Shown here in pieces: positions 1 to 64,000 of a stretch of 64,000 nt of DNA. Origin of the DNA: Anseongella ginsenosidimutans (GTDB lineage Bacteria > Bacteroidota > Bacteroidia > Sphingobacteriales > Sphingobacteriaceae); assembly GCF_008033235.1 (NCBI RefSeq), contig NZ_CP042432.1, positions 1,488,001 to 1,552,000 on the forward strand. Reading direction: 5' to 3'. Each line of letters starts with the position of its first letter. Positions within the stretch are counted from its first letter, which is position 1. The translations under genes and the position numbers were made by a program. The notes below the pieces were generated by a model. The model was not told the DNA's origin and searched no databases. It was given only the letters and a program-made list of their open reading frames with translations.

Positions 1-1910
1 GGCGAAATTGTTAGATTTCGCCGTCCTCTCACACCACCGGACGTACGGTTCCGTATCCGGCGGTTCCAGTGCCTACTGTTTTCTTGTAAATCAAATATCT
101 GTCCAGCAGGCTTTCTAAGCCAAGGTGTCGGAAATACTTCTTAGGAAAGGCTTGATTCATGTGGCTGGCCCCGGAATTCCACCATGGGCCGCGGTCGTTG
201 AACGAAGACTGAACAGCTCGCTCCTCCGACAGCCCTGCGGCCATCAGACGCAGGCGTCTTGTCCACCTTCGTTTCCATTGCCGCCACTTGATCAGTCGTA
301 ACCGCCTGCGGATCCATTCATCCAGCTCCTCCGCAATCCCTTTCATGTCCGCTATACGGTAATAATTCAGCCAGCCCCTGAGATGAGGGTTGAGCTGTTC
401 AGTGATAAACCTTCCTATGTTTCTCCCTCTACCTTGCCTGAATAGCCTCTTGAGTTCCTGCCGGAGACGTCTCAGGCTCTCGGGGGATACCCGGATCCCC
501 ACCCCGCCTTTCTTCCAGTAGAAGCTGAAGCCCAGGAATTTTCGTTTTCCCAGACGATCTGCCTTGCTCTTTTCCTTGTTCACTTTCAGCCGCATCTTCC
601 CTTCCAAAAAGCGTGTTAATGAGGCATATACCCGTTCCCCGGATTGCCTGGTTTTCACGTACACGTTGCAGTCATCAGCATATCGGACAAACTTATGGCC
701 CCGCTTCTCCAACTCTTTGTCCAGTTCGTCTAATACGATATTGGACAACAGCGGCGATAGCGGTGACCCTTGAGGAGTGCCTTTACTGCGTGGTTCCAGC
801 ACCCCGCCCTCCATTATACCTGCTTTCAGGCAACGGTCTATCAGGCGGTGCAGCTGCCATTCTCCCCGGGTCTTTTCCATAATCCGGCTCATCAGTCTTC
901 GGTGGTTGACCTCGTCAAAAAAGTTTGACAAGTCCATATCCACTACGTATTTGTAGCCCTGCTCCTGATAAGTCTTTGCTTGTTCAACTGCGGATGATGC
1001 CCTGCGCCCTGCACGGAAACCGTAGCTCTGATCTGAGAACGTGGGTTCCCAGATCGGACTCAATACTTGCTGGATAGCTTGTTGGATCAGCCGGTCGGTG
1101 ACCGTGGGGATACCCAGCATTCGCTGGCCTCCTCCCGGCTTCGGTATGGTTACCTTCTTTACCGGCTGGGGGCAGTAGATGCCCCCTTCCAACTCTTCTT
1201 TGATTCGTTGCCAGTGTGTTTGGAGATACGGCCGCAGCTGGCTGACTTCCATCCCGTCTATCCCCGCCGAGCCTTTGTTGCCCACTACCTTTCGGTAGGC
1301 AAGCTCCATGTTCTCCTTACTAACAATTTCCTCTATCAGATACTTCTTTACTGGGGTCGGATTTTCTACCGCGGGTATAGAAGTATCCGCACCAGGTGCT
1401 TTCCCGACCACTTCCGGTAGTCGTCCTTCACCCCTGGCCAAATGGCTTCCACCATTCGCTTCTGCTTCTTGCTTCTGTAACATGATAGCTCCTTCCCGTA
1501 ATCATTGGTTCGGCCCTTCGTTCCGGATAGTAGAACTACTATGGCCTCTGCTGACTCCTGATCGCTCAGCCGGATGTCTTCATCCGGGTTGTTCCTTACA
1601 GGGATACCGCACGTCCCCTCCGCTAACTTTCCGATCAGGTCTCCCCGGGTAATGCACAGCTCCTTCACGCTTATACCTGCCGCATCTACATCCATGCCTT
1701 CCGGATAAGTACAGGACTTTAGAGATGATGGCCTCCTTGTCCGGCATGTATGCCTTATATGCGATTCCTGTTCGTCAGGCCAACGCTTTGCCTTCGGCTT
1801 CCTTCAGATTCCACCTCGCGATGGACACCCTTGCCGCTCGGCTAACAGTTCCCCTTACCGGGCCTGTAGAGGACTTTCACCTCCGAGAGGCTGTGCCCTG
1901 CCGGGCACAC
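1..1910 (-). mobile_element. Group II intron (IIC-like), 3' end cut by window edge
   Basis: A self-splicing retroelement running right to left. The likely 5' end is GTGTGCCC at 1910 down, matching the GUGYG start of group II introns. Domain V is seen at 64-33 on the minus strand: a 9-bp lower stem, a 2-nt CG bulge, a 4-bp upper stem and a tetraloop. Its ACCGCC start gives a CGC catalytic triad, as known for class IIC. Domain VI is the GGCGAAAT/ATTTCGCC hairpin at 1-22, so the 3' splice site lies a few bases outside the window. The intron begins 4 nt after the T-run of the tRNA-Asp terminator and in the same orientation, the usual IIC target. Bases 1484-1910 would be the 5' ribozyme domains. 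Intron identity is firm; the exact 5' boundary is inferred. Confidence 0.85.
29..1483 (-). CDS. ltrA: Group II intron reverse transcriptase/maturase
   Basis: Intron-encoded protein, 484 aa, that assists splicing and reverse transcribes the intron during retrohoming. The RT domain spans about residues 50-330, with the catalytic YADD at 268-271 and the SPLLSNIVLDELD block before it. The maturase (X) region follows at about 340-420, and the tail carries the RGPWWNSGASHMNQAF motif common in bacterial intron RTs. I see no HNH endonuclease domain, in line with IIC elements. The last 12 or so codons read through domain V, so the protein end and ribozyme core overlap, which occurs in this class. The frame is intact and active-site residues are present, so it looks functional. 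The symbol ltrA is used generically. Confidence 0.93.
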   Translation of the reverse strand: MLQKQEAEANGGSHLARGEGRLPEVVGKAPGADTSIPAVENPTPVKKYLIEEIVSKENMELAYRKVVGNKGSAGIDGMEVSQLRPYLQTHWQRIKEELEGGIYCPQPVKKVTIPKPGGGQRMLGIPTVTDRLIQQAIQQVLSPIWEPTFSDQSYGFRAGRRASSAVEQAKTYQEQGYKYVVDMDLSNFFDEVNHRRLMSRIMEKTRGEWQLHRLIDRCLKAGIMEGGVLEPRSKGTPQGSPLSPLLSNIVLDELDKELEKRGHKFVRYADDCNVYVKTRQSGERVYASLTRFLEGKMRLKVNKEKSKADRLGKRKFLGFSFYWKKGGVGIRVSPESLRRLRQELKRLFRQGRGRNIGRFITEQLNPHLRGWLNYYRIADMKGIAEELDEWIRRRLRLIKWRQWKRRWTRRLRLMAAGLSEERAVQSSFNDRGPWWNSGASHMNQAFPKKYFRHLGLESLLDRYLIYKKTVGTGTAGYGTVRPVV

Positions 1911-1913
1911 CAC

Positions 1914-1940
1914 AAAAAAAGCAGGTTTTTCAACCTGCTT
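1914..1940 (-). terminator. Rho-independent terminator of tRNA-Asp
   Basis: Perfect 9-bp stem AAGCAGGTT/AACCTGCTT with a GAAA loop, followed by seven T on the minus strand. It lies 24 nt beyond the 3' end of tRNA-Asp. The group II intron starts 4 nt past the T-run. Confidence 0.9.
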
Positions 1941-1963
1941 CAATCAATCTAATCTCTGAAAAG

Positions 1964-2037
1964 CGGTCCGGACGGGACTCGAACCCGCGACCCCATGCGT
2001 GACAGGCATGTATTCTAACCAGCTGAACTACCGAACC
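1964..2037 (-). tRNA. tRNA-Asp (GTC)
   Basis: A 74-nt cloverleaf on the minus strand. The acceptor stem is GGTTCGG/CCGGACC with one G-T wobble, the D arm has GTTCAGCTGGTTAGAA, the anticodon loop is CTGTCAC with anticodon GTC, and the T arm is GCGGG TTCGAGT CCCGT. The discriminator base is G, as expected for aspartate. CCA is not encoded. A consensus promoter lies about 85 nt upstream and a terminator directly downstream, so it is a single-gene transcript. Confidence 0.95.
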
Positions 2038-2121
2038 GTTTTGCCTTTTCGGGGGGACGATGTGGGCGCTTGCGGGATTTGTTCCGCTGCTTCCCGGCAA
2101 CCCCCTGCCGAATTGGGATTG

Positions 2122-2151
2122 CAAATATACACTTCGGATTTGAATTGTCAA
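2122..2151 (-). promoter_or_regulatory. Bacteroidota sigma-A-type promoter for tRNA-Asp
   Basis: On the minus strand TTGAC is followed after about 17 nt by TATATTTG, matching the Bacteroidota consensus (TTG/TTTG at -33 and TAnnTTTG at -7). Transcription would start near 2115, about 80 nt before the mature tRNA. The rest of the 2038-2333 gap holds no gene that I can see. Confidence 0.7.
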
Positions 2152-2239
2152 TGAAGAAATTGTTTTTGCATGGATATTTTTAATCTTTTTCTATCTTGGC
2201 AGAGATTTCCTGCTTAAACGTTTTAGTTTGAAAGCGTTG

Positions 2240-2313
2240 TTTGGCGAAGGAGAAAAATTAATTATCTTGAGGAGCTTTAAATGTCGCCGGTTCCGGTGGG
2301 CATGGCGGGCTGA
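2240..2313 (+). promoter_or_regulatory. Possible promoter and 10-codon upstream ORF before the GMC gene
   Basis: TTTG at 2240-2243 is followed after 19 nt by TATCTTGA, a near match to the -7 box TAnnTTTG. A mini-ORF (ATG at 2281, stop at 2311-2313, product MSPVPVGMAG) has GAGGAG 6 nt before it and ends 20 nt before the GMC start. The promoter is plausible; whether the mini-ORF is translated is unknown. Confidence 0.35.
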
Positions 2314-2333
2314 ATACTAAACTTAACCTGAAT

Positions 2334-4069
2334 ATGGCACAACTTCAGATCAAAAAAAATCCAAAGGTTTTTGATGTGTGTATCGTTGGTTCGGGAGCCG
2401 GGGGCGGCATGGCGGCAAAGGTGCTGTCAGAGTCGGGGCTCGAAGTGCTTGTACTGGAGGCGGGTCCGGATTTCGACTCGGCGAAGGGCGATATGTTCAA
2501 ATGGCCTTATGATTCTCCACGCAGGGGGCGGGTACGTACCGGCCTTTCGGGGAGTTTGATGCAGCTTATGGTGGATGGGAAATTGACGGGGAGCCTTATA
2601 CAAAGGCGCACGGGACGCAGTTTGACTGGTTCCGGTCGCGGATGCTGGGCGGGCGTACCAATCACTGGGGGCGGATTTCGCTTCGTTTCGGGCCCAGGGA
2701 CTTTAAACATAAAAGTTATGACGGGCTGGGTGATGACTGGCCTATTTCTTACGAGGAGGTGGCGCCTTATTATGACCGGGTGGACAAGCTGATTGGCGTA
2801 TTTGGGACCCGTGAAGGGATAGAGAACGAGCCGGACGGGTTGTTTCTTCCGCCGCCGAAGCCGCGGGCGCATGAGCTGCTCATCAAGCAAGCCTGCGATA
2901 AGATCAATGTTCCGGTTATTCCTTCGCGCCTGTCTATTCTTACGCGGCCGCTGAATGACCGGGCGCCTTGCCATTATTGTTCGCAGTGTAACAGGGGATG
3001 CTCTACTTATTCCAATTTTTCATCGGGGCCGGTGCTGATCAAGCCGGCGATGGGAAGCGGGCGGCTCACGGTGCTTACGGGCGCCATGGCCAGGGAGGTG
3101 CTGACCGATGATAGCGGAAAGGCTACGGGCGTTTCTTATGTGGATGTAAATAATTTCCAGGAATACCAGGTATCGGCAAAGGTGGTGGTGCTGGCGGCGA
3201 GTGCCTGCGAGTCGGCGCGTTTGCTGCTGAACTCAAAATCTTCGCGGCATCCGAACGGGATGGCTAATTCCAGCGGCATTGTCGGTAAATACCTGCACGA
3301 TTCAACCGGGGCTTCCAGGGGCGGCCTGCTTCCGGAACTAATGGAGCGGAAACGCTATAATGAAGACGGGGTGGGCGGTATGCATGTGTACATGCCCTGG
3401 TGGCTGGATAACAAGAAACTGAATTTCCCCCGCGGCTACCATATTGAAGTGGGCGGCGGAATGGGAATGCCCGGTTACGGTTTTGGCTGGGGTATTGAAA
3501 ACTACAACGGACGCGCTTTCGGTCCCAACGGCAAGGAAAAGCCTAAGGGCGGGGGCGGCTACGGTGCGGAGCTGAAGAATGATTACCGCCGTTTTTACGG
3601 AGCCTTTATCGGTTTTGCGGGGCGGGGCGAATGTATTGCCCGCGAAGATAATTACTGCGAGATTGACCCTAACGTGGTGGATAAGTTCGGCATACCGGTA
3701 CTGAAGTTCAATTATACCTGGTCGGATCACGAGATCAACCAGGCCAAACACATGCAGGATACTTTTGAAGAGATCCTGGATACAATGGGCGCGGAACTGA
3801 CCGGGTCGAAACCGGGTCCGGAGACGAATTATGGACTGGAAGCCCCCGGAAGGATCATTCACGAAGTGGGTACCGTTCGCATGGGCGACGATCCGAAGAG
3901 ATCGGCGCTGAACAAGTATTGCCAGGCGCATGATGTGAAAAACCTGTTCGTCGTGGACGGCGGGTCTTTTGTTTCCCAGGCAGACAAGAATCCTACCTGG
4001 ACCATCCTGGCGCTTTCTATGCGTACTTCGGAATACATAGTGGATCAGTTGAAAAAGCAGAATATCTAA
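2334..4069 (+). CDS. GMC family oxidoreductase, frameshifted in this sequence
   Basis: FAD-dependent sugar or alcohol dehydrogenase, large subunit, about 578 aa once repaired. The first frame (2334 to about 2528) has the Rossmann FAD motif VGSGAGGG near residues 18-25. The second frame (about 2529-4069) carries the rest, including MLGGRTNHWGR, a cysteine cluster C-x2-C-x2-C-x3-C in the stretch CHYCSQCNRGC, the GTVRMGDD motif and the C-terminal NPTWT block of GMC enzymes. One extra G in the run at 2524-2528 joins both frames as SPRRGAGTYRPFGEFD, typical of the family. The cysteines could bind an Fe-S cluster, as in three-subunit gluconate or glucose dehydrogenases; this is inference. The next gene, 10 nt on, encodes the matching small subunit. 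The substrate is not predictable. The break is probably a sequencing error. Confidence 0.9.
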
Positions 4070-4079
4070 ATCGAAAGAA

Positions 4080-4778
4080 ATGGACAGACGACAATCACTC
4101 AAAGTACTTACCCTCGGCTCAATAGCGGCCGGGACCGTGCTGACCGGCTGCGAACTGAAAAAGGACGAAGAGAAGGGTGCGCATGGCGCGCACGATCATA
4201 AAGCGGTAGAAGGCGATCAGCAGCGCCCGGCGCATGAAGTGGAGCGCGACGCCCGGCTGATGAAGGAAAAATTCTTCACGGATCATGAGATGGCCACGAT
4301 TACGGTGCTGGCCAACCTGATCATTCCGGCGGATGACCGTTCCGGGAACGCGGAAGAAGCGGGCGTGCCGGCATTCATTGAATTTACGGTGAAGGATCAG
4401 CCGCATCACCAGACGCCTGTTCGCGGCGGGCTCCGCTGGCTGGATATCGAGTGCCTGAACCGTTACGGGAAATCATTTAAGGATTGCGCCCAGAACGAGC
4501 AGACAGCGATGCTGGATGAAATTGCCTGGCCGGAAACAGCCAAGCCGGAGATGCAGCGCGGCGTTGGTTTCTTCAACCGCTTTCGCGGGCTGGTGGCCAG
4601 TGGCTTCTGGAGCAGCAAGATCGGTATCGAAGATATCGGTTACCAGGGGAATACGGCCTACGTATGGGATGGCGCCCCTAAGGATGTACTGGATGAGCTG
4701 GGCGTGGCTTACGACCCGAATATCCGGTATGTGACTGCGGAGGACCGCCAAACCCCTATGCAGTTCGATAAGGCATAG
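4080..4778 (+). CDS. Gluconate 2-dehydrogenase subunit 3 family lipoprotein
   Basis: 232 aa, likely the small accessory subunit of the upstream GMC dehydrogenase. The N-terminus has a twin-arginine-like start (MDRRQSLKVL) running into a hydrophobic stretch and a lipobox ending LTGC, so export and lipid anchoring are likely. A His- and Asp-rich linker follows (residues about 28-55), then the subunit-3 domain with FTDHEMATITVLANLIIPADD, which is characteristic of the family. In known systems this subunit helps secrete the flavoprotein, which has no signal of its own; the GMC protein here also shows no signal peptide. A strong terminator follows, ending a two-gene operon. Confidence 0.9.
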   Translation: MDRRQSLKVLTLGSIAAGTVLTGCELKKDEEKGAHGAHDHKAVEGDQQRPAHEVERDARLMKEKFFTDHEMATITVLANLIIPADDRSGNAEEAGVPAFIEFTVKDQPHHQTPVRGGLRWLDIECLNRYGKSFKDCAQNEQTAMLDEIAWPETAKPEMQRGVGFFNRFRGLVASGFWSSKIGIEDIGYQGNTAYVWDGAPKDVLDELGVAYDPNIRYVTAEDRQTPMQFDKA

Positions 4779-4823
4779 AAGTAATCGCCGGATTCGGGCT
4801 TATCGCCCTGAATTAAGGACAAA

Positions 4824-4857
4824 AAAAAGCCGGGAAGATAATTCTTTCCGGCTTTTT
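4824..4857. terminator. Bidirectional terminator between convergent genes
   Basis: A 15-bp stem with one G-T wobble (AAAAAGCCGGGAAGA / TCTTTCCGGCTTTTT), loop TAAT, A-rich on the left and T-rich on the right. It can end transcription of the dehydrogenase operon from the left and of the cytochrome gene from the right. Confidence 0.88.
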
Positions 4858-4901
4858 AGTTTTAAACCCCAGGATCCGCGGGCCATCCATAGTAGGCGTT
4901 A

Positions 4902-5408
4902 TTATTTTGCTCCGTCCACCTGGCGGAAGTATTCGTAAATAGCTTCTGCCTCTTCCTGGGTTAATCCCAGGTCGGTCATCGGGGTTTTGTATTCGTCAAG
5001 CAGCGCTTTTGCAACAGGGTCTGACTTTTGCATTTCCATCGGGTTCAGGGCCATGTTCATGATCCATTCCGGTGTGCGCCTTTCGGTTACGCCCTGCAGG
5101 GGCGGCCCGATCAGCTTGGTGTCCAGCCGGTGGCAAACCGCGCATTTGCTGGTGAAAAGCATTTCTCCCTTGGCGGCGAGATCCGCGTTAAATGGTTTTA
5201 CTTCGTAATCTTTAACCGGGCCCACACCTTTGGAATCCGAAGGCTTGCTGATGTCTACCGCATCTCCCGTAGCTCCGATCTCGTTTACCTCATTTGTTGC
5301 CGTAGTGTCTTCTGTTTCAGAAGTTGATTCCTTGGTTCCGCCTCCGCCGCAGGAATACAGGAACATAGCTGATCCCAGGCAGCAGGCGATTAAAAAACAT
5401 TTTTTCAT
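4902..5408 (-). CDS. c-type cytochrome lipoprotein
   Basis: 168 aa, with the start placed at the ATG at 5408 because a lipoprotein signal begins there (MKKCFLIACCLGSAMFLYSC, lipobox ending in Cys20). A low-complexity Ser/Thr/Glu linker leads to one cytochrome c domain at about residues 80-165 with heme-binding CAVCH and a likely axial Met in KTPMTDLGL. It is a monoheme electron carrier anchored in a membrane facing the periplasm. It converges with the GMC dehydrogenase operon and could accept its electrons; that is only suggested by position. Confidence 0.88.
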   Translation of the reverse strand: MKKCFLIACCLGSAMFLYSCGGGGTKESTSETEDTTATNEVNEIGATGDAVDISKPSDSKGVGPVKDYEVKPFNADLAAKGEMLFTSKCAVCHRLDTKLIGPPLQGVTERRTPEWIMNMALNPMEMQKSDPVAKALLDEYKTPMTDLGLTQEEAEAIYEYFRQVDGAK

Positions 5409-5529
5409 AATTATTATAAATTCAATGGTTTGGTGCCGGGCGCTAACCTGGCAGCATCGCAAAATCCCAAATATTTTTTTAAAATGCAAGGGTTATGCCA
5501 AAGGAAATTGTAAAAATTACACTATGTTT

Positions 5530-6603
5530 TTAAACGGTAGTGCCTTCCTTCAGCTTTTCCGCGTTTTCGGCGAACTGGAGCGCATCGATCATTTCCTGGA
5601 TTCCGCCGTTGAGTACTCCCGGAAGATTATACAGGGTAAGGCCAATCCGGTGATCGGTAACCCTTCCCTGGGGATAATTATAAGTGCGGATCTTGGCCGA
5701 ACGGTCGCCGCTGGATACCATGGTCTTGCGTTTGGCCGCGATGGAATTCATATGTTCCTGCAGCTTGGCTTCATATAACCTGGAGCGAAGCACCTTCAGC
5801 GCCTTTTCATAATTCTTGATCTGGGACTTCTCATCCTGGCACTGCACCGTCACACCCGTAGGAATATGCACCAGCCGCACGGCGGAATAGGTCGTATTTA
5901 CCGACTGCCCTCCCGGCCCTGAAGAACAAAAAGTATCTTTCCTGATCTCGTTTTCCTTTATTTCAATATCAATCTCTTCGGCTTCGGGCAGCACCGCCAC
6001 GGAAGCGGCGGAAGTATGCACCCTTCCCTGGGTTTCGGTATCCGGCACGCGCTGGACGCGGTGAACCCCCGATTCAAACTTCAGCGTACCATACACATCT
6101 TCGCCCGATACATTGAAAATGACCTCTTTGTAGCCGCCGGCTGTTCCTTCAGTAAAGTCAACCAGTTCCGTTTTCCACCCCTTTTCTTCACAATAGCGCA
6201 TATACATCCGGTACAGGTCGCCGGCAAAAAGCGAAGCTTCATCACCTCCGGCCCCGCCCCGGATCTCCACAATGGCATCTTTCGCATCCTCCGGATCTTT
6301 GGGAATAAGCATCAGCCGGATCTCTTCTTCCTTATTTTCCCGCTCTTCAATCAGCTGGTCCAGTTCTTCCCGCGCCATCACCCGGAATTCCTCGTCCTTT
6401 TCCGTAGCTAATATTTCCTTATTGGTGTCGATATTACTCAGTATGTTCCGGTATAGCTCGTACTGCTCTACGATCTTCCTAAGGTCCTTATACTCGCGGT
6501 TCAGCTGGGCAAACCGTTTCATATCGGCCATTGCCTCGGGGCTGGCCAGGTCCTGCTCCACTTTCTCCCATCGTTCCTTTATCGCAGCTAATTTTTCGAT
6601 CAT
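5530..6603 (-). CDS. prfA: Peptide chain release factor 1
   Basis: 357 aa, normal for RF1. It recognises UAA and UAG and triggers peptide release. The catalytic GGQ is at residues 231-233 inside [12 protein letters not shown], the preceding block [15 protein letters not shown] is typical of class I release factors, and the C-terminus has the RVTDHRIG segment. RF2 is excluded by overall length and the RF1-like start. It is monocistronic by spacing: a TACATTTG -7 box lies 53 nt upstream. Confidence 0.95.
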
Positions 6604-6655
6604 CGTCTTAAATATTTCCTTCTAAACTAAAATGCATAAAAGGCCAAAAAGTTTA

Positions 6656-6663
6656 CAAATGTA
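6656..6663 (-). promoter_or_regulatory. Probable -7 element for prfA
   Basis: TACATTTG on the minus strand is a perfect -7 match (TAnnTTTG) placed 53 nt before the prfA start. I see no clear TTTG at the -33 position, so this is a partial promoter call. Confidence 0.45.
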
Positions 6664-6748
6664 CGGGTTTTCGGTGGGAATTGTATGTCCTTCGCCGCTG
6701 TAAGAGTGTTTGTTGCGGTTAAATTACAGCGTCTCCGAGAAGGCTGCG

Positions 6749-7393
6749 TCATTTTACCAATACTCGTATTATATCGTCAGCCACGCAAACCATTCTTCTT
6801 GCATCCTGTCCGAGTACGAATGAAGAAATTTCGTCTATGGTAGGATAATCACCTTCACCAATAAACAGGCGGGCATCGTCAATTAGTATTATATGATCGT
6901 GCTTTTGATTCAGGATCGCGCTAAGCTCTTCTTCTATGGGGGTGTTTTTATCTCCTTTCGCAGTAATTCCGGCTGAATAATGGCCGTCGAGCCAAAATAG
7001 TGCAGGTTCATTTATCTCCTTCAACAGGTCTTTCAGGATCACTCCGCTATCGCCCTGAATGATTTTTATATGGGGAAATTCAGCAAATCGTTCAACAGCC
7101 TGATGGTAAAGGTCTTTACTAAGTTCAACGGAATATATTTTATTAAAACAGGTCCGCTGGGCTTCCACCATGTCTCCCATGAACGTACCGGTCTCCACAA
7201 ATGTAGTAAGCCCGTATTCCTTTTGAAGCTTGCGTATATTATTCTGTTTTACAATATGAAGGGCCGGGAGATGGGTCCCGAGCTTCAAATATTCAACAAA
7301 CTGCGAAAAAACAGGCTTTTGTTCCAGGAATTCCTGAAACAGCTGTTCTTCTTCATTCTTTTTGCTGTATCCTTTGATAAGTCTTTTTAGCAT
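6749..7393 (-). CDS. Class I SAM methyltransferase-like protein
   Basis: 214 aa. The SAM-binding motif I is FVETGTFMGDMVEA (about residues 74-87), followed by an acidic residue after strand 2 (YSVELSKDL) and a motif-III-like segment LFWLDGHYSAG. These suggest a Rossmann-fold methyltransferase related to those in polysaccharide and cephalosporin-hydroxylase-like groups. It is the last gene of a long minus-strand glycan cluster, 8 nt after the preceding glycosyltransferase, so it may methylate a sugar or precursor. No specific substrate can be given. Confidence 0.65.
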   Translation of the reverse strand: MLKRLIKGYSKKNEEEQLFQEFLEQKPVFSQFVEYLKLGTHLPALHIVKQNNIRKLQKEYGLTTFVETGTFMGDMVEAQRTCFNKIYSVELSKDLYHQAVERFAEFPHIKIIQGDSGVILKDLLKEINEPALFWLDGHYSAGITAKGDKNTPIEEELSAILNQKHDHIILIDDARLFIGEGDYPTIDEISSFVLGQDARRMVCVADDIIRVLVK

Positions 7394-7401
7394 ATATCAT
7401 T

Positions 7402-8427
7402 TTATTTGTGGTCGTTGTGGGGACGGCGCCGCTTAAACGCTTGCCGGACAATTTTTCTGATCCTTTTGAATGTGGCATAAGCGGGATGGAACAAAGGCTT
7501 TTTAAAAAACAAAGTTAGGGCTTTCGGCGCGTTTGTTTGCCTGATCAGCTCGTACCATTTTGTGAACAGCAGGCGGTTCAGGGTTTTCTCCGGGAAAAAG
7601 CCCAGGCGGTCGTTGGCTGTTTTCAGCTCTTTGAACAGCCTGAAATAATCCATGATGGGAAAAAGGCCGGGGGAAGGATGGATAAAAGAGAGGTGGACCT
7701 TTATCAGCTGTTCGTCGCAGGGGATGCCCATTCTTTGGTGCAGGTCCCGGAGGATACGTTCTTCGCTTTTCCGCATCTCCCGGAATTGCCGCGAGGAGGT
7801 GCTGCTGCCGTGGGCCCGGTATTTTACCAATACTTCATCAAGATTATCCAGCTGATGGCGTTCTTTCAAACGTAAGGCAAGGTCGTAATCCTCGCAAAGC
7901 CCGGTATCCCGGTACCCTCCGGCTGCTTCCGCTGCATCCTTACGGAACATAACGGTAGAATTGACCAGCGTATTCCTGAACAGCAGTTCCGCGCCGGCTT
8001 CGGCCATGTCTACCGGCATCCGGTAGTATTCGCCTGTCGGTTTTCCATGCTGGTCGATCACTTCTGCATGTCCACCGCATATTGCCAGGTCAGGATGTGC
8101 CCTGAGGTGCTTGTATTGCCGTTCGATCCGCCCCGGCATGGCGATGTCGTCACTGTCAAGGATGGCAATGAATTTGCCCCTGGCCTCGCGGATGCCCCGG
8201 TTACGGGTATATACGATTCCCTTGTTTTGCTCATTAAGCAAAAGCCGGATGCGCCGGTCACCGCAGCGCTCAATGATGGCCCTGCTGCCATCGGTGGAAC
8301 CGTCGTCAATGATCAGGAGTTCGAGATCCGCGAAAGACTGGGTAAGAATGCTGTCGATCGCTTCCTTTAGCCAGGCGGCGCCGTTGTACACGGCCATGAA
8401 AACAGTAACTGCGGGATGACTGCTCAT
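7402..8427 (-). CDS. Glycosyltransferase family 2
   Basis: 341 aa GT-A enzyme. The nucleotide-sugar-binding region is at residues about 5-120 with LLIDDGSTDGS and the metal-binding DSDD. The C-terminal third is basic and may sit at the membrane. The start codon overlaps the stop of the upstream fucosyltransferase by ATGA (8424-8427), indicating translational coupling. It adds a sugar in the cell-surface glycan made by this cluster; donor and acceptor are unknown. Confidence 0.9.
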   Translation of the reverse strand: MSSHPAVTVFMAVYNGAAWLKEAIDSILTQSFADLELLIIDDGSTDGSRAIIERCGDRRIRLLLNEQNKGIVYTRNRGIREARGKFIAILDSDDIAMPGRIERQYKHLRAHPDLAICGGHAEVIDQHGKPTGEYYRMPVDMAEAGAELLFRNTLVNSTVMFRKDAAEAAGGYRDTGLCEDYDLALRLKERHQLDNLDEVLVKYRAHGSSTSSRQFREMRKSEERILRDLHQRMGIPCDEQLIKVHLSFIHPSPGLFPIMDYFRLFKELKTANDRLGFFPEKTLNRLLFTKWYELIRQTNAPKALTLFFKKPLFHPAYATFKRIRKIVRQAFKRRRPHNDHK

Positions 8428-9280
8428 ATACGTGTCCAGTTGGGGGGCAGAAGCCCGCTGCTATCGGTTCCCGGTAAATTGACCCATTTGCCGGGGGCAA
8501 TCACTTTTTTCGCTTCATCCTTGTTCAGCCAGGCCCCCCACCAGCTGAAACTGCTGTTGGCAATGATGTGATGCCGGCAGCAACTCATGAGCTGCATATC
8601 CAGGTGACTGTTTTTCCCGGTATTCCAACTGACATAGATGGCGTTCGTCAATGGCAGGGACTTTTCGCACCAGGGGATGTCATCGGAGAAAACGATAAAG
8701 ACGGGGTCCTGCAGCTCCTGCTCCATGCGGGCAATGGCTTCCCGGTAGTAATCCGGTTCGCAAATAGCTCCCAGCAGGGGATGACCCAGGTAATCACCCT
8801 TCTTACGTGGAGGGAAACTGTTTCAAGCCCGCTTACCTCGTTTAACAACTTGCTGTTTTCGCCTTTTAGCCTTTCCCTGAATTGAAAGTTTTTCCTTAGC
8901 TGCGGCTCAATATCTTTTATATAATCATAGTGCTGCCAGTATCCCCAGTAATAACGGGGGTGTTTATCGACGGCAATCAGGGGGTCATAGGTGAATTCTT
9001 TTTCTTCCGGATACCAGGCGTTTTTTGTTCCGTATAGCCGTCGGAGTTTCCGTGTAGCCCAATCGCGCCTTTCCGGCGTATAGAGGCGAATCGCGAAAGG
9101 GCCGGCCTGCTGCAGCCGGATGCCGAATACATCTTCCAGCTCAAAACCGTTGTGCAGGGAGTAACCGGCAAAACCTGTGATATCGGCCTTTACCTGTTTG
9201 AAATGCTGTTTTAAGAATAAGTAAAAGGCATATTGGAACATTTGATTGCCCAGGCCTCCTAAGAATTTAACGATCTTCAT
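8424..9280 (-). CDS. Alpha-1,2-fucosyltransferase (GT11), frameshifted in this sequence
   Basis: About 285 aa after repair. The N-terminus KFLGGLGNQMFQYAFY is the GT11 signature. The GDP-fucose-binding motif HVRRGDY is split: the first frame reaches HVRR and the second continues DYLGHPLLG. One C added to the CCC at 8797-8799 restores HVRRGDYLGHP and a frame that ends at 8424 with the SSFSWWGAWL motif typical of the family. It would transfer fucose from GDP-fucose to a galactose-type acceptor, suggesting a fucosylated surface glycan. The neighbours on both sides are glycan genes. The break is most likely a sequence error. Confidence 0.88.
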
Positions 9281-9304
9281 TTACTCCATAGTAAAATAAA
9301 GCGG

Positions 9305-10057
9305 CTACTTGGTAAAGTAAAAGCAGCCGCAGCCGTAAACCTGTTTGCTGAGCAGGGTTTCGCCGGGGTCTGTTACCAGCCCTCCGTCCTCTTCGTCTTC
9401 AGGAATGAGCGCGAACTCCTTCAGCGTTAAGCCGGGAAACAAACCCAATGCCTGTTGTTTGGTATAGATCCGGTGGGCGTTAAAGAAGATCCGGCTTTCA
9501 TGCCCGACGGGGACCACCATGAGCAGGTGCCCTCCGGGGGCCAGTACACGCTCCAGTTCGGCGGCTGCCTTGATGTCCCCGTCGTAATCCATTTGGTCGC
9601 CGTAACGGCCCAGGCCGATATGTTCCAGGGTATGCATGCAGGAAAGCGATCTGACGGAATTGCTTTCGAAGGGCAGCGCCAGCAGGTCTGCCGGCAGGGA
9701 ACGGAGATCGTCTAACTCCAGGCGGGCCGGGCGGTAATCGTAAAAATCAACCGGGATAAAGGCCGATAATAAGGAGCAGAAATGAAGCGTGGAAGAGATA
9801 TCAATATGCTTTTCAGGATTGACCCGGCGCAGAATGCGTGCCGCCCATGCGGGATGGTAAATATAATGCCGGTCGAAGCCGGTATAACTGGTGTTATCAT
9901 CAAGACATGGATAAAAATCTGCTTCATCAAGTGTGAAACGCTTGCCGGCAGCGCCTTCCAGTTCCTTCAACCTGCTGAATTCCTCCAGGAACGCAGCGGG
10001 CAGCTGTTGCTTTTTTGCTTTGTTCCCCTTGAGCAGCCTTTTAAATTTTCTGAACAT
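9305..10057 (-). CDS. DUF268 family protein, methyltransferase-like
   Basis: 250 aa. It has the DUF268 signature HTLEHIGLGRYGD at about residues 144-156 and a following segment ELERVLAPGGHLLMVVPVG that looks like the post-motif-II part of SAM methyltransferases. Upstream, YHPAWAARILRRVNPEKHIDISS replaces a classic glycine-rich motif I. DUF268 proteins are frequent in polysaccharide clusters, but their activity is not established. It lies 24 nt downstream of coordinate 9280 of the fucosyltransferase gene and is transcribed in the same direction. Confidence 0.75.
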   Translation of the reverse strand: MFRKFKRLLKGNKAKKQQLPAAFLEEFSRLKELEGAAGKRFTLDEADFYPCLDDNTSYTGFDRHYIYHPAWAARILRRVNPEKHIDISSTLHFCSLLSAFIPVDFYDYRPARLELDDLRSLPADLLALPFESNSVRSLSCMHTLEHIGLGRYGDQMDYDGDIKAAAELERVLAPGGHLLMVVPVGHESRIFFNAHRIYTKQQALGLFPGLTLKEFALIPEDEEDGGLVTDPGETLLSKQVYGCGCFYFTK

Positions 10058-10090
10058 GACATAAATAATTAAATAGCGCTTAACACAGCG

Positions 10091-11266
10091 CTAACCCTCT
10101 CCAAGCAGTAGTTTTCGGTAGGCTGCCGAGAAGTTCCCCGAGCCGAAACGCTCGCGTGCAAACTGCCTGGCATTGCCGCTGAATTCCGCCAGTATTTTTC
10201 TATTCTCCGAAAGATAAGTTATCTGCCGGACAAAATCCTTCACGATCTGTTCCGCATTTTCATGGTTTTCTACCAGGAATCCGTTCCGGTATTTGTCAGC
10301 CGATAGGTAAGCCGGCGTTTCGCCTACGGCTGTGGTGACAGGCACTACTCCATGGCTCATTCCTTCCATGATCACCAGCGGCATGCCTTCCCGCCAGGAA
10401 GTGAGGAGGATCAGGTGCGCTTTCTCATAAAAGGCGAAGAGGGTGTCCCGTCTGGAGATCTCTCCCGCTATCCGGACATTGGAGGGAACCGGGCCGGGCA
10501 GGCCGGCGAAATCGCCGATCATGATAAATTCTGCCCCCGGGAGCCGGTGTAAACATTCGCGGGCGATCTCCACGAACAGTTCAGGCCTTTTTTCCGGTGC
10601 GTTACGTGATACAAACAGGATCTGCAGCTTTCCGCTAAAGTCTTTCGCCGGTATTTGTTCCGGGACATGCACCTGGTTGGGAATGATCCTGAAACGGTCC
10701 AGGAATTCTTCGGGAATACCGTGCCGGCGATAAAATTCGCGGAAATCATTTTTGGTCTTTTCCCCGATGACAACGCGTGTATTCATCCGCCGGACATGAG
10801 GGAGGCTATACACTTCCGGCCCGTTCGGATCATAGGTGAACGCATGTATCAGATCGACCACTTTTACATGGTCTTTCATAAAGGGGACCAGTTCATAGAA
10901 GAACCGGCTGTGACAACCAAAGACAACCGGATGCCGGTGGCTATTTAGGATTTCGGCCATCTTTTTCAGCATAAAGCGTTTGAAAGAGGGTTTTTCCGTC
11001 CACCTGTCTAATGGAATGGCGGAGGAATATCGCCGGAATTCCTCTTTAAAGCCGTCGTTCGGTGATCTTTCGGTGAGAAAACATACGGGTTTGGCATCTC
11101 TTACCGCCCGGAGAATATCGGCATGCACCCGTTCCCCTCCGCCTACGGACCAGAACGGGAAGAAAAAGAATAAATTTCTGTTGCGTAAGTTCCAGGCGAT
11201 GACCGGATACCTCAGAAGCGCCCTGAGGTTTTCCAGTTTCCTGTTCAATACCGAAAGACGTACCAT
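10091..11266 (-). CDS. Glycosyltransferase family 4
   Basis: 391 aa, GT-B fold. The C-terminal half has the retaining GT4 core with KLQILFVSRNAPEKRPELF (donor-domain start) and the E-x7-E motif in REGMPLVIMEGMSHGVVPV. The N-terminal segment FPFWSVGGGERVHADI is the acceptor-side glycine-rich loop. It lies 3 nt after the next upstream glycosyltransferase gene and is part of the same minus-strand transcription unit. Donor unknown. Confidence 0.9.
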   Translation of the reverse strand: MVRLSVLNRKLENLRALLRYPVIAWNLRNRNLFFFFPFWSVGGGERVHADILRAVRDAKPVCFLTERSPNDGFKEEFRRYSSAIPLDRWTEKPSFKRFMLKKMAEILNSHRHPVVFGCHSRFFYELVPFMKDHVKVVDLIHAFTYDPNGPEVYSLPHVRRMNTRVVIGEKTKNDFREFYRRHGIPEEFLDRFRIIPNQVHVPEQIPAKDFSGKLQILFVSRNAPEKRPELFVEIARECLHRLPGAEFIMIGDFAGLPGPVPSNVRIAGEISRRDTLFAFYEKAHLILLTSWREGMPLVIMEGMSHGVVPVTTAVGETPAYLSADKYRNGFLVENHENAEQIVKDFVRQITYLSENRKILAEFSGNARQFARERFGSGNFSAAYRKLLLGEG

Positions 11267-11269
11267 ATA

Positions 11270-12445
11270 TTATACTCCGAATATCTCATCCAGCTCCTGA
11301 TAGCAACGATTCTTTTCAAAATGGCTGAAAAACATCGCCGCTGCTAAGTTAACCTGTTCCTGGTAAAATCCGGTATTTGCCAGCAGGGCGGAAATGTTCC
11401 GGGCGAAATCCTGCGGGTCGTCAGCGGCAAGGCAACCGTTGTTGATCTTGTCGGGCAGGCCGTCGGTACCGCGGGTTGTACATACCACCGGCAAGCCGTG
11501 CGAAATGGCCTCCACCACTTTTATCTTGGTCCCGGTGCCGCTGAGGATGGGGCAAACAGCGGCCTTCGACTGATCGTAGTATTCTCCGATATTTTCTGCA
11601 AAGGGTATTTTGATCACGTTCGGGTGATCGGCTGCATGTGAGCTGATCTTGCCGACCACGCAGATACGTACCTGTTCCGGAAGCCTGGGATGGACTTCCT
11701 TAAAGAACCAGTCGGCAGCGATCAGGTTATGGGGATTGTCGCTGGCGACATAAATAAGGTCGTAGGGCCTGCCTGCTGTATTTGCCGGCAGCGGCACAGC
11801 CGGAGCATCCAGCATGGGCGGTACCCACCTGACATTCCCCTGGCAAAACCGGCTGAACAAGTATTGTTCGTCAACCGATATCGTCCATATTTCATCAAAT
11901 ATTCTCAGGCGGCTGATCTCTTCCTCAAAAAACGGCCCCAGTTGAAAGTGCTTATTTTGCCGGCATTGGGAGGTCATGAAGTCATGGGTATCGATGATTG
12001 TCCTTGCCTTGCTGAAAGACCGAATGTCATGGATAAGCTCCGCCCAATAAATATAGCTGATAATAATGTAATCATATTCGTTTTGCCGTACCAGTTCGCG
12101 GAACGTTGACCGTGAGTACCAGGTCGCATGGCTGTGCATTCCAATTTGACTTTTATCGAACTTCTTCCGGTAAGGGATCTGGTGTATCTTGTAGTTGAAA
12201 AAATAATCGATCAGGTTGTTCTTCTCCGGCTTTTTTTCCATCAACCGGATATCTCCGGCAAGCTTGCTCCTCCGGAAGGCTTCGACGTCTTCGCTGTTCC
12301 AAGGACTCAGCCAAAGATCCGTACTCATAAGATCCGCCGCAAGTTTCCTGTCCCTGAAATACTGAAGCAACTGAAGCGCTCTTGTTTTGTTCCCGGCGTT
12401 TCTTTCCAGGGGGTTTTCGGGGAAGAAATACAATACTTTTTTCAT
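11270..12445 (-). CDS. Glycosyltransferase family 4 (tandem paralogue A)
   Basis: 391 aa GT-B protein. The N-terminus KKVLYFFPENPLERNAGNK has the glycine-containing acceptor loop; the C-terminal domain has GTGTKIKVVEAISHGLPVVCT with the GT4-type Glu. The neighbouring gene at 12487-13662 has the same length and nearly the same motifs, so the two arose by tandem duplication and have diverged substantially. They probably add related sugars at successive positions. Confidence 0.88.
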   Translation of the reverse strand: MKKVLYFFPENPLERNAGNKTRALQLLQYFRDRKLAADLMSTDLWLSPWNSEDVEAFRRSKLAGDIRLMEKKPEKNNLIDYFFNYKIHQIPYRKKFDKSQIGMHSHATWYSRSTFRELVRQNEYDYIIISYIYWAELIHDIRSFSKARTIIDTHDFMTSQCRQNKHFQLGPFFEEEISRLRIFDEIWTISVDEQYLFSRFCQGNVRWVPPMLDAPAVPLPANTAGRPYDLIYVASDNPHNLIAADWFFKEVHPRLPEQVRICVVGKISSHAADHPNVIKIPFAENIGEYYDQSKAAVCPILSGTGTKIKVVEAISHGLPVVCTTRGTDGLPDKINNGCLAADDPQDFARNISALLANTGFYQEQVNLAAAMFFSHFEKNRCYQELDEIFGV

Positions 12446-12486
12446 ACAAACCGTAACGGTAGTGATCGCTGAATCATTACAACCAA

Positions 12487-13662
12487 TTAGGAATCGAAGG
12501 CTTTATCGAGTATCCCCCGGCATTTTTCCGTGCTGAAGTGACTCGAGAATAACGCGGTCGCAAGCCTGCTTTGTTTAGTGTACAGAGCCGGATCCTGCAG
12601 CAGGGAGATGATATGCTTTGCGAACCGGCCGGGATCGTCACTTACCAGGCAGCCGTTCCGGCTTTTATTCGGCAGTCCGTCAATCCCCCGTTGCGTGCAT
12701 ACGACCGGTAAACCGTAGGACAATGCTTCCACTACTTTCACTTTCACTCCCGTGCCTCCGAACATGGGGCACAGCGCCACCACCGACTGCCGGTAAAATT
12801 CATCCAGATCTTCTGCAAAAAATATTTTTGTGACATTCCGATACTCGCCGACATGCTGGTTGATCCGGCCTATGACACACAGCCGCACCTGTTCCGGAAG
12901 CCGCGGATGGACTTCGTCGAAAAACCATTTGGCGGCTCTCACATTATGTGGATTGTCGCTGGCCACATAGATCAGGTCGAATTTTTTGGGAACCGCCGGG
13001 CCGGGGAGATCTGCCAAAGGAGGGTCGAGCATTAAGGGGACCAGTCTTACCTTGTCACCGCAGAACTGGCTGAACAGGTAGCGTTCCTCCGTGGATATGG
13101 CCCAGACTTCGTCAAAGAGGGACATTCGCCTTATTTCGTCCTCAAATGTTGCTCCCAAAGCACCGTCGCCGGCAGGCAGCAGCTGATCGGTGATAAAATC
13201 GTGGGTGTCAATGATCGTCTTCGATCCAGCGGTAAGTTCCTTGTTGCTTATCAGATGGTGCCAGTACACATAACTGATAAGAATATAGTCATAATGCTTG
13301 CTTTTAAGCAGCTGCTCAAAAGCGGTCTGAATATGATAATTACTGTGTACCGGTATAGCGCTTTTTCCCGGGTCGGTTTTGCGCTGGTACCGGAGCTGGT
13401 GTCTTTTATAGGAAAAGAGATAGCTGAAAAGGTTTTTCTTTGGCGGTTTTCTGGATAATACATGGACATTGCTGACAAGTCCGCTTTCAGATAAGGCCGC
13501 TGCATCCTTTTCGCTCCAAATGCTGGTCCAGGGGCTTACGCTTACGAAATCGACTTCCATATTCCTTGTCCTGAAATAGTGAAGCAGCTGTAATACCCGG
13601 GTCTTGTTGCCCGAATTTTTCTCCAGCGGATTCTCAGGGAAGAAAAACAGTACCTTTTTCAT
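12487..13662 (-). CDS. Glycosyltransferase family 4 (tandem paralogue B)
   Basis: 391 aa, paralogue of the gene at 11270-12445. It shares KKVLFFFPENPLEKNSGNK at the start and GTGVKVKVVEALSYGLPVVCT in the donor-binding domain. Its ATG overlaps the stop of the upstream bifunctional glycosyltransferase (13659-13662), so the two are translationally coupled. Donor and acceptor are unknown. Confidence 0.88.
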   Translation of the reverse strand: MKKVLFFFPENPLEKNSGNKTRVLQLLHYFRTRNMEVDFVSVSPWTSIWSEKDAAALSESGLVSNVHVLSRKPPKKNLFSYLFSYKRHQLRYQRKTDPGKSAIPVHSNYHIQTAFEQLLKSKHYDYILISYVYWHHLISNKELTAGSKTIIDTHDFITDQLLPAGDGALGATFEDEIRRMSLFDEVWAISTEERYLFSQFCGDKVRLVPLMLDPPLADLPGPAVPKKFDLIYVASDNPHNVRAAKWFFDEVHPRLPEQVRLCVIGRINQHVGEYRNVTKIFFAEDLDEFYRQSVVALCPMFGGTGVKVKVVEALSYGLPVVCTQRGIDGLPNKSRNGCLVSDDPGRFAKHIISLLQDPALYTKQSRLATALFSSHFSTEKCRGILDKAFDS

Positions 13663-15686
13663 GCCGATTCATTTGATGGCAGCAGGGATGAAAGCGCTTT
13701 CTGAACAGTGAGGGAGATGGTTTCGGGACTGAAGGGTTTTAATGCTTCGGCGGACTGCATGCGGAGTTGTTTCCATAGCGCTTCATCCGTATACAATCGA
13801 AGTGTCTCCCGGGCAAAAGCCTCTGCATCTCCGGCGATCAGCAAATGTTTTTCGTGGATAAGCCCCATGCCTTCCGCGCCGATGGCGGTGGTAACGGCGG
13901 GCAGGCCGTATTCGAAACTTTGGCCTATTTTTCCTTTCATTCCTGCGCCGTAACGGAGGGGGGCTACGAAAATACGGGCGGCGTTGAAATAAGGGGCGAC
14001 ATCTTCCGCGTAGCCGGGAACGTGTACCCGGGAAGATTTACAGGCTAGTACTTCATCGGAAGGATCGCTTCCCAGCAGGATGAGTTCCATTTCCGCGCGA
14101 TGCTTCCATACCAGGGGCATGATCGTATGGCAAAGCCAGGTGGCTGCGTCTACATTGGGAAGGTGCTTATAGCTGCCAATGAACAGCAGCCCGCTCCGCC
14201 TGTGGAAGTCCTCCGGTGTGGGTCTTATGACATGAATGTTGGGTATCACACAAGTATTTGGAATGCCTTTCGACTGCAATTCCTGCTCCTCCTCATGCGT
14301 GATGCAGACAGTAAGCTGTGCTTTGGCGGCGATGGCCGTCTCCAGTACACGGTAGCGCCGGGCCTGTTTTGCCAGTTTGGGCTGATCGGGAAAGAGCTTT
14401 GAAGCACGTTCAAGGCGAATATAGTGCAGGTCAACGGTATCGTATATCCATTTGAGCCGGGAATTGTGCCGGAAAAGATATTTATACTTAGCATTATGTT
14501 CCGGGCGGCATATCCAGGCAATGCCGGCCTCACGGGCCGCCCCTTTTATTTCCCTTAAAAATTGTTTCCGTTCCGCGGATTGGTGAAGCACTTCAACACC
14601 CAGGCTGTTAAGTTGTGTAAGGTAAGGTTCGGGCGCTGCGCCGTCGTCGGGCAGAAAAATAAGGTGATATCCCAATGACCGGAAAATTTGGATCAATCGG
14701 TAGATCCGGTTGGAGCCCGAGTCCCGGTCATGAAAAGGAACATTGCTGTCAATGATCAGCAGGGTCTTGCCGGAAGGGGGATATTTTTGGGACCTCCGGT
14801 AAAAGGGAAAGCGGCATTCCCGGACGAGCTGTTTCAGCATGGACGGCAAGGAACGTTTGCGAATGTAAAATAAGTTGCCGCTGTTCAGGAGCAGGGTAAA
14901 GAAAAGAGGCCAGGAGAAGCTTTTGCCCTTGCTGGCCTGGTACTTTTTCACCAGCCGCCTGATAAATTTTGCTGTTTCCGGCGGGGTGAGCGGGTGGTCC
15001 TGGAAATGCTTCAGCATATCAATGCGTTGCTGAGCCGGGTCTTCCGGGTGGCGGCTTGTATAGCTTTCACGATGGATTCGGTGTTCCACCAGCACTTTTG
15101 GGGTATAACCTAGTTTCCCGGTACAGGCGGCCGTATAGGCGAGCCACCAGTCATAATAAATGAGGTCGTTAAAGGGGGGCAGGATGGATAAAAGCTCCCT
15201 GCGCATCATACTGGCATGTCCGGACACGCAGTTCTGGAAAAGAAAGCGTTCCGGCCTTTGTCCTTCCACAAAGCGATGCAGGCGATGGACCGTTTTCCCG
15301 GTCGCCTTTCCTTTTTCGTCGATATAGGCGGAGTCATGATAGATGAGCAGGCGATCCCCGATCACCTGTTCCAGCACGGCGATCTTATCAGGGTGCCAGA
15401 CATCGTCCTGGTCGGACAGCGCGATCAACTCTCCCCGGCATAAAGAAAGTATTTTTAGGAAATTAGCGTGTAAACCGATATTCCTATCGTTCCGGAATAG
15501 CCGGATGCGGCTGTCCTGATCCCTGAATGCTTCCAGTATCCGCATGGTGCCGTCGGTAGAGGCGTCGTCGACGATCACCACCTCGAGCGAAGGATAGCGT
15601 TGACCAAGTATGGAGTCCAGCTGCTCCTTCAAATGAGTTTCCCCGTTATAGGTACACATTGCAATTGAAACAAGCGGTTTTGCCAT
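13659..15686 (-). CDS. Bifunctional glycosyltransferase, GT2-GT4 fusion
   Basis: 675 aa with two catalytic domains. Residues about 1-280 are a GT2 domain (SIAMCTYNGETHLKEQLDS, VVIVDDASTDGT, ALSDQDDVWHPDK). From about residue 305 a second, GT4-like GT-B domain begins (KTLLIIDSNVPFHDRDSG) and ends with RYGAGMKGKIGQSFEYGLPAVT. Such fusions let one protein add two consecutive sugars. It lies 1 nt after the upstream gene and overlaps the downstream one by 4 nt. The specificity is unknown. Confidence 0.88.
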   Translation of the reverse strand: MAKPLVSIAMCTYNGETHLKEQLDSILGQRYPSLEVVIVDDASTDGTMRILEAFRDQDSRIRLFRNDRNIGLHANFLKILSLCRGELIALSDQDDVWHPDKIAVLEQVIGDRLLIYHDSAYIDEKGKATGKTVHRLHRFVEGQRPERFLFQNCVSGHASMMRRELLSILPPFNDLIYYDWWLAYTAACTGKLGYTPKVLVEHRIHRESYTSRHPEDPAQQRIDMLKHFQDHPLTPPETAKFIRRLVKKYQASKGKSFSWPLFFTLLLNSGNLFYIRKRSLPSMLKQLVRECRFPFYRRSQKYPPSGKTLLIIDSNVPFHDRDSGSNRIYRLIQIFRSLGYHLIFLPDDGAAPEPYLTQLNSLGVEVLHQSAERKQFLREIKGAAREAGIAWICRPEHNAKYKYLFRHNSRLKWIYDTVDLHYIRLERASKLFPDQPKLAKQARRYRVLETAIAAKAQLTVCITHEEEQELQSKGIPNTCVIPNIHVIRPTPEDFHRRSGLLFIGSYKHLPNVDAATWLCHTIMPLVWKHRAEMELILLGSDPSDEVLACKSSRVHVPGYAEDVAPYFNAARIFVAPLRYGAGMKGKIGQSFEYGLPAVTTAIGAEGMGLIHEKHLLIAGDAEAFARETLRLYTDEALWKQLRMQSAEALKPFSPETISLTVQKALSSLLPSNESA

Positions 15687-15687
15687 A

Positions 15688-16491
15688 CTATTTCAATCGT
15701 TTTTTTAATCCGTGCCACATGCGAGAGAAAAACAGGAACAGGCCGTTTCCCGCCATCCGGCCCGCCCGGGACCCGGATAGGTAAAAGCTGGTGTTCGTCG
15801 TTTGTATCCAGCGGCTGCGAAAGAGCGTATTGTATTTTTTGATCAGCGCTCTTCTGATCGATCTGAATTGCCCGTCCGGATTTCCGCGGCTCTTGTGCGT
15901 AAGGTGAAAGTCCACCACATAGGCATTGTATCCTCTCATGGCCGCCTGGAGGCATATATCCGTTCCGTAGAGATGGAAGCCCCTGAGGTTGTTCGACAAG
16001 GCCAGCATAGCCTCGTTTTTGACCAGGATGAAATTTTCATCCAGGCTATGCACCTTTTCCGGAAACTTTCCCTTGGATTGCGTTAAGCCGCCCGGGTAAG
16101 AGATCCTGTATACGATATAGTTGGGACCGGCGGCCCCTGCATTCCCGCACAGCCCCCATTGAGGGTCGAGCGCGTCCAGCTCCGCCAACCTCTGCTCCAG
16201 CGCATCGCGTTTATCAAAATTCAGCAGCACATCCTGGTGGCACAGAATGATGTATTTCCCCCGGGCTTTTCTTAGGAAGCAGTTGAGTCCCGCGAATGCA
16301 TCATAGCTGTTGCCGTGTGTATTGTCAATGTACAAATACTCACAGGATGCGGGATTGAACCCGGCTTCCAGGAAGGATGCCACCATTTCAAAATATTCGT
16401 CCTTTTTAGACACCAGCGTGCAGATGGAATACCGGAAAGAATAATGCTCTTCCTTACCGATTTCCTGAAGAAAGGAATACGCATTATTCAT
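15688..16491 (-). CDS. Glycosyltransferase-like protein (GT2 fold)
   Basis: 267 aa. It starts with FRYSICTLVSKKDEYFEM and has a GT-A-like middle with YLYIDNTHGNSYDAFAGLN and KYIILCHQDVLL, where the HQD takes the place of the usual DXD. A later GTDICLQAAMRGY resembles the GT2 acceptor-site ED motif region. It overlaps the end of the upstream ABC exporter gene by 8 nt. Catalytic activity is likely but the metal site is atypical. Confidence 0.75.
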   Translation of the reverse strand: MNNAYSFLQEIGKEEHYSFRYSICTLVSKKDEYFEMVASFLEAGFNPASCEYLYIDNTHGNSYDAFAGLNCFLRKARGKYIILCHQDVLLNFDKRDALEQRLAELDALDPQWGLCGNAGAAGPNYIVYRISYPGGLTQSKGKFPEKVHSLDENFILVKNEAMLALSNNLRGFHLYGTDICLQAAMRGYNAYVVDFHLTHKSRGNPDGQFRSIRRALIKKYNTLFRSRWIQTTNTSFYLSGSRAGRMAGNGLFLFFSRMWHGLKKRLK

Positions 16492-18307
16492 TGCCCACCT
16501 GTTGCATTTCTATCAGTCGCTTGTACAATCCCCGTCGCTCCATCAGCTGTTGATGATTGCCTTCTTCCACCACTTGTCCTTCGGCCAGCACCAGGATATG
16601 ATCGGCTTTCTGAATGGTGCTGAGCCGGTGGGCGATCACCAGCGAAGTCCGGTTCTTCATTAAATTGTTCAAGGCTTCCTGCACCAGCTTTTCCGATTCG
16701 GTATCCAGGGCGGAAGTGGCTTCATCAAGCAGCAGGATAGGTGGGTTTTTCAATACCGCCCGCGCTATACAGATACGTTGTTTCTGCCCGCCGGAAAGTT
16801 TTACGCCGCGGTCGCCGATATTGGTTTGGTAACCGTTTTCCGTTTCTATGATAAAATCATGTGCATTGGCTATGCGGGCGGCAGCTTCTACTTGTTCCTG
16901 GTTGGCTTCCAGCTTTCCGAAGGCGATATTGTTGAAAATGGTGTCGTTAAACAATACCGATTCCTGGTTCACAATGCCCATCAGCGCCCGCAGGGAGTCC
17001 ATCTTAACTAGTTGAATATCTTTTCCGTCCAGCAGGATACGGCCCTCGCCGGGCTCTATAAAGCGGGGGATCAGATCCATCAGCGTAGATTTACCGCCGC
17101 CGGAAGGCCCAACCAGGGCAACCATTTTACCTTTTGGAATTTGCAGGTTTATATTTTTAAGTACTGGCCGGGAAGGGTAGGAGAAGGAAACATTTTCCAG
17201 CTTAAGGGCCTCATGGAATCCGGCGACAGCCACTGCTTGCGGATGATCACGGATGGCGGGTTCTTCATCCACCAGGCTCAGCACCCGTTCGCCTGCGGCG
17301 ATGCCGGAGTGAATATTGCTGAACGATTCGGTCAGCGCTTTGGCGGGACGCATTACCTGTGAGAAGATACCGATATAGGCAATAAAGTCGGCGGCACTTA
17401 GGTTGGATTCTCCTTCCAGTACCAGCTGTCCGCCGTACAAAACAATGATGGCCACCATTACTACGCCCAAAAACTCCGAAACGGGTGAACCTAATTGCTG
17501 CCTGCGGGCCATCCGTCGTCCCAGGCTTGAATATCGTACATTTTCATCGTCGAATTTTTTCTTCGTAAACTGAGTGGCATTAAAGGCTTTGATGATCTTA
17601 ATGCCGGAGAGTGCTTCATCCAGCAGGCTGATCATTTGCCCGTAAAGCTGCTGGGATTGGGTAGCCTGTTGCTTCAGCCGTTTTACGATGATCGAAATGA
17701 CAAAAGCCGAAACCGGGATCACCAGCATGGAGAACAGCGTGAGCTTGGCCGAGATCGAGAAAAGCATGAACAGGTAGGCAAACAACTGCAGCGGTTCCTT
17801 AAAGACAACCTGCAGGGTAGCGGTTACCGAGAACTGAACAACCTGTACATCGGCGGATATTTTTGATATAATGTCGCCTTTCCGCTGGTTGCTGAAGTAG
17901 CCGGTATGAAGGTCCATGACATTATTAAAAACGGTTCTTCTCAGGTTCAAAAGCGTATGGATCTTCAGGTTTTCCATGATCCGCTGTGAAATATACCGGA
18001 ACACATTGGCGAACAGTACCGAAACGACAATGGTGGCGCAGACGATCTTAAGGGCTCCCAGGGTCCCGTATGCCTCTACGGCGCGCTGCGAATAATAGGA
18101 AAGGTATCCCACGACGTCCGTCCAGCTTTCCGGCCTGGGCACCGGCTCCGCATCGGCTCCGCTGTTAAAAAGGGTGGTCAGCAGGGGCGCCAGCAGGGCC
18201 AGATTCAGCGTGGCGAAAACGACCGTAAGCAGCATGCATAGTACGTACGGAATCGCGAACTTCTCAATGGGCCTGGCGAAAGATAATAGTCTGAAATACG
18301 TCTTCAT
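16484..18307 (-). CDS. MsbA-like ABC exporter, fused permease and ATPase
   Basis: 607 aa half-transporter. Six transmembrane segments lie in residues about 20-330, followed by an ATPase domain with Walker A GPSGGGKST, signature LSGGQKQR and Walker B ILLLDEATSALD, and the H-loop in IAHRLST. The length and arrangement match MsbA-type lipid A or glycolipid flippases. As the first gene of the run of minus-strand glycan genes it probably flips a lipid-linked glycan or lipid across the inner membrane; a general multidrug role cannot be excluded. It is a dimer in known members. Confidence 0.88.
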   Translation of the reverse strand: MKTYFRLLSFARPIEKFAIPYVLCMLLTVVFATLNLALLAPLLTTLFNSGADAEPVPRPESWTDVVGYLSYYSQRAVEAYGTLGALKIVCATIVVSVLFANVFRYISQRIMENLKIHTLLNLRRTVFNNVMDLHTGYFSNQRKGDIISKISADVQVVQFSVTATLQVVFKEPLQLFAYLFMLFSISAKLTLFSMLVIPVSAFVISIIVKRLKQQATQSQQLYGQMISLLDEALSGIKIIKAFNATQFTKKKFDDENVRYSSLGRRMARRQQLGSPVSEFLGVVMVAIIVLYGGQLVLEGESNLSAADFIAYIGIFSQVMRPAKALTESFSNIHSGIAAGERVLSLVDEEPAIRDHPQAVAVAGFHEALKLENVSFSYPSRPVLKNINLQIPKGKMVALVGPSGGGKSTLMDLIPRFIEPGEGRILLDGKDIQLVKMDSLRALMGIVNQESVLFNDTIFNNIAFGKLEANQEQVEAAARIANAHDFIIETENGYQTNIGDRGVKLSGGQKQRICIARAVLKNPPILLLDEATSALDTESEKLVQEALNNLMKNRTSLVIAHRLSTIQKADHILVLAEGQVVEEGNHQQLMERRGLYKRLIEMQQVGNE

Positions 18308-18714
18308 CTAATAAGTTAATTCTGCAAAGCTATCAATTTAAGGCGAAAAGCGCTCGGCCCGCCGCCCGCGCTTAACCCCGGCCCGCCGCCCGCGCCGCCC
18401 CGGCCTGTCTGCTCTCGCTCAGGCGATCCTTGCGGCATAGCCACGAGGATCAACATCGCTCGTTTCGGACAGGCCGGGGCTTGGGCGCGGGCTTTGTCCA
18501 TCGCGCTGTCGCGGTTTGCCCAGCCGTGTTTTGTTCGGGCGCGCTGTGCAGCCCGGGCCTGGCTCAGTTCGGCCACAGCATTCCTGCGGCCGGGCGTGGT
18601 AATCGCGGCGCTCGCGCCGCGCCCAATGGAAATCTGGCGGGCCCGGAAGTCGTTATTTCGCGAAACAATTCTTATTTTTGAAACACAGCGCGGTTTGAAT
18701 AGAAAACAGGCATT
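18308..18714. other. GC-rich gene-free stretch with a large inverted repeat
   Basis: No credible gene in 407 nt. Bases about 18350-18650 are far richer in G+C than the flanks. An imperfect inverted repeat of about 22 bp (18388-18409 with 18468-18492) contains a perfect 12-bp core CCCCGGCCTGTC/GACAGGCCGGGG, with a loop holding GATCCT/AGGATC. A second palindrome CGCGGCGC-tc-GCGCCGCG lies at 18604-18621. Open frames here have no family features. It may be a repeat or mobile palindromic element, or a foreign insertion. Confidence 0.6.
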
Positions 18715-19557
18715 ATGATCAGTATTATTACGTCTATACATAACCAGTTGGGAATGAACAAGCTGTTTTATAAGTATCTTAAAGATAAAACAAACGGCGA
18801 ATTCGAACTGATTATTGTTGATAATATGTCTACGGACGGCTCCAGGGAATTTTTCGAGGAGCGGGCCGACAGGGTGATCGTGAATAAACAAAATTATTCG
18901 TACCCGGTTTGCCAGAACCAGGGAATACGGGCGGCTACCGGCGATTATCTTGCTTTTTTTAATAATGACCTGATCCTGTCTACTGACTGGGATACCCGGA
19001 TACTCCGCCTTATGGAAGAGCGTGAGCTGGATGTTGTGTCCTTCGCCAGCAATGATTTCATGGAAAACCCCGAGGTGCAGCACCGCGTTCATAAAATGTG
19101 GAAGTATATTAAATATCCTCTCCGCACCCTTTTCGGAACCAATTATGCCTCTCTGTACGCGATGTTCCGGCTCATGTACCGCAACTGGGACCGTTTTTGC
19201 CGGGAGCGTTACGAACGGTTCGGGAATGAAACGGTGGAAGGATTCAGCGGATCCAGCATCTTTATGAAGCGATCGGTTCTGGATAAGATAGGGCTTTGGG
19301 ATGAACGTATCCAGGCTGCTGACTTTGACTTGTTTTGCCGTACCAAACAGCGGTTTGTCAATTTCGGCGATATTAAACCTATCCAGGTGGCCCTGGGTAT
19401 TTATTTTCATCATTACCAGCGCCTCACGCTTCGTTCCAAACCAACACCTTTTGCTGATGCGCTGAATATTATTTCGCTCCGTGAAAAATGGGGCGGGATG
19501 GAAAAAGAACTCCTTCGGGACGTAGGAATGGTTACAACCATACCACTTCCTGGGTAG
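18715..19557 (+). CDS. Glycosyltransferase family 2
   Basis: 280 aa GT-A enzyme, the only plus-strand gene of the glycan region. Donor-site motifs are LIIVDNMSTDGSREF near residues 33-48 and AFFNNDLILS, where NND replaces DXD, as often in rhamnosyl- and related GT2 enzymes. The later GFSGSSIFMKRSVLDKIG block is the acceptor-loop region. It begins directly after the GC-rich stretch and its 3' end overlaps the convergent neighbour by 26 nt. Confidence 0.85.
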   Translation: MISIITSIHNQLGMNKLFYKYLKDKTNGEFELIIVDNMSTDGSREFFEERADRVIVNKQNYSYPVCQNQGIRAATGDYLAFFNNDLILSTDWDTRILRLMEERELDVVSFASNDFMENPEVQHRVHKMWKYIKYPLRTLFGTNYASLYAMFRLMYRNWDRFCRERYERFGNETVEGFSGSSIFMKRSVLDKIGLWDERIQAADFDLFCRTKQRFVNFGDIKPIQVALGIYFHHYQRLTLRSKPTPFADALNIISLREKWGGMEKELLRDVGMVTTIPLPG

Positions 19558-20521
19558 CCATTGATTTCCGCATTTCAATCATTACATCATTTACCGTCAG
19601 GCTGCTGTTATGTTCGAGCATAAGCGAACTCATGTCCTTCTTTGCCCGTTTTATTTCCTTGGTATGCTTAAAGTAAGCAATGTAACTTTTGATGATCCAG
19701 GTCTTTCCCAGTAAGAGCTTGGGAAGAAAATCAACCAGCAGTATCTGCAGGTGCCATATCCACAGGAGCGGGCCGTCCAGGTGGATGGCATGTACCAAAA
19801 ACTTATTCCGGTAATAAATATATTTCACCCAGTTAGGTGTTTTGTATTTATTAGTGCTGGCGGAAATCTGGTGATAGCAGATGGACGAATGCTCATAATA
19901 GCATTTCCATCCCAATCGCCAGGCCCGCAGGCTGAGTTCAAAATCTTCGGAATAAAAAGGCGAAAAAATCTCGTTAAACCCCCCGATTTGCTGCAGCTTC
20001 ATCCGGTCTATCAGTGCGTTTGCACCGGACAAGTAGGCGGTAGTCGTATAACCGTAGGTATTTGTTGAATAGAAAAAGCGGTTTGCTTTCAGTTTGCATC
20101 CGCTGAAGCTCAGGTAGCGCGCCGCGTCTTCGATCTTGTTACGCTTAACGTTCATGATCCTTCCCATAACGCCGAAGGTATCGGGATGGTCAAAGTACTT
20201 CCACTGCTTATCAAAATAATCATGCGTCAGCTGCACATCGGAATTGAGCAGCAGTACCAGGTCTTTGGAAGCCATGCGGAGCCCCTGGTTGCAGGTAAAT
20301 GAAAATCCCCGGTTTTCGCCGTTCACGTGTACCTTTACCGCCGGGTAGTTTTCCTGCAGGTAACCGACTGAATCATCCTGGGAGCAATCGTCCACCACAA
20401 TGATCTCGTATTCCGCACCCGAATGCTGAACGGCGGCCAGTGTATTAGGCAGGTACTTTTCCAGCAACATTCTCCCATTATAATTGGGAATTATGATAGA
20501 TACACTTTTCTTATTGTTCAT
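19532..20521 (-). CDS. Glycosyltransferase family 2, rhamnosyltransferase-like
   Basis: 329 aa. Motifs: SIIIPNYNGRMLLEKYLP at the N-terminus, IIVVDDCSQDDSVGYL, and LLLNSDVQLTHDY as the DXD equivalent. The acceptor block FSPFYSEDFELSLRAWRLG has the ED pair of the WbbL-like GT2 group. A hydrophobic segment at about residues 245-270 could associate with the membrane. The 3' end overlaps the opposite-strand glycosyltransferase by 26 nt. Confidence 0.87.
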   Translation of the reverse strand: MNNKKSVSIIIPNYNGRMLLEKYLPNTLAAVQHSGAEYEIIVVDDCSQDDSVGYLQENYPAVKVHVNGENRGFSFTCNQGLRMASKDLVLLLNSDVQLTHDYFDKQWKYFDHPDTFGVMGRIMNVKRNKIEDAARYLSFSGCKLKANRFFYSTNTYGYTTTAYLSGANALIDRMKLQQIGGFNEIFSPFYSEDFELSLRAWRLGWKCYYEHSSICYHQISASTNKYKTPNWVKYIYYRNKFLVHAIHLDGPLLWIWHLQILLVDFLPKLLLGKTWIIKSYIAYFKHTKEIKRAKKDMSSLMLEHNSSLTVNDVMIEMRKSMATQEVVWL

Positions 20522-20595
20522 AACAATAGTTAAGATGAGGATCGTGTCTCTTGCACTTAACGAGCCAAGCGGGAATAATGCTACAAAATTCCAGC

Positions 20596-21486
20596 CTAAA
20601 AGATTTTATTTTTGACAACCTTGTAATTCCTGTATTCAAACGGCCGGTAACCGGTAAGGTTTTCAATGGCTTGCAGTAGTTTCCGGCGGAAAGAAGTTTT
20701 CCTCCGGAGTGAAGTTGGATCAAACGAAAATTTCCAGTTCGTTCTTTCCACCCTGGGTTCCATTACCCTGGGGTGCGTCCCCGTAAAATGTACCAGCCTG
20801 TCGGCGTTTCCATAATCGAAAACGCTGCTTTCCGGGAAGGTTTGCTCTATCCAGCTATCATCGTGATAAAAAGTATTGAAGTTCCGCACTTTGCCGGTAA
20901 GGCCTTCGGGAGGTTTTACCCAGCCGTAATGATAAATAGCGGCGTCAACAGGCTTTACCCTGATCTTCCTGTCATTGATCCGGAAGCCCTGGGCGTCGCG
21001 GTAGGAATGCACCCCCGGCAGGTAGCGCAGCACCCTGATCTCCCTGCGGTACCACCTTCTGGAGTGGGCGAAATAATCATACGAACCATAAAAATGCTTA
21101 TAACGGAATAACAGCCCCTCCACCCGGGGATCATCAAGGTTCTGCTCCATTTCCCGGCGAATGGTATCATGGTATTTTTCATGCACGCATTCGTCGCCCT
21201 GTATATAAAAGGCCCAGTCGGTATCGGCCGATATGGCCGCCCAGGCTTTATCCGTTTCGGCGGCAAACGCCCGTCCGCCTTCCCGGAGCCCCTCATCCCA
21301 TTCGGTCTGGAGAATGCGCAGTTTAGGCGAATCAATGCCTTTTAATAAGTCAAGGGTATTGTCGTCGGAATCTCCGTGTGCAATGACGAACTCATCGCAT
21401 ACAGGAAGGATGGAAGTAATGGCTTCAACAATGGGATAGTCGTTTTTAACGGCATTCCTGATAAAGCTGAACCCGGTTACCTTCAT
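20596..21486 (-). CDS. Glycosyltransferase family 2-like protein
   Basis: 296 aa. It starts with KVTGFSFIRNAVKNDYPIVEA, followed by CDEFVIAHGDSDDNTLDLL and a DTDWAFYIQGDECVHE segment that holds the probable metal-binding acidic residues. This resembles GT2 members that read a short donor site and have extended C-terminal regions. It lies 74 nt from the neighbouring gene and is transcribed in the same direction; it marks the right edge of the glycan cluster, divergent from meaB. Confidence 0.82.
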   Translation of the reverse strand: MKVTGFSFIRNAVKNDYPIVEAITSILPVCDEFVIAHGDSDDNTLDLLKGIDSPKLRILQTEWDEGLREGGRAFAAETDKAWAAISADTDWAFYIQGDECVHEKYHDTIRREMEQNLDDPRVEGLLFRYKHFYGSYDYFAHSRRWYRREIRVLRYLPGVHSYRDAQGFRINDRKIRVKPVDAAIYHYGWVKPPEGLTGKVRNFNTFYHDDSWIEQTFPESSVFDYGNADRLVHFTGTHPRVMEPRVERTNWKFSFDPTSLRRKTSFRRKLLQAIENLTGYRPFEYRNYKVVKNKIF

Positions 21487-21522
21487 ATAAAATTGATTTA
21501 AAATTGCTAATATAGCAGTATT

Positions 21523-22452
21523 ATGGATAATCAGCGGCTTTTGCAGGAATTTTACCAGGGAAGCTTCCGCGCCTTGTCAAGAATGATCAGCCAGGTGGAG
21601 AACGACCCGGCCGGCAGCCTGGACTTGCTAAGCAGCCTTTCGCTTTCGGCCGATACGGTTGTGGCGGGTATTACGGGCCCTCCCGGAAGCGGCAAAAGCA
21701 CACTGATAAATGCAATAGTCACGCAGCTGGCGGAAGAAGGCAAGCGCGTTGCGGTGCTGGCCGTGGATCCCAGCTCGCCATTCCATGGCGGCGCCCTGCT
21801 GGGTGACCGCATCCGGATGCAGCCGAATTTTTCCCACCCGGGCGTATACATTCGTTCGCTGGCCAGCAGGGGCTCCCTTGGTGGTTTGTCAGGTACCTGT
21901 ATTGAGATCGTGGATGTGCTGAAAGCTTTCGGCTTCGATTACATCCTGGTGGAAACGGTAGGCGTGGGCCAGTCAGAAGTAGAAGTAGCTGCCCTGGCCG
22001 ATACCACCCTGGTGGTGCTGGTCCCTGAATCGGGAGATGAGATACAGGTATTAAAATCCGGATTAATGGAAATTGCCGACATCTTCGTTGTTAATAAGTC
22101 CGACAGGGAAGGTGCCCGGGAACTGGCCATAGTCCTGCAGCGAATGCTTCATGACCGTCCCCCGGGAACATGGCAGGTTCCCGTTTTACAGTCAGTGGCC
22201 ACCCGAAGTGAGCAAATTGGGGAAATAATTGCACAAATAAACCTGCACAGGAAGGCGGTTTCCAGCACAGTCAAGCCGGTTTTGCTAGCCTCCAAAGCAT
22301 GGCAACTCATTACCAGAAACCGCATGCGCGATATCACCAGGGAACAATTACTGGAACAACTAACCACCGCTGCCGCAACCCCCACCTTCAACCTGTATAA
22401 ATTTGTGAAACACTACCCTCCCCCAAAAAAAACTAAAAACTATAAACTTTGA
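21523..22452 (+). CDS. meaB: Methylmalonyl-CoA mutase-associated GTPase
   Basis: 309 aa G3E-family GTPase that guards and reloads adenosylcobalamin in methylmalonyl-CoA mutase. Walker A is GPPGSGKST (about residues 51-59), the switch region carries VDPSSPFHGGALLGDR, the G3 motif is within VETVGVGQSEVEV, and VNKSDR is the specificity motif. The mutase genes are not in the window. The C-terminal end (residues about 300-309) runs into a 7-bp tandem repeat, so its last residues are probably not conserved. Confidence 0.93.
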   Translation: MDNQRLLQEFYQGSFRALSRMISQVENDPAGSLDLLSSLSLSADTVVAGITGPPGSGKSTLINAIVTQLAEEGKRVAVLAVDPSSPFHGGALLGDRIRMQPNFSHPGVYIRSLASRGSLGGLSGTCIEIVDVLKAFGFDYILVETVGVGQSEVEVAALADTTLVVLVPESGDEIQVLKSGLMEIADIFVVNKSDREGARELAIVLQRMLHDRPPGTWQVPVLQSVATRSEQIGEIIAQINLHRKAVSSTVKPVLLASKAWQLITRNRMRDITREQLLEQLTTAAATPTFNLYKFVKHYPPPKKTKNYKL

Positions 22453-22531
22453 ACTTTAAACTTCGAACCTTGAACTTTAAACTTTAAACTTTAAACCTTG
22501 AACTAGAAACCTTGAACTTTAAACTATAAAC
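22441..22531. repeat. 7-bp tandem repeat, 13 copies
   Basis: Thirteen in-phase heptamers, consensus TTTAAAC or CTTGAAC, run from inside the last codons of meaB almost to the end of pepP on the opposite strand. No hairpin or T-run accompanies it. It fills the gap between two convergent genes. Confidence 0.9.
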
Positions 22532-22555
22532 CGTTGCGAAGCAACATCAAATCCT

Positions 22556-23824
22556 CTATCTCCTCAATTTCAACCGGAATCCCCCCATCAAGTCAATATT
22601 TCCATCTTCAGTAATCAGGATATCATTTTCCAGGCGGATGCCCAGCCCCTCTTCGGGAATATAAATACCGGGTTCGCAGGTAAACACCATGCCGGGAGCC
22701 ATTTTTTGGTAACGATGGCCAATGTCATGCACATCAAGGCCCAAGTGGTGGGAGATACCATGCATAAAGTACTTTTTATATACCGGCGCTTCCTCGCGTT
22801 GCTTCTCCACGTCATGACGGGATATCAGGCCCAGGCTCAGCAATTCGCTTTCCATGAGTTTTCCCACCTCTTTAGTGTACTCCATCGGCACGGTTCCGGG
22901 TACCAGCAGCTGAATCGCTTCCTTCATCACCCGCAGCACCGCATTGTACACCGCGCGCTGCCTGTCGGTGAACCTGCCGTTAACGGGAATGGACCGGGTA
23001 AGGTCCGCGTTATAATTACCGTATTCGGCCCCGAAATCCATCAGGATCACCTCCCCGTCCTTGCATTCCTTATTATTTTCCCCGTAATGCAGCACACAGG
23101 CGCTGGCGCCCGAAGCGATAATAGGGTGATAAGCATGTCCGCTGGCCCGGCTGCGGATAAACTCATGAATGATCTCTGCTTCGATCTCGTATTCCTTTAC
23201 TCCCGGGTTCACAAAGCCCAGGACACGGCGGAAGGCTTTCCCCGTAATGTTGCATGCTTTTCGTATCAATTCTACTTCAGTTGTAGATTTTATTTCCCGT
23301 AATGCCCGGATTATTGGGGCGGATCGTACATAATGATGCAGGGGGAAGGCCGCCATCAGCTCCCGGCCCATCCGCAGATCCCGGTAGGGAACGGTGTGTA
23401 CATAGCGGTCATTCTCGTTCGAGTTCAGGTAAACTTTTTCTGCATAATGTAAGAGCAGGGGTAACAGTTTTTCATACTCTTGCAACCAGAAAACAGATTG
23501 AATGCCTGATACTTGCCGTGCTTCTTCCTTGGTATATTTATGCCCTTCCCATACGGCTATATGTTCGTTCGTTTCCAGGAGGAAAAGCGCTTCCCTGTAC
23601 TTGGGGTCGGGGCAGTCCGGGAACAGGACCAGCACACTCTTTTCCTGGTCAATCCCGCTCAGGTAAAAAATATCGGCATTCTGTTTGAAAGGGAAATGCT
23701 GATCTCCGCTCCGCGGGAACTCATCATTGGAATGGAATATAGCTATTGAATTGCTTTGTAACTTTTCGGTGAAGTTTTTGCGGTTAAGCTTAAAAAGATC
23801 GTTATTAATGGTTTCGTATTTCAT
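22556..23824 (-). CDS. pepP: Xaa-Pro aminopeptidase (aminopeptidase P)
   Basis: 422 aa M24B metallopeptidase that removes the N-terminal residue when proline is second. An N-terminal AMP_N domain covers about residues 1-150. The C-terminal pita-bread domain shows the dinuclear metal ligands in MDFGAEYGNYNADLTRS (two Asp), GISHHLGLDVHD (His) and FTCEPGIYI (Glu), with a last Glu in IRLENDIL. The length is normal for the family. It is cytoplasmic as no signal is seen. Confidence 0.93.
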   Translation of the reverse strand: MKYETINNDLFKLNRKNFTEKLQSNSIAIFHSNDEFPRSGDQHFPFKQNADIFYLSGIDQEKSVLVLFPDCPDPKYREALFLLETNEHIAVWEGHKYTKEEARQVSGIQSVFWLQEYEKLLPLLLHYAEKVYLNSNENDRYVHTVPYRDLRMGRELMAAFPLHHYVRSAPIIRALREIKSTTEVELIRKACNITGKAFRRVLGFVNPGVKEYEIEAEIIHEFIRSRASGHAYHPIIASGASACVLHYGENNKECKDGEVILMDFGAEYGNYNADLTRSIPVNGRFTDRQRAVYNAVLRVMKEAIQLLVPGTVPMEYTKEVGKLMESELLSLGLISRHDVEKQREEAPVYKKYFMHGISHHLGLDVHDIGHRYQKMAPGMVFTCEPGIYIPEEGLGIRLENDILITEDGNIDLMGGFRLKLRR

Positions 23825-23993
23825 AAAGTGAATTATTTGATTTTTGCTGCGGATCAGGCCTTAAAAGGAGAAAAACAAAGGCCTGGAACCCCGGTATTTG
23901 GAACAGTTTTTGAAAAAGTATTTCTCATAATTTAAAAAATAACTTATTTTCGTGCTAAAATTACACAATTCAGAAGAATCAAAACGAGCAACT

Positions 23994-25346
23994 ATGAACA
24001 AATCTACAATCAAAAAAATAGCAGCGTTGTCGCTTACTGCGACTTTATGCTCGCTATCGTTGTTTGCTCAGGACGAGCCGGCAACGGGAACAGCTCCCAA
24101 GCTTTTTGAGGGAAGAAATCAGTTCCGTACCTGGTCAATCGGGTTGAATGCCGGTGTGCTGGCGCCTACCGTACTGACCGGAGGACACAATGATTTCTCT
24201 AAGTGGGAAATGAATCTGGGTTATGGCGGCTATATTAAAAAGCAGCTTGCCCCTTCTTTCTCTCTGCAGGCTGACTTCCTGAGAGGAACACTCTCCGCTA
24301 CAAGCGAAGCTTCTCCTACGGACGCAGAATGGACTTCCAGCACTGGCGAGTACGAAACTGATCTTGCCTGGCAGGCAGGTCTTTCAGGAACCGCTAACGT
24401 TGGTACCATTGACTTCCTGCGCCGCAAGAATTCAGTTGACTTCTTTGTAACTGCAGGTTTTCACTTTGCTAACTACACTCCTACCGTTAACGGTACTGAA
24501 CAAGGTGACCGCACCGAACAGGTTATTCCTGTAGGCGCTGGTATCAAGTTCAAACTGGGTGAAGTAGTTAACCTGGACCTTGGTTACAAAATGCACTTCC
24601 TGAATGCTGACAACGTTGACGGTACCTGGGCTAACCACGGTTCTTTCGACAAGTACAGCTATGGTTATGCAGGTCTGGAATTCATTCTTGGAAACAAGGA
24701 GAAACCCGCTCTGGAATGGGCCAACCCCATTGCCCTTATGTATGACGAACTGTATGACGAAACCCTTCGCCAGGAAGTGGAAGCACTCAAAGGTCGCGTA
24801 TCAACTGTTGAAGAAGACCTGAACACGCTGAAAGCTGACGAAGACGGTGACGGTGTATCTGACTACTTCGACAAAGAACCCGGTTCAGCTGCTGGTGCCC
24901 GTGTTGACGGTTCAGGCCGTGCAATGGACATCGACGGTGACGGTGTATTTGATCACGAAGACGAGTGCCCCACCGAAGCAGGACCTGCTGATAACAATGG
25001 TTGCCCGGTAGAAGCTGAAATTGGTGAAAACACCATTCAGTTTGACTTCGACAGCGCTGAGATCCGTCCTGAGTCATATGGCACGCTGGATCAGCTGGCT
25101 GAAGAACTGAGCGCCGGTTCAACTAACGTTGCGCTGGAAGGCCATGCTTCTGCTGAAGGTACTGAAAGCTACAATCAGCGTTTGTCCGAAAGAAGGGCTA
25201 ACTCAGTGAAGAAATACCTGGTTAACGCAGGTGTTGATTCCGGGATCCTTTCTACCTCTGGTTATGGTGAATCACGCCCGGTAGCGTCTAACGATACCGA
25301 AGAAGGCCGTTCACAAAACCGCCGTGTGGAAATCAAGATCCAATAA
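23994..25346 (+). CDS. OmpA family outer membrane protein
   Basis: 450 aa. The start is set at 23994 because a Sec signal peptide begins there (MNKSTIKKIAALSLTATLCS, cleavage near LFAQ). A beta-barrel-like region spans about residues 35-245, then two calcium-binding thrombospondin type 3-like repeats (DEDGDGVSDYFD and DIDGDGVFDHEDECP), then the OmpA C-terminal peptidoglycan-binding domain (about 335-450) with LEGHASAEGTESYNQRLSERR and SQNRRVEIKI. It tethers outer membrane to peptidoglycan. It is followed by a strong terminator. Confidence 0.93.
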   Translation: MNKSTIKKIAALSLTATLCSLSLFAQDEPATGTAPKLFEGRNQFRTWSIGLNAGVLAPTVLTGGHNDFSKWEMNLGYGGYIKKQLAPSFSLQADFLRGTLSATSEASPTDAEWTSSTGEYETDLAWQAGLSGTANVGTIDFLRRKNSVDFFVTAGFHFANYTPTVNGTEQGDRTEQVIPVGAGIKFKLGEVVNLDLGYKMHFLNADNVDGTWANHGSFDKYSYGYAGLEFILGNKEKPALEWANPIALMYDELYDETLRQEVEALKGRVSTVEEDLNTLKADEDGDGVSDYFDKEPGSAAGARVDGSGRAMDIDGDGVFDHEDECPTEAGPADNNGCPVEAEIGENTIQFDFDSAEIRPESYGTLDQLAEELSAGSTNVALEGHASAEGTESYNQRLSERRANSVKKYLVNAGVDSGILSTSGYGESRPVASNDTEEGRSQNRRVEIKIQ

Positions 25347-25367
25347 GCAAAGAATTTAATTTCTTTA

Positions 25368-25400
25368 AGAAAAAGGGGCTTTATGAAGGCCCCTTTTTCT
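25368..25400 (+). terminator. Rho-independent terminator after the OmpA gene
   Basis: A 12-bp stem AGAAAAAGGGGC/GCCCCTTTTTCT with loop TTTATGAAG, 22 nt beyond the stop codon. The right arm supplies the T-run. Confidence 0.88.
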
Positions 25401-25453
25401 ATTTCAGGCCAAAGGGTAAAACAAATTACGCGCTTCGGCATTATATATCCAGG

Positions 25454-25591
25454 ATGTATTTTTTCAGGAAAAAAGACCCCGACAGGCCGGTAAGTTTCAA
25501 CCTAAAGGTGATGCACTGGATCAACCGGATTGCTGCCGTATTATTCCTGGCCGGCCTTATTTATAAGATCATTGACTGGCTTTCCAAATAG
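25454..25591 (+). CDS. DUF6728-like microprotein, 45 aa
   Basis: A short gene found by reading the gap before ridA. It encodes 45 residues: a basic N-terminus MYFFRKKDPDRPVSFNLKV followed by one hydrophobic segment (about residues 25-40, AAVLFLAGLIYKII). The sequence resembles small Bacteroidota proteins grouped as DUF6728, recalled from memory and not searched. It should be a single-pass inner-membrane protein. Its TAG stop ends 1 nt before the ridA ATG, so the two are probably co-translated. Function unknown. Confidence 0.7.
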   Translation: MYFFRKKDPDRPVSFNLKVMHWINRIAAVLFLAGLIYKIIDWLSK

Positions 25592-25592
25592 T

Positions 25593-25970
25593 ATGCAAAA
25601 GATAATCAATACCCCATCGGCGCCTGCTCCCATTGGTCCTTATAACCAGGCCGTACTGGCAGGCGGATTTTTGTTTGTTTCCGGCCAGATAGCGCTGGAT
25701 CCGGTTTCCGGCGAATTGCTTAAAGGGGATGCCGCGGAAGAAGCGGAACTGGTCATGAAAAACCTGGGCGCCATATTGGAAGCTGCCGGGCTGGGATTTG
25801 AAAACGTGGTTAAAACGACCATTTTCCTGAAAGACATGAACGACTTTGCCGCGGTCAATGAAGTGTATGGCCGGCATTTTACCGGCAATTTTCCCGCTCG
25901 GGAAACAGTTCAGGCAGCCGCACTGCCCAAAGGCGTTCAGGTTGAGATATCGGTAATTGCCGCGAAGTGA
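25593..25970 (+). CDS. ridA: RidA family reactive intermediate deaminase
   Basis: 125 aa. The start at 25593 gives the canonical N-terminus MQKIINTPSAPAPIGPYNQA. The family blocks GGFLFVSGQIALDP and FPARETVQAAALPKGVQVEI are present, the latter with the Arg that binds the substrate carboxylate. It hydrolyses 2-aminoacrylate and other enamines or imines and forms a trimer. It is 1 nt after the microprotein gene and its TGA overlaps the GTG start of the next gene, indicating a three-gene operon. Confidence 0.94.
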   Translation: MQKIINTPSAPAPIGPYNQAVLAGGFLFVSGQIALDPVSGELLKGDAAEEAELVMKNLGAILEAAGLGFENVVKTTIFLKDMNDFAAVNEVYGRHFTGNFPARETVQAAALPKGVQVEISVIAAK

Positions 25971-26875
25971 ACCGGCGCGACCCCAATCTGAATTACTTCA
26001 TAGCCGCGATACTTCCTCCTATTATGTGGGGTTTTTTCGCGATCCCCCTCAGGAATATCAGCGGATACTCTGCCGGGACCATTCTTTATTACCGCATTTT
26101 CGTTTCGCTGCTGCTGGCTTGCGCCGCCATCCTGTTTTTCCGGAAAAAAAGCCTGATGAAAGACCGGATGACAATCAGACAATTGCCTCCCGGGCAAAGG
26201 CGCCAGCTGACTTTGCTTGTCATTGCTTCCGTAGTGGCGCTAATTGGCAACTGGTTATCTTTTATTTACGTGGTCAACCAGGTGAGCCTCCAGGCCGCCG
26301 CCTTTGCCTATATGGTATGTCCTATTATTACCGCGCTATTCGGTTTCCTGCTGCTGAAAGAGGAAATAAGCCGTAGAAAGTGGATTGCAATGGGCGTAAG
26401 CCTTATTAGTGTACTTATTCTTTCCTGGGGATTTATGACAGAAGTGGCCTGGTCGGTGGGGGTGGCGTTGCTTTTTGCGATTTACCTGGTCATTCAGCGA
26501 AAGATCAGCGGGATTGACCGGTTTAACCTGCTTGCCGTACAACTGCTGCTGGCCTCTGCCCTGGTGCTTCCCGCTTTTTTTCTGCAACATGAGGCCATTC
26601 CCGCGGAACCGCGTTTTTGGGTCAATATTCTTATTATCGCGCTGCTTTTTACGGTGATCCCGCTCTACCTGAACCTTTTCGCCCTGATCAGGATCCCTTC
26701 GTCCACGGTAGGAATCCTTATTTACATTAATCCTATTGTAGCTTTTGCCGTAGCTTTTATATATTTTGGCGATCAAACCAGCCCGCTGCAGGTAGTGTCC
26801 TACCTGGTGCTTTTATGCGCAGTGGTCATATTTAACTGGGGCAATTTATTAAAGTTGAAAAGAAAGCCGCATTGA
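25967..26875 (+). CDS. EamA/DMT family permease
   Basis: 302 aa with about ten transmembrane segments and two EamA repeats (residues about 10-145 and 155-295). The GTG start overlaps the ridA stop (GTGA), which decides the start. The RarD-like first helix LPPIMWGFFAIPLRNI and LGLLLKEE-type end of the first repeat (FGFLLLKEEI) are present. It is probably a metabolite or amino-acid exporter; the substrate is not predictable. Confidence 0.87.
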   Translation: MNRRDPNLNYFIAAILPPIMWGFFAIPLRNISGYSAGTILYYRIFVSLLLACAAILFFRKKSLMKDRMTIRQLPPGQRRQLTLLVIASVVALIGNWLSFIYVVNQVSLQAAAFAYMVCPIITALFGFLLLKEEISRRKWIAMGVSLISVLILSWGFMTEVAWSVGVALLFAIYLVIQRKISGIDRFNLLAVQLLLASALVLPAFFLQHEAIPAEPRFWVNILIIALLFTVIPLYLNLFALIRIPSSTVGILIYINPIVAFAVAFIYFGDQTSPLQVVSYLVLLCAVVIFNWGNLLKLKRKPH

Positions 26876-26879
26876 TACT

Positions 26880-28984
26880 ATGGCTTCCCAAATTCTGCTT
26901 ACTCCCGTTGACTACCTGAAAGGCGTTGGCCCTTCCAGGGCGGACGTATTGAAAAAAGAACTGTCCGTTTTTACCTGGGAAGACCTTTTGCTGCATTACC
27001 CGTTCCGCTATATAGATAAGACCCGTTTTTATACCATCGGGGAAATTAACGCCGACATGCAGTATATTCAGCTGGCCGGTACGGTAACGCATAAGGAAAT
27101 GGCCGGAAGCGGACGATCAAAGCGGCTGGTGGCGCGCTTTGAAGATGAAACCGGTAGAATGGAGCTGATCTGGTTCCGGGGCCTGAAGTGGATAGACGGC
27201 TATGTAAAAACCGGCCAGCGCTACGTAGTATTTGAAAAACCTACTTTTTATAACGGGAAGGTAAGCATGGTCCATCCGGAAATGGAACTGCTTTCGGAAA
27301 ATAAGAAGGAATTCAATACGTCCTTGCAGCCGGTGTACCCTTCCACGGAAAAGCTGAAGAAATTCGCCCTGGACAGTAAGGGGATCATGCGCCTTCAGCA
27401 TGCCATACTGGCTGAAGTAAGCGGGGAGATCCCTGAAACCCTGCCTGCTTACCTGCTGGAGAAACACCGGCTTCCGTCAAAGGGGGAGGCCATCCGGCAT
27501 GTTCATTTCCCTCCCAATGAACAGGCTTTGAACCGGGCTATTGCCCGCCTGAAGTTCGAAGAGCTGTTTTTTATCCAGTTAAAGCTGCTTTATTATAAAC
27601 AGGTGCGGACACGGCGGTTTAAAGGAATTGTATTTGATAAGGTCGGGGATCAGTTCAACACCTTTTATAATGAGAAACTTCCTTTTGAGCTTACAGGGGC
27701 GCAAAAGCGCGTATTGAAAGAGATCAGAAAAGATACCCTTTCCGGTTTCCAGATGAACCGCCTGCTCCAGGGGGATGTTGGAAGCGGGAAAACCGTCATT
27801 GCGCTTATGAGCATGCTGCTGGCGATAGATAACGGCTGGCAGGCCTGTATGATGGCCCCACAGAGCTGCTTGCCATGCAGCATTTTAACTCGGTGAAAAA
27901 ATTGCTGGAAGGAATGGATCTGCAGGCTGGGCTGCTGACCGGCTCCACTCCAATGTCCGAAAGGAAAGTGATTTTTGAACAATTGGAAAACGGCACCTTG
28001 CCGTTGCTGATCGGTACCCATGCACTGATAGAAGAATCTGTTCAGTTTAGGCAGCTGGGGCTGGCGGTGGTGGACGAACAGCATCGCTTCGGCGTGGAAC
28101 AGCGTGCAAAGCTATGGAAGAAAAGCCGGCAGGTTCCCCATGTCCTGGTCATGACGGCCACGCCTATTCCCCGTACCCTGGCCATGACCGTTTACGGCGA
28201 CCTGGACGTATCTGTTATAGACGAATTGCCGGCCGGCCGCAAGCCCATAATCACGACGCACCGTTACGAGTCGGGAAGGCTGCGTGTGCTGGGCTTCCTG
28301 AAGGAGGAGATTGCCAGGGGCAGACAGGTTTATATTGTGTACCCGCTGATAGAAGAGTCGGAAAAGCTGGATTTGCTGAACCTGATGGAAGGGTACGATC
28401 AGATCGTGCGTGCATTCCCGCGTCCGCAGTACCAGGTAAGCATTGTTCACGGAAAAATGAAGCCTGCTGAAAAGGACTTTGAGATGCAGCGCTTCCTGAA
28501 AGGGGAGACGCAGCTTATGGTGGCTACCACGGTGATCGAAGTAGGCGTGGACGTTCCTAACGCCAGCGTTATGGTGATCGAGAATTCCGAGCGGTTTGGC
28601 CTGTCGCAGCTCCACCAGCTCCGGGGAAGAGTCGGAAGAGGCGCCGAGCAGTCTTATTGTATTCTAATGACCGGGAACAAGCTTTCCAAAGAAGCCAAAG
28701 TGAGGCTGGAAACGATGGTTCGCACTAATGACGGCTTTGAAATTGCCGAAACCGACCTGAAGCTCCGGGGGCCGGGCGATCTGCAGGGGACCCGGCAAAG
28801 CGGTATGCTGGACCTCCGTTTGGCCAACCTTGCCAAGGATCAGCAAATTCTCCGGGAAGCCCGGGAATGCGTGCAGGAACTGCTGGGAGAGGATCCCGAA
28901 CTGACCCTCCCTGAAAATCAAGTGCTAAAGAATTTTTTTTTACAACAGCATAAAAAGGCTGCGTTTTGGGAAAAGATTTCTTAA
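26880..28984 (+). CDS. recG: ATP-dependent DNA helicase RecG, frameshifted in this sequence
   Basis: About 701 aa once repaired; remodels stalled replication forks and Holliday junctions. The first frame (26880 to about 27859) holds the wedge/OB domain and helicase motif I GDVGSGKT. The second (to 28984) has VVDEQHRFGVEQR (motif II region), MTATPIPRTLAMTVYGD (motif III), VATTVIEVGVDVPNA and QLRGRVGRG (motifs V and VI). Adding one C to CCCC at 27856-27859 gives MMAPTELLAMQHF, the expected motif Ia, and joins the frames. It starts 4 nt after the permease gene. A true null is possible but an error is more likely. Confidence 0.92.
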
Positions 28985-28995
28985 TTTCATGGCAG

Positions 28996-29880
28996 ATGAG
29001 AAAGTTTACCCTGCTTTTGATGGCAATCTTTGCATTATGCCAGGTCAGCGCCCAGCCTGCTGAAGAATCTTTATGGCCCGGAAAGTCCTACGCTCCGGGC
29101 GAGTTCATTCCTACAGTAACCTTTTACAGCCCTTCAAGGCAGAATGCAGCTGACATTGCTGTTGTGGTGTGTCCCGGAGGCGGTTACAGCGGCCTGGCCA
29201 TGGATCACGAGGGTAAACAGATAGCCGGGTGGCTGAACAGCCTGGGCATTACGGCTGTCGTGCTGAAGTACCATACGGTGTCAGGCACCGGTGATACAAC
29301 CGGCCTTCATCCCGCTCCGCTGGAAGATGCGCTGCGCGCTATTCGCCTGGTGAGAGACCGGGCCCGGAAACTTGATCTGAGCCCGGACAAAATAGGTATT
29401 ATGGGATTCTCGGCCGGCGGGCATCTGGCAAGTACAGCCGCTACGCATTTCACCGGGGGCGACCCTGACGCAGCAGATCCGCTGGAAAAGATCAGCTCGC
29501 GGCCGGATTTTGCCATACTGGTTTACCCCGTGATCACGTTCCTGCCTCCCTATGCCCATCAGGGCTCCCGCGTGAACCTGCTGGGCAAGAACGCCTCTGA
29601 CAGCCTGGTCCTTGAATTCTCCAACGAAAGGCAGGTAAGCCCCCGGACACCGCCGGTCTTCCTGGTCCATACTACGGAAGATACCGTGGTACCTCCTGAG
29701 AACAGCATCATGTTTTACCAGGCCCTGCGCAAGGCAAAAGTGCCGGTAGAACTTCATATATTCCTGGAAGGGCGGCATGGCCTGGGACTAGGTTCTGAAG
29801 AACTTCCCTTTTCCGAGTGGCCTTTGCTTTGCGTAAAATGGCTGGATGCGATCGGCGTTCTGGCCGGCATTCCAGAATAA
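28996..29880 (+). CDS. Secreted alpha/beta hydrolase, acetyl-xylan-esterase-like
   Basis: 294 aa. The start is placed at 28996 (MRKFTLLLMAIFALCQVSAQ is a Sec signal peptide). The alpha/beta hydrolase domain has the oxyanion region VVCPGGGYSGLAMDHEG, nucleophile elbow GFSAGGH with Ser, a likely catalytic Asp in VHTTEDTVVPPENS and His in EGRHGLGLG. This layout is that of BD-FAE and acetyl-esterase-like enzymes that deacetylate plant polysaccharides. The last gene in the run, it converges with the ABC exporter 2 nt away. Confidence 0.85.
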   Translation: MRKFTLLLMAIFALCQVSAQPAEESLWPGKSYAPGEFIPTVTFYSPSRQNAADIAVVVCPGGGYSGLAMDHEGKQIAGWLNSLGITAVVLKYHTVSGTGDTTGLHPAPLEDALRAIRLVRDRARKLDLSPDKIGIMGFSAGGHLASTAATHFTGGDPDAADPLEKISSRPDFAILVYPVITFLPPYAHQGSRVNLLGKNASDSLVLEFSNERQVSPRTPPVFLVHTTEDTVVPPENSIMFYQALRKAKVPVELHIFLEGRHGLGLGSEELPFSEWPLLCVKWLDAIGVLAGIPE

Positions 29881-29882
29881 CG

Positions 29883-31655
29883 CTATACGGAAGTCGGGGC
29901 AAATGATGCATCCCGGCCTTTTTCTCCCACTTGCTGCCGCCACATGGCGTAATAAAGGCCTTTTTTATCCAGCAGTTCCGCGTGTTTCCCGGATTCGGCA
30001 ATGCGGCCCTTTTCCAGCACATAAATGCAATCAGCATGCATGATCGTGGATAAGCGATGCGCGATCATAATGGTGATATGGTCCTGCATTTCGGAAACAT
30101 CACGGATGGTCTGGCTGATTTCCTTTTCAGTAATGGAATCAAGCGCTGAGGTAGCTTCGTCAAAAACCAGCAGGCTCGGCCTTCTCAGCAGGGCCCTTGC
30201 AATGGAAAGGCGCTGTTTTTCGCCTCCGGAAACCTTAACTCCGCCTTCCCCGATCAACGTATCCAGGCCCTTGTCAGCGCGGGCCAGCAAGGACTGACAG
30301 GCTGCCTTGTTCAATACTTCCATGCATTCCTTATCAGTAGCGGAAGGATTTACAAAAAGGAGGTTTTCCCGGATGCTCCCTGAGAAAAGCTGCGTGTCCT
30401 GGGTAACAAACCCGATGTTTTCCCGGAACTCTTCAAAGTCAACGACCCGGTCGGAAAAGCCATTGTAAAAGATCTCGCCTTCCTGAGGATGATACAAGCC
30501 AACCAGCAGTTTTACCAGCGTTGTCTTCCCGGCGCCGGAAGGCCCAACGAAGGCAATGGTATCGCCCTTCCCCGTAGAAAAGGAAATATGCTCCAGCGCA
30601 TTCCGGTTCGCGCTCTGGTGCCGGAAGCTTACCTTATCGAATTGAAGGGACCGGATGTCGCCGATCTTTTCCGGATGAGCCGGGCGCCTTTCTTTCGGGC
30701 GCGCTAAAATGCTTTGGAAATTGGCCAGGGAAATTTCTGTTTCCCGGTAGGTATTGATAATGTTTCCCAGTTCCTGCAGCGGGCCGAAAATAAAGAAAGA
30801 ATAGATCCAGAGGGAAAAGAATTGCCCTACGGTAATTTCCTGCCGGAAGATCAGGTACAGCATAATAAAGAGGATCGAGTTCCGCAGGAAGTTGACGGAA
30901 GTCCCCTGGATAAAACTCAGGCTGCGGATATACTTGATCTTCTTCAGCTCGAAGCCAAGTATTTTAGTGGTCGTTGTGTTCAGCCGGCCAATTTCCTGCT
31001 TAGCCAGCCCCAGGCTTTTTACCAGTTCAATATTGCGGAGCGATTCGGTAGTTGAACCGGCCAGGGCCGTAGTCTCATCCACAATGCGTCTTTGCATCTT
31101 TTTAATGCGCTTGCTCAGCGCGGAGCTAAGCAGGCCCAGAATAGGTACCGTGGCCAAATAAACCGGCGCGATCAGCCAATGCACCGTCATCGCGTAAACA
31201 CTCACAAAGACGACACCCACAAGCGTGGTAAATACCACGTTTATAAAGGAGATAATGAATTTTTCAACGTCGGTGCGGAGCTTTACAAGGATGCCAAGCG
31301 TTTCGCCGCTTCGCTGGTCTTCAAATACTTCGTAAGGCAATTCCAGGGAATGCCCCAGACCGTCGCAGTACATCTTGGCGCCGGTACGCTGCACGATCAC
31401 ATTGGTAAAATAATCCTGGAAGTTCTTGGCGATCCGCGATACCAGGGCAACCCCTATGGCGGCTCCCAGCAGCAGCAGTACGCCGTTAAAGAATTCTTCA
31501 GAGGTCAGCTCATTGAACTTCATGGCGTAATTATCAATTACATGCCTGAAAATGAGGGGGTCAAGCAGGGAGAATACCTGGTTAATGGTGGCTAGCAGAA
31601 GGGTAAACAGCAGCAGCCATTTATGATCCTTCAGGTAAGCATACAATATTTTCAT
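29883..31655 (-). CDS. ABC exporter, fused permease and ATPase
   Basis: 590 aa from the ATG at 31655, where the usual MKILYAYLKDHKW start of this group begins. Six transmembrane helices precede an ATPase domain with Walker A GPSGAGKTT, signature VSGGEKQR and Walker B LLVFDEATSALD. It belongs to the MsbA/lipid-and-drug exporter type. Its expression unit appears single-gene; a terminator precedes it. Substrate unknown. Confidence 0.88.
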   Translation of the reverse strand: MKILYAYLKDHKWLLLFTLLLATINQVFSLLDPLIFRHVIDNYAMKFNELTSEEFFNGVLLLLGAAIGVALVSRIAKNFQDYFTNVIVQRTGAKMYCDGLGHSLELPYEVFEDQRSGETLGILVKLRTDVEKFIISFINVVFTTLVGVVFVSVYAMTVHWLIAPVYLATVPILGLLSSALSKRIKKMQRRIVDETTALAGSTTESLRNIELVKSLGLAKQEIGRLNTTTTKILGFELKKIKYIRSLSFIQGTSVNFLRNSILFIMLYLIFRQEITVGQFFSLWIYSFFIFGPLQELGNIINTYRETEISLANFQSILARPKERRPAHPEKIGDIRSLQFDKVSFRHQSANRNALEHISFSTGKGDTIAFVGPSGAGKTTLVKLLVGLYHPQEGEIFYNGFSDRVVDFEEFRENIGFVTQDTQLFSGSIRENLLFVNPSATDKECMEVLNKAACQSLLARADKGLDTLIGEGGVKVSGGEKQRLSIARALLRRPSLLVFDEATSALDSITEKEISQTIRDVSEMQDHITIMIAHRLSTIMHADCIYVLEKGRIAESGKHAELLDKKGLYYAMWRQQVGEKGRDASFAPTSV

Positions 31656-31699
31656 GAACGAGGTTTGGTGTGTGTGAATAATTATATTGAGAGAAAACA

Positions 31700-31731
31700 A
31701 AAAAGGAAGGATTTTGATTCCTTCCTTTTTA
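31700..31731. terminator. Terminator between frr and the ABC exporter
   Basis: A 12-bp stem AAAAAGGAAGGA/TCCTTCCTTTTT, T-rich at both ends, 68 nt past the frr stop on the minus strand. It closes the ribosomal and translation gene run. Confidence 0.85.
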
Positions 31732-31798
31732 AAAAATGCTGCTTGTCCCGGCCGGACAGGTTTTATCCTGCTCCTCCTGCAGCCCGGATCTTCCGTCT

Positions 31799-32362
31799 TT
31801 AAACGGTCATTATGTCCTTTTCCTTTGCTTCAAACAGTTTGTCAACACTGCTGATATGCTGGTCGGTCAGTTTCTGGACTTCGTCTTCCCCGATCTTGAT
31901 CTCGTCTTCGGAAACATGTTCGTTCGTTAATTTCTTGATCTTTTCATTCGCTTCCTTCCGGATGTTGCGAACGGCGATCTTGCCCTGCTCCGCTTCATTG
32001 CGGATCTTCTTTACCAGGTCCTTGCGGCGTTCTTCCGTAAGCGGCGGAACGGATATCCGGATAAGGCTGCCGTCATTCTGCGGGTTGAAACCCAGGTTGG
32101 CTTCCATGATGGCCTTCTCAATAGGCTGCAGCATGGATTTTTCCCAGGGCTGTACCACAATGGTCCGCGGATCAGGCGTGTTTACATTACTTACCTGGTT
32201 CAGCGGCATCATGCTGCCATAATAATCAACCTGAATACTGTCCAGCATGGAGGGCATGGCTTTTCCCGCCCGTATTTTTGCAAGTTCGGCTTCCGTATGA
32301 GCAACGGCTTTCCGCATCGCGTCTTTCGCTTCTGATAAATGTAATTGTACTAACTCGTTCAT
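31799..32362 (-). CDS. frr: Ribosome recycling factor
   Basis: 187 aa, standard for the family. It splits post-termination ribosomes together with EF-G. Diagnostic blocks are IRAGKAMPSMLDSIQVDYYG near residue 30 and RKDLVKKIRNEAEQGKIAVRNIR near 113-135. It sits 23 nt after pyrH, the usual Bacteroidota and wider bacterial order pyrH-frr. Confidence 0.95.
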   Translation of the reverse strand: MNELVQLHLSEAKDAMRKAVAHTEAELAKIRAGKAMPSMLDSIQVDYYGSMMPLNQVSNVNTPDPRTIVVQPWEKSMLQPIEKAIMEANLGFNPQNDGSLIRISVPPLTEERRKDLVKKIRNEAEQGKIAVRNIRKEANEKIKKLTNEHVSEDEIKIGEDEVQKLTDQHISSVDKLFEAKEKDIMTV

Positions 32363-32385
32363 GGCTGATTCAATTTGATGATAAA

Positions 32386-33096
32386 TTATTCGGCATGTAC
32401 CAGGGTACCAATAAGCTCACCCTGGGTTATCTTCATAAAATTGCCTTTTTTGTTCATATCAAATACAATGATCGGTAATTTGTTTTCCTGGCACAGGGTA
32501 AAAGCAGTCATGTCCATTACTTTCAGGCCCTTTTCGTAAGCTTCCGTGTACGTGAGATTGTCAAAGCGTACAGCGTCTTTTACTATTTCAGGGTCGGCTG
32601 TATAAATGCCGTCTACCCGTGTTCCCTTCAGCACTACGTCAGCTTCAATTTCAATAGCCCTTAATGAGGCGGCGGTATCTGTTGTAAAATAAGGGTTTCC
32701 GGTGCCTGCTCCAAAGATCACAATGCGGCCCTTTTCCAGGTGGCGGATAGCTCTGCGCCGGATGAAGGGTTCACAGATCTGCTCCATATTAATGGCCGAA
32801 AGCAGACGGGTTTTCATGCCCGTGTTCTCCAGGGCATCCTGCAGCGCCATGCTGTTGATAACCGTAGCAAGCATTCCCATATAATCCGCCTGCACACGAT
32901 CCATCCCCCCTTTTTCAGCTTCCAGGCCGCGGTAAATATTGCCCCCGCCTATGACGATGGCCACTTCCACACCGCTTTTGGCTACCGCTTTGATATCCTC
33001 GGCATACTGGGCCACCATGTCCTGGTCAATACCATAGTCTTTCTTTCCCATCAGGGACTCTCCGCTCAGTTTCAGAAGTACTCTTTTGTATTGCAT
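32386..33096 (-). CDS. pyrH: UMP kinase
   Basis: 236 aa amino-acid-kinase-fold enzyme that phosphorylates UMP to UDP. It shows [14 protein letters not shown] at the start, [13 protein letters not shown] for phosphate binding, and the [20 protein letters not shown] block. The length is normal. It lies downstream of tsf but a terminator separates them, so some independent control is likely. Confidence 0.95.
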
Positions 33097-33124
33097 GCTG
33101 CTATTAATGACGTGAAGATAAAAA

Positions 33125-33148
33125 AATCCCCGATCAGTGTCGGGGATT
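33125..33148 (-). terminator. Terminator between tsf and pyrH
   Basis: Perfect 9-bp stem AATCCCCGA/TCGGGGATT with a 6-nt loop and a run of seven T on the minus strand. It begins 13 nt after the tsf stop and would end or attenuate the rplM-rpsI-rpsB-tsf transcript before pyrH. Confidence 0.85.
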
Positions 33149-33160
33149 AAAGCCTAATAT

Positions 33161-33997
33161 TTAGGAACCGAGCATCTTCCGCTTAAATGCGGTGACGCTG
33201 AGTCCTTTCTGTACATGTTCCAGCATCTGCCGGACGGTCTTGGAACTGTCCTTTACAAATTCCTGGTTCAGCAGGGTGTTCTCCTTATAGAACTTATTGA
33301 GCTTGCCCTGGGCAATCTTATCCACCATCTCTTCGGGTTTACCTTCAGCGCGGATCTGTTCGCGGGCAATCTCCAGCTCGCGGTTCACCGTAGCTTCATC
33401 CACATCATCTTTGTCAACGGAGGCAGGGTTCATGGCTGCTATCTGCATGGCCACGTCTTTTCCTGCTTCCTCTGCACCTTCGCCGTCAGCGCTCAGTCCC
33501 ACGAGTACGCCAATCCTGTTATTTCCATGAATGTAGGCGATCACCTTTGGCGCTGAAAGCGTTTCATAAGTTGAAACAGCGATCTTCTCGCCAATCTTGC
33601 CAGTTTCATCCAGTACACGGTCCGAAACGCTGATCCCGTTGAGTTCCAGGGAAAGCAATTCCTCAAGGGACGCGGGTTTCTTTTCTATTGCCAGGCTGGC
33701 AATGTCTTCGGCAAAGGCCACGAAATCCGCGTTCTTGGCTACGAAATCCGTTTCGCAATTCAGTTCAATGATGACGCCTTCCTTGCCGTCAGCAGTAGTT
33801 TTAGCGATCACCGCGCCTTCCTGGGCATCCCGGTCGGAACGGCTCGCTGATACTTTTGCGCCTTTTTTACGAAGATAATCCACAGCGGCTTCGAAATCGC
33901 CGCCGGCCTCCGTAAGGGCCTTCTTGCAGTCCATCATCCCCGCGCCGGTTTGCTGGCGCAGTTTGTTTACGTCTGCAGCAGATATTTGTACACTCAT
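33161..33997 (-). CDS. tsf: Elongation factor Ts
   Basis: 278 aa nucleotide-exchange factor for EF-Tu. The N-terminal UBA-like domain has VNKLRQQTGAGMMDCKKAL and the core has NCETDFVAKNADF, both diagnostic. It is 39 nt downstream of rpsB, the near-universal partner. Confidence 0.96.
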   Translation of the reverse strand: MSVQISAADVNKLRQQTGAGMMDCKKALTEAGGDFEAAVDYLRKKGAKVSASRSDRDAQEGAVIAKTTADGKEGVIIELNCETDFVAKNADFVAFAEDIASLAIEKKPASLEELLSLELNGISVSDRVLDETGKIGEKIAVSTYETLSAPKVIAYIHGNNRIGVLVGLSADGEGAEEAGKDVAMQIAAMNPASVDKDDVDEATVNRELEIAREQIRAEGKPEEMVDKIAQGKLNKFYKENTLLNQEFVKDSSKTVRQMLEHVQKGLSVTAFKRKMLGS

Positions 33998-34036
33998 TGT
34001 TTATTTAAAATTTTGCAAATACGTCTTGCACCGGCA

Positions 34037-34876
34037 TTACTCGGCAGAATCTTCGTTTTCCGCGCCGGCTGTCCTTCTGATCCGCTTGCGGCCGCCTTTC
34101 TCGGCAGAGACTACTTCCTTTTCGCCTTCTTCTTTTTCGGCCTTGGCCTTATCGGTTGCTTCGCGGTCTGCCTCATCTTCTTTCTCACGGCGGCGTTCGT
34201 CAAGGCCTTCTTCAATAGCCTTGCAGATTACCGAGGTGATCAGGCTGATGGATTTGGCCGCGTCATCGTTCGCAGGAATGGGAAAGTCGATCAGGGTCGG
34301 GTCTGAGTTCGTATCCACCATGGCGAAAGCCGGGATGTTCAACTTCAGCGCTTCCGAAACTGCAATGTGTTCCTTTTTAATGTCCACGATAAAAATGGCG
34401 GCGGGCAGGCGGTTAAGGTCGGCGATACCGCCGAGTACTTTTTCCAGCTTAATACGCTCGCGCTGCAGCATGAGCTTCTCTTTCTTGGAGATGTTATCAT
34501 AAGTTCCGTCTTTCGTGAACTTATCGATATTGGTCATCTTCTTGATAGACTTGCGTACAGTAGAGAAGTTGGTGAGCATTCCGCCCAGCCAGCGTTCCGT
34601 CACGAAAGGCATGTTCACCATTTTGGCATGTTCCGCCATGATGTCCTTTGCCTGTTTCTTCGTAGCTACAAACAATACCTTACGGCCCGATTTCACGATC
34701 TGCTTAATGGCCGAAGCCGCTTCTTCCAGTTTGGTCTGGGTCTTATGCAGGTCAATTATGTGGATCCCGTTTTTCTCCATGAAAATATAGGGAGCCATCT
34801 TAGGGTTCCATTTGCGGGTAAGGTGTCCGAAATGCACACCGGCATCCAGCAAATCATTATATGTTGTTCTTGCCAT
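34037..34876 (-). CDS. rpsB: 30S ribosomal protein S2
   Basis: 279 aa uS2. Family blocks: [33 protein letters not shown] and [13 protein letters not shown] Lys/Glu-rich tail (about residues 230-279) extends the normal core, as is common in Bacteroidota. The gene has an unusually strong Shine-Dalgarno for this phylum, AAGGAGGA at 34884-34891, 7 nt before the ATG. Confidence 0.96.
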
Positions 34877-34883
34877 GATATGA

Positions 34884-34891
34884 TCCTCCTT
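34884..34891 (-). promoter_or_regulatory. Strong Shine-Dalgarno site of rpsB
   Basis: AAGGAGGA on the minus strand, 7 nt before the start codon. Bacteroidota mostly initiate without such sites, and none of the neighbouring ribosomal genes has one, so this is a notable exception that may serve regulation. Confidence 0.75.
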
Positions 34892-34894
34892 GTA

Positions 34895-35281
34895 TTAACG
34901 TTTACTGAATTGAAACTTCCTTCTTGCTTTCCGGCGACCGTATTTCTTACGTTCAACCATGCGGGAATCGCGTGTAAGCAATTCCTTGGCGCGCAGGGAA
35001 GGTTTAACTTCAGGATCAATTTCAACAAGGGCTTTGGCAATGGCAAGCCGAACGGCTTCTGCCTGTCCTTTAATGCCTCCGCCTTTTACATTTACCTTAA
35101 TGTCGAACTTGCCGGCGGCATCTGCCACTTCAAGCGACTGGGTAACAATGTACTGCAGGGGAAGGGTAGGGAAATATACTTTGTAGTCTTTGCTGTTGAT
35201 GATAACAGCGCCGCTGCCGTCGGCCACGTAGGCGCGGGCAATGGCGGTTTTCCGTCTTCCGGAAGTGTTGGTCGTACTCAT
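34895..35281 (-). CDS. rpsI: 30S ribosomal protein S9
   Basis: 128 aa uS9. Markers are GRRKTAIARAYVADGSGAV at the N-terminus, the GGGIKGQAEAVRLAIAKAL core and the basic tail RRKARRKFQFSKR whose last residues contact P-site tRNA. It follows rplM by 29 nt, the conserved L13-S9 pair. Confidence 0.96.
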   Translation of the reverse strand: MSTTNTSGRRKTAIARAYVADGSGAVIINSKDYKVYFPTLPLQYIVTQSLEVADAAGKFDIKVNVKGGGIKGQAEAVRLAIAKALVEIDPEVKPSLRAKELLTRDSRMVERKKYGRRKARRKFQFSKR

Positions 35282-35310
35282 TCTTCTTTAATTTTTTGGT
35301 TGAGTTTCCG

Positions 35311-35754
35311 TTAGAATTTTAACGGCTGCGGATTTTGCGCTTCATGAGGATGCTCAGGCCCTGCGTACACGTGCAGGTTTCTGATCAGCGCATTACCCAG
35401 TTTGTTTTTAGGCAGCATACCACGAACGGCTTTTTCAAGCACGCGCGCCGGGTATTTCGCCAGCAACTCTTTGGAAGAAATGAACCTCTGACCGCCGGGA
35501 TAGCCGGTATGGCGGACATATTGCTTGTCCGTCAGCTTCTTTCCCGTCAACCTAACTTTGTCTGCATTGATAACGATCACATTATCTCCGCAGTCTACGT
35601 GTGGGGTGTACTCAGGCTTGTGCTTTCCCCGGATCACCATAGCGATCCTTGATGACAAGCGCCCCAGGATCTCGGCTTCAGCATCAACAACCACCCATTG
35701 CTTGTTGACAGTCTTTTTGTTTGCCGAGACAGTGCGATAACTTAACGTATTCAT
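35311..35754 (-). CDS. rplM: 50S ribosomal protein L13
   Basis: 147 aa uL13, first gene of the rplM-rpsI-rpsB-tsf operon. Family blocks are WVVVDAEAEILGRLSSRIA, DNVIVINADKVRLTGKK and VRGMLPKNKLGNALIRNLHVY. A consensus promoter lies 50-80 nt upstream. Confidence 0.96.
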   Translation of the reverse strand: MNTLSYRTVSANKKTVNKQWVVVDAEAEILGRLSSRIAMVIRGKHKPEYTPHVDCGDNVIVINADKVRLTGKKLTDKQYVRHTGYPGGQRFISSKELLAKYPARVLEKAVRGMLPKNKLGNALIRNLHVYAGPEHPHEAQNPQPLKF

Positions 35755-35802
35755 TTTACTAATTTAATTAACCCTTTCTTGGAGCTTCTCCAAAAAGGAC
35801 TG

Positions 35803-35833
35803 CAAAGATAGAGGTTTTTTTATGTAGTTCAAA
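35803..35833 (-). promoter_or_regulatory. Bacteroidota promoter of the rplM operon
   Basis: TTTG, 19 nt, TATCTTTG on the minus strand, an exact match to the phylum consensus. Transcription should start near 35796, giving a 40-nt leader with a small hairpin TTGGAG-aag-CTCCAA (35776-35790) that could take part in ribosomal-protein feedback; the latter is speculation. Confidence 0.82.
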
Positions 35834-35902
35834 GGGGCGCGCATATAAATAGCACAGGCAGGAAAAGGCCGGCATGGGATTGGCCGCAGAAGCCTAAAAA
35901 AG

Positions 35903-35927
35903 AAAAGGGGCGTATTGCATACGTCCC
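35903..35927 (-). terminator. Terminator of the 35986-36702 gene
   Basis: Stem GGGACGTAT/ATACGCCCC (one mismatch-wobble) with a short loop, followed on the minus strand by TTTTCTTTTTT. It lies about 60 nt past the stop of the unknown gene and upstream of the rplM promoter. Confidence 0.7.
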
Positions 35928-35985
35928 TCCTGGATGAAGATTTGTCTCGGCGGCAAGACAAAAATACAAAAAATAATTTCAAGAT

Positions 35986-36702
35986 TCAGCTAATATTCGA
36001 AATATATTTCACCAAAAACCGCTTGGCGACAGGCAAAAGTGTTTCCTCCACGGGAAAGGCGAGTCCGGTTTCCACCCCGTAAACCGCCGGGTTGACGTAT
36101 TTTTCCCGGCTGCGGATAAGATCGCTCTTAATATACTCGTACGTATGGATGAAATTCTTCCGGTACTTGCAGAGAAATAAGGTATGAATGCCCCGGTAGC
36201 GTTCGGAATCACGCTCAAACAAGGTCACCTGGAATTCGTAAACCCTGGTTTCCCTGTTATTGCCATTGGTCATAAAAATATAGCCTTCCGCCGGGTTGAG
36301 CGGCAGTACGCCCACCGGGAAAACAGTTAACTGCTGTTCCACGTAATCGTAGATCTCTTTCCCTTCGCGCAGCGAAAGATCCATTTTGTCAAGCGCGTAA
36401 TCAATGATCTGTTCCAGTTCCTGCATCATGCTATCATCAGAGACGATCTTATCATAAATGAGCTTCAGCTGTTTGAGGTCGGCCTTGCTCAACCGCCTGG
36501 GGAAACTCTTTTGAAGCGAGTCCTTGTTTTCCCTGAAAGCACGCAGGTTATTATAATGGAAAATGAGGTCTGCCAGGTGCGGGTAAAGCTTGTTCCGGTG
36601 AAAGTGTCCGTTCACCTCCTGCAAATAGGCCAAAAGCATATATTTCTTCAGTTCGAAGTCAATTCTGCCTTCGGCAAACCAGGTTTCATGCAGTTTCTTC
36701 AT
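35986..36702 (-). CDS. Conserved-looking protein of unknown function
   Basis: 238 aa that I do not recognise. It has no signal peptide or membrane segment. The first half is predicted helical and charged (KSFPRRLSKADLKQLKLIYDK, LEQIIDYALDKMDLSLREGKE) and the second half is beta-rich with EGYIFMTNGNNRETRVYEFQV and ERYRGIHTLFLCKYRK. It is cytoplasmic. It is transcribed away from the RsmI-like gene across a short shared promoter region and has its own terminator, so it appears to be a genuine single gene. Confidence 0.75.
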   Translation of the reverse strand: MKKLHETWFAEGRIDFELKKYMLLAYLQEVNGHFHRNKLYPHLADLIFHYNNLRAFRENKDSLQKSFPRRLSKADLKQLKLIYDKIVSDDSMMQELEQIIDYALDKMDLSLREGKEIYDYVEQQLTVFPVGVLPLNPAEGYIFMTNGNNRETRVYEFQVTLFERDSERYRGIHTLFLCKYRKNFIHTYEYIKSDLIRSREKYVNPAVYGVETGLAFPVEETLLPVAKRFLVKYISNIS

Positions 36703-36732
36703 ACCGGTTGCTGACTAGAATAATCCGTGGTC

Positions 36733-36763
36733 TTTGTAATTTACGAAAAAGATTGAACATTTG
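36733..36763 (+). promoter_or_regulatory. Probable promoter of the RsmI-like gene
   Basis: TTTG, 19 nt, AACATTTG, one mismatch to the -7 consensus. It implies a transcript start near 36770, which excludes the ATGs at 36761 and 36767 and favours translation from 36791. Confidence 0.5.
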
Positions 36764-36790
36764 TCAATGCCCGCAAATAAAAATGAACAG

Positions 36791-37507
36791 ATGAAAAAAG
36801 GTAAGCTGCTGCTGATTCCGGTTCCGCTTGGTGAAGGAGCGATTGAAAATTCCCTGGTGCCGGGCCTGCAGGCGGCCATTGCGGAAATGGATGAGTTCAT
36901 CGTGGAAAACGGGAAAACCGCCCGCAGGTTTCTGAAACAAATGGGGATACGCACGCCCATGAACGAACTCCGGCTTCATGTTTATGACAAACATTCAGAT
37001 AATGCAGCCATTGACGATTACTTAAAGCCTGTGTTGCAGGGGAAGGATGTCGGCTTGCTTTCAGAAGCAGGCTGCCCCGCCGTCGCCGACCCCGGCGCGC
37101 TGATCGTCCGGCGGGCCCATGAAAAGAACATCCGGGTGGTTCCTTATGTAGGGCCCAGTTCCATTATCTTAAGTTTAATGGCTTCCGGCTTTAACGGGCA
37201 GCAGTTTGCCTTCCAGGGGTACCTGCCTATTCCCCGCCCCGAACGCATACGGAAAATACAGGAACTTGAACGGGCTTCGCGGAAACTCCGGCAAACACAG
37301 ATCTTTATTGAAACGCCCTTTCGCAATAACCAGCTGCTGGAAGACCTGCTCGGGGCTTGTCATGCAACTGCTTCCCTGAGCATTTCCTGCGATCTGACCA
37401 CCGATACCGAATTCATCGCCACGCGAAGAATCGCCGAATGGAAAAGTCAGCCCCATCCTGACCTCCACAAGCGCCCGGCCGTATTCCTGCTCTATGCCGG
37501 CGACTAA
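36791..37507 (+). CDS. Tetrapyrrole-methylase-fold SAM methyltransferase (RsmI-like)
   Basis: 238 aa from the start at 36791, chosen because MKKGKLLLIPVPLGEG is the family N-terminus and the promoter points there. The GLLSEAGCPAVADPGALIVRRAHEK block is the SAM-binding signature of the RsmI and CobA-type fold, followed by VPYVGPSSIILSLMASGFNGQ. RsmI itself 2'-O-methylates C1402 of 16S rRNA; this shorter Bacteroidota version may have the same or a related role. In-frame ATGs at 36761 and 36767 are alternatives. Confidence 0.85.
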   Translation: MKKGKLLLIPVPLGEGAIENSLVPGLQAAIAEMDEFIVENGKTARRFLKQMGIRTPMNELRLHVYDKHSDNAAIDDYLKPVLQGKDVGLLSEAGCPAVADPGALIVRRAHEKNIRVVPYVGPSSIILSLMASGFNGQQFAFQGYLPIPRPERIRKIQELERASRKLRQTQIFIETPFRNNQLLEDLLGACHATASLSISCDLTTDTEFIATRRIAEWKSQPHPDLHKRPAVFLLYAGD

Positions 37508-37523
37508 CAGGGAGGGCTCAGGG

Positions 37524-38235
37524 CTACATGTCCTTTATTGAAAAAGCTTTCAGCTCCGTTTTATATTTTGCCAGGTCTTTTGCTACTGCCCTTGCTTTTG
37601 CCTCCAGCTGCGCGATACTGATTTTTTTGGAATTACGTTTAACCTCTGCAACAATAGCTGTTTTATCAAGCCTGTTGAGGGCTATCAGATCTATTTCGTT
37701 TTCGCCCTTATTATTCCAATAACTGCCCACATCCGTTATGCGTTCGCTTTGGGCTAATTTTTCCCGGAAATACTGCTCTAATAGTAAGCCGCTGTACTGT
37801 TCGTAATTTTTCTCAATATATTCCCGCAATAATTCATGCCTGCTCATTTCAATAAGCAGTTGATTGGGAAAGATAAAGCGGAACCAGAATCGCAGATAAT
37901 TATCGCTGATACTCCATCTCGTGTTGCGGCTTTCGGGCTTTGAAAACATTGGCTTTTTCCTCGTGATAAGAGAATAATCTCTTTCGAGGTTTACAAGGTA
38001 TGTGCCTGTATTTTTGCCAATAATGGAATCAATCTCGCTTTGCGAAGTCTTACCTGAGGCGATTAGCTGCAATATTGAAAAGTAGGTGCCGTATTCTTTA
38101 CCGAATTCCGAGCAGTAATGCTGTTTTGCCAATACGTCGCCTTCCCACCATCATGGTGAAACAGGCGGTTTTTTCAGACTGCCTGGTATTCAACTGAAGA
38201 ATAGCCAATTCCTGCTTTCTATCGTAAAACTTCAT
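37524..38235 (-). pseudogene. AAA-ATPase/DUF234 gene with internal deletion
   Basis: Remains of an ATP-binding protein of the archaeal-type ATPase family. The true start is the ATG at 38235: the first 45 codons read MKFYDRKQELAILQLNTRQ and the Walker A GRRRIGKTALLL, then hit a stop. The other frame, open from 38132 to 37524, begins at once in the C-terminal domain with SEFGKEYGTYFSIL and contains SDNYLRFWFRFIFPN and NEIDLIALNRLDKTAIVAEVKR (a nuclease-like or DUF234 fold). Walker B and the sensor region, very roughly 140 residues, are missing, so this is a real deletion and not a one-base error. The C-terminal piece is open and could still be made. Confidence 0.8.
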
Positions 38236-38250
38236 TGTTTTTTGTAGGGC

Positions 38251-38300
38251 ATTAACTTAATAGCCATTAATTTAATGCCCATTAATGTAATGGTCATTAC
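38251..38300. repeat. 15-bp tandem dyad repeats upstream of the ATPase relic
   Basis: Three 15-bp units in exact phase (38251-38265, 38266-38280, 38281-38295) and a partial fourth. The junctions form palindromes: TTAAT-agcc-ATTAA, TTAATG-cc-CATTAA and GTAATG-gt-CATTAC. They begin 16 nt upstream of the ATPase start codon, the place of an operator or iteron array. Confidence 0.8.
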
Positions 38301-38348
38301 AAAACTAATAAAATTTCCGGAATTCGCATATGCAGTCCCGACGATCGC

Positions 38349-39521
38349 TTATTCTTTTTCGGGCAAGTCAGGATAGAGCAGGCCATCGTGCGGATAGCGG
38401 CTCAGGTGAATGGCCTTGGCCTTTTCGTAGATCAGGTCGCGAAGTTCTTCAATATTTTCTCTGCCGGTAGCGGAAATAAAAACGGCGGGAGCGTTTTCTT
38501 TGGCCATCCAGGTCCGCTTGAACTCGTCCAGATTAAGGCCGGTTTCCCCGGCATTATACAAGTCAATCTTATTGAATACGGTGATCGTTAATTTATCCCC
38601 GGCGCCCAGTTCCTTCAGCGTTTCATTAACGGTCCGGATATGGTCATCGAAATTCGGGTGTGAAATATCCACCACATGGATCAGGATATCCGCTTCCCGC
38701 GTTTCTTCCAGCGTGGACTTAAAACTTTCCACCAGGTGATGGGGTAGCTTACGGATAAACCCTACCGTATCCGATAGCAGGAAGGGCAGGTTGTGGAACA
38801 CTACTTTCCGGACCGTCGTGTCCAGGGTAGCGAACAATTTGTTTTCCGCGAAAATGCTTGATTTGCTCAGCAGGTTCATAAGCGTGGATTTCCCCACGTT
38901 GGTATAACCTACCAGGGCCACCCTTACCAGTTCGCCGCGGTTCTTGCGCTGGGTGGCATTTTGCTTTTCGATCTTCGACAGCTTTTCTTTTAATACGCTG
39001 ATCCTGTTCCGGACTGCCCGGCGGTCGGTTTCAATTTCCTTTTCCCCGGCTCCGCCCCTGGTGCCGGTGCCGCCCCGCTGGCGCTCCAGGTGAGTCCACA
39101 TGCGGGTAAGGCGGGGGAGAATGTATTCATAACGCGCCAGGTCTACCTGGGTTTTTGCCTGGGAGGTCTGCGCCCTTTTTGCAAAAATATCCAGGATCAC
39201 CCGGCTCCTGTCCTGGATAGGCACCTGCAGGAAATTTTCCAGATTCCGGGTCTGGGAGGGGCTGAGTTCATCATCAAAGATCACGATGTCGGCTTCGGCC
39301 ATTTTTACATATTCCTGGATCTCTTCCAGTTTTCCCTTACCGACGAATGTTTTCGTGTCAGGGACAGGCAGGCGCTGGGTAAATGTTTTGACAGTAACGC
39401 CGCCTGCAGTTTCAACCAGGAAAGCGAGTTCGTCCAGGTACTCCTGTGCCTGTTCAGGGCTTTGTTCCGGCCGGATCACTCCCACCAGCACTGCCTTTTC
39501 CTTTGATCCGCTTTCTTTCAT
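38349..39521 (-). CDS. hflX: GTPase HflX
   Basis: 390 aa ribosome-associated GTPase that splits stalled or heat-damaged 70S ribosomes. The N-terminal HflX domain (about residues 1-190) has the ERQRGGTGTRGGAGEKEIETDRR linker region; the G domain has G1 GYTNVGKSTL, G3 DTVGFIRKLPHHLVESFKSTL and G4 NKID. Length and arrangement are normal. A TATATTTG -7 box lies 22 nt upstream at 39543-39550. Confidence 0.95.
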   Translation of the reverse strand: MKESGSKEKAVLVGVIRPEQSPEQAQEYLDELAFLVETAGGVTVKTFTQRLPVPDTKTFVGKGKLEEIQEYVKMAEADIVIFDDELSPSQTRNLENFLQVPIQDRSRVILDIFAKRAQTSQAKTQVDLARYEYILPRLTRMWTHLERQRGGTGTRGGAGEKEIETDRRAVRNRISVLKEKLSKIEKQNATQRKNRGELVRVALVGYTNVGKSTLMNLLSKSSIFAENKLFATLDTTVRKVVFHNLPFLLSDTVGFIRKLPHHLVESFKSTLEETREADILIHVVDISHPNFDDHIRTVNETLKELGAGDKLTITVFNKIDLYNAGETGLNLDEFKRTWMAKENAPAVFISATGRENIEELRDLIYEKAKAIHLSRYPHDGLLYPDLPEKE

Positions 39522-39542
39522 TTACTGCCTGATTTAAGTTTA

Positions 39543-39550
39543 CAAATATA
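39543..39550 (-). promoter_or_regulatory. Probable -7 element for hflX
   Basis: TATATTTG on the minus strand, a perfect -7 match 22 nt before the hflX start. No good TTTG lies at the -33 distance. Confidence 0.4.
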
Positions 39551-39618
39551 CGAGTGTTGCATTATTTTTGTTAATTTCACCAACCGGTTTATAACACGTG
39601 CTAATTCCCCTTTGTACA

Positions 39619-40404
39619 ATGAAAAAAGCAATTGCCAGCATTTTGTTTGCCTTCCTCTGCATTTCCGTTGCCATGGCCCAGGACTCCGAAGAATTCATTG
39701 CTAAACAATACGTTACCAAAAAAGGGGACACCTTATTGTATCGTATGCTTTATCCTGCCGATTATGGCAGCCAAAAGAAGTACCCGCTGGTAATTTTCCT
39801 TCACGGGGCCGGCGAACGCGGGAATGATAATAAAAAACAGCTTACCCACGGTTCAGACCTGTTTCTGAAGGAAGATGTGCTAAGCAATTATCCTGCCATC
39901 GTAGTTTTCCCGCAGTGTCCGGAATCTGACTTCTGGTCTTCGGTAAAGATCACCAGGGAGGAGGCGGGCGCCAGCTTTGATTTTGACTACCCCGACGATC
40001 CCACCAAATCGCTGGAGCTGGTCATGGACCTCACCACCTACCTGACAAAAATGGAAGCCGTTGATGAGAAACGGATTTATGTGATGGGCTTATCCATGGG
40101 AGGTATGGGTACTTTTGAATTACTGGCACGCCAGCCCAAAAAATTTGCCGCCGCTGTTCCCATCTGCGGCGGAGGCAACCCGGAAGATTGTGAGAAATAT
40201 GCGGAAAGAGTTCCGCTATGGGTTTTTCACGGCGCGCGGGATAATATTGTAAGGCCCGAGTACTCCCGCGAAATGGTGGATGAGTTGAAACGGCTGGAAG
40301 CGGATGTCACCTATACCGAATATCCTGAGGCCGGTCATGAAAGCTGGGAAAACGCCTTTGCGGAGCCGGACCTGCTGAAATGGCTTTTCAGTAAAGAAAA
40401 ATAG
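39619..40404 (+). CDS. Secreted esterase of the alpha/beta hydrolase fold
   Basis: 261 aa. The start is 39619, where a Sec signal peptide begins (MKKAIASILFAFLCISVAMA). The core has the oxyanion segment LVIFLHGAGERGNDN, the nucleophile elbow GLSMGGMGTFELL with Ser, a likely Asp in FHGARDNIVRPEYS and His in EAGHESWENAF. The layout matches the PHB-depolymerase/feruloyl-esterase-like or phospholipase/carboxylesterase group. It is periplasmic or extracellular. It converges with trpC. Confidence 0.87.
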   Translation: MKKAIASILFAFLCISVAMAQDSEEFIAKQYVTKKGDTLLYRMLYPADYGSQKKYPLVIFLHGAGERGNDNKKQLTHGSDLFLKEDVLSNYPAIVVFPQCPESDFWSSVKITREEAGASFDFDYPDDPTKSLELVMDLTTYLTKMEAVDEKRIYVMGLSMGGMGTFELLARQPKKFAAAVPICGGGNPEDCEKYAERVPLWVFHGARDNIVRPEYSREMVDELKRLEADVTYTEYPEAGHESWENAFAEPDLLKWLFSKEK

Positions 40405-40440
40405 GCCGGCCCTGCTTCGCGTTACCGGGCTTGCTTAGCC

Positions 40441-41229
40441 TTATAATGTATTCACCGCTTTAATAAATTCCTCGCATGCTTTGCCGGGATCGGCTTCCTT
40501 CATAAACGTTTCCCCGATAAGGAAACCGCGGAAACCGGCTTCTTTCAGCTGCACAATAACGGCAGGCTGGCTGATAGCGCTTTCTGATATTTTAACGGCG
40601 GAAGCCGGAAGCAATTCCCCAAGGCGAAAAGATGTTTGCACATCGGTGCTGAAATCATTGAGGTTCCGGTTATTGATCCCTACAACGTCTACAAAATGAT
40701 TGATATGTCCGAGTTCCTGCTCATTGTGTACTTCCAGGAGTACTTCCAGCCCCAGCGAGCGGGCAAAGCGGGCAAGTTTTTCTGTTTCATGTACGCTCAG
40801 AATGGCAGCGATCAAAAGGATCACATCCGCCCCGATAGCCTTTGCTTCCAACAGCTGGTATTCATCAATGATGAAGTCCTTCCGGAGAATGGGAATTGTT
40901 ACCGCCGCGCGGGCTTTTTCAAGGTTTTCATTGCTGCCGCCGAAAAAGTCCACGTCCGTCAATACGGAGAGAGCGGAGGCGCCGGCCAGTTCATAAGCGG
41001 ATGCAGTGGCGATCACATCCGCATGCCCGTTTAAAAGGCCTTTGGATGGCGAGCGGCGCTTAAATTCAGCTATAATGCCCGAGGCGCCCCGGCGCGTCAG
41101 CGCTTTTTTGAAGGAAAGGGGGCTGCGTTTGAAATGCGAAGTGCTTTCAAGCCGGCTTACCGGCAGGCTCTTTTTATTTGCTTCTACTTCTTCTTTCTTA
41201 CGGGAAACGATCTTATCCAGAATGCTCAT
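40441..41229 (-). CDS. trpC: Indole-3-glycerol phosphate synthase
   Basis: 262 aa TIM-barrel enzyme for the fourth step of tryptophan synthesis. Conserved elements: IIAEFKRRSPSKG (catalytic Lys), ALSVLTDVDFFGGS, LRKDFIIDEYQLLEAKAIGADVILL and GINNRNLNDFSTD. Its ATG overlaps the trpG stop by 4 nt. It is monofunctional: no TrpF domain is fused. It is the last gene of the local operon. Confidence 0.95.
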   Translation of the reverse strand: MSILDKIVSRKKEEVEANKKSLPVSRLESTSHFKRSPLSFKKALTRRGASGIIAEFKRRSPSKGLLNGHADVIATASAYELAGASALSVLTDVDFFGGSNENLEKARAAVTIPILRKDFIIDEYQLLEAKAIGADVILLIAAILSVHETEKLARFARSLGLEVLLEVHNEQELGHINHFVDVVGINNRNLNDFSTDVQTSFRLGELLPASAVKISESAISQPAVIVQLKEAGFRGFLIGETFMKEADPGKACEEFIKAVNTL

Positions 41230-41804
41230 ATGCTCCTATTTAACCAGTTTTCCATGATCCTGTGCCCATGCGCCGTAAGGACCGATTCCGGGTGAAATTG
41301 CACGCCGCAGACATCGTACTCCCGGTGTCTTAATGCCATTACCGTGCCATCCGGGTCCTTCGCCGTGATCTTCAGGCAGGAAGGGAAATCCTTATCCGAA
41401 ACGGCCCAGGAATGATAACGCCCCGATTTGAACTTCTTCGGGACATCCCGGAAAAGAGGCTCGCTTTCGTCCAGCACTTCGGTTTCCACCGAAACCCCGT
41501 GAATCACTTTCGGAAGATTTACCAATGTGCCGCCGAAGACCTCCGCAATTGCCTGTTCGCCCAGGCATACGCCAAAGATAGGTTTAACGGACGCATACTC
41601 CCTGATAAGATCACATAAAATGCCCGATTCGGAAGGGATTCCCGGGCCGGGGGACAGAATGATGCGATCGTAGTCTTTCACTGCATCCAGGGTGATCTTA
41701 TCGTTCCGGTGTACCTCCAGCTCATAGCCCCCGATCTCGCGGACCAGGTGTACCAGGTTGTAGGTGAATGAATCGTAATTATCCAGTATAAGTATTTTTT
41801 CCAT
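41226..41804 (-). CDS. trpG: Anthranilate synthase component II (glutamine amidotransferase)
   Basis: 192 aa from the ATG at 41804, where MEKILILDNYDSFTYNLV, the family N-terminus, begins. Class I glutaminase: catalytic Cys in FGVCLGEQAIAEVFGG, His and Glu in VQFHPESVLT, and LSPGPGIPSE for the oxyanion loop. It supplies ammonia to TrpE. It lies 13 nt after trpE and overlaps trpC. It could also serve p-aminobenzoate synthesis, as in some bacteria. Confidence 0.95.
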   Translation of the reverse strand: MEKILILDNYDSFTYNLVHLVREIGGYELEVHRNDKITLDAVKDYDRIILSPGPGIPSESGILCDLIREYASVKPIFGVCLGEQAIAEVFGGTLVNLPKVIHGVSVETEVLDESEPLFRDVPKKFKSGRYHSWAVSDKDFPSCLKITAKDPDGTVMALRHREYDVCGVQFHPESVLTAHGHRIMENWLNRSI

Positions 41805-41817
41805 ATATCTCCGGGGA

Positions 41818-43232
41818 CTAAATATCTCCCGCCATTTCAATTGCTTTTTTTAAGGCAGCCAGCTTATTGCTCACCTCCTGTAACTCGTTTTCATGTACCG
41901 AGTCCGCCACGAAACCAAAGCCTGCCTGGAAATGCAGCACATTTTGCTTGCTCAGGAAAGACCGGATCATGATCGCATGGTTAAAATCTCCGTTGAAACC
42001 CATAAAGCCGATGGCTCCTGCGTAGAAACTCCGAGATCCTTTTTCATGCTCGTCAATAAGCTGCATAGCCCGGTACTTGGGGGCTCCGGAGAGTGTCCCC
42101 GCGGGAAAAGTCTTAGCCACTATTTTCATGGTGGGACCTCGTCCCGGAGTTTGCCTGACACCGTCGAAACCAGGTGGATCACATGGGAGTAATATTGCAC
42201 CTCGCGGAATTTCTCCACCTGCACCTTATCGCAGTGTATGCTCAGATCGTTGCGGGCAAGGTCAACCAGCATCACGTGTTCGGCATTCTCCTTGGGGTCT
42301 TCCATGAGCTTTTCGGCCAGGATCGCATCGGCCTCGTCGTCTCCGCTGCGCCGGAAGGTTCCCGCGATGGGATAGATGGTGGCTACCCGGTTCTTTACCG
42401 TAAGCTGCGCTTCGGGCGATGAGCCGAATAATTTGAAATTGCCATAATCAAAGTAAAAGAGGTAGGGTGAAGGGTTTACCGACCGCAGCGCCCGGTAAAC
42501 ATTGAACTCATCCCCCCGGAATGCCTGGCTAAAGCTCCTGGACGGAACGATCTGGAAAACGTCTCCCCGCCCTATATGGGCTTTTAGCTTGTCCATGATG
42601 TCCAGTAATTCGGCATCCGTCATGTTGGATGATTCTTCTCCTTCCGTCCGGAAATGGTATTCAGGGATATTCTTATTCCTGATCAGCAATTCAATCCGCT
42701 CAATGCCTCCCGGTTTTTCTTCCGTTCCTTCCGCATGATGCTCAAAAATATGCAGCTCGTTCCTGAAGTGATTGATGGCGATAACATAGCGATATACATG
42801 GTACTGCATTTCAGGAATGGCCCGTTCAGGCCGTTTGGGTGTGCTGAGCCGGATATCCTCGAAGTACTGTACCGTATCATAGGTGAAATAGCCGAATAAA
42901 CCGCCCGTGCTGAAATTGAATTTTTTGTCTGTTTCGTAGCGGAAGGCATTTCCGAAATCGCTGATCTTTTGGGGAATATCAATTTCATCGCATTGATAAG
43001 CATGGCTAATGCCATCGGGAAACTGTTCCCGGAACATTCCATCCTCGATCCTGATATGCGCAATAGGGTCGCAGCAGATAAAGGACATGCTGTTCCCGCG
43101 TGCGTGGTAGTCCGAACTTTCCAGGAGAATACTATTGGGGAATTCATCCCGGAGCCGCAGGTAAATACTTACGGGCGTAGCCGTATCGGCTAGCAAGGTT
43201 TTGTGTGTGGAACGAAGTGAGTATTGAGCCAT
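41818..43232 (-). CDS. trpE: Anthranilate synthase component I, frameshifted in this sequence
   Basis: About 471 aa when repaired; makes anthranilate from chorismate. The N-terminal region has ILLESSDY with the LLES motif known to bind feedback tryptophan. The chorismate-binding domain follows (QIVPSRSFSQAF, SPSPYLFYFDYG-like segment, IAGTFRRSGDDEAD, ELVARN-type MLVDLARNDL). The first frame ends at 42126 after KLRDEVPP and the second resumes with MKIVAKTFPAGTLSGAPK, the family's signature. One G added to the GGG at 42133-42135 gives DEVPTMKIVAKTFPAG. The defect is probably a sequence error. A leader-peptide attenuator precedes the gene. Confidence 0.93.
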
Positions 43233-43298
43233 TGGTCTGTTATTGTTGCTTGAATCGTTTTCTTTAGCCTGAACCAGGAGAAATTTTCCTCCCGAAGC

Positions 43299-43331
43299 AA
43301 AAAAGCCCGTCGCTTATCACGACAGGCTTTT
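43299..43331 (-). terminator. trp attenuator terminator
   Basis: A 12-bp stem AAAAGCCTGTCG/CGACGGGCTTTT (one T-G wobble), loop TGATAAG, and six T at the 3' side, placed 67 nt before trpE with no gene upstream on this strand other than the leader ORF. Its 5' arm is exactly complementary over 9 nt to CAGGCTTTT at 43374-43382 inside the leader ORF, the likely antiterminator partner. Confidence 0.85.
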
Positions 43332-43362
43332 ATATAAATATTTCTTTTTTTCTTTTGAAAGG

Positions 43363-43509
43363 TTAATCCACACAAAAGCCTGCAGCATGTTTTGTTTCAT
43401 GCCACCGCCAACCTGTATGTATCGTCTGATAAACCACTGGCCCAAAGATGGGAAAGAAAACTTTTAATTCAAAACGCCCGGTAGAAAATTTTCTCGCCGC
43501 AAGTAACAT
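43363..43509 (-). CDS. trpL: Tryptophan operon leader peptide, 48 aa
   Basis: A 48-codon ORF between 43509 (ATG) and 43363 (TAA) whose product holds FFPIFGPVVYQTIHTGWRW at residues 18-36; Trp34 and Trp36 are encoded by TGG at 43410-43408 and 43404-43402. It ends 32 nt before the terminator stem. A ribosome stalled at the Trp codons would leave CAGGCTTTT (43382-43374) free to pair with the terminator 5' arm; one reaching the stop would cover it, so the terminator forms. That is classic attenuation. The peptide is much longer than E. coli TrpL (14 aa). The start codon lies in the loop of a GTAAC/GTTAC hairpin nested in CTCGC/GCGAG and CGCCCGG/CCGGGCG stems (43470-43545). A Bacteroidota motif called Bacteroid-trp has been described; identity with it is not tested here. 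Confidence 0.78.
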   Translation of the reverse strand: MLLAARKFSTGRFELKVFFPIFGPVVYQTIHTGWRWHETKHAAGFCVD

Positions 43510-43545
43510 GAAAGTTACACTAGAGCGAGCTGCCGGGCGGGCAAT
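43470..43545. other. Nested stem structure in the trpL/amidohydrolase intergenic region
   Basis: Three nested stems: outer CGCCCGG/CCGGGCG (7 bp), middle CTCGC/GCGAG and inner GTAAC/GTTAC with a 6-nt loop that contains the trpL start codon on the minus strand. It could hide the trpL start, or act in the 5' leader of the plus-strand amidohydrolase mRNA, whose ATG is 38 nt away. Confidence 0.5.
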
Positions 43546-43582
43546 ATTTCAATAAATTAGGCTTTCCTAAAATTGCCCTGGT

Positions 43583-46500
43583 ATGAAAAAAGCCCTACTT
43601 GCCGTCTTCTTTCTCCTTTCTTTCATTAATATGCATCCGCTGTGTGTTTCTGCCCAGGAAACTTTCCCGGAGAACGGGGTGCAGGACAAAAGGCCGGGTT
43701 TGTTTGTTTTTACCAATGCTACCATCGTAGTGAGCGCCGGCAACGTCATTAAGAAAGGTACCTTGCTGGTCCGGAAGGGGAAGATCGAAGCAGTCGGGGC
43801 CAATGTCCGGATACCGGAAGGAGCGGTGATAAGAAATCTGGAAGGAAAGTTTATTTACCCCTCATTAATTGACCTTTATACTTCTTACGGACTGCCGCCG
43901 CGGGAGCAAAGCCGTCGCAACTGGAATGCTCCTCCGCAGTTCCTGTCCGAAAAACGCGGGGCTTATGGCTGGAATGAAGCTATCCGGCCCGAATATGCGG
44001 CGAGGGAGCATTTTTCCGTAGATGGAGCGGAAGCCGAAAAACTCCGCAAGCTGGGTTTCGGGGCGGTTCTTTCGCATAATAAGGATGGGATTGCCCGCGG
44101 GAGTTCGGTATTTGTGACCCTGGGGCAGGAACGGGATAACAAGGAATTGATAAAAGAGGAAGCGGCCACTCATTATTCTTTCAATAAAGGGAGTTCGGGC
44201 AATGATTATCCAACCTCGCTGATGGGAGCCATTGCCCTGCTCAGGCAAACCTGGTACGATGCGGACTGGTACGAGGCTGGTGGAAGTGAAGAAGCGAGCA
44301 ATCTTTCCCTGGAGGCATTTCAAAAAAACAAGACGTTGCCCTGTTTTTTTGAAGCCGCGGACGTCCTGGATATTCTCCGTGCCGACCATGTGGGAGACGA
44401 ATTTCAAGTCCAGTTTATCTTTCGGGGAAACGGTGATTCCTACCAGCGGCTTGAACTGGTAAAAGCAAGCAACGGGGCGCTGGTGGTTCCCCTGGATTTT
44501 CCCGAAGCTTTTGATCTGGAAGACCCCTACGACGCCAGGCATGTGAGCCTCGCACAAATGAAGCATTGGGAACTGGCCCCTTTAACCCCGCCAGGCTGGA
44601 AGCTGCCGGGCTTCGCTTTGCGCTTACTTCCGAAGGAGCGGAAAAGGACTTCTGGAAAAACCTTCGTAAAGCAGTTTCCTGCGGACTTTCCAAAGAACAG
44701 GCATTAAGGTCTCTCACGGAGGTGCCGGCCGGGCTGATTGGCATGGAAGCGCAGCTTGGTACACTTGAAGAAGGAAAGCTGGCCAATTTTATCATTACTT
44801 CTTCGGAACTTTTTGATGAAGATAATGTGATCTATGAAAACTGGGTGAGAGGAAACCGCTACCAGGTGAATGATCTTGACTTTCCCGATATCAGAGGTGT
44901 TTATGAACTGCAGGTGAACGGCGTCCCGGAGATGGAAATGACCGTATCAGGTTCTCCGGTCGATCCCGAAATACAAATAAAGGCGGGAAGCGAGGAAGCC
45001 AAAGGCGTCTTCAGCAGGACAGGGGACTTGTTCAGCCTCCTGGTAAACCTGGAAGAGGCCGCCGGCGGGACGCTCCGGCTGAACGGCCTGATCGCCGGCC
45101 ACAATTCTTCCGGCAATGCGCCTTCCGGCCAGGGCCCCCTGAAACTGGAAGGACAGGCTACCTTGCCAGGCGGGGAAACAGCAGCCTGGTCGGCAATGCG
45201 GACAGGTGATGCGGAGGATGCCAAAGCGGAAAAAGAGAAGGATGAGACAGGTCCCCGATCTCCCGGCGCCGTGATTTATCCCTTCCTTGCTTATGGAAGG
45301 GAGGAGCCGCCCCGCCAGGAAAAAGTCCTTATCAGGAATGCCACCGTGTGGACCAATGAGGCGGAAGGCATCCTTGAAAATGCCGACGTACTCGTCGCCA
45401 ATGGGAAAATAGCCGCGGTAGGCCAGGGCCTGAACGCCGGAGGGGCAAAAGTAATAGATGCGGGAGGAAAACATCTGACACCCGGGATCGTGGACGAGCA
45501 TTCTCATATTGCGGCTACGCGCGGGATAAACGAGGCCGGGCAGGCAGTATCTTCCGAGGTACGCATTGGAGACGTGATCAATTCAGAGGACATCGATATT
45601 TACCGGCAGCTGGCCGGGGGCGTGACCACTTCGCACATCCTGCATGGTTCGGCCAATCCCATTGGCGGGCAAACGCAGCTCATTAAGCTACGCTGGGGGA
45701 TGGGGCCGGAAGCCCTTAAATTCGAAGGCGCCGACGGCTTTATAAAATTCGCCCTGGGCGAAAATGTGAAACAATCCAATTGGGGCGATAACCAGACCAC
45801 ACGTTTCCCCCAAACCCGTATGGGCGTTGAGCAAGTGATGATGGATGCTTCTCAGCGAGCCAGGGAATATGAAAAGGCCAGGGCTGACGGCGGAAATGTC
45901 CGGCGTGACCTGGAACTGGATGCCCTGGTGGAGATCCTGAACGATGAACGGTTCATTACCTGCCATTCCTATGTCCAATCAGAAATCGCAATGCTCATGC
46001 AGGTAGCTGATTCCATGGATTTCCGGGTAAACACCTTCACTCATATCCTGGAAGGGTATAAAGTGGCCGATAAAATGAAAGCTCATGGGGCGGCAGGATC
46101 TACATTCTCCGACTGGTGGGCCTATAAAATGGAAGTAAAAGATGCCATTCCTTACAACGCTGCCATTATGCATAAAATGGGTATTCTTACCGGTATTAAT
46201 TCAGACGATGCGGAAATGGCCCGCCGGCTGAACCAGGAAGCGGCAAAGGCGGTGAAGTACGGCGGGCTTAGCGAAGAAGAAGCCCTGAAACTGGTTACCC
46301 TCAACCCGGCGAAAATGCTGCATATAGATGACCGTGTAGGCAGTATAAAGGCTGGCAAAGACGCCGACCTGGTAATCTGGACGGAAAACCCGCTTTCCAT
46401 CTATGCCAGGGTAGAGAAGACCTTCGTGGACGGGATCGCTTATTACGATGCGGCGCAGGACTCGCTGATGCGGCAGGAGGTCCGGAAGGAACGGGTGCGC

Positions 46501-46614
46501 CTTACCCGGGAAATGCTGAATGTAAAGCATAACGGCGGAAAAACACGCAAGCCCGCCCCTGAAAAGAAAGTTTACTACCATTGCGAGGATGTATTTGATG
46601 AATTTAAAGACTAA
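43583..46614 (+). CDS. Secreted double amidohydrolase-family protein, frameshifted in this sequence
   Basis: About 1010 aa when repaired, with signal peptide MKKALLAVFFLLSFINMHPL. It contains two amidohydrolase-like units. The first (about 40-450) has FVFTNATIVVSAGNVIKKGT but FIYPSLIDLYTSYG in place of the metal-binding HxH, so it looks inactive. The second (about 585-985) has HLTPGIVDEHSHIAATRG with HxH and TGINSDDAEMARRLNQEA near its end, so it could bind metal. The frame breaks at CCCC 44577-44580: one more C gives HWELAPFNPARLEAAGLRF and joins both parts. Substrate unknown; possibly an imidazolonepropionase- or dipeptidase-like hydrolysis. The next gene is a related protein, with a short gap or overlap. 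Confidence 0.85.
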
Positions 46615-46618
46615 TCCC

Positions 46619-47902
46619 ATGCTTCGTTATTGTATCGCGGCGCTGCTGCTGGTTATTTCTTTGCCTGCCCTGGCGCAGCCCACCATTATTCCGGCTCCTT
46701 CGCAGGAAAAGCCCGTGCTGATCACGGGCGCTATGATCCATGTGGGAAATGGAAAGGTCATTGAAAACGGCGCTATCCTTTTTGCAGACGGAAAGATTAC
46801 CGGGATTGGCACTGCCGGTTCCCTGGATGCCCCCGGCGCGACCATCATTGACGCCGCCGGCAAGCATGTATACCCCGGCTTTATCGCCTGCCATAGTATT
46901 ATGGGCCTTGCCGAGGTAGAAGCAGTGCGCGCCACCCGGGATTTTAACGAAACCGGGTCGCTTAATCCCAACGTACGCGCCATCGTGGCCTATGAAGCGG
47001 ACTCCTATGTTCCCGCTACGGTACGCTCCAACGGCGTACTCCTGGCCCAGGTCGCACCCCAGGGAGGCGTTATTTCCGGAACCTCGTCCGTGGTAATGCT
47101 GGATGCCTGGCATTGGGAAGACGCGGCCTATAAAATGGACGGCGGCTTGTGGATCAGCTGGCCCGGAATGAGTATCAATGCAGCTGCGGAAGACGAAGAG
47201 CGGGAAAAGCAGCGTGAACAGGCTGAAAAAAGCCTCTCGGCATTGAAGGAGTTCTTCCGGCAGGCCAAAGCCTACGGGGAACTATCCTCGCCCGCGGTAA
47301 AAAACCTTCGGTTCGAAGCCATTAAGGGCATCTTTACCGGGGAGAAGCAATTGTTTATCCGCGCCGGCCGTGCAAAAGACATACTCGCCGCCGTTAACTG
47401 GAGCCGTTCACTGAACATTCGCCCTGTGATCTACGGGGGAAATGAGGCGCACCTGGTTGCGGAATTTCTGAAAGAGAACCAGGTACCGGTTATCCTGGGC
47501 GATCCGCATTCCCTGCCTGCCCGCGATGATGACGACGTAAACCTGCCATACAAACGCGCCGCCCTGCTGAAGGAAGCAGACGTACAATTCTGCATCAGTA
47601 CCTGGGGCTACTGGCAGCTGCGGAACCTTCCCTTTATGGCCGGGACGACCGCCGCTTACGGGCTGAGCCCCGAAGAGGCGCTGTCTGCCATTACCCTGGA
47701 ACCCGCCCGGATCCTGGGCATTGAAGCCAGTACGGGAAGCCTTGAAACCGGAAAGGATGCGACGCTCTTCATTTCCGCCGGTGATGCGCTCGATATGCGG
47801 GGCAACCAGGTGGAAGCGGCTTTTATCCGTGGCAGGAAAATAGATCTGGATAACAAGCAAAAACAACTTTACAGAAAATATACGGAGAAGTACGGACAGT
47901 AA
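46619..47902 (+). CDS. Secreted amidohydrolase-family protein, metal ligands degenerate
   Basis: 427 aa from 46619, where a signal peptide begins (MLRYCIAALLLVISLPALAQ). Earlier in-frame ATGs at 46589 and 46598 would overlap the upstream gene. Amidohydrolase fold: VLITGAMIHVGNGKVIENGAIL (beta-sandwich), then VYPGFIACHSIMGLAEVEA, where the HxH is lost. The C-terminal GLSPEEALSAITLEPARILGIEAS and TGSLETGKDATLFI blocks are typical. It probably partners the upstream protein in one complex or pathway, since it lacks an evident metal site of its own. Confidence 0.82.
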   Translation: MLRYCIAALLLVISLPALAQPTIIPAPSQEKPVLITGAMIHVGNGKVIENGAILFADGKITGIGTAGSLDAPGATIIDAAGKHVYPGFIACHSIMGLAEVEAVRATRDFNETGSLNPNVRAIVAYEADSYVPATVRSNGVLLAQVAPQGGVISGTSSVVMLDAWHWEDAAYKMDGGLWISWPGMSINAAAEDEEREKQREQAEKSLSALKEFFRQAKAYGELSSPAVKNLRFEAIKGIFTGEKQLFIRAGRAKDILAAVNWSRSLNIRPVIYGGNEAHLVAEFLKENQVPVILGDPHSLPARDDDDVNLPYKRAALLKEADVQFCISTWGYWQLRNLPFMAGTTAAYGLSPEEALSAITLEPARILGIEASTGSLETGKDATLFISAGDALDMRGNQVEAAFIRGRKIDLDNKQKQLYRKYTEKYGQ

Positions 47903-48021
47903 GCCGGACAGCCAAGGCCGGGTCGCATTTACAAATCGATAAAAAAAAGTAAGTTTATTTAAGAACCATGCAAATCAGCACCGCGTTGTTTTCAAAATTT
48001 AGTATATTTCGAGTGTAAAAC

Positions 48022-48063
48022 AAAAACCCCCGTTCGCCGGGTGGCGAACTGCGGGGTTTTTTG
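48022..48063. terminator. Terminator of the tRNA-like gene (bidirectional)
   Basis: Long stem AAAACCCCCGTTCGCC / GGCGAACTGCGGGGTTTT with loop GGGT, one bulge, T-runs on both strands. It lies 31 nt past the 3' end of the tRNA-like gene on the minus strand and after the amidohydrolase genes on the plus strand. Confidence 0.85.
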
Positions 48064-48093
48064 TTACCAATCAATAAACCTGTATGAAGTTAG

Positions 48094-48204
48094 CTGTAGG
48101 GGAAGGATTCGAACCTTCAAGGAGCGGTTGGTCCGTTGCCGGATTTTCCCGTGCTCTCCGCCACCGAGACAAGGAGGTGTGTTTGCCAATTCCACCACCC
48201 TACA
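48094..48204 (-). tRNA. tRNA-like gene with GTC anticodon and very long variable region
   Basis: A 111-nt cloverleaf on the minus strand: acceptor TGTAGGG/CCCTACA, T8, Leu-type D arm GTG-GAATTGGCAAA-CAC, anticodon stem CCTCC/GGTGG with one T-T mismatch, loop TTGTCTC (U33, GTC at 34-36, unusual T37), then a 42-nt variable region containing GGAG/CTCC and a TCCG-GCAA-CGGA hairpin, T arm GAAGG-TTCGAAT-CCTTC, discriminator G. CCA is not encoded. It has a perfect promoter and a terminator. Type II (Leu/Ser-like) body and an Asp anticodon do not fit a standard tRNA; a degenerate or specialised tRNA is possible. Confidence 0.65.
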
Positions 48205-48222
48205 TTGTTGTTGTTACTGATG

Positions 48223-48254
48223 CAAATGTAATACAAAGGGCTATTCCTTGCAAA
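48223..48254 (-). promoter_or_regulatory. Consensus promoter of the tRNA-like gene
   Basis: TTTG at 48254-48251, 20 nt, TACATTTG at 48230-48223 on the minus strand, an exact match to the phylum consensus. Transcription would start near 48216, about 12 nt before the tRNA-like fold. Confidence 0.8.
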
Positions 48255-48327
48255 TTTAACAACAAAAAAAATTAATTATTTCATTATTTATAATAAAACC
48301 TTCGTAAAATTGCAAAAACGAAAATTT

Positions 48328-48831
48328 ATGATTGAAAAGACGCTCCAGATTTTGCAAATTGACAATATCGATCTCCAGATCCTCTCTATCCTCATGAATG
48401 ACGCCACTACGCCCTATACAGAGATAGCGAAGGAGTTGGTGGTTTCCAGCGGCACGGTACATGTCAGGATGAAAAAACTACAGGAACTTGGCATTGTCAC
48501 GGGTTCCAATCTGCTGATCAATCCGCAAAAGATCGGCTATGACGTCTGCGCCTTTATCGGCATTTATCTTCAGAAAGGTTCCGAGTATCATGATGCCGTA
48601 AAAAAAATGCAAGACATTCCTGAAGTAGTTGAATTACATTATACAACCGGCGTTTATAGTATGTTCGCCAAGGTAGTCTGCCGCGATACCAATCACCTCC
48701 GCGCTGTCCTCAACGAAAAGCTGCAGGCCATCGAAGGTATCCAACGCACCGAAACCATTATTTCCCTGGAAGAAAGCATCAAACGCCAGATCAGCCTCGA
48801 AGACTACATAGAAGCCGGAAAAAAGAAATAA
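48328..48831 (+). CDS. Lrp/AsnC family transcriptional regulator
   Basis: 167 aa from the ATG at 48328; a TTG at 48310 is less likely. The N-terminal winged helix-turn-helix covers residues about 10-60 (NIDLQILSILMNDATTPYTEIAKEL and VSSGTVHVRMKKLQELGIV), and the C-terminal RAM ligand-binding domain has GYDVCAFIGIYLQKG and VELHYTTGVYSMFAKVVCRD. It responds to amino acids in known members. Regulated genes cannot be named from this sequence. Confidence 0.92.
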   Translation: MIEKTLQILQIDNIDLQILSILMNDATTPYTEIAKELVVSSGTVHVRMKKLQELGIVTGSNLLINPQKIGYDVCAFIGIYLQKGSEYHDAVKKMQDIPEVVELHYTTGVYSMFAKVVCRDTNHLRAVLNEKLQAIEGIQRTETIISLEESIKRQISLEDYIEAGKKK

Positions 48832-48895
48832 GCCCATGTGACCGCACTCCGCATAGACCAACGGCACGCAGGCCGGGTCATCACCCAGATAGATC

Positions 48896-48985
48896 GATGG
48901 CCGCAGGCCGAGCCCCACCTGCATAGATTGGTGGCCGAACCCCACCCGTATAAACTGATGGCCGCAGGCCGAAGGGTTTATACGG
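48896..48985. repeat. Degenerate tandem repeat and inverted repeat behind the Lrp gene
   Basis: The 16-mer GATGGCCGCAGGCCGA occurs at 48896-48911 and 48957-48972, with a third diverged copy between them (period about 30 bp). The last unit carries a perfect 10-bp inverted repeat CCGTATAAAC/GTTTATACGG (48946-48955 and 48976-48985). No T-run follows. No gene is seen in 48832-49101. Confidence 0.6.
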
Positions 48986-49101
48986 TAAAGATCCACCCCC
49001 TTTAACCGCGTTATTTTAGTTCCTGACAAAGCAAGAAAATGCGCGCATAGCAAACGCTATGTAAGCATTTTTTTGTGAAGGCAGGGGCTAAAAGAACACC
49101 G

Positions 49102-49536
49102 TTAAAGCCAGTTTTGCCAGGGGATGCGGGATATGATTAACACCAACCCGATAAGGTAAAAAATGGCAATGCTTTTAAACTTCGCAGGGGAAGCCGCGAG
49201 TTTTTTATGACGGGAAAAGCCGACGGTGATCAGGATCACGGCAATGATATTGATCAGCGGATGCTCCAGCGCAAGAAGCCTGGTGGAAGCAACGCCCATG
49301 GCCGCTGACGGGTCGCCGGCCATCAGGCGCAGGTAGGGGGACAGCACATACAGCACCAGGCCGATCAGGGCCTGGATATGAACGGCGGCAAGGGCAAAAA
49401 CAGCGATCTTGCGATCTTTTGGTTTAAATTCTTTTCTTCCCGTCAGGCCCAGCAGGGAATTGATAATAGCTACCAGCAGCAGCAGGAAAGCCAGGTAGGC
49501 CCAGTAGGAATGGAAGTGCGTTAAACCTGTATACAT
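49102..49536 (-). CDS. Four-helix membrane protein of unknown function
   Basis: 144 aa with four hydrophobic segments (about residues 12-30, 46-66, 88-108, 122-140). It starts MYTGLTHFHSYWAYLAFLLL. Histidines at 8, 10 (HFH) and in EHPLIN and FSRHKK could bind a metal or heme, and this type is at times annotated as cytochrome b-like, but I see no firm heme motif. It lies 3 nt after pdhB and probably shares its transcript. Confidence 0.72.
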   Translation of the reverse strand: MYTGLTHFHSYWAYLAFLLLLVAIINSLLGLTGRKEFKPKDRKIAVFALAAVHIQALIGLVLYVLSPYLRLMAGDPSAAMGVASTRLLALEHPLINIIAVILITVGFSRHKKLAASPAKFKSIAIFYLIGLVLIISRIPWQNWL

Positions 49537-49539
49537 GTC

Positions 49540-50523
49540 TTAGGATTTAATGTACATAACTTCTTTCACTGCCTTTACCACCTTTGCTGCGTTCGGCAGG
49601 GCGGCTTCGATCAGCGTGGGAGCATAGGGCAGCGGAGTGTCGGCGCAATTTATGCGGAGTACCGGGGCGTCCAGGTAATCGAACGCATCTTTCTGTACCC
49701 TGAAAGCGATATCCGTTGAAAAGTTGGCGAGCGGCCAGGCTTCTTCAACGATCACCAGGCGGTTGGTCTTCTTCACGGAGTTCAGGACAGTAGGATAGTC
49801 AAGCGGCCTGACCGTGCGCAGGTCAATGACTTCGGCGCTGATATTCTCTTTTTCCAGCTCTTTTGCGGCGGCATGGACAACTTTCATGATCTTGCCAAAA
49901 CCTACCAGGGTAACATCCGTGCCTTCACGGTCTATATGGGCTTGTCCCAGGTCAATATAATATTCGTCTTCCGGCACTTCGCCCTTATCGCCGTACATCA
50001 GTTCTGACTCCATATAGATCACGGGATCGGGATCAATGATCGCGGATTTCAGCAGGCCTTTCGCATCATAAGGATTGGAAGGGACCACTACCTTCAGGCC
50101 CGGACAATTGGCATACCAGCTTTCAAAGGACTGCGAGTGCTGGGCTCCGAGCTGGCCGGCATTGCCCGTAGGGCCCCGGAACACAATGGGAGCGGAGAAC
50201 TGGCCGCCTGACATTTGCAGGATCTTGGCCGCGCCGTTGATCACCTGGTCGATAGCAACGAGTGAAAAGTTGAAAGTCATGAATTCCACGATAGGCCGCA
50301 GGCCGTTCATGGCTGCGCCAATACCTATCCCGGCAAAGCCCAATTCAGAAATGGGCGTATCAATCACGCGCCTGGCCCCGAATTCGTCCATCATTCCCTG
50401 GCTTACCTTGTAGGCGCCGTTGTATTCGGCTACCTCTTCGCCCATCAGGAAAATCGCATCATCTTTGCGCATTTCTTCGTTCATGGCCTCGCGCAGGGCT
50501 TCTCTGAATTGTATGGTTCTCAT
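49540..50523 (-). CDS. pdhB: Pyruvate dehydrogenase E1 component, beta subunit
   Basis: 327 aa. E1-beta of the pyruvate (or branched-chain 2-oxoacid) dehydrogenase complex: MRTIQFREALREAMNEEMRKD at the start, FLMGEEVAEYNGAYKVSQG, PISELGFAGIGIGAAMNGLRPIVEFMTFNF and the RGPTGNAGQLGAQHSQSFE loop near the active site. Length is normal. The alpha subunit is not adjacent in this window. A consensus promoter lies upstream and the gene is cotranscribed with the 4-TM protein. Confidence 0.93.
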   Translation of the reverse strand: MRTIQFREALREAMNEEMRKDDAIFLMGEEVAEYNGAYKVSQGMMDEFGARRVIDTPISELGFAGIGIGAAMNGLRPIVEFMTFNFSLVAIDQVINGAAKILQMSGGQFSAPIVFRGPTGNAGQLGAQHSQSFESWYANCPGLKVVVPSNPYDAKGLLKSAIIDPDPVIYMESELMYGDKGEVPEDEYYIDLGQAHIDREGTDVTLVGFGKIMKVVHAAAKELEKENISAEVIDLRTVRPLDYPTVLNSVKKTNRLVIVEEAWPLANFSTDIAFRVQKDAFDYLDAPVLRINCADTPLPYAPTLIEAALPNAAKVVKAVKEVMYIKS

Positions 50524-50559
50524 TATGATAAGCTAAGCTAAAACGCTAATTACGGATTG

Positions 50560-50590
50560 CAAATATATGCGATATAGTATCAAGTAACAA
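50560..50590 (-). promoter_or_regulatory. Probable promoter of pdhB
   Basis: TTG, 20 nt, TATATTTG on the minus strand (TATATTTG at 50567-50560), ending 36 nt before the pdhB start. A consensus match, lacking only the first T of the -33 box. Confidence 0.65.
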
Positions 50591-50593
50591 GTA

Positions 50594-53500
50594 TCATTGT
50601 TCTTCATCTTCGATGGCAGGCATTTGCGGCAGGTCCCTGAAATTGGAACGAACAAAATTGCACCATTCGCAGTCCTTCTTCCCGCAGCCGGTATCAAATT
50701 CGTAGTTGCGGATCCTTGCGTAGGTGTCTTTTATCTGCCCGGTAACGATTTCGATATCTTCAGGGCGGATAAAGATCTTATGCTTTATATATTCATCGTT
50801 CTCAGGTTCCACGAAATCGAATTCCGAACTCAGTGCGGTCCAGTTCCGGGAATGATCATTGTCAATCAGTATCTTGTAAAAGACAGCCTGCCGCCAGTAA
50901 TCGCCGCCGTTGGGGTTCTTTTCATCCGGGCTCTTCAGCTTCTCTTTGGCATTTTTATAGCGCCCGGTTTTATAGTCAACCACATTCACGGATTTTCCAT
51001 CGAATTCCAGCTTGTCAATTTTTCCCTTGATGGGAACGCCCCCTATTTCCACATTGCGAACCGTGATCTCCGGGATAATGACACGCGGCCATTCCTCGAT
51101 ATACCGGTCATAGTAGTCGGGAAGGATCTTTTTCCCGTATTCCATGCGACGCGCATATTGCTCGGCCGTAAATGATTCCCGGTTCTTATTCATGTACCAG
51201 CCGAAATCTTCCTGCAGCTGTTCCTTCGGCGGAAATTCTCCTTCCTCTTTTACCTTCCGGAAGAAGACTTCCAGAGCCCAGTGGATCGCCGAACCAAAGG
51301 TAAGGGACTCCGTTTTCCCCCTGGGTATCTGCAGCAGGTTCTGGAAATAAAACCGGAGCGGGCATTCCAGGTAATTGCTTAAATGGGTCACGCTGAGTGC
51401 GTAATTCTGCAGCACGCTGTCAACCAGGTTTTTATCTATCAGGCCGATGGCCGGTTTCTCTTCTTCCGAAAAATTCAGGGCGAAGAAAGGAAGCAATTCC
51501 TCTTCCGGCACTTCCCGGTGAAGCGGCTGCAGGCCGGTGCCGGCCATGATCTCCGCAAGGAAAACCGAATGTTCCAGTTCCTTGCCAGCGGCATCGTAAC
51601 GGCAATAAGACAAATGAAGATGACTGCGGGCGCGGGTAATGGCCACGTAAAATAAGCGCCGAAGTTCTTCTTCATTTCCGGCGTCCCTGGCCGAAGAAAA
51701 CACGGTGTCCGGAAGTTTGTAGCCACTGGCCCGCTTTTTTTTCTTTTCCCAGGATTGACTGTTGCAGCCCAGGAGAAATACCTGGTCAAACTCCAGGCCC
51801 TTTGAGCCGTGGCAGGTAAGGAAGTTAACGCCCTGCTCATTAAAGATCACCTGGCTTACTTCCAGGGGCAGCTCGTGTTCTTCCAGCAGGTCAATCTGCC
51901 GCATAAAGCCCGCCAGGTTCATTTCCGGGTGGCGGCGGCTTTCTTCCTTCAGGAAATTGAACAAGGCCGAAAGGATTTGCAGGTAAAGGTTCTTATCCGG
52001 CGATCGCAGCACGTAGCCCAGGATGCCGCCGCGAAGCACGATCTTTTCGAAGAGATTCTGCAGCGTGAGATTCTCTGCCGCCTTGATCCAGTACTCGATA
52101 TCGTTGCTAAGCCGCGCTATTTCGGCCTGCCCCTCCGCCTGGAAGAGGCTTTGCTGCCCGGCCGCCAGTTCGGCAATATGCCGGCGAATTGCTGTTTGTT
52201 CTTTCCCGGCGCGGTTCTGCCGGTTCACCGCTACGCAGATCTTCGCCGTCTCCAGGGGGGAGATGCCGTAAAAATCATAATGCATAATATGGAACAGCAA
52301 TTCGTCCCCGCTGTAAGGAGCCTCCGTTTCCAGGGAAAGGTAACGCAGGATATTGAGCAGCTTCTGCCCGAAGGGCGTTTTCAGCACGTTCAGCTTTTTT
52401 CGCGCTGAAACCGGGATGTTTTCCAGGCGGAAATAATGCATCAGCTCCTCCCCGATGCGGTGTTCCTTATAAATAATGGCAATTTCCGCCGGAGGCAGAC
52501 CCTGGTCCAGCAGCTTTTTAACCTGCCGGGTAATGCCGGCGAATTCGTGCAGCTGTGTCTGGTATTCATGAATTTCAGGAAGTACATCCTTTGCCAGCGA
52601 GCTGTTTTTTGCGAGCAGATGTTTGCTCAGGCCTGGCAGCCGGATCCGTTCCGTATTGTGTTCTATGAGAACGCGGGCGGCATCCAGGATAGGCTGGGTG
52701 GATCGGTAGTTGTCCAGGAGCATCACGCTGTAAAGATCCCGGGCATACCGGGTATGGTACTGCTCAATATTTTCCACATTGGCTCCCTGGAAACGGAAAA
52801 TGGACTGGTCGTCATCGCCTACCACGAAAATATTGGGTGTGTCCCAGTAACTCACCAGCAGGCGGATCAGTTCGTTTTGCGCCCCGCTGGTATCCTGGTA
52901 TTCATCCAGGAGTACGTACTGATATTTCTCCTGGTAATTCAGCAGGAAATTAGGATCCGTTTTAAAAGCTTCCAGGATCCAGGAGATCATATCGTCGAAA
53001 TCGTAACGCCCCATTTCGCGCATAAGCCGCTGGTAATTGGGAAACTCGCAGGCCGCCGCTTTTAGCCGCTCCATGCGTTCCACCTCGTCGTCAAAGGCCG
53101 GTTTCAGGTCGCCGGGCTGTACCGCTCCCGGCCCGGCAGCTTTGGGAGGCTTTTTATACTTGAATTTTTTAAAGTACGGACTGTCCGGCTCTGCATCCCG
53201 GATCGCCTGAAGATACTCACCGGCCTTTTGGCAGACAAAATCCGGCTGCCAGTTTTCCCTTTTCATGATCGAAAAAAGATCCTTCAGGCCGCTGATCTCA
53301 TAATAAGCGTCCCCGCGAAAACGCTTCAGCACGTGATTTGCCGGGAAGGAATCAATGAGCTTCCTGAACAGCGCGATCTGTTCCAGGTCGGAAATGGCAT
53401 CCAGGCTTAATTTTCCGAAGTAATCCAGGTTCTCCTGGATAATATCATTACAAAAAGCATGAAAAGTATAAATATTCACCCGCCAGGCATCCGGCCCGAT

Positions 53501-53758
53501 AAACTGGAAGAGCCGCCTGCGCATAGCCACCGCCCCCGCGTCCGTATAAGTCAGGCAAAGAATATTATGCGGGTCCGTATCCGTATTGCTAAGGATCCGC
53601 CCGATACGGGCCGCCAGTATCTGCGTTTTCCCGGTACCCGGCCCGGCTATGACCAGTACCGGCCCTTCAATTTGCTCCACCGCCCGCAGCTGCGCCTCAT
53701 TCAGGGTTTCCAGCGCTTTACGGAAAGCTATATTGTATTTATCCGCGTTTTCCATCAT
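50594..53758 (-). CDS. UvrD-type helicase fused to an Fe-S PD-(D/E)XK nuclease
   Basis: 1054 aa. Helicase domain: Walker A GPGTGKTQILAAR, DEYQDTSGAQNE (motif II), VGDDDQSIFRFQGA (motif III) and FYVAITRARSHLHLSYC (motif VI). The C-terminal third is a RecB/Cas4-like nuclease with KGKIDKLEFDGKSVNVVDYKTGR. Four cysteines flank it: one in LECPLRFYFQ and three in CGKKDCEWC (C-x4-C-x2-C), the layout of the Fe-S cluster in AddB and Cas4. It is probably involved in double-strand-break end processing or repair. It starts at 53758 (the next Met, at residue 2, is equally possible). Confidence 0.9.
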   Translation of the reverse strand: MMENADKYNIAFRKALETLNEAQLRAVEQIEGPVLVIAGPGTGKTQILAARIGRILSNTDTDPHNILCLTYTDAGAVAMRRRLFQFIGPDAWRVNIYTFHAFCNDIIQENLDYFGKLSLDAISDLEQIALFRKLIDSFPANHVLKRFRGDAYYEISGLKDLFSIMKRENWQPDFVCQKAGEYLQAIRDAEPDSPYFKKFKYKKPPKAAGPGAVQPGDLKPAFDDEVERMERLKAAACEFPNYQRLMREMGRYDFDDMISWILEAFKTDPNFLLNYQEKYQYVLLDEYQDTSGAQNELIRLLVSYWDTPNIFVVGDDDQSIFRFQGANVENIEQYHTRYARDLYSVMLLDNYRSTQPILDAARVLIEHNTERIRLPGLSKHLLAKNSSLAKDVLPEIHEYQTQLHEFAGITRQVKKLLDQGLPPAEIAIIYKEHRIGEELMHYFRLENIPVSARKKLNVLKTPFGQKLLNILRYLSLETEAPYSGDELLFHIMHYDFYGISPLETAKICVAVNRQNRAGKEQTAIRRHIAELAAGQQSLFQAEGQAEIARLSNDIEYWIKAAENLTLQNLFEKIVLRGGILGYVLRSPDKNLYLQILSALFNFLKEESRRHPEMNLAGFMRQIDLLEEHELPLEVSQVIFNEQGVNFLTCHGSKGLEFDQVFLLGCNSQSWEKKKKRASGYKLPDTVFSSARDAGNEEELRRLFYVAITRARSHLHLSYCRYDAAGKELEHSVFLAEIMAGTGLQPLHREVPEEELLPFFALNFSEEEKPAIGLIDKNLVDSVLQNYALSVTHLSNYLECPLRFYFQNLLQIPRGKTESLTFGSAIHWALEVFFRKVKEEGEFPPKEQLQEDFGWYMNKNRESFTAEQYARRMEYGKKILPDYYDRYIEEWPRVIIPEITVRNVEIGGVPIKGKIDKLEFDGKSVNVVDYKTGRYKNAKEKLKSPDEKNPNGGDYWRQAVFYKILIDNDHSRNWTALSSEFDFVEPENDEYIKHKIFIRPEDIEIVTGQIKDTYARIRNYEFDTGCGKKDCEWCNFVRSNFRDLPQMPAIEDEEQ

Positions 53759-53816
53759 ACTCTCTCTTCCTTCCGGTAAAATTTTCTCTTCCGATTTTCA
53801 GCCTTGCACAGGACGT

Positions 53817-53974
53817 TTTACAAACCCGCGCAGTGCTTTTTACAAACCCGCGCAGTACTTTGCACAAGCTCGCGCTGTACTTTGTACAACCCTTGCAACT
53901 CTTTTCAGCCTTGCACGACTTGCAGGGAATGCTTTACAAATCCGCACGGTACTTTGTACAAACCCTTGCAGTTC
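53817..53974. repeat. Degenerate 21-22-bp tandem repeats
   Basis: About six or seven copies of a unit like TTTTACAAACCCGCGCAGTAC, with copies at 53817, 53838, 53859, 53881, 53933 and 53953 and one altered section near 53902-53932. The array fills the gap upstream of the helicase-nuclease gene. Confidence 0.75.
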
Positions 53975-53989
53975 GTTTTTTGTTCGGAC

Positions 53990-54265
53990 CTAAATGTCCG
54001 GAGGCTTAACTGCTTTTTTGCTTTGTTGCAGCACTTTATTCCGCGCAATATTTCTAATGAACTTTCGCATCGGAGATGCACGAAGATAGGAAATAGTTGA
54101 ATTTCCCGTCACTTGGTACTTTGTCTTCCATGCCCTGAGGTAATCCTCTTCAAGATTAAAATCCAGGTTGTGCATTTTGGAAAAGCCGGTGTCCCGGACG
54201 CAGGAGGAATTTGCGATCAGGGCGAATAACAGCATACATTTGAGGATAGATCTGGTCATTGGCAT
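53990..54265 (-). CDS. Possible small lipoprotein
   Basis: 91 aa from the ATG at 54265 (or 89 aa from 54259). A signal with lipobox LIANSSC leads to a short acidic/basic region ending SKKAVKPPDI. It is placed behind the terminator of the SusC/SusD operon, so its promoter is unclear. I do not recognise the family and it may not be a real gene. Confidence 0.4.
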   Translation of the reverse strand: MPMTRSILKCMLLFALIANSSCVRDTGFSKMHNLDFNLEEDYLRAWKTKYQVTGNSTISYLRASPMRKFIRNIARNKVLQQSKKAVKPPDI

Positions 54266-54284
54266 GTAAATCTTGAATGAAAAA

Positions 54285-54313
54285 AGGGTTTTTGCCACGG
54301 CGGCAAAAACCCT
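54285..54313 (-). terminator. Terminator of the SusC/SusD operon
   Basis: Perfect 12-bp stem AGGGTTTTTGCC/GGCAAAAACCCT with a 5-nt loop, followed on the minus strand by TTTTTT. It lies about 170 nt past the last lipoprotein gene; the region 54314-54486 between has only another GC hairpin (CCGCCGGC/GCCGGCGG at about 54391-54428). Confidence 0.83.
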
Positions 54314-54486
54314 GAATTAAGAAAGTCCCATACATCTCTTAGACACGCAAATACGCGCCAGCAGTCAGGTATGGGGCCGACCCTGGTGCAACAATCCGCC
54401 GGCTACCCCTAAAAAAGCCGGCGGAGATTAGACAAGTTAATCATTTACCGCGAATTGTTCCCTATTTATCCGGCGAGCCTGTGACA

Positions 54487-55650
54487 TTACCGGGAAAAGG
54501 CGCCGATTTCGCCAAGGACCACGTTCACGTTTCCTCCGGCGGACTCCAGGCAATCCACCCGGAAATACCGGGTATCCTGTAGTGCAGGGAAGTCAAAATA
54601 CTGAACGCCGGCTTGATTAATGACCGTATAGCGTCCCATGATCGTCCAGTTCTCTCCGTCATCGCTTATGGAAATGTCAACAAGCGAAGGAATATCTGAA
54701 CGGGCCGCGGGAATGCCCAGCCACACGCCGGCCGTCTCGGTTTTCACTTCTCCCATGTCCACGGCTATCCAGTGCGGGTATTCCGTTTGGGGAGATATCT
54801 GGTTCACCCAGATGCTGCCGGTGGTGTTTACACCGTCCAGCGTCGCGCCGGGAAGGCGATCAGTACGGCCGTTGCGGCCATCGTAACTGGAAGCGGTAGC
54901 TACCCAGCCCGTCCGGTCAAAGGGAGTTGGCGGGCCATATACTTTAATATCCTTGGCTTCCGTGTAAAAGGTATCAATGGACATGGGGTGGGGAAGATAA
55001 ACCGATCGCAACCGGAACCTGCCTTCGGCCGAGTGGTCATAGTCGGTGATCCAGGTGGTATCATCTCCCGTTTGTTCCGTAGGGAGAACCAATATGCGCG
55101 GATTGCCAAGCGTATCGGTATATGCCAGTTCAGCGGCAATGGCGGTAGGGTCTACGGGGCCCCAGATGATCTCCAGGGTATCGGTTTCTTCCGCATACAG
55201 CGCAGACATGGTCAGGCGCGGGAGCAGGGAGTTTTTATACTTGTCGCCGAAAGATTCTCCGGTTCCCACGGTGGGCACGGAAGAATGCCCTTCATTATCA
55301 TACGTGTAGATCTCAAAGGAATAGATCCTTTCTTCCAGGTTTTCGATCATCACATTCATTGTATCGACACCCGCTGTTTTTTGGACGGGGATTTCCAGCG
55401 AATCCCGGCGGTTATTCCAGTAAATTTTTGCTTTGGTGACCGTTGGGTCGGAGAGGGCCAGCCAGCTTAACTGGATACGGTTGTATCCGGGGTGTATGCG
55501 GAGGGAATCGGCGCCCTGCACATAAATGATCTCTCCGCCTTCCAGGAAGTCGTCGTACGTATCGTCCATTTCGCTGCAGGCGGTGAGGCCCCAGGCGGCC
55601 AGGGCCAGCCCGAGGCACCGGAAGGCAGTTTTATAAGGATGGAATTTCAT
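54487..55650 (-). CDS. Surface lipoprotein with DUF4998 and F5/8-type C (discoidin) domain
   Basis: 387 aa from the ATG at 55650, where the lipoprotein signal begins (MKFHPYKTAFRCLGLALAAW, lipobox LTAC). Residues about 20-230 match the DUF4998 type with repeated beta-rich units. The C-terminal part (about 245-387) is a discoidin-like carbohydrate-binding domain (YPHWIAVDMGEVKTETAGVWL and YFDFPALQDTRYFRVDCLES). It is expected on the outer face of the outer membrane, where it may bind a glycan. It is the last gene of the SusC/SusD operon and follows a DUF5000 protein by 24 nt. Confidence 0.82.
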   Translation of the reverse strand: MKFHPYKTAFRCLGLALAAWGLTACSEMDDTYDDFLEGGEIIYVQGADSLRIHPGYNRIQLSWLALSDPTVTKAKIYWNNRRDSLEIPVQKTAGVDTMNVMIENLEERIYSFEIYTYDNEGHSSVPTVGTGESFGDKYKNSLLPRLTMSALYAEETDTLEIIWGPVDPTAIAAELAYTDTLGNPRILVLPTEQTGDDTTWITDYDHSAEGRFRLRSVYLPHPMSIDTFYTEAKDIKVYGPPTPFDRTGWVATASSYDGRNGRTDRLPGATLDGVNTTGSIWVNQISPQTEYPHWIAVDMGEVKTETAGVWLGIPAARSDIPSLVDISISDDGENWTIMGRYTVINQAGVQYFDFPALQDTRYFRVDCLESAGGNVNVVLGEIGAFSR

Positions 55651-55673
55651 GATTTCTTGCATTTTGATTGATC

Positions 55674-56864
55674 TTATTCAGGGTTGCCGTAAAAGGTCAG
55701 TTCCCCGATATATATATAGGTCAGGCCTCCCCAGGTCTCAATAGCGCGGTACCGTAAATACCGGACGGGCGGAGTACCCAGCGGGAAGTCAAATCCTTCC
55801 CCGTCCACCACGGCGAACTGGAAGTTTTCGTTGACATCATTGGATATTTGTTTGGATTCAAAGGTGGCCAGTTTGGTCCATCCCTCCCAGCTGCCGTCCG
55901 AAGCGGGCGCTTCCAGGCTGCCGTAAACCTCAAACTTCTTTACGTCGCCTGCCTTATAGGCGCCGTCGCCTGCACCGGCGCCGTTACCTCTCCGGTGATG
56001 GAATACCATACGGCTTAATGACACCGTTTCTCCCAGATCAAACGTGAAGCTTACCGGGATACCGTTGGCCGGTTTGGTGTGGAAGGCATCTCCACTGTTC
56101 CAGTTGCCGTCAAATACGTCGCTGATCCCGTCACCGCAGCAATGCTGCACGGTATTGTCGCCCGGGAGATTGATCATGGTGAATGAGGTCCCGTTGAGCT
56201 TTTCCTCCGGCCAGGGCGTGAGTTCGGTAAACAGGGTGTCGGAGCGGTTGTCCCAGCGGTCCCGGACAAATATCCCGAACCTCCGCGGTTCTGCGGCAAA
56301 GCCGCGCGTAGCAAATTGGCCGGCTATTGCTTTGGTATATATCCGGTCGACGGTCCGCATGTCCCCGATGGAATCGGCGGCCAGTATTGTGAGTACCACG
56401 TTGGCTTCGGCCTCGTTCACAAAGTCTACCTTGATCCCCGCGAACGTAGGTTCTATAACCAGTGTTTTGAATACCTCTTCCACCGGCGGGGTCAGGGGGT
56501 TCACCTGGATGGTAAGCGCTTCGGACGCTATTTCTCCGCGCGAAACAGTATAAAGCTGTACATCGTACTCTTCCGTATCCGGGAAGCCTTCGATAATAAG
56601 GCTCCTGTTATAGTAGGAAGATTTTACTTCCTGCTCCACACCCTCGCGGATCTCATACACCGCCTTTATATACAATATATTCTCGCTGGAGGGCAGCGTA
56701 TAGCTGATCCTTGCGCCGCCGGGCAGGTTTTCTACCTCCACGTTGCTGACCTTCGCGGGCTGCTGGTCGTTTTTATTGACCGGCTGCATACCTTCCTGCT
56801 CCTTGCAGGCGCTAAAGGCCAGCAGGATAGCAAAAAGACCTGGCAAAATTCTATGCGTATTCAT
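55674..56864 (-). CDS. Surface lipoprotein with DUF4959, DUF5126 and DUF5000 regions
   Basis: 396 aa with lipobox FSAC. The three-part layout is DUF4959-like (about 38-140), DUF5126-like (about 145-235) and a C-terminal DUF5000/discoidin-like domain (about 250-396, with RMVFHHRRGNGAGAGDGAY and LRYRAIETWGGLTYIYIGEL). Such proteins occur downstream of SusC/SusD and bind glycan at the cell surface. Domain names are from memory of the family. Confidence 0.82.
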   Translation of the reverse strand: MNTHRILPGLFAILLAFSACKEQEGMQPVNKNDQQPAKVSNVEVENLPGGARISYTLPSSENILYIKAVYEIREGVEQEVKSSYYNRSLIIEGFPDTEEYDVQLYTVSRGEIASEALTIQVNPLTPPVEEVFKTLVIEPTFAGIKVDFVNEAEANVVLTILAADSIGDMRTVDRIYTKAIAGQFATRGFAAEPRRFGIFVRDRWDNRSDTLFTELTPWPEEKLNGTSFTMINLPGDNTVQHCCGDGISDVFDGNWNSGDAFHTKPANGIPVSFTFDLGETVSLSRMVFHHRRGNGAGAGDGAYKAGDVKKFEVYGSLEAPASDGSWEGWTKLATFESKQISNDVNENFQFAVVDGEGFDFPLGTPPVRYLRYRAIETWGGLTYIYIGELTFYGNPE

Positions 56865-56901
56865 AATTTATTGATACTTGCGTCCTGATACTTGATATGT
56901 G

Positions 56902-58803
56902 TTACCAACCCGGATTCTGCGATAATTTGGTGTTGGTGAGCAATACGTTTTCATTCAATGGCCAGAAGTAGTCCCTGGTGGAAAAAGTCTGGTTAAAGAT
57001 CAGCTTCTCCCGGTAATACCCTTCCGGCGTAGGCTGCTGCAGGTCCCATCCGGTAATTGGCTTGTTCAGTTCCTGCAGGGCTTCTTTCCAGCGCCGCAGG
57101 TCCCACAAGCGGTGCCCTTCGAAGGAAAGCTCTATCAGGCGTTCACGGTGAATGATATCCCGGAGCCCTTCTTTAGTCGCGTATTTATTGGGATTGGTGC
57201 TGTGCTGCGCCCAGGAATTGACTACGCCGTCCAGCCCGGCCCGCGCCCGCACCCGGTCAATATAGTCGTATACTTCTCCTCCGGGGCCTTGCACTTCATT
57301 CAGCGCTTCTGCGTACAGCAGGTACAGATCAGCCAGGCGGATCACCGGCCAGGGATAGTCTTCCCGGGTATAGGTCGTTTCCCCGATGACGTTATTGATG
57401 TTCACCAGCTTTTTAGGCCAGTAACCGGTAGTAGAATAGGATGCCAGGTTAATGGCGGCTGCCGGTTGCCCTTGTTTGCTGGATACGAAAAACATATCGC
57501 CTTTATCGTCGAATTTGCCCTGGCCGTACCAGATGCCGCCGTCAAAGCCAAGGCTGGCGTAAAAGCGGTATTCCCGGTTGAAGTGCAGGTTAGCCGTTGT
57601 ATAACCTTCTTTCAGGTTGAACCTGTCGTCCCCGGTAGCCATTTGCAGTCCGAAGCGGTTATTATAATCGTAGTCCTTATCTTCATCAATAGGCACCCCG
57701 TTGCTGCTGTAATACATATGGGCGATCTTCAATGGGGGAGCGATCAGCCCGGAGGTAGCCCCGTTGTCCGCCCGTGCAGGGTCAAGGCCCCGCGGGGTGG
57801 CCCGGGCCTGCATGGTGCTGGACATGCTGTTGGTATTAGCCCAGATGATCTCGGAATTCCATTTTTCAGTGACGCTTCCGCGGATATTCAGCTTGATCAG
57901 CGTCGTATCGCTCAAATCGAAAGGCGTGAACTGAGGGTTATAATAATACAGTTCATGCCCCTGTCCTTCAGCGAACTCAATGGCTTCCCGGCAGGCTGCC
58001 AGGGCGCGGTTCCATTTTTCAGGATCGGGTGTAGTATTGAACATGGGTGTGCCGTCAGGGCCGTTGAAGCCTACATAATCGCTATTGCCGTTGAACAGCG
58101 GGCTGGCAGCGGTCATCAGCACCTTGGCCTTTACCGAGAGAGCGATGGTCTTGGTAGTCCGGCCCAGCTCTTCTATCTCGAAATCAATACGATCCGGCAG
58201 GTTCACAATGGCCTCGTCCAGTAAGGACACCACGTAGTCAAAGCATTCGTCAACCGTTGACCGGGGGATCTGCACCTCATCCCGCTCCGCATAGATAGGG
58301 AGGTTCTCTTTTACCAGCACGATGGGGCCGTACATCCGTAATAGCCAGTAATGATAATATGCCTTCAGGAATAATACTTCGGCCACCCAGCGTTCTCTTT
58401 CCCAGATAGGAAGGTCAGGTACGCTTTCGATGTTTTCCAGGAATACATTGCACTGGCGAATTCCTTCATAAAGGTCCTGTCCGCCCTGGCTGCCCTGCCA
58501 GAAATTCACGTAAGGATCCACGATCCGCTGATTGCCCCGGGCGATCAGCCAGGCAGGCGAGGTGTTAGTGGGAGGGAGCCAAAGTTCATCACCTGCCAGG
58601 AAGGCGGCGTTCTCGTTAATGCCCGAATGCGCCGGCATATAAGAATAACAGGTGAAGAGGAAGCGCTGGGCCGTGCTGCGAAGGCGAAACGCATAATCAA
58701 TCGTAGCCACGTTGTCCGGCACGATATCCATGTAATTATTGCAGGCGCTGAAAGTACTCAGCAGCACCAGAGCGAGCGATATCTTTTTTATAAACTTTTT
58801 CAT
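56902..58803 (-). CDS. RagB/SusD family outer membrane lipoprotein
   Basis: 633 aa from the ATG at 58803; the longer open frame upstream lies inside susC and is ignored. The lipobox is FSAC in KKISLALVLLSTFSACNNYM. The N-terminal SusD_RagB region and the C-terminal segment (RVRARAGLDGV, GHRLWDLRRWKEAL) are typical. It is the extracellular lid of the SusC channel that captures substrate. It begins 11 nt after the susC stop. Confidence 0.93.
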   Translation of the reverse strand: MKKFIKKISLALVLLSTFSACNNYMDIVPDNVATIDYAFRLRSTAQRFLFTCYSYMPAHSGINENAAFLAGDELWLPPTNTSPAWLIARGNQRIVDPYVNFWQGSQGGQDLYEGIRQCNVFLENIESVPDLPIWERERWVAEVLFLKAYYHYWLLRMYGPIVLVKENLPIYAERDEVQIPRSTVDECFDYVVSLLDEAIVNLPDRIDFEIEELGRTTKTIALSVKAKVLMTAASPLFNGNSDYVGFNGPDGTPMFNTTPDPEKWNRALAACREAIEFAEGQGHELYYYNPQFTPFDLSDTTLIKLNIRGSVTEKWNSEIIWANTNSMSSTMQARATPRGLDPARADNGATSGLIAPPLKIAHMYYSSNGVPIDEDKDYDYNNRFGLQMATGDDRFNLKEGYTTANLHFNREYRFYASLGFDGGIWYGQGKFDDKGDMFFVSSKQGQPAAAINLASYSTTGYWPKKLVNINNVIGETTYTREDYPWPVIRLADLYLLYAEALNEVQGPGGEVYDYIDRVRARAGLDGVVNSWAQHSTNPNKYATKEGLRDIIHRERLIELSFEGHRLWDLRRWKEALQELNKPITGWDLQQPTPEGYYREKLIFNQTFSTRDYFWPLNENVLLTNTKLSQNPGW

Positions 58804-58813
58804 TGCTTGCTGT

Positions 58814-61800
58814 TTAAAAATTTGCCAGGAGACCAATGTTGACCACTCGCTGGTTGGGATAGCCCAGGCCATTATCGCCCATTTCCACATCCCAAAGCTT
58901 GAAGCTGCTCCAGGTGAACAAGTTGGTGCCGCTGAGATAGATCCGCAGGTTTTGCATGAATAATTTGTCGGCTGTTTGCTGGGGCAGGTTATAGCCAATT
59001 TCTACTTGCTTTAGGCGAAGGAAAGAACCGTCGCGCATAAACCAGGTACTCCTTTGTGCGTTGTTGTCGGTTCCAATTGCTGTCGTGCTTAATCGCGGCC
59101 ACAGCGCGTACAGATCGCGGTCCGTTTCCGACCAGTAATCGTCTGCATAAGCCTTCAGCAGTTGATTTTGCGGAACCCCGATGAGTGACTCGTTTCTATA
59201 ATAGTATTGGATGAAAGGGGTGGTAGCGATCGCATCCATCCAGAAGGAGGAACGCGCGTTACCCTGGAAGAAAGCTGAGAAGTCGAATGCCTTGTACCCC
59301 ACTGAAAAACCAAAGCCATACGTGATCTCCGGTGTTTCGGGGTAACCCAGGGGCACCTGGTCCAGCGTACTGATCTGCCCGTCGCCGTTTACGTCCCGGT
59401 ACTTAATGTCGCCGCCCATGTATTCTCCGAAATTCTGAAAGGGGGATTTGGCCACTTCTGCATTGTCCACAAATAGTCGTTCTGCGATGTATCCCCAGCT
59501 CTGGGTAATGGGATGGCCAATGCGGCTTTTCCACCATTCCTTGTCGTAGTCGTATTCTTCAAAAGCCACGTATTCGCTGGTGGCATAGGTCATATTGCCC
59601 ATGACCTGGATCCAGAAATCCTTATTGATGGAATGGTTATAATCCATCTGCAAGTCAATCCCCTGCGCTTTCGCCTCGCCTATATTGGTCTGCGGCTGTG
59701 CCGAGAGCCCCATTTCGGCCGGTGTGGCGGTGCGGCCCATCAGGATGTTCTTGCGGTGATCTTTATAGGCATCAATGATGATATTCGCCTTGTCAAAGAG
59801 CCCTATTTCCAGGCCCAGGTTCAGCTTGGTGGCCGTTTCCCAGGTAATCCCAGGGTCGGCATAACGGGAAATGGAAATGCCGGGCAGGAAAAATTCATTG
59901 TCCCTTCCAAAACGGGAGCCTCTGTTGGGGTCGGTCATGTTCACGTTGGAAAGGTACAGGAAGCGATCCCTTGGTTCGCCAATAGCATCATTACCCGATA
60001 AGCCATAAGTGGCCCGCAGCCTGAAGTTGCTGACCGTTTCCTGCAACGGCTCCCAGAATTTCTCATTGGAAATGGTCCAGGCCACGCCGGCCGATGGGAA
60101 GAAACCGTAGCGATGCGAGCGGTGGAAACGTTCCGATCCATTATACCCGAAATTAAGTTCGGCGTAGTACCGCTCGTCGTAAGAGTAAGTGGCCCGTCCG
60201 GCCAGGCCTACGTTGCGGAAGGGCAGCGATTCCTGCAGGTCGGAGGAATTGGCCGATAGCCGGTTCCTGATCATGAATACGAACAAGCCGTTGATAGAGT
60301 GTTTCTCGTTGATCTCCTTGGAATAATTAGCCGCTGACTCCATGTAAAAACTGGATTCAAGCTGCCGGGGGCTCAGGCCGTAGCTCAGGTATTCCGAACC
60401 CGAATCTTCATTCATGATGTCCAGCCGGAACGTATTCGCGTACCTGTCATAGGAAGTGGCGTTATACCAAAACGGGTCATAGGCCCGTACCACATCAAAA
60501 TAGCTGGACCGGTTAGTATTCACCAGCGTCCGCACGCTAAGGCCGGGTGTGACAAAGGAAAGATCCTGTTTCAGTTCCAGCTGCGCGGACATTTTGGACC
60601 GGGAATATTCCTTATATCCCCGCACCAGGTCCGCGTAAGGGTTCAGCAGGGGAGTGGTGGGCCCCAGCTCCGTGCTGTTCCCGAACAGGATATGCTGCAC
60701 ATACTGATGTTCTTCATCCGCGGGAAAATACGCGGGGAAAGCCACCGGGCTGGTGCGCATTATTTTCCGATAAATGTCGGAACCGCCGCTGATAGGGCCG
60801 TTATAATCATCAAACAAGCCGGAGAGCCGTACCACCATCTCGGTTGATTTGGTAAGGTTCACATTTACGTTGGAACGCAGGCTGTAGGTTTTCAGGTTAA
60901 TATTATTGTTGAAGTTATTGCGTTTGTCCACCTCCAGGATCCCGTTGTCCTGGTTAAAGGAACCGGCCACGAAATACCGGGCCACCTTGCCGCCGCCGCT
61001 CACGTTCATATTGATCCGCTGGTTCATGGTATAATCCTTGAGCAGGGCATCCCGCCAGTCGGTCACCGGGTACATATAAGGATTGGCGCCTTCTATCGTA
61101 TTGTCAATCTTTTCGTCGGAAAAAGGCAGCTCGCCCAGCGGATCACGGGTAAGCACCGCCTCGTTGCGCAGGCGCATATAAGTAATAGGGTCGGCCAGTT
61201 CAATCTCGCGCGTGGGCTGGGACAGGGAGTTTTCAAAGCGGAAAGAGATCTTGGCCTTTCCTTCCGTTCCTTCCTTGGTGGTGACCAGCATCACTCCGTT
61301 GGCGGCACGGCTCCCGTAAAGAGAGGTAGCTGTCGCGTCCTTCATAATGGAGAAGCTGGCAATATCGTCGGGGTTCAGCCGGGCCAGGTCATTGGTGGTC
61401 ATTTCAATGCCATCGATCAGGATCAGCGGGTCTTTTTTATAACCGAAGGTAGTAACCCCCCGGATAAAGAACTCGGCATTGTCCATGCCCGGCTCGCCGC
61501 TTCGCTGGAAGGCAATCACACCCGCCACGCGGCCGGCCAGGGCCGTGGTAAGGTTGCTGGATGGTACCTTCAGGTCTCCGGGCCTTACAGAGGTGACCGC
61601 CCCCACCATGTCTTTTCTTTTCTGCGTGCCGAAGGCCACGACCACCACGTCTTCCAGCATGTCGGAAGAAGGGGCAAGCGTCACGTTGATCTGGTCTTGT
61701 CCGTTCAGGGGAATTTCCTGCGTTTCAAAACCGATCAGGGTGTACACCAGCGTAGCGTTGGCCGGCGCGTCAAGAATATAGTTACCAACAAGGTCGGTAC

Positions 61801-61975
61801 TCGTCCCCATGTTGGTGGAGTTCTTGACCGATACCGAGACGCCCGGCAAGCCAACGCCGGTGGTATCAACCACTGTTCCAGTAACTTGTCTCATTTCCTG
61901 GGCGGATGCAGACATGCATACCCAACTACAAAGAAATCCCAGCAGTACATGGGTAATGTACTTGTTCCATTTCAT
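58814..61975 (-). CDS. SusC/RagA family TonB-dependent transporter
   Basis: 1053 aa outer-membrane channel. Signal peptide (about 1-25), carboxypeptidase-like domain (VTGTVVDTTGVGLPGVSVSVK), TonB box region DVVVVAFGTQKRKD, plug with LAGRVAGVIAFQRSG, DPLILIDGIEM and the SusC motif SLYGSRAANGVMLVTTKEG, then a 22-strand barrel ending VNIGLLANF. It imports oligosaccharides or peptides with energy from TonB. It begins the susC-susD-lipoprotein operon. Confidence 0.94.
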   Translation of the reverse strand: MKWNKYITHVLLGFLCSWVCMSASAQEMRQVTGTVVDTTGVGLPGVSVSVKNSTNMGTSTDLVGNYILDAPANATLVYTLIGFETQEIPLNGQDQINVTLAPSSDMLEDVVVVAFGTQKRKDMVGAVTSVRPGDLKVPSSNLTTALAGRVAGVIAFQRSGEPGMDNAEFFIRGVTTFGYKKDPLILIDGIEMTTNDLARLNPDDIASFSIMKDATATSLYGSRAANGVMLVTTKEGTEGKAKISFRFENSLSQPTREIELADPITYMRLRNEAVLTRDPLGELPFSDEKIDNTIEGANPYMYPVTDWRDALLKDYTMNQRINMNVSGGGKVARYFVAGSFNQDNGILEVDKRNNFNNNINLKTYSLRSNVNVNLTKSTEMVVRLSGLFDDYNGPISGGSDIYRKIMRTSPVAFPAYFPADEEHQYVQHILFGNSTELGPTTPLLNPYADLVRGYKEYSRSKMSAQLELKQDLSFVTPGLSVRTLVNTNRSSYFDVVRAYDPFWYNATSYDRYANTFRLDIMNEDSGSEYLSYGLSPRQLESSFYMESAANYSKEINEKHSINGLFVFMIRNRLSANSSDLQESLPFRNVGLAGRATYSYDERYYAELNFGYNGSERFHRSHRYGFFPSAGVAWTISNEKFWEPLQETVSNFRLRATYGLSGNDAIGEPRDRFLYLSNVNMTDPNRGSRFGRDNEFFLPGISISRYADPGITWETATKLNLGLEIGLFDKANIIIDAYKDHRKNILMGRTATPAEMGLSAQPQTNIGEAKAQGIDLQMDYNHSINKDFWIQVMGNMTYATSEYVAFEEYDYDKEWWKSRIGHPITQSWGYIAERLFVDNAEVAKSPFQNFGEYMGGDIKYRDVNGDGQISTLDQVPLGYPETPEITYGFGFSVGYKAFDFSAFFQGNARSSFWMDAIATTPFIQYYYRNESLIGVPQNQLLKAYADDYWSETDRDLYALWPRLSTTAIGTDNNAQRSTWFMRDGSFLRLKQVEIGYNLPQQTADKLFMQNLRIYLSGTNLFTWSSFKLWDVEMGDNGLGYPNQRVVNIGLLANF

Positions 61976-62258
61976 AAAACTTGGTTTAGATTAAGAGAAT
62001 TGCAGAACGTAAATAAATTCCTCTATACTGATTCGGTTTAAATTTTGAGAATTCTTTTCATCATCGTTCCTGATCTAAAGATAGGTAAAAAGGCAGGGCA
62101 AACCCCTTGTTTACCAGCTAATAGGAGGCCGCCTGCGCCCAAAAAGGCAGTTTAACCGGCATTTCAATCGTTTTCTTAAAATTTTTCCTGTGAAGCGTTG
62201 CGGCCACCATTAGTCGTACACCCACGGGTAAGTACTACGTGGCGGTTCTAACCGAAAC
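61976..62258. other. Region between the GH3 and SusC genes
   Basis: 283 nt without a gene. On the minus strand TATCTTTA (62083-62076) resembles a -7 box and TTTG at 62102-62099 is 15 nt from it, shorter than the standard spacing. No anti-sigma or sensor gene lies nearby, so the regulator of the SusC operon is not in the window. Confidence 0.4.
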
Positions 62259-64000
62259 TCATTGAAAGATCATCAGCCCGGCGCCCGCTTTAAAATGTTC
62301 GTTCACCGTCACGGGCAATTTGCCCCGCGGGCGAAGTTCCTTGAGAAAGTAAGCGGCCGCTGCTTTTTCCGTGAACGGGGAGTTTTCATAAGCAACAACA
62401 AGCACGCGGGCATTTTCAATGCCTTTTAATTGATTAAGGGTATAGGCGTTGGCCATAAGGGCGAAAGAAGTTTTGGGAAGGCTGCTCAGGCGCGTAATGA
62501 AATGCAGTACCGGGTCGGAAAAATCAAGCAGGCTGCGGGGGCGGCTGCGCTTATCATGAATTCCCACGATCACCCGGTCAAATTGGGTTAATTTTGCTTC
62601 CAGGCGGGCAATCTCGCCTTCCCCGGCCGATTTCTGCAGCACAAAACTGCTTACTTTTTTTCCGGCCGCCAGTTTTCGCTGAAAAACGGTCCCGAAGTCG
62701 CTCCCGATGGAAATAACGGCCGTCGTGAGCAAGGGCTCGGGAATGGGGAAATAACTGGGTGGGTTATCCCGCAGCAGGGTCAGGGATTCGTCGGCAAGGC
62801 GCTGTATGAGAACGTCCGCCTCCCGGCGGTTCAGCGCGGCAAAGAGCTGATCCGTATCAACCGGCTGGTAATTGTCCAGGCCGGCCCATTCTTTTGCGGC
62901 CAGGATGCGCTTCACGCGCGCGTCTATTTCTTCCCAGGTGATCACGCCCCGGCGGATAGCTTTCCGGATAGAGCTAATGGCCAGTTCCACATCTTCGCTC
63001 AGCTCTATGAGGTCGTTGCCAGCCGCCACTGCCATCAATTCAACTTCCCCGGTAGGAAAATTCCGGGTAACCCCTTTCATATTCATAGCATCGGTGAAAA
63101 CAAGGCCCTGAAAATTGAGTTCCTCACGCAGCACGCCGGTAATGATGGGCCTTGAAAGCGTGGAAGGGAGGTTGGGCGTTTTATCCAGGGCGGGAATGTT
63201 CATATGAGCTACCATTACCCCGCTGATTCCCCGGTTGATCAGGTAACGGAACGGGTACAGCTCCAGGGAATCCAGGCGTTCCCGGCTGAAGTTAAGAGTA
63301 GGCAGGCCCAAGTGGGAATCCACGTCCGTATCGCCGTGGCCCGGGAAATGTTTGACCGTGGCCATAATGCCGCCGTCCTGCAAACCGCGCATATAAGCAA
63401 ATCCTTTATCGGCTACCTTATACATGTCCTCACCGAAGGAACGATAATTGATCACGGGATTATTGATGTTATTATTTACATCTACCACGGGCGCAAAGTT
63501 CACATGCATCCCCAGGCGCTTGAAATCCTTCGCTATCTGCTGGCCCATATTATAGATGAGTTCATTATTGCTGATCGCCCCCAGGGTCATCTGGTAAGGA
63601 TAAGAAACCGTACTGTCCAGGCGCATGCCCACGCCCCATTCCGCATCCATGGCTACCAGGGCTGGAACCTTGAGCAGGGACTGGTAACGGTTGAGCAGGC
63701 GGCTTTGCTCAACGGGGCCGCCCTGGAAAAAAACAATGCCCCCTATTTGCTCCTTTTCGATTAATTTCGCTAATTCCTCATAGGATTTTTCATCTCTGTT
63801 CGAATAGGCGGGCACCATAAAAAGCTGGCCTATTTTTTCCTTTTTTGAGAGCGTATTGAACACGGAATCCACCCAGGGAGTGCTTACCGCCAAAAATTCA
63901 GGTGAACCGGCTTCTTTTATTTTATTATCTTGGGCATGGATTTTGATTGTACCCAGGATGAAATAAAGCAAAATCTGGAAGGGGCGAATCGAAGTTTGCA
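62259..64000 (-). CDS. Glycoside hydrolase family 3 protein, start beyond window
   Basis: About 580 aa in the window; the reading frame stays open to 64000, so the true start is outside. The end of a signal peptide is seen (FQILLYFILGTIKIHAQ). GH3 features: the NagZ-type KHFPGHGDTDVDSH dyad, and the nucleophile Asp in GLVFTDAMNMKGV. These mark a beta-N-acetylhexosaminidase or related exo-glycosidase. Related Bacteroidota proteins often carry a beta-lactamase-like domain after the GH3 part, but here the protein ends at 62259 soon after LPVTVNEHFKAGAGL, and no such domain follows in any frame. It is upstream of susC and transcribed in the same direction. Confidence 0.88.
   Translation of the reverse strand, partial: QTSIRPFQILLYFILGTIKIHAQDNKIKEAGSPEFLAVSTPWVDSVFNTLSKKEKIGQLFMVPAYSNRDEKSYEELAKLIEKEQIGGIVFFQGGPVEQSRLLNRYQSLLKVPALVAMDAEWGVGMRLDSTVSYPYQMTLGAISNNELIYNMGQQIAKDFKRLGMHVNFAPVVDVNNNINNPVINYRSFGEDMYKVADKGFAYMRGLQDGGIMATVKHFPGHGDTDVDSHLGLPTLNFSRERLDSLELYPFRYLINRGISGVMVAHMNIPALDKTPNLPSTLSRPIITGVLREELNFQGLVFTDAMNMKGVTRNFPTGEVELMAVAAGNDLIELSEDVELAISSIRKAIRRGVITWEEIDARVKRILAAKEWAGLDNYQPVDTDQLFAALNRREADVLIQRLADESLTLLRDNPPSYFPIPEPLLTTAVISIGSDFGTVFQRKLAAGKKVSSFVLQKSAGEGEIARLEAKLTQFDRVIVGIHDKRSRPRSLLDFSDPVLHFITRLSSLPKTSFALMANAYTLNQLKGIENARVLVVAYENSPFTEKAAAAYFLKELRPRGKLPVTVNEHFKAGAGLMIFQ

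Follow-up and report, generated by a model that had tools for sequence, protein, structure and literature searches.

Leader region and alternative pairings upstream of trpE

The window, by which we mean the whole 64,000-nucleotide stretch of Anseongella ginsenosidimutans DNA analysed here, carries a trpE-trpG-trpC cluster on its minus strand. An initial annotation had described, ahead of trpE, a 48-codon frame with TGG-CGG-TGG, as well as CAGGCTTTT and its complement within a strong terminator. All of these elements were found in the sequence as claimed, and the features of the region are as follows.

40441-41229 (-): trpC
41226-41840 (-): trpG, open reading frame with its start codon as given in the ORF list
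41818-43232 (-): trpE, in two frames (42126-43232 and 41818-42129)
43299-43331 (-): intrinsic terminator, AAAAGCCTGTCG from 43331 and CGACGGGCTTTTTT to 43299, found by folding
43323-43331 (-): AAAAGCCTG, antiterminator 3' strand and also terminator 5' arm
43363-43365 (-): leader stop codon
43369-43419 (-): 1:2 hairpin in the fold of 43438-43360, its 5' half holding the Trp codons and its 3' half CAGGCTTTT
43374-43382 (-): CAGGCTTTT, antiterminator 5' strand
43402-43410 (-): regulatory codons TGG CGG TGG (Trp-Arg-Trp), the Trp codons at 43410 and 43404
43363-43437 (-): most likely leader peptide, 24 codons from GTG, VVYQTIHTGWRWHETKHAAGFCVD (residue 1 read as Met), in gap-free alignment with the ATG-started leader of the sister species
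43438 (-): predicted transcription start, placed from the box position of -12 to -5 given in PMC9723704
43443-43450 (-): CATCTTTG, candidate -7 box, matching 5/6 of TAnnTTTG
43470-43474 (-): TTTTG, candidate -33 element, located 19 nt upstream of the candidate -7 box
43363-43509 (-): 48-codon open reading frame MLLAARKFSTGRFELKVFFPIFGPVVYQTIHTGWRWHETKHAAGFCVD from the ORF listing, open upstream of trpE

The stretch 43438-43360 folds at -23.8 kcal/mol, and 2/200 shuffles were as good. Because a simple terminator scan missed the structure at 43331-43299 and listed only its inner hairpin, folding was used to evaluate the terminator; its energy is -19.7 kcal/mol (z -5.69), which was equalled by 0/200 shuffles. 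The antiterminator duplex formed by CAGGCTTTT and AAAAGCCTG is also strong, at -16.2 kcal/mol compared with -6.7 +/- 1.8 kcal/mol for shuffles (0/200 as good).

The switch was modelled by masking the ribosome footprint and computing the equilibrium probability of the terminator. For the window, this folding model gives the terminator a probability of 0.014 with the ribosome stalled at the first Trp codon and of 0.964 once it has reached the stop codon. Shuffling the free region in the stalled state gives 0.959. For the untranslated leader the outcome is ambiguous (0.581), with the antiterminator as the minimum-energy fold. The model agrees with the geometry originally proposed, in which stalling frees CAGGCTTTT and completion of the peptide hides it.

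Elsewhere in the window, group II intron domains (1513-1825 and 1964-2037, both on the minus strand) adjoin a tRNA gene.

Conservation of the leader and its pairing in relatives

We compared 130 trpE loci, made up of 30 from a search of 80 genomes (77 of which gave a match at E <= 0.001, TrpE paralogues counted in), 20 further stretches and 80 named loci that include Pedobacter, Mucilaginibacter, Sphingobacterium, Parapedobacter and Dyadobacter. After removal of 9 duplicates, 2 longer repeats and 5 loci in which no TrpE start was recognised, 114 non-redundant loci remained; they share kinship and do not represent independent events. A short open reading frame with a close pair of Trp codons, followed by an intrinsic terminator, was present upstream of trpE in 108/114 loci and in 0/342 dinucleotide shuffles. 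The exceptions are five loci lacking an ORF with a Trp pair (L016, L021 and L023, and likewise L046 and L123) and one leader without a terminator (L047). By eye, L016, L021 and L023, which belong to one genus (g3), have a single-Trp trpE leader and keep a terminator-like sequence. Run on real DNA, the leader detector fired at 5 of the 82 long ORFs that the window has on its two strands, antisense frames counted. Two of the five matches correspond to trpE and a frame within trpE, and the other three (9280, 33096, 15686, minus strand) were taken for chance.

The sister species, which belongs to the same genus and has a TrpE that is 88% identical, carries the leader MIYQVVHTGWWWRGKTRSTGFCME. It has the same CAGGCTTTTG/TAAAAGCCTG pair as the window, so that the pairing is kept, and its antiterminator duplex reaches -15.4 kcal/mol (0/200 shuffles as good). 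The first Trp group varies across the 108 leaders: 48 have WWW, 39 WW, 10 WQW, 6 WLW, 2 WRW, 2 WHW and 1 WCW. The two WRW leaders are those of the window and L048, and the sister has Trp-Trp-Trp. Interrupted Trp pairs (WQW, WLW, WRW, WHW and WCW) account for 21/108 leaders, the window included, and the Arg codon between the Trp codons of the window is ordinary variation. Absence of the ORF or of its pairing from relatives had been named at the outset as an observation that would refute the attenuator; the element is instead present in the sister and, with other sequences, in many relatives.

The modelled switch is less pronounced outside the window. Mean terminator probabilities for the 108 leaders were 0.849 for the stalled ribosome, 0.940 for a ribosome at the stop codon and 0.938 after shuffling, and the stalled value fell below 0.5 in only 10/108. 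In the sister, stalling lowers the probability from 0.965 only to 0.868. An antiterminator that excludes the terminator and is exposed only on stalling is seen in the window model and, by this measure, more weakly in most relatives. A switch whose outcome is settled while the RNA is still being transcribed may be underestimated by equilibrium folding; the sister stretch folds as the antiterminator when most of the terminator 3' arm has not yet been made.

Most relatives showed only a small equilibrium effect, so we also tested the antiterminator duplexes against shuffled and swapped partners. The antiterminator duplex was stronger than expected at p <= 0.05 in 54 of the 108 leaders and at p <= 0.01 in 27, and in 14 it was equalled by 0/200 shuffles. 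Real pairs averaged -10.5 kcal/mol compared with -8.5 kcal/mol for swapped pairs. A longest-helix score of >= 11 was reached by 31/108 real pairs versus 16.4% of swapped pairs, a modest excess. These 31 strong pairs comprise 19 distinct helices, and in 30/31 cases their upstream strand begins ahead of the point 16 nt past the stop codon. Complementary helices that differ in sequence include CGTCGGG:CCCGACG, GCATCGGG:CCCGATGC, GCGCCGG:CCGGCGT and CAGGCTTTTG:TAAAAGCCTG. Such helices, which change between groups yet stay complementary, provide the best evidence that the pairing matters.

Leader start and proposed attenuation mechanism

The -7 consensus of Bacteroidota is described as TAnnTTTG, located at -12 to -5, with TTTG near -33 (PMC9723704, PMC7366714). 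Placed in this way, the candidate box at 43450-43443 would set the transcription start at ~43438 and GTG 43437 at +2. The only in-frame ATG, GTG or TTG codons ahead of the Trp codons in the window are ATG 43509 and GTG 43437, and the latter aligns with an inner ATG of the sister. A 6/6 box lying 4-10 nt ahead of an in-frame start was found in 80/108 leaders versus 127/2160 shuffles (5.9%), and a 5/6 box, the level seen in the window, occurred at such spacing in 95/108 leaders versus 710/2160 shuffles (32.9%). Because a 5/6 box is present in 32.9% of shuffles, the argument for the window box rests on its relatives. Among the 107 leaders with a box that remain when L085, which has no start after its box, is omitted, the first in-frame start falls within 10 nt of the box in 95; in 4 of these 95 this start is a TTG that abuts the box, and an ATG follows a few bases downstream. 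The Dyadobacter leaders that were read have the box 26-32 nt from the start and are thus not near-leaderless, and the distance from box to start ranges from 4 to 30 nt in matches to the Rfam Bacteroid-trp model (RF01692) across the phylum.

These observations bear on the 48-codon leader of the initial annotation, whose start codon would lie in a nested hairpin. The same attenuator could be built on translation from ATG 43509 with a promoter further upstream, given that the frame is open from this codon in the window and that an in-frame ATG occupies the corresponding position in the sister. However, the promoter-like box falls inside the 48-codon ORF, most relatives with a box have their first in-frame start just after it, and most relatives have a short leader that begins at an ATG near the Trp codons. 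Compared with the sister, the extra 24 codons also lack a coding pattern (7, 9 and 8 differences at the three codon positions); since neither they nor the last 24 codons (8, 6 and 4) have a third-position excess, the codon-position comparison does not decide. On the basis of the box position and the start spacing in relatives, we set aside the 48-codon leader as improbable. GTG 43437, just past the box, is the better start, and the leader most likely comprises 24 codons (43437-43363) beginning at about +2 of the RNA. Because the box lies within them, the first 24 codons of the longer ORF are probably not translated.

Two further explanations concern the nature of the element itself. Its Trp-Arg-Trp codons, its GTG start and the trpE frameshift might together reflect an attenuator in decay under relaxed selection on the pathway in this species, an idea encouraged by the WWW, ATG and unbroken trpE frame of the sister. 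Relative to the sister, trpE in the window has lost one base at ~42135 (-), beside a C run, and is thereby broken into frames of 368 and 103 codons. A divergent amidohydrolase gene adjoining the leader is likewise split at ~44577 (+), where it is one base short of the sister, again beside a C run. Because both frameshifts adjoin C runs, assembly error is the likelier cause of the two, and the similar one-base loss in the neighbouring gene points to the same cause. Moreover, the window antiterminator is as strong as that of the sister (-16.2 and -15.4 kcal/mol), interrupted Trp pairs are common to other leaders, and trpD, trpF and trpB are present in the genome. Considering the duplex strength, the Trp pairs found elsewhere and the one-base loss in the neighbour, we judge decay very unlikely. 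The other explanation is a small-molecule riboswitch such as the trpB motif (RF04312), which aligns at 43293-43419 with 23.4 bits. This motif resembles the window element in having a hairpin, a possible antiterminator and a terminator and in sometimes preceding trp genes, and its authors leave open whether it is a riboswitch or an attenuator (PMC11109978). Its score nevertheless lies far below the gathering threshold of 59 bits (E 0.94), the motif is described there from other phyla, namely Firmicutes and Fusobacteria, and relatives of the window conserve the Trp-coding ORF but vary in the paired sequences. The riboswitch was rejected on its score, and we regard it as extremely improbable.

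We consider it highly probable that the element is a ribosome-mediated transcription attenuator of trpE-trpG-trpC, whose parts, conservation and mutually exclusive pairings are apparent from the sequence and its predicted folds. We infer the transcription start, the GTG start, the stalling and the response to tryptophan as follows. The RNA would begin at ~43438, with the ribosome initiating close to its 5' end, on GTG 43437. When charged tRNA-Trp is scarce, the ribosome would stall at the TGG codons (43410 and 43404) and open the 1:2 hairpin. The freed CAGGCTTTT could then pair with AAAAGCCTG, which would block the terminator and allow the operon to be transcribed. When tryptophan is plentiful, the ribosome would reach the stop codon at 43365-43363 and cover CAGGCTTTT, and the terminator at 43331-43299 would form. 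The mechanism itself is textbook, and the sequence supports it well.

Known trp leaders and the divided pathway

In the E. coli-type trp attenuator, Trp codons in a leader peptide are combined with alternative 1:2, 2:3 and 3:4 pairings and a terminator before the first gene. Set against this textbook model only, the window element has the same Trp codons, pairings and terminator placement. It differs in that its leader seems to start at about +2 and in that its antiterminator strand lies inside the leader ORF.

The Bacteroid-trp leader RNA (RF01692), listed in Table 1 of Weinberg et al. 2010 (PMC2864571), is similarly found in Bacteroidota and has a short leader peptide with Trp codons ahead of trp genes. 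Kinship with this RNA, as suggested in the initial annotation, is borne out. The Rfam alignment falls on the window leader and some members of the family pass the model, but the window itself scores 22.7 bits against a gathering threshold of 49. RF01692 had no match at E <= 0.001 in the whole genome, and none at gathering in 20 + 20 trpE loci and 18 trpD loci of relatives. Across the phylum, 13/148 genomes gave matches at E <= 0.001, of which 11 exceeded the cut-off; all 13 belong to one other family, and the leader is followed by a trpE-like gene in 11 of the 13 loci. A whole-genome search of the window's own family found 6/121 genomes over the cut-off. All five above-cut-off loci that were fetched have a Trp leader, which is followed in four by a trpD-like gene; in the fifth, L184, no gene was read after it. 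That locus (G015:C41) has its above-cut-off Trp leader on a contig apart from the trpE and trpD matches of the same genome. Many weaker matches in the family sit just upstream of trpD or trpE, such as G001:C2:47032-47176 (29 bits) at the trpE of the sister. We read the window element as a divergent relative of Bacteroid-trp that would work alike and fails the score test.

The pathway is divided in this genome, with trpD, trpF and trpB together at ~3.196-3.199 Mb and trpE-G-C distant from them at ~1.53 Mb. The trpD cluster has a leader of its own:

3196001-3196066: second Trp leader MQQVVIYKSWWRRFFFTRAPV, from ATG at 3196001, followed by a terminator and then by trpD at 3196173

In the model, this second switch is weak, with a terminator probability of 0.907 stalled and 0.995 at the stop codon. 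A run of ten T lies inside the peptide frame and might invite slippage. In a survey of trpD, which gave a match in 43/60 genomes, we read 20 loci from the window's family and 10 from other families (30 in all). A Trp leader and terminator preceded trpD in 18/20 loci of the window's family; no Trp leader was found before trpD in the 10 loci from other families or in 2/20 of the own-family loci.

Sinorhizobium meliloti offers a parallel for both the leader start and the division of the genes. Its trpL is described as leaderless, with transcription starting directly at the first codon of the peptide (PMC7298713), and the predicted RNA start of the window lies near its start codon; in both organisms, trpE and trpD belong to separate transcription units. 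The attenuated trpL RNA of S. meliloti is reported to act in trans on trpDC mRNA (PMC7298713), and, unlike the arrangement described there, the trpD cluster of the window genome has its own Trp leader and terminator.

Among the papers listed in searches of the open-licence PMC literature, none gave an account of a trp attenuator in Sphingobacteriaceae. Since leader-peptide attenuation before amino-acid operons is mentioned for Flavobacterium (PMC9723704), the idea of attenuation is not new for the phylum. The present analysis adds to the known range of a Bacteroidota leader RNA a family in which the Rfam model seldom reaches threshold, and it corrects the probable start of the leader. For the Sphingobacteriaceae, as represented by the named relatives, we see about an even chance that trpE-G-C and trpD-F-B are each governed by their own Trp attenuator, with leaders read from leaderless or nearly leaderless RNAs that the Rfam model mostly misses. 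Leader peptides on such RNAs would imply coupling to the ribosome from the first nucleotides, and the element offers a test system for attenuation on a nearly leaderless transcript. If the divided pathway does have two attenuators in parallel, they would illustrate how a single signal coordinates its two halves.
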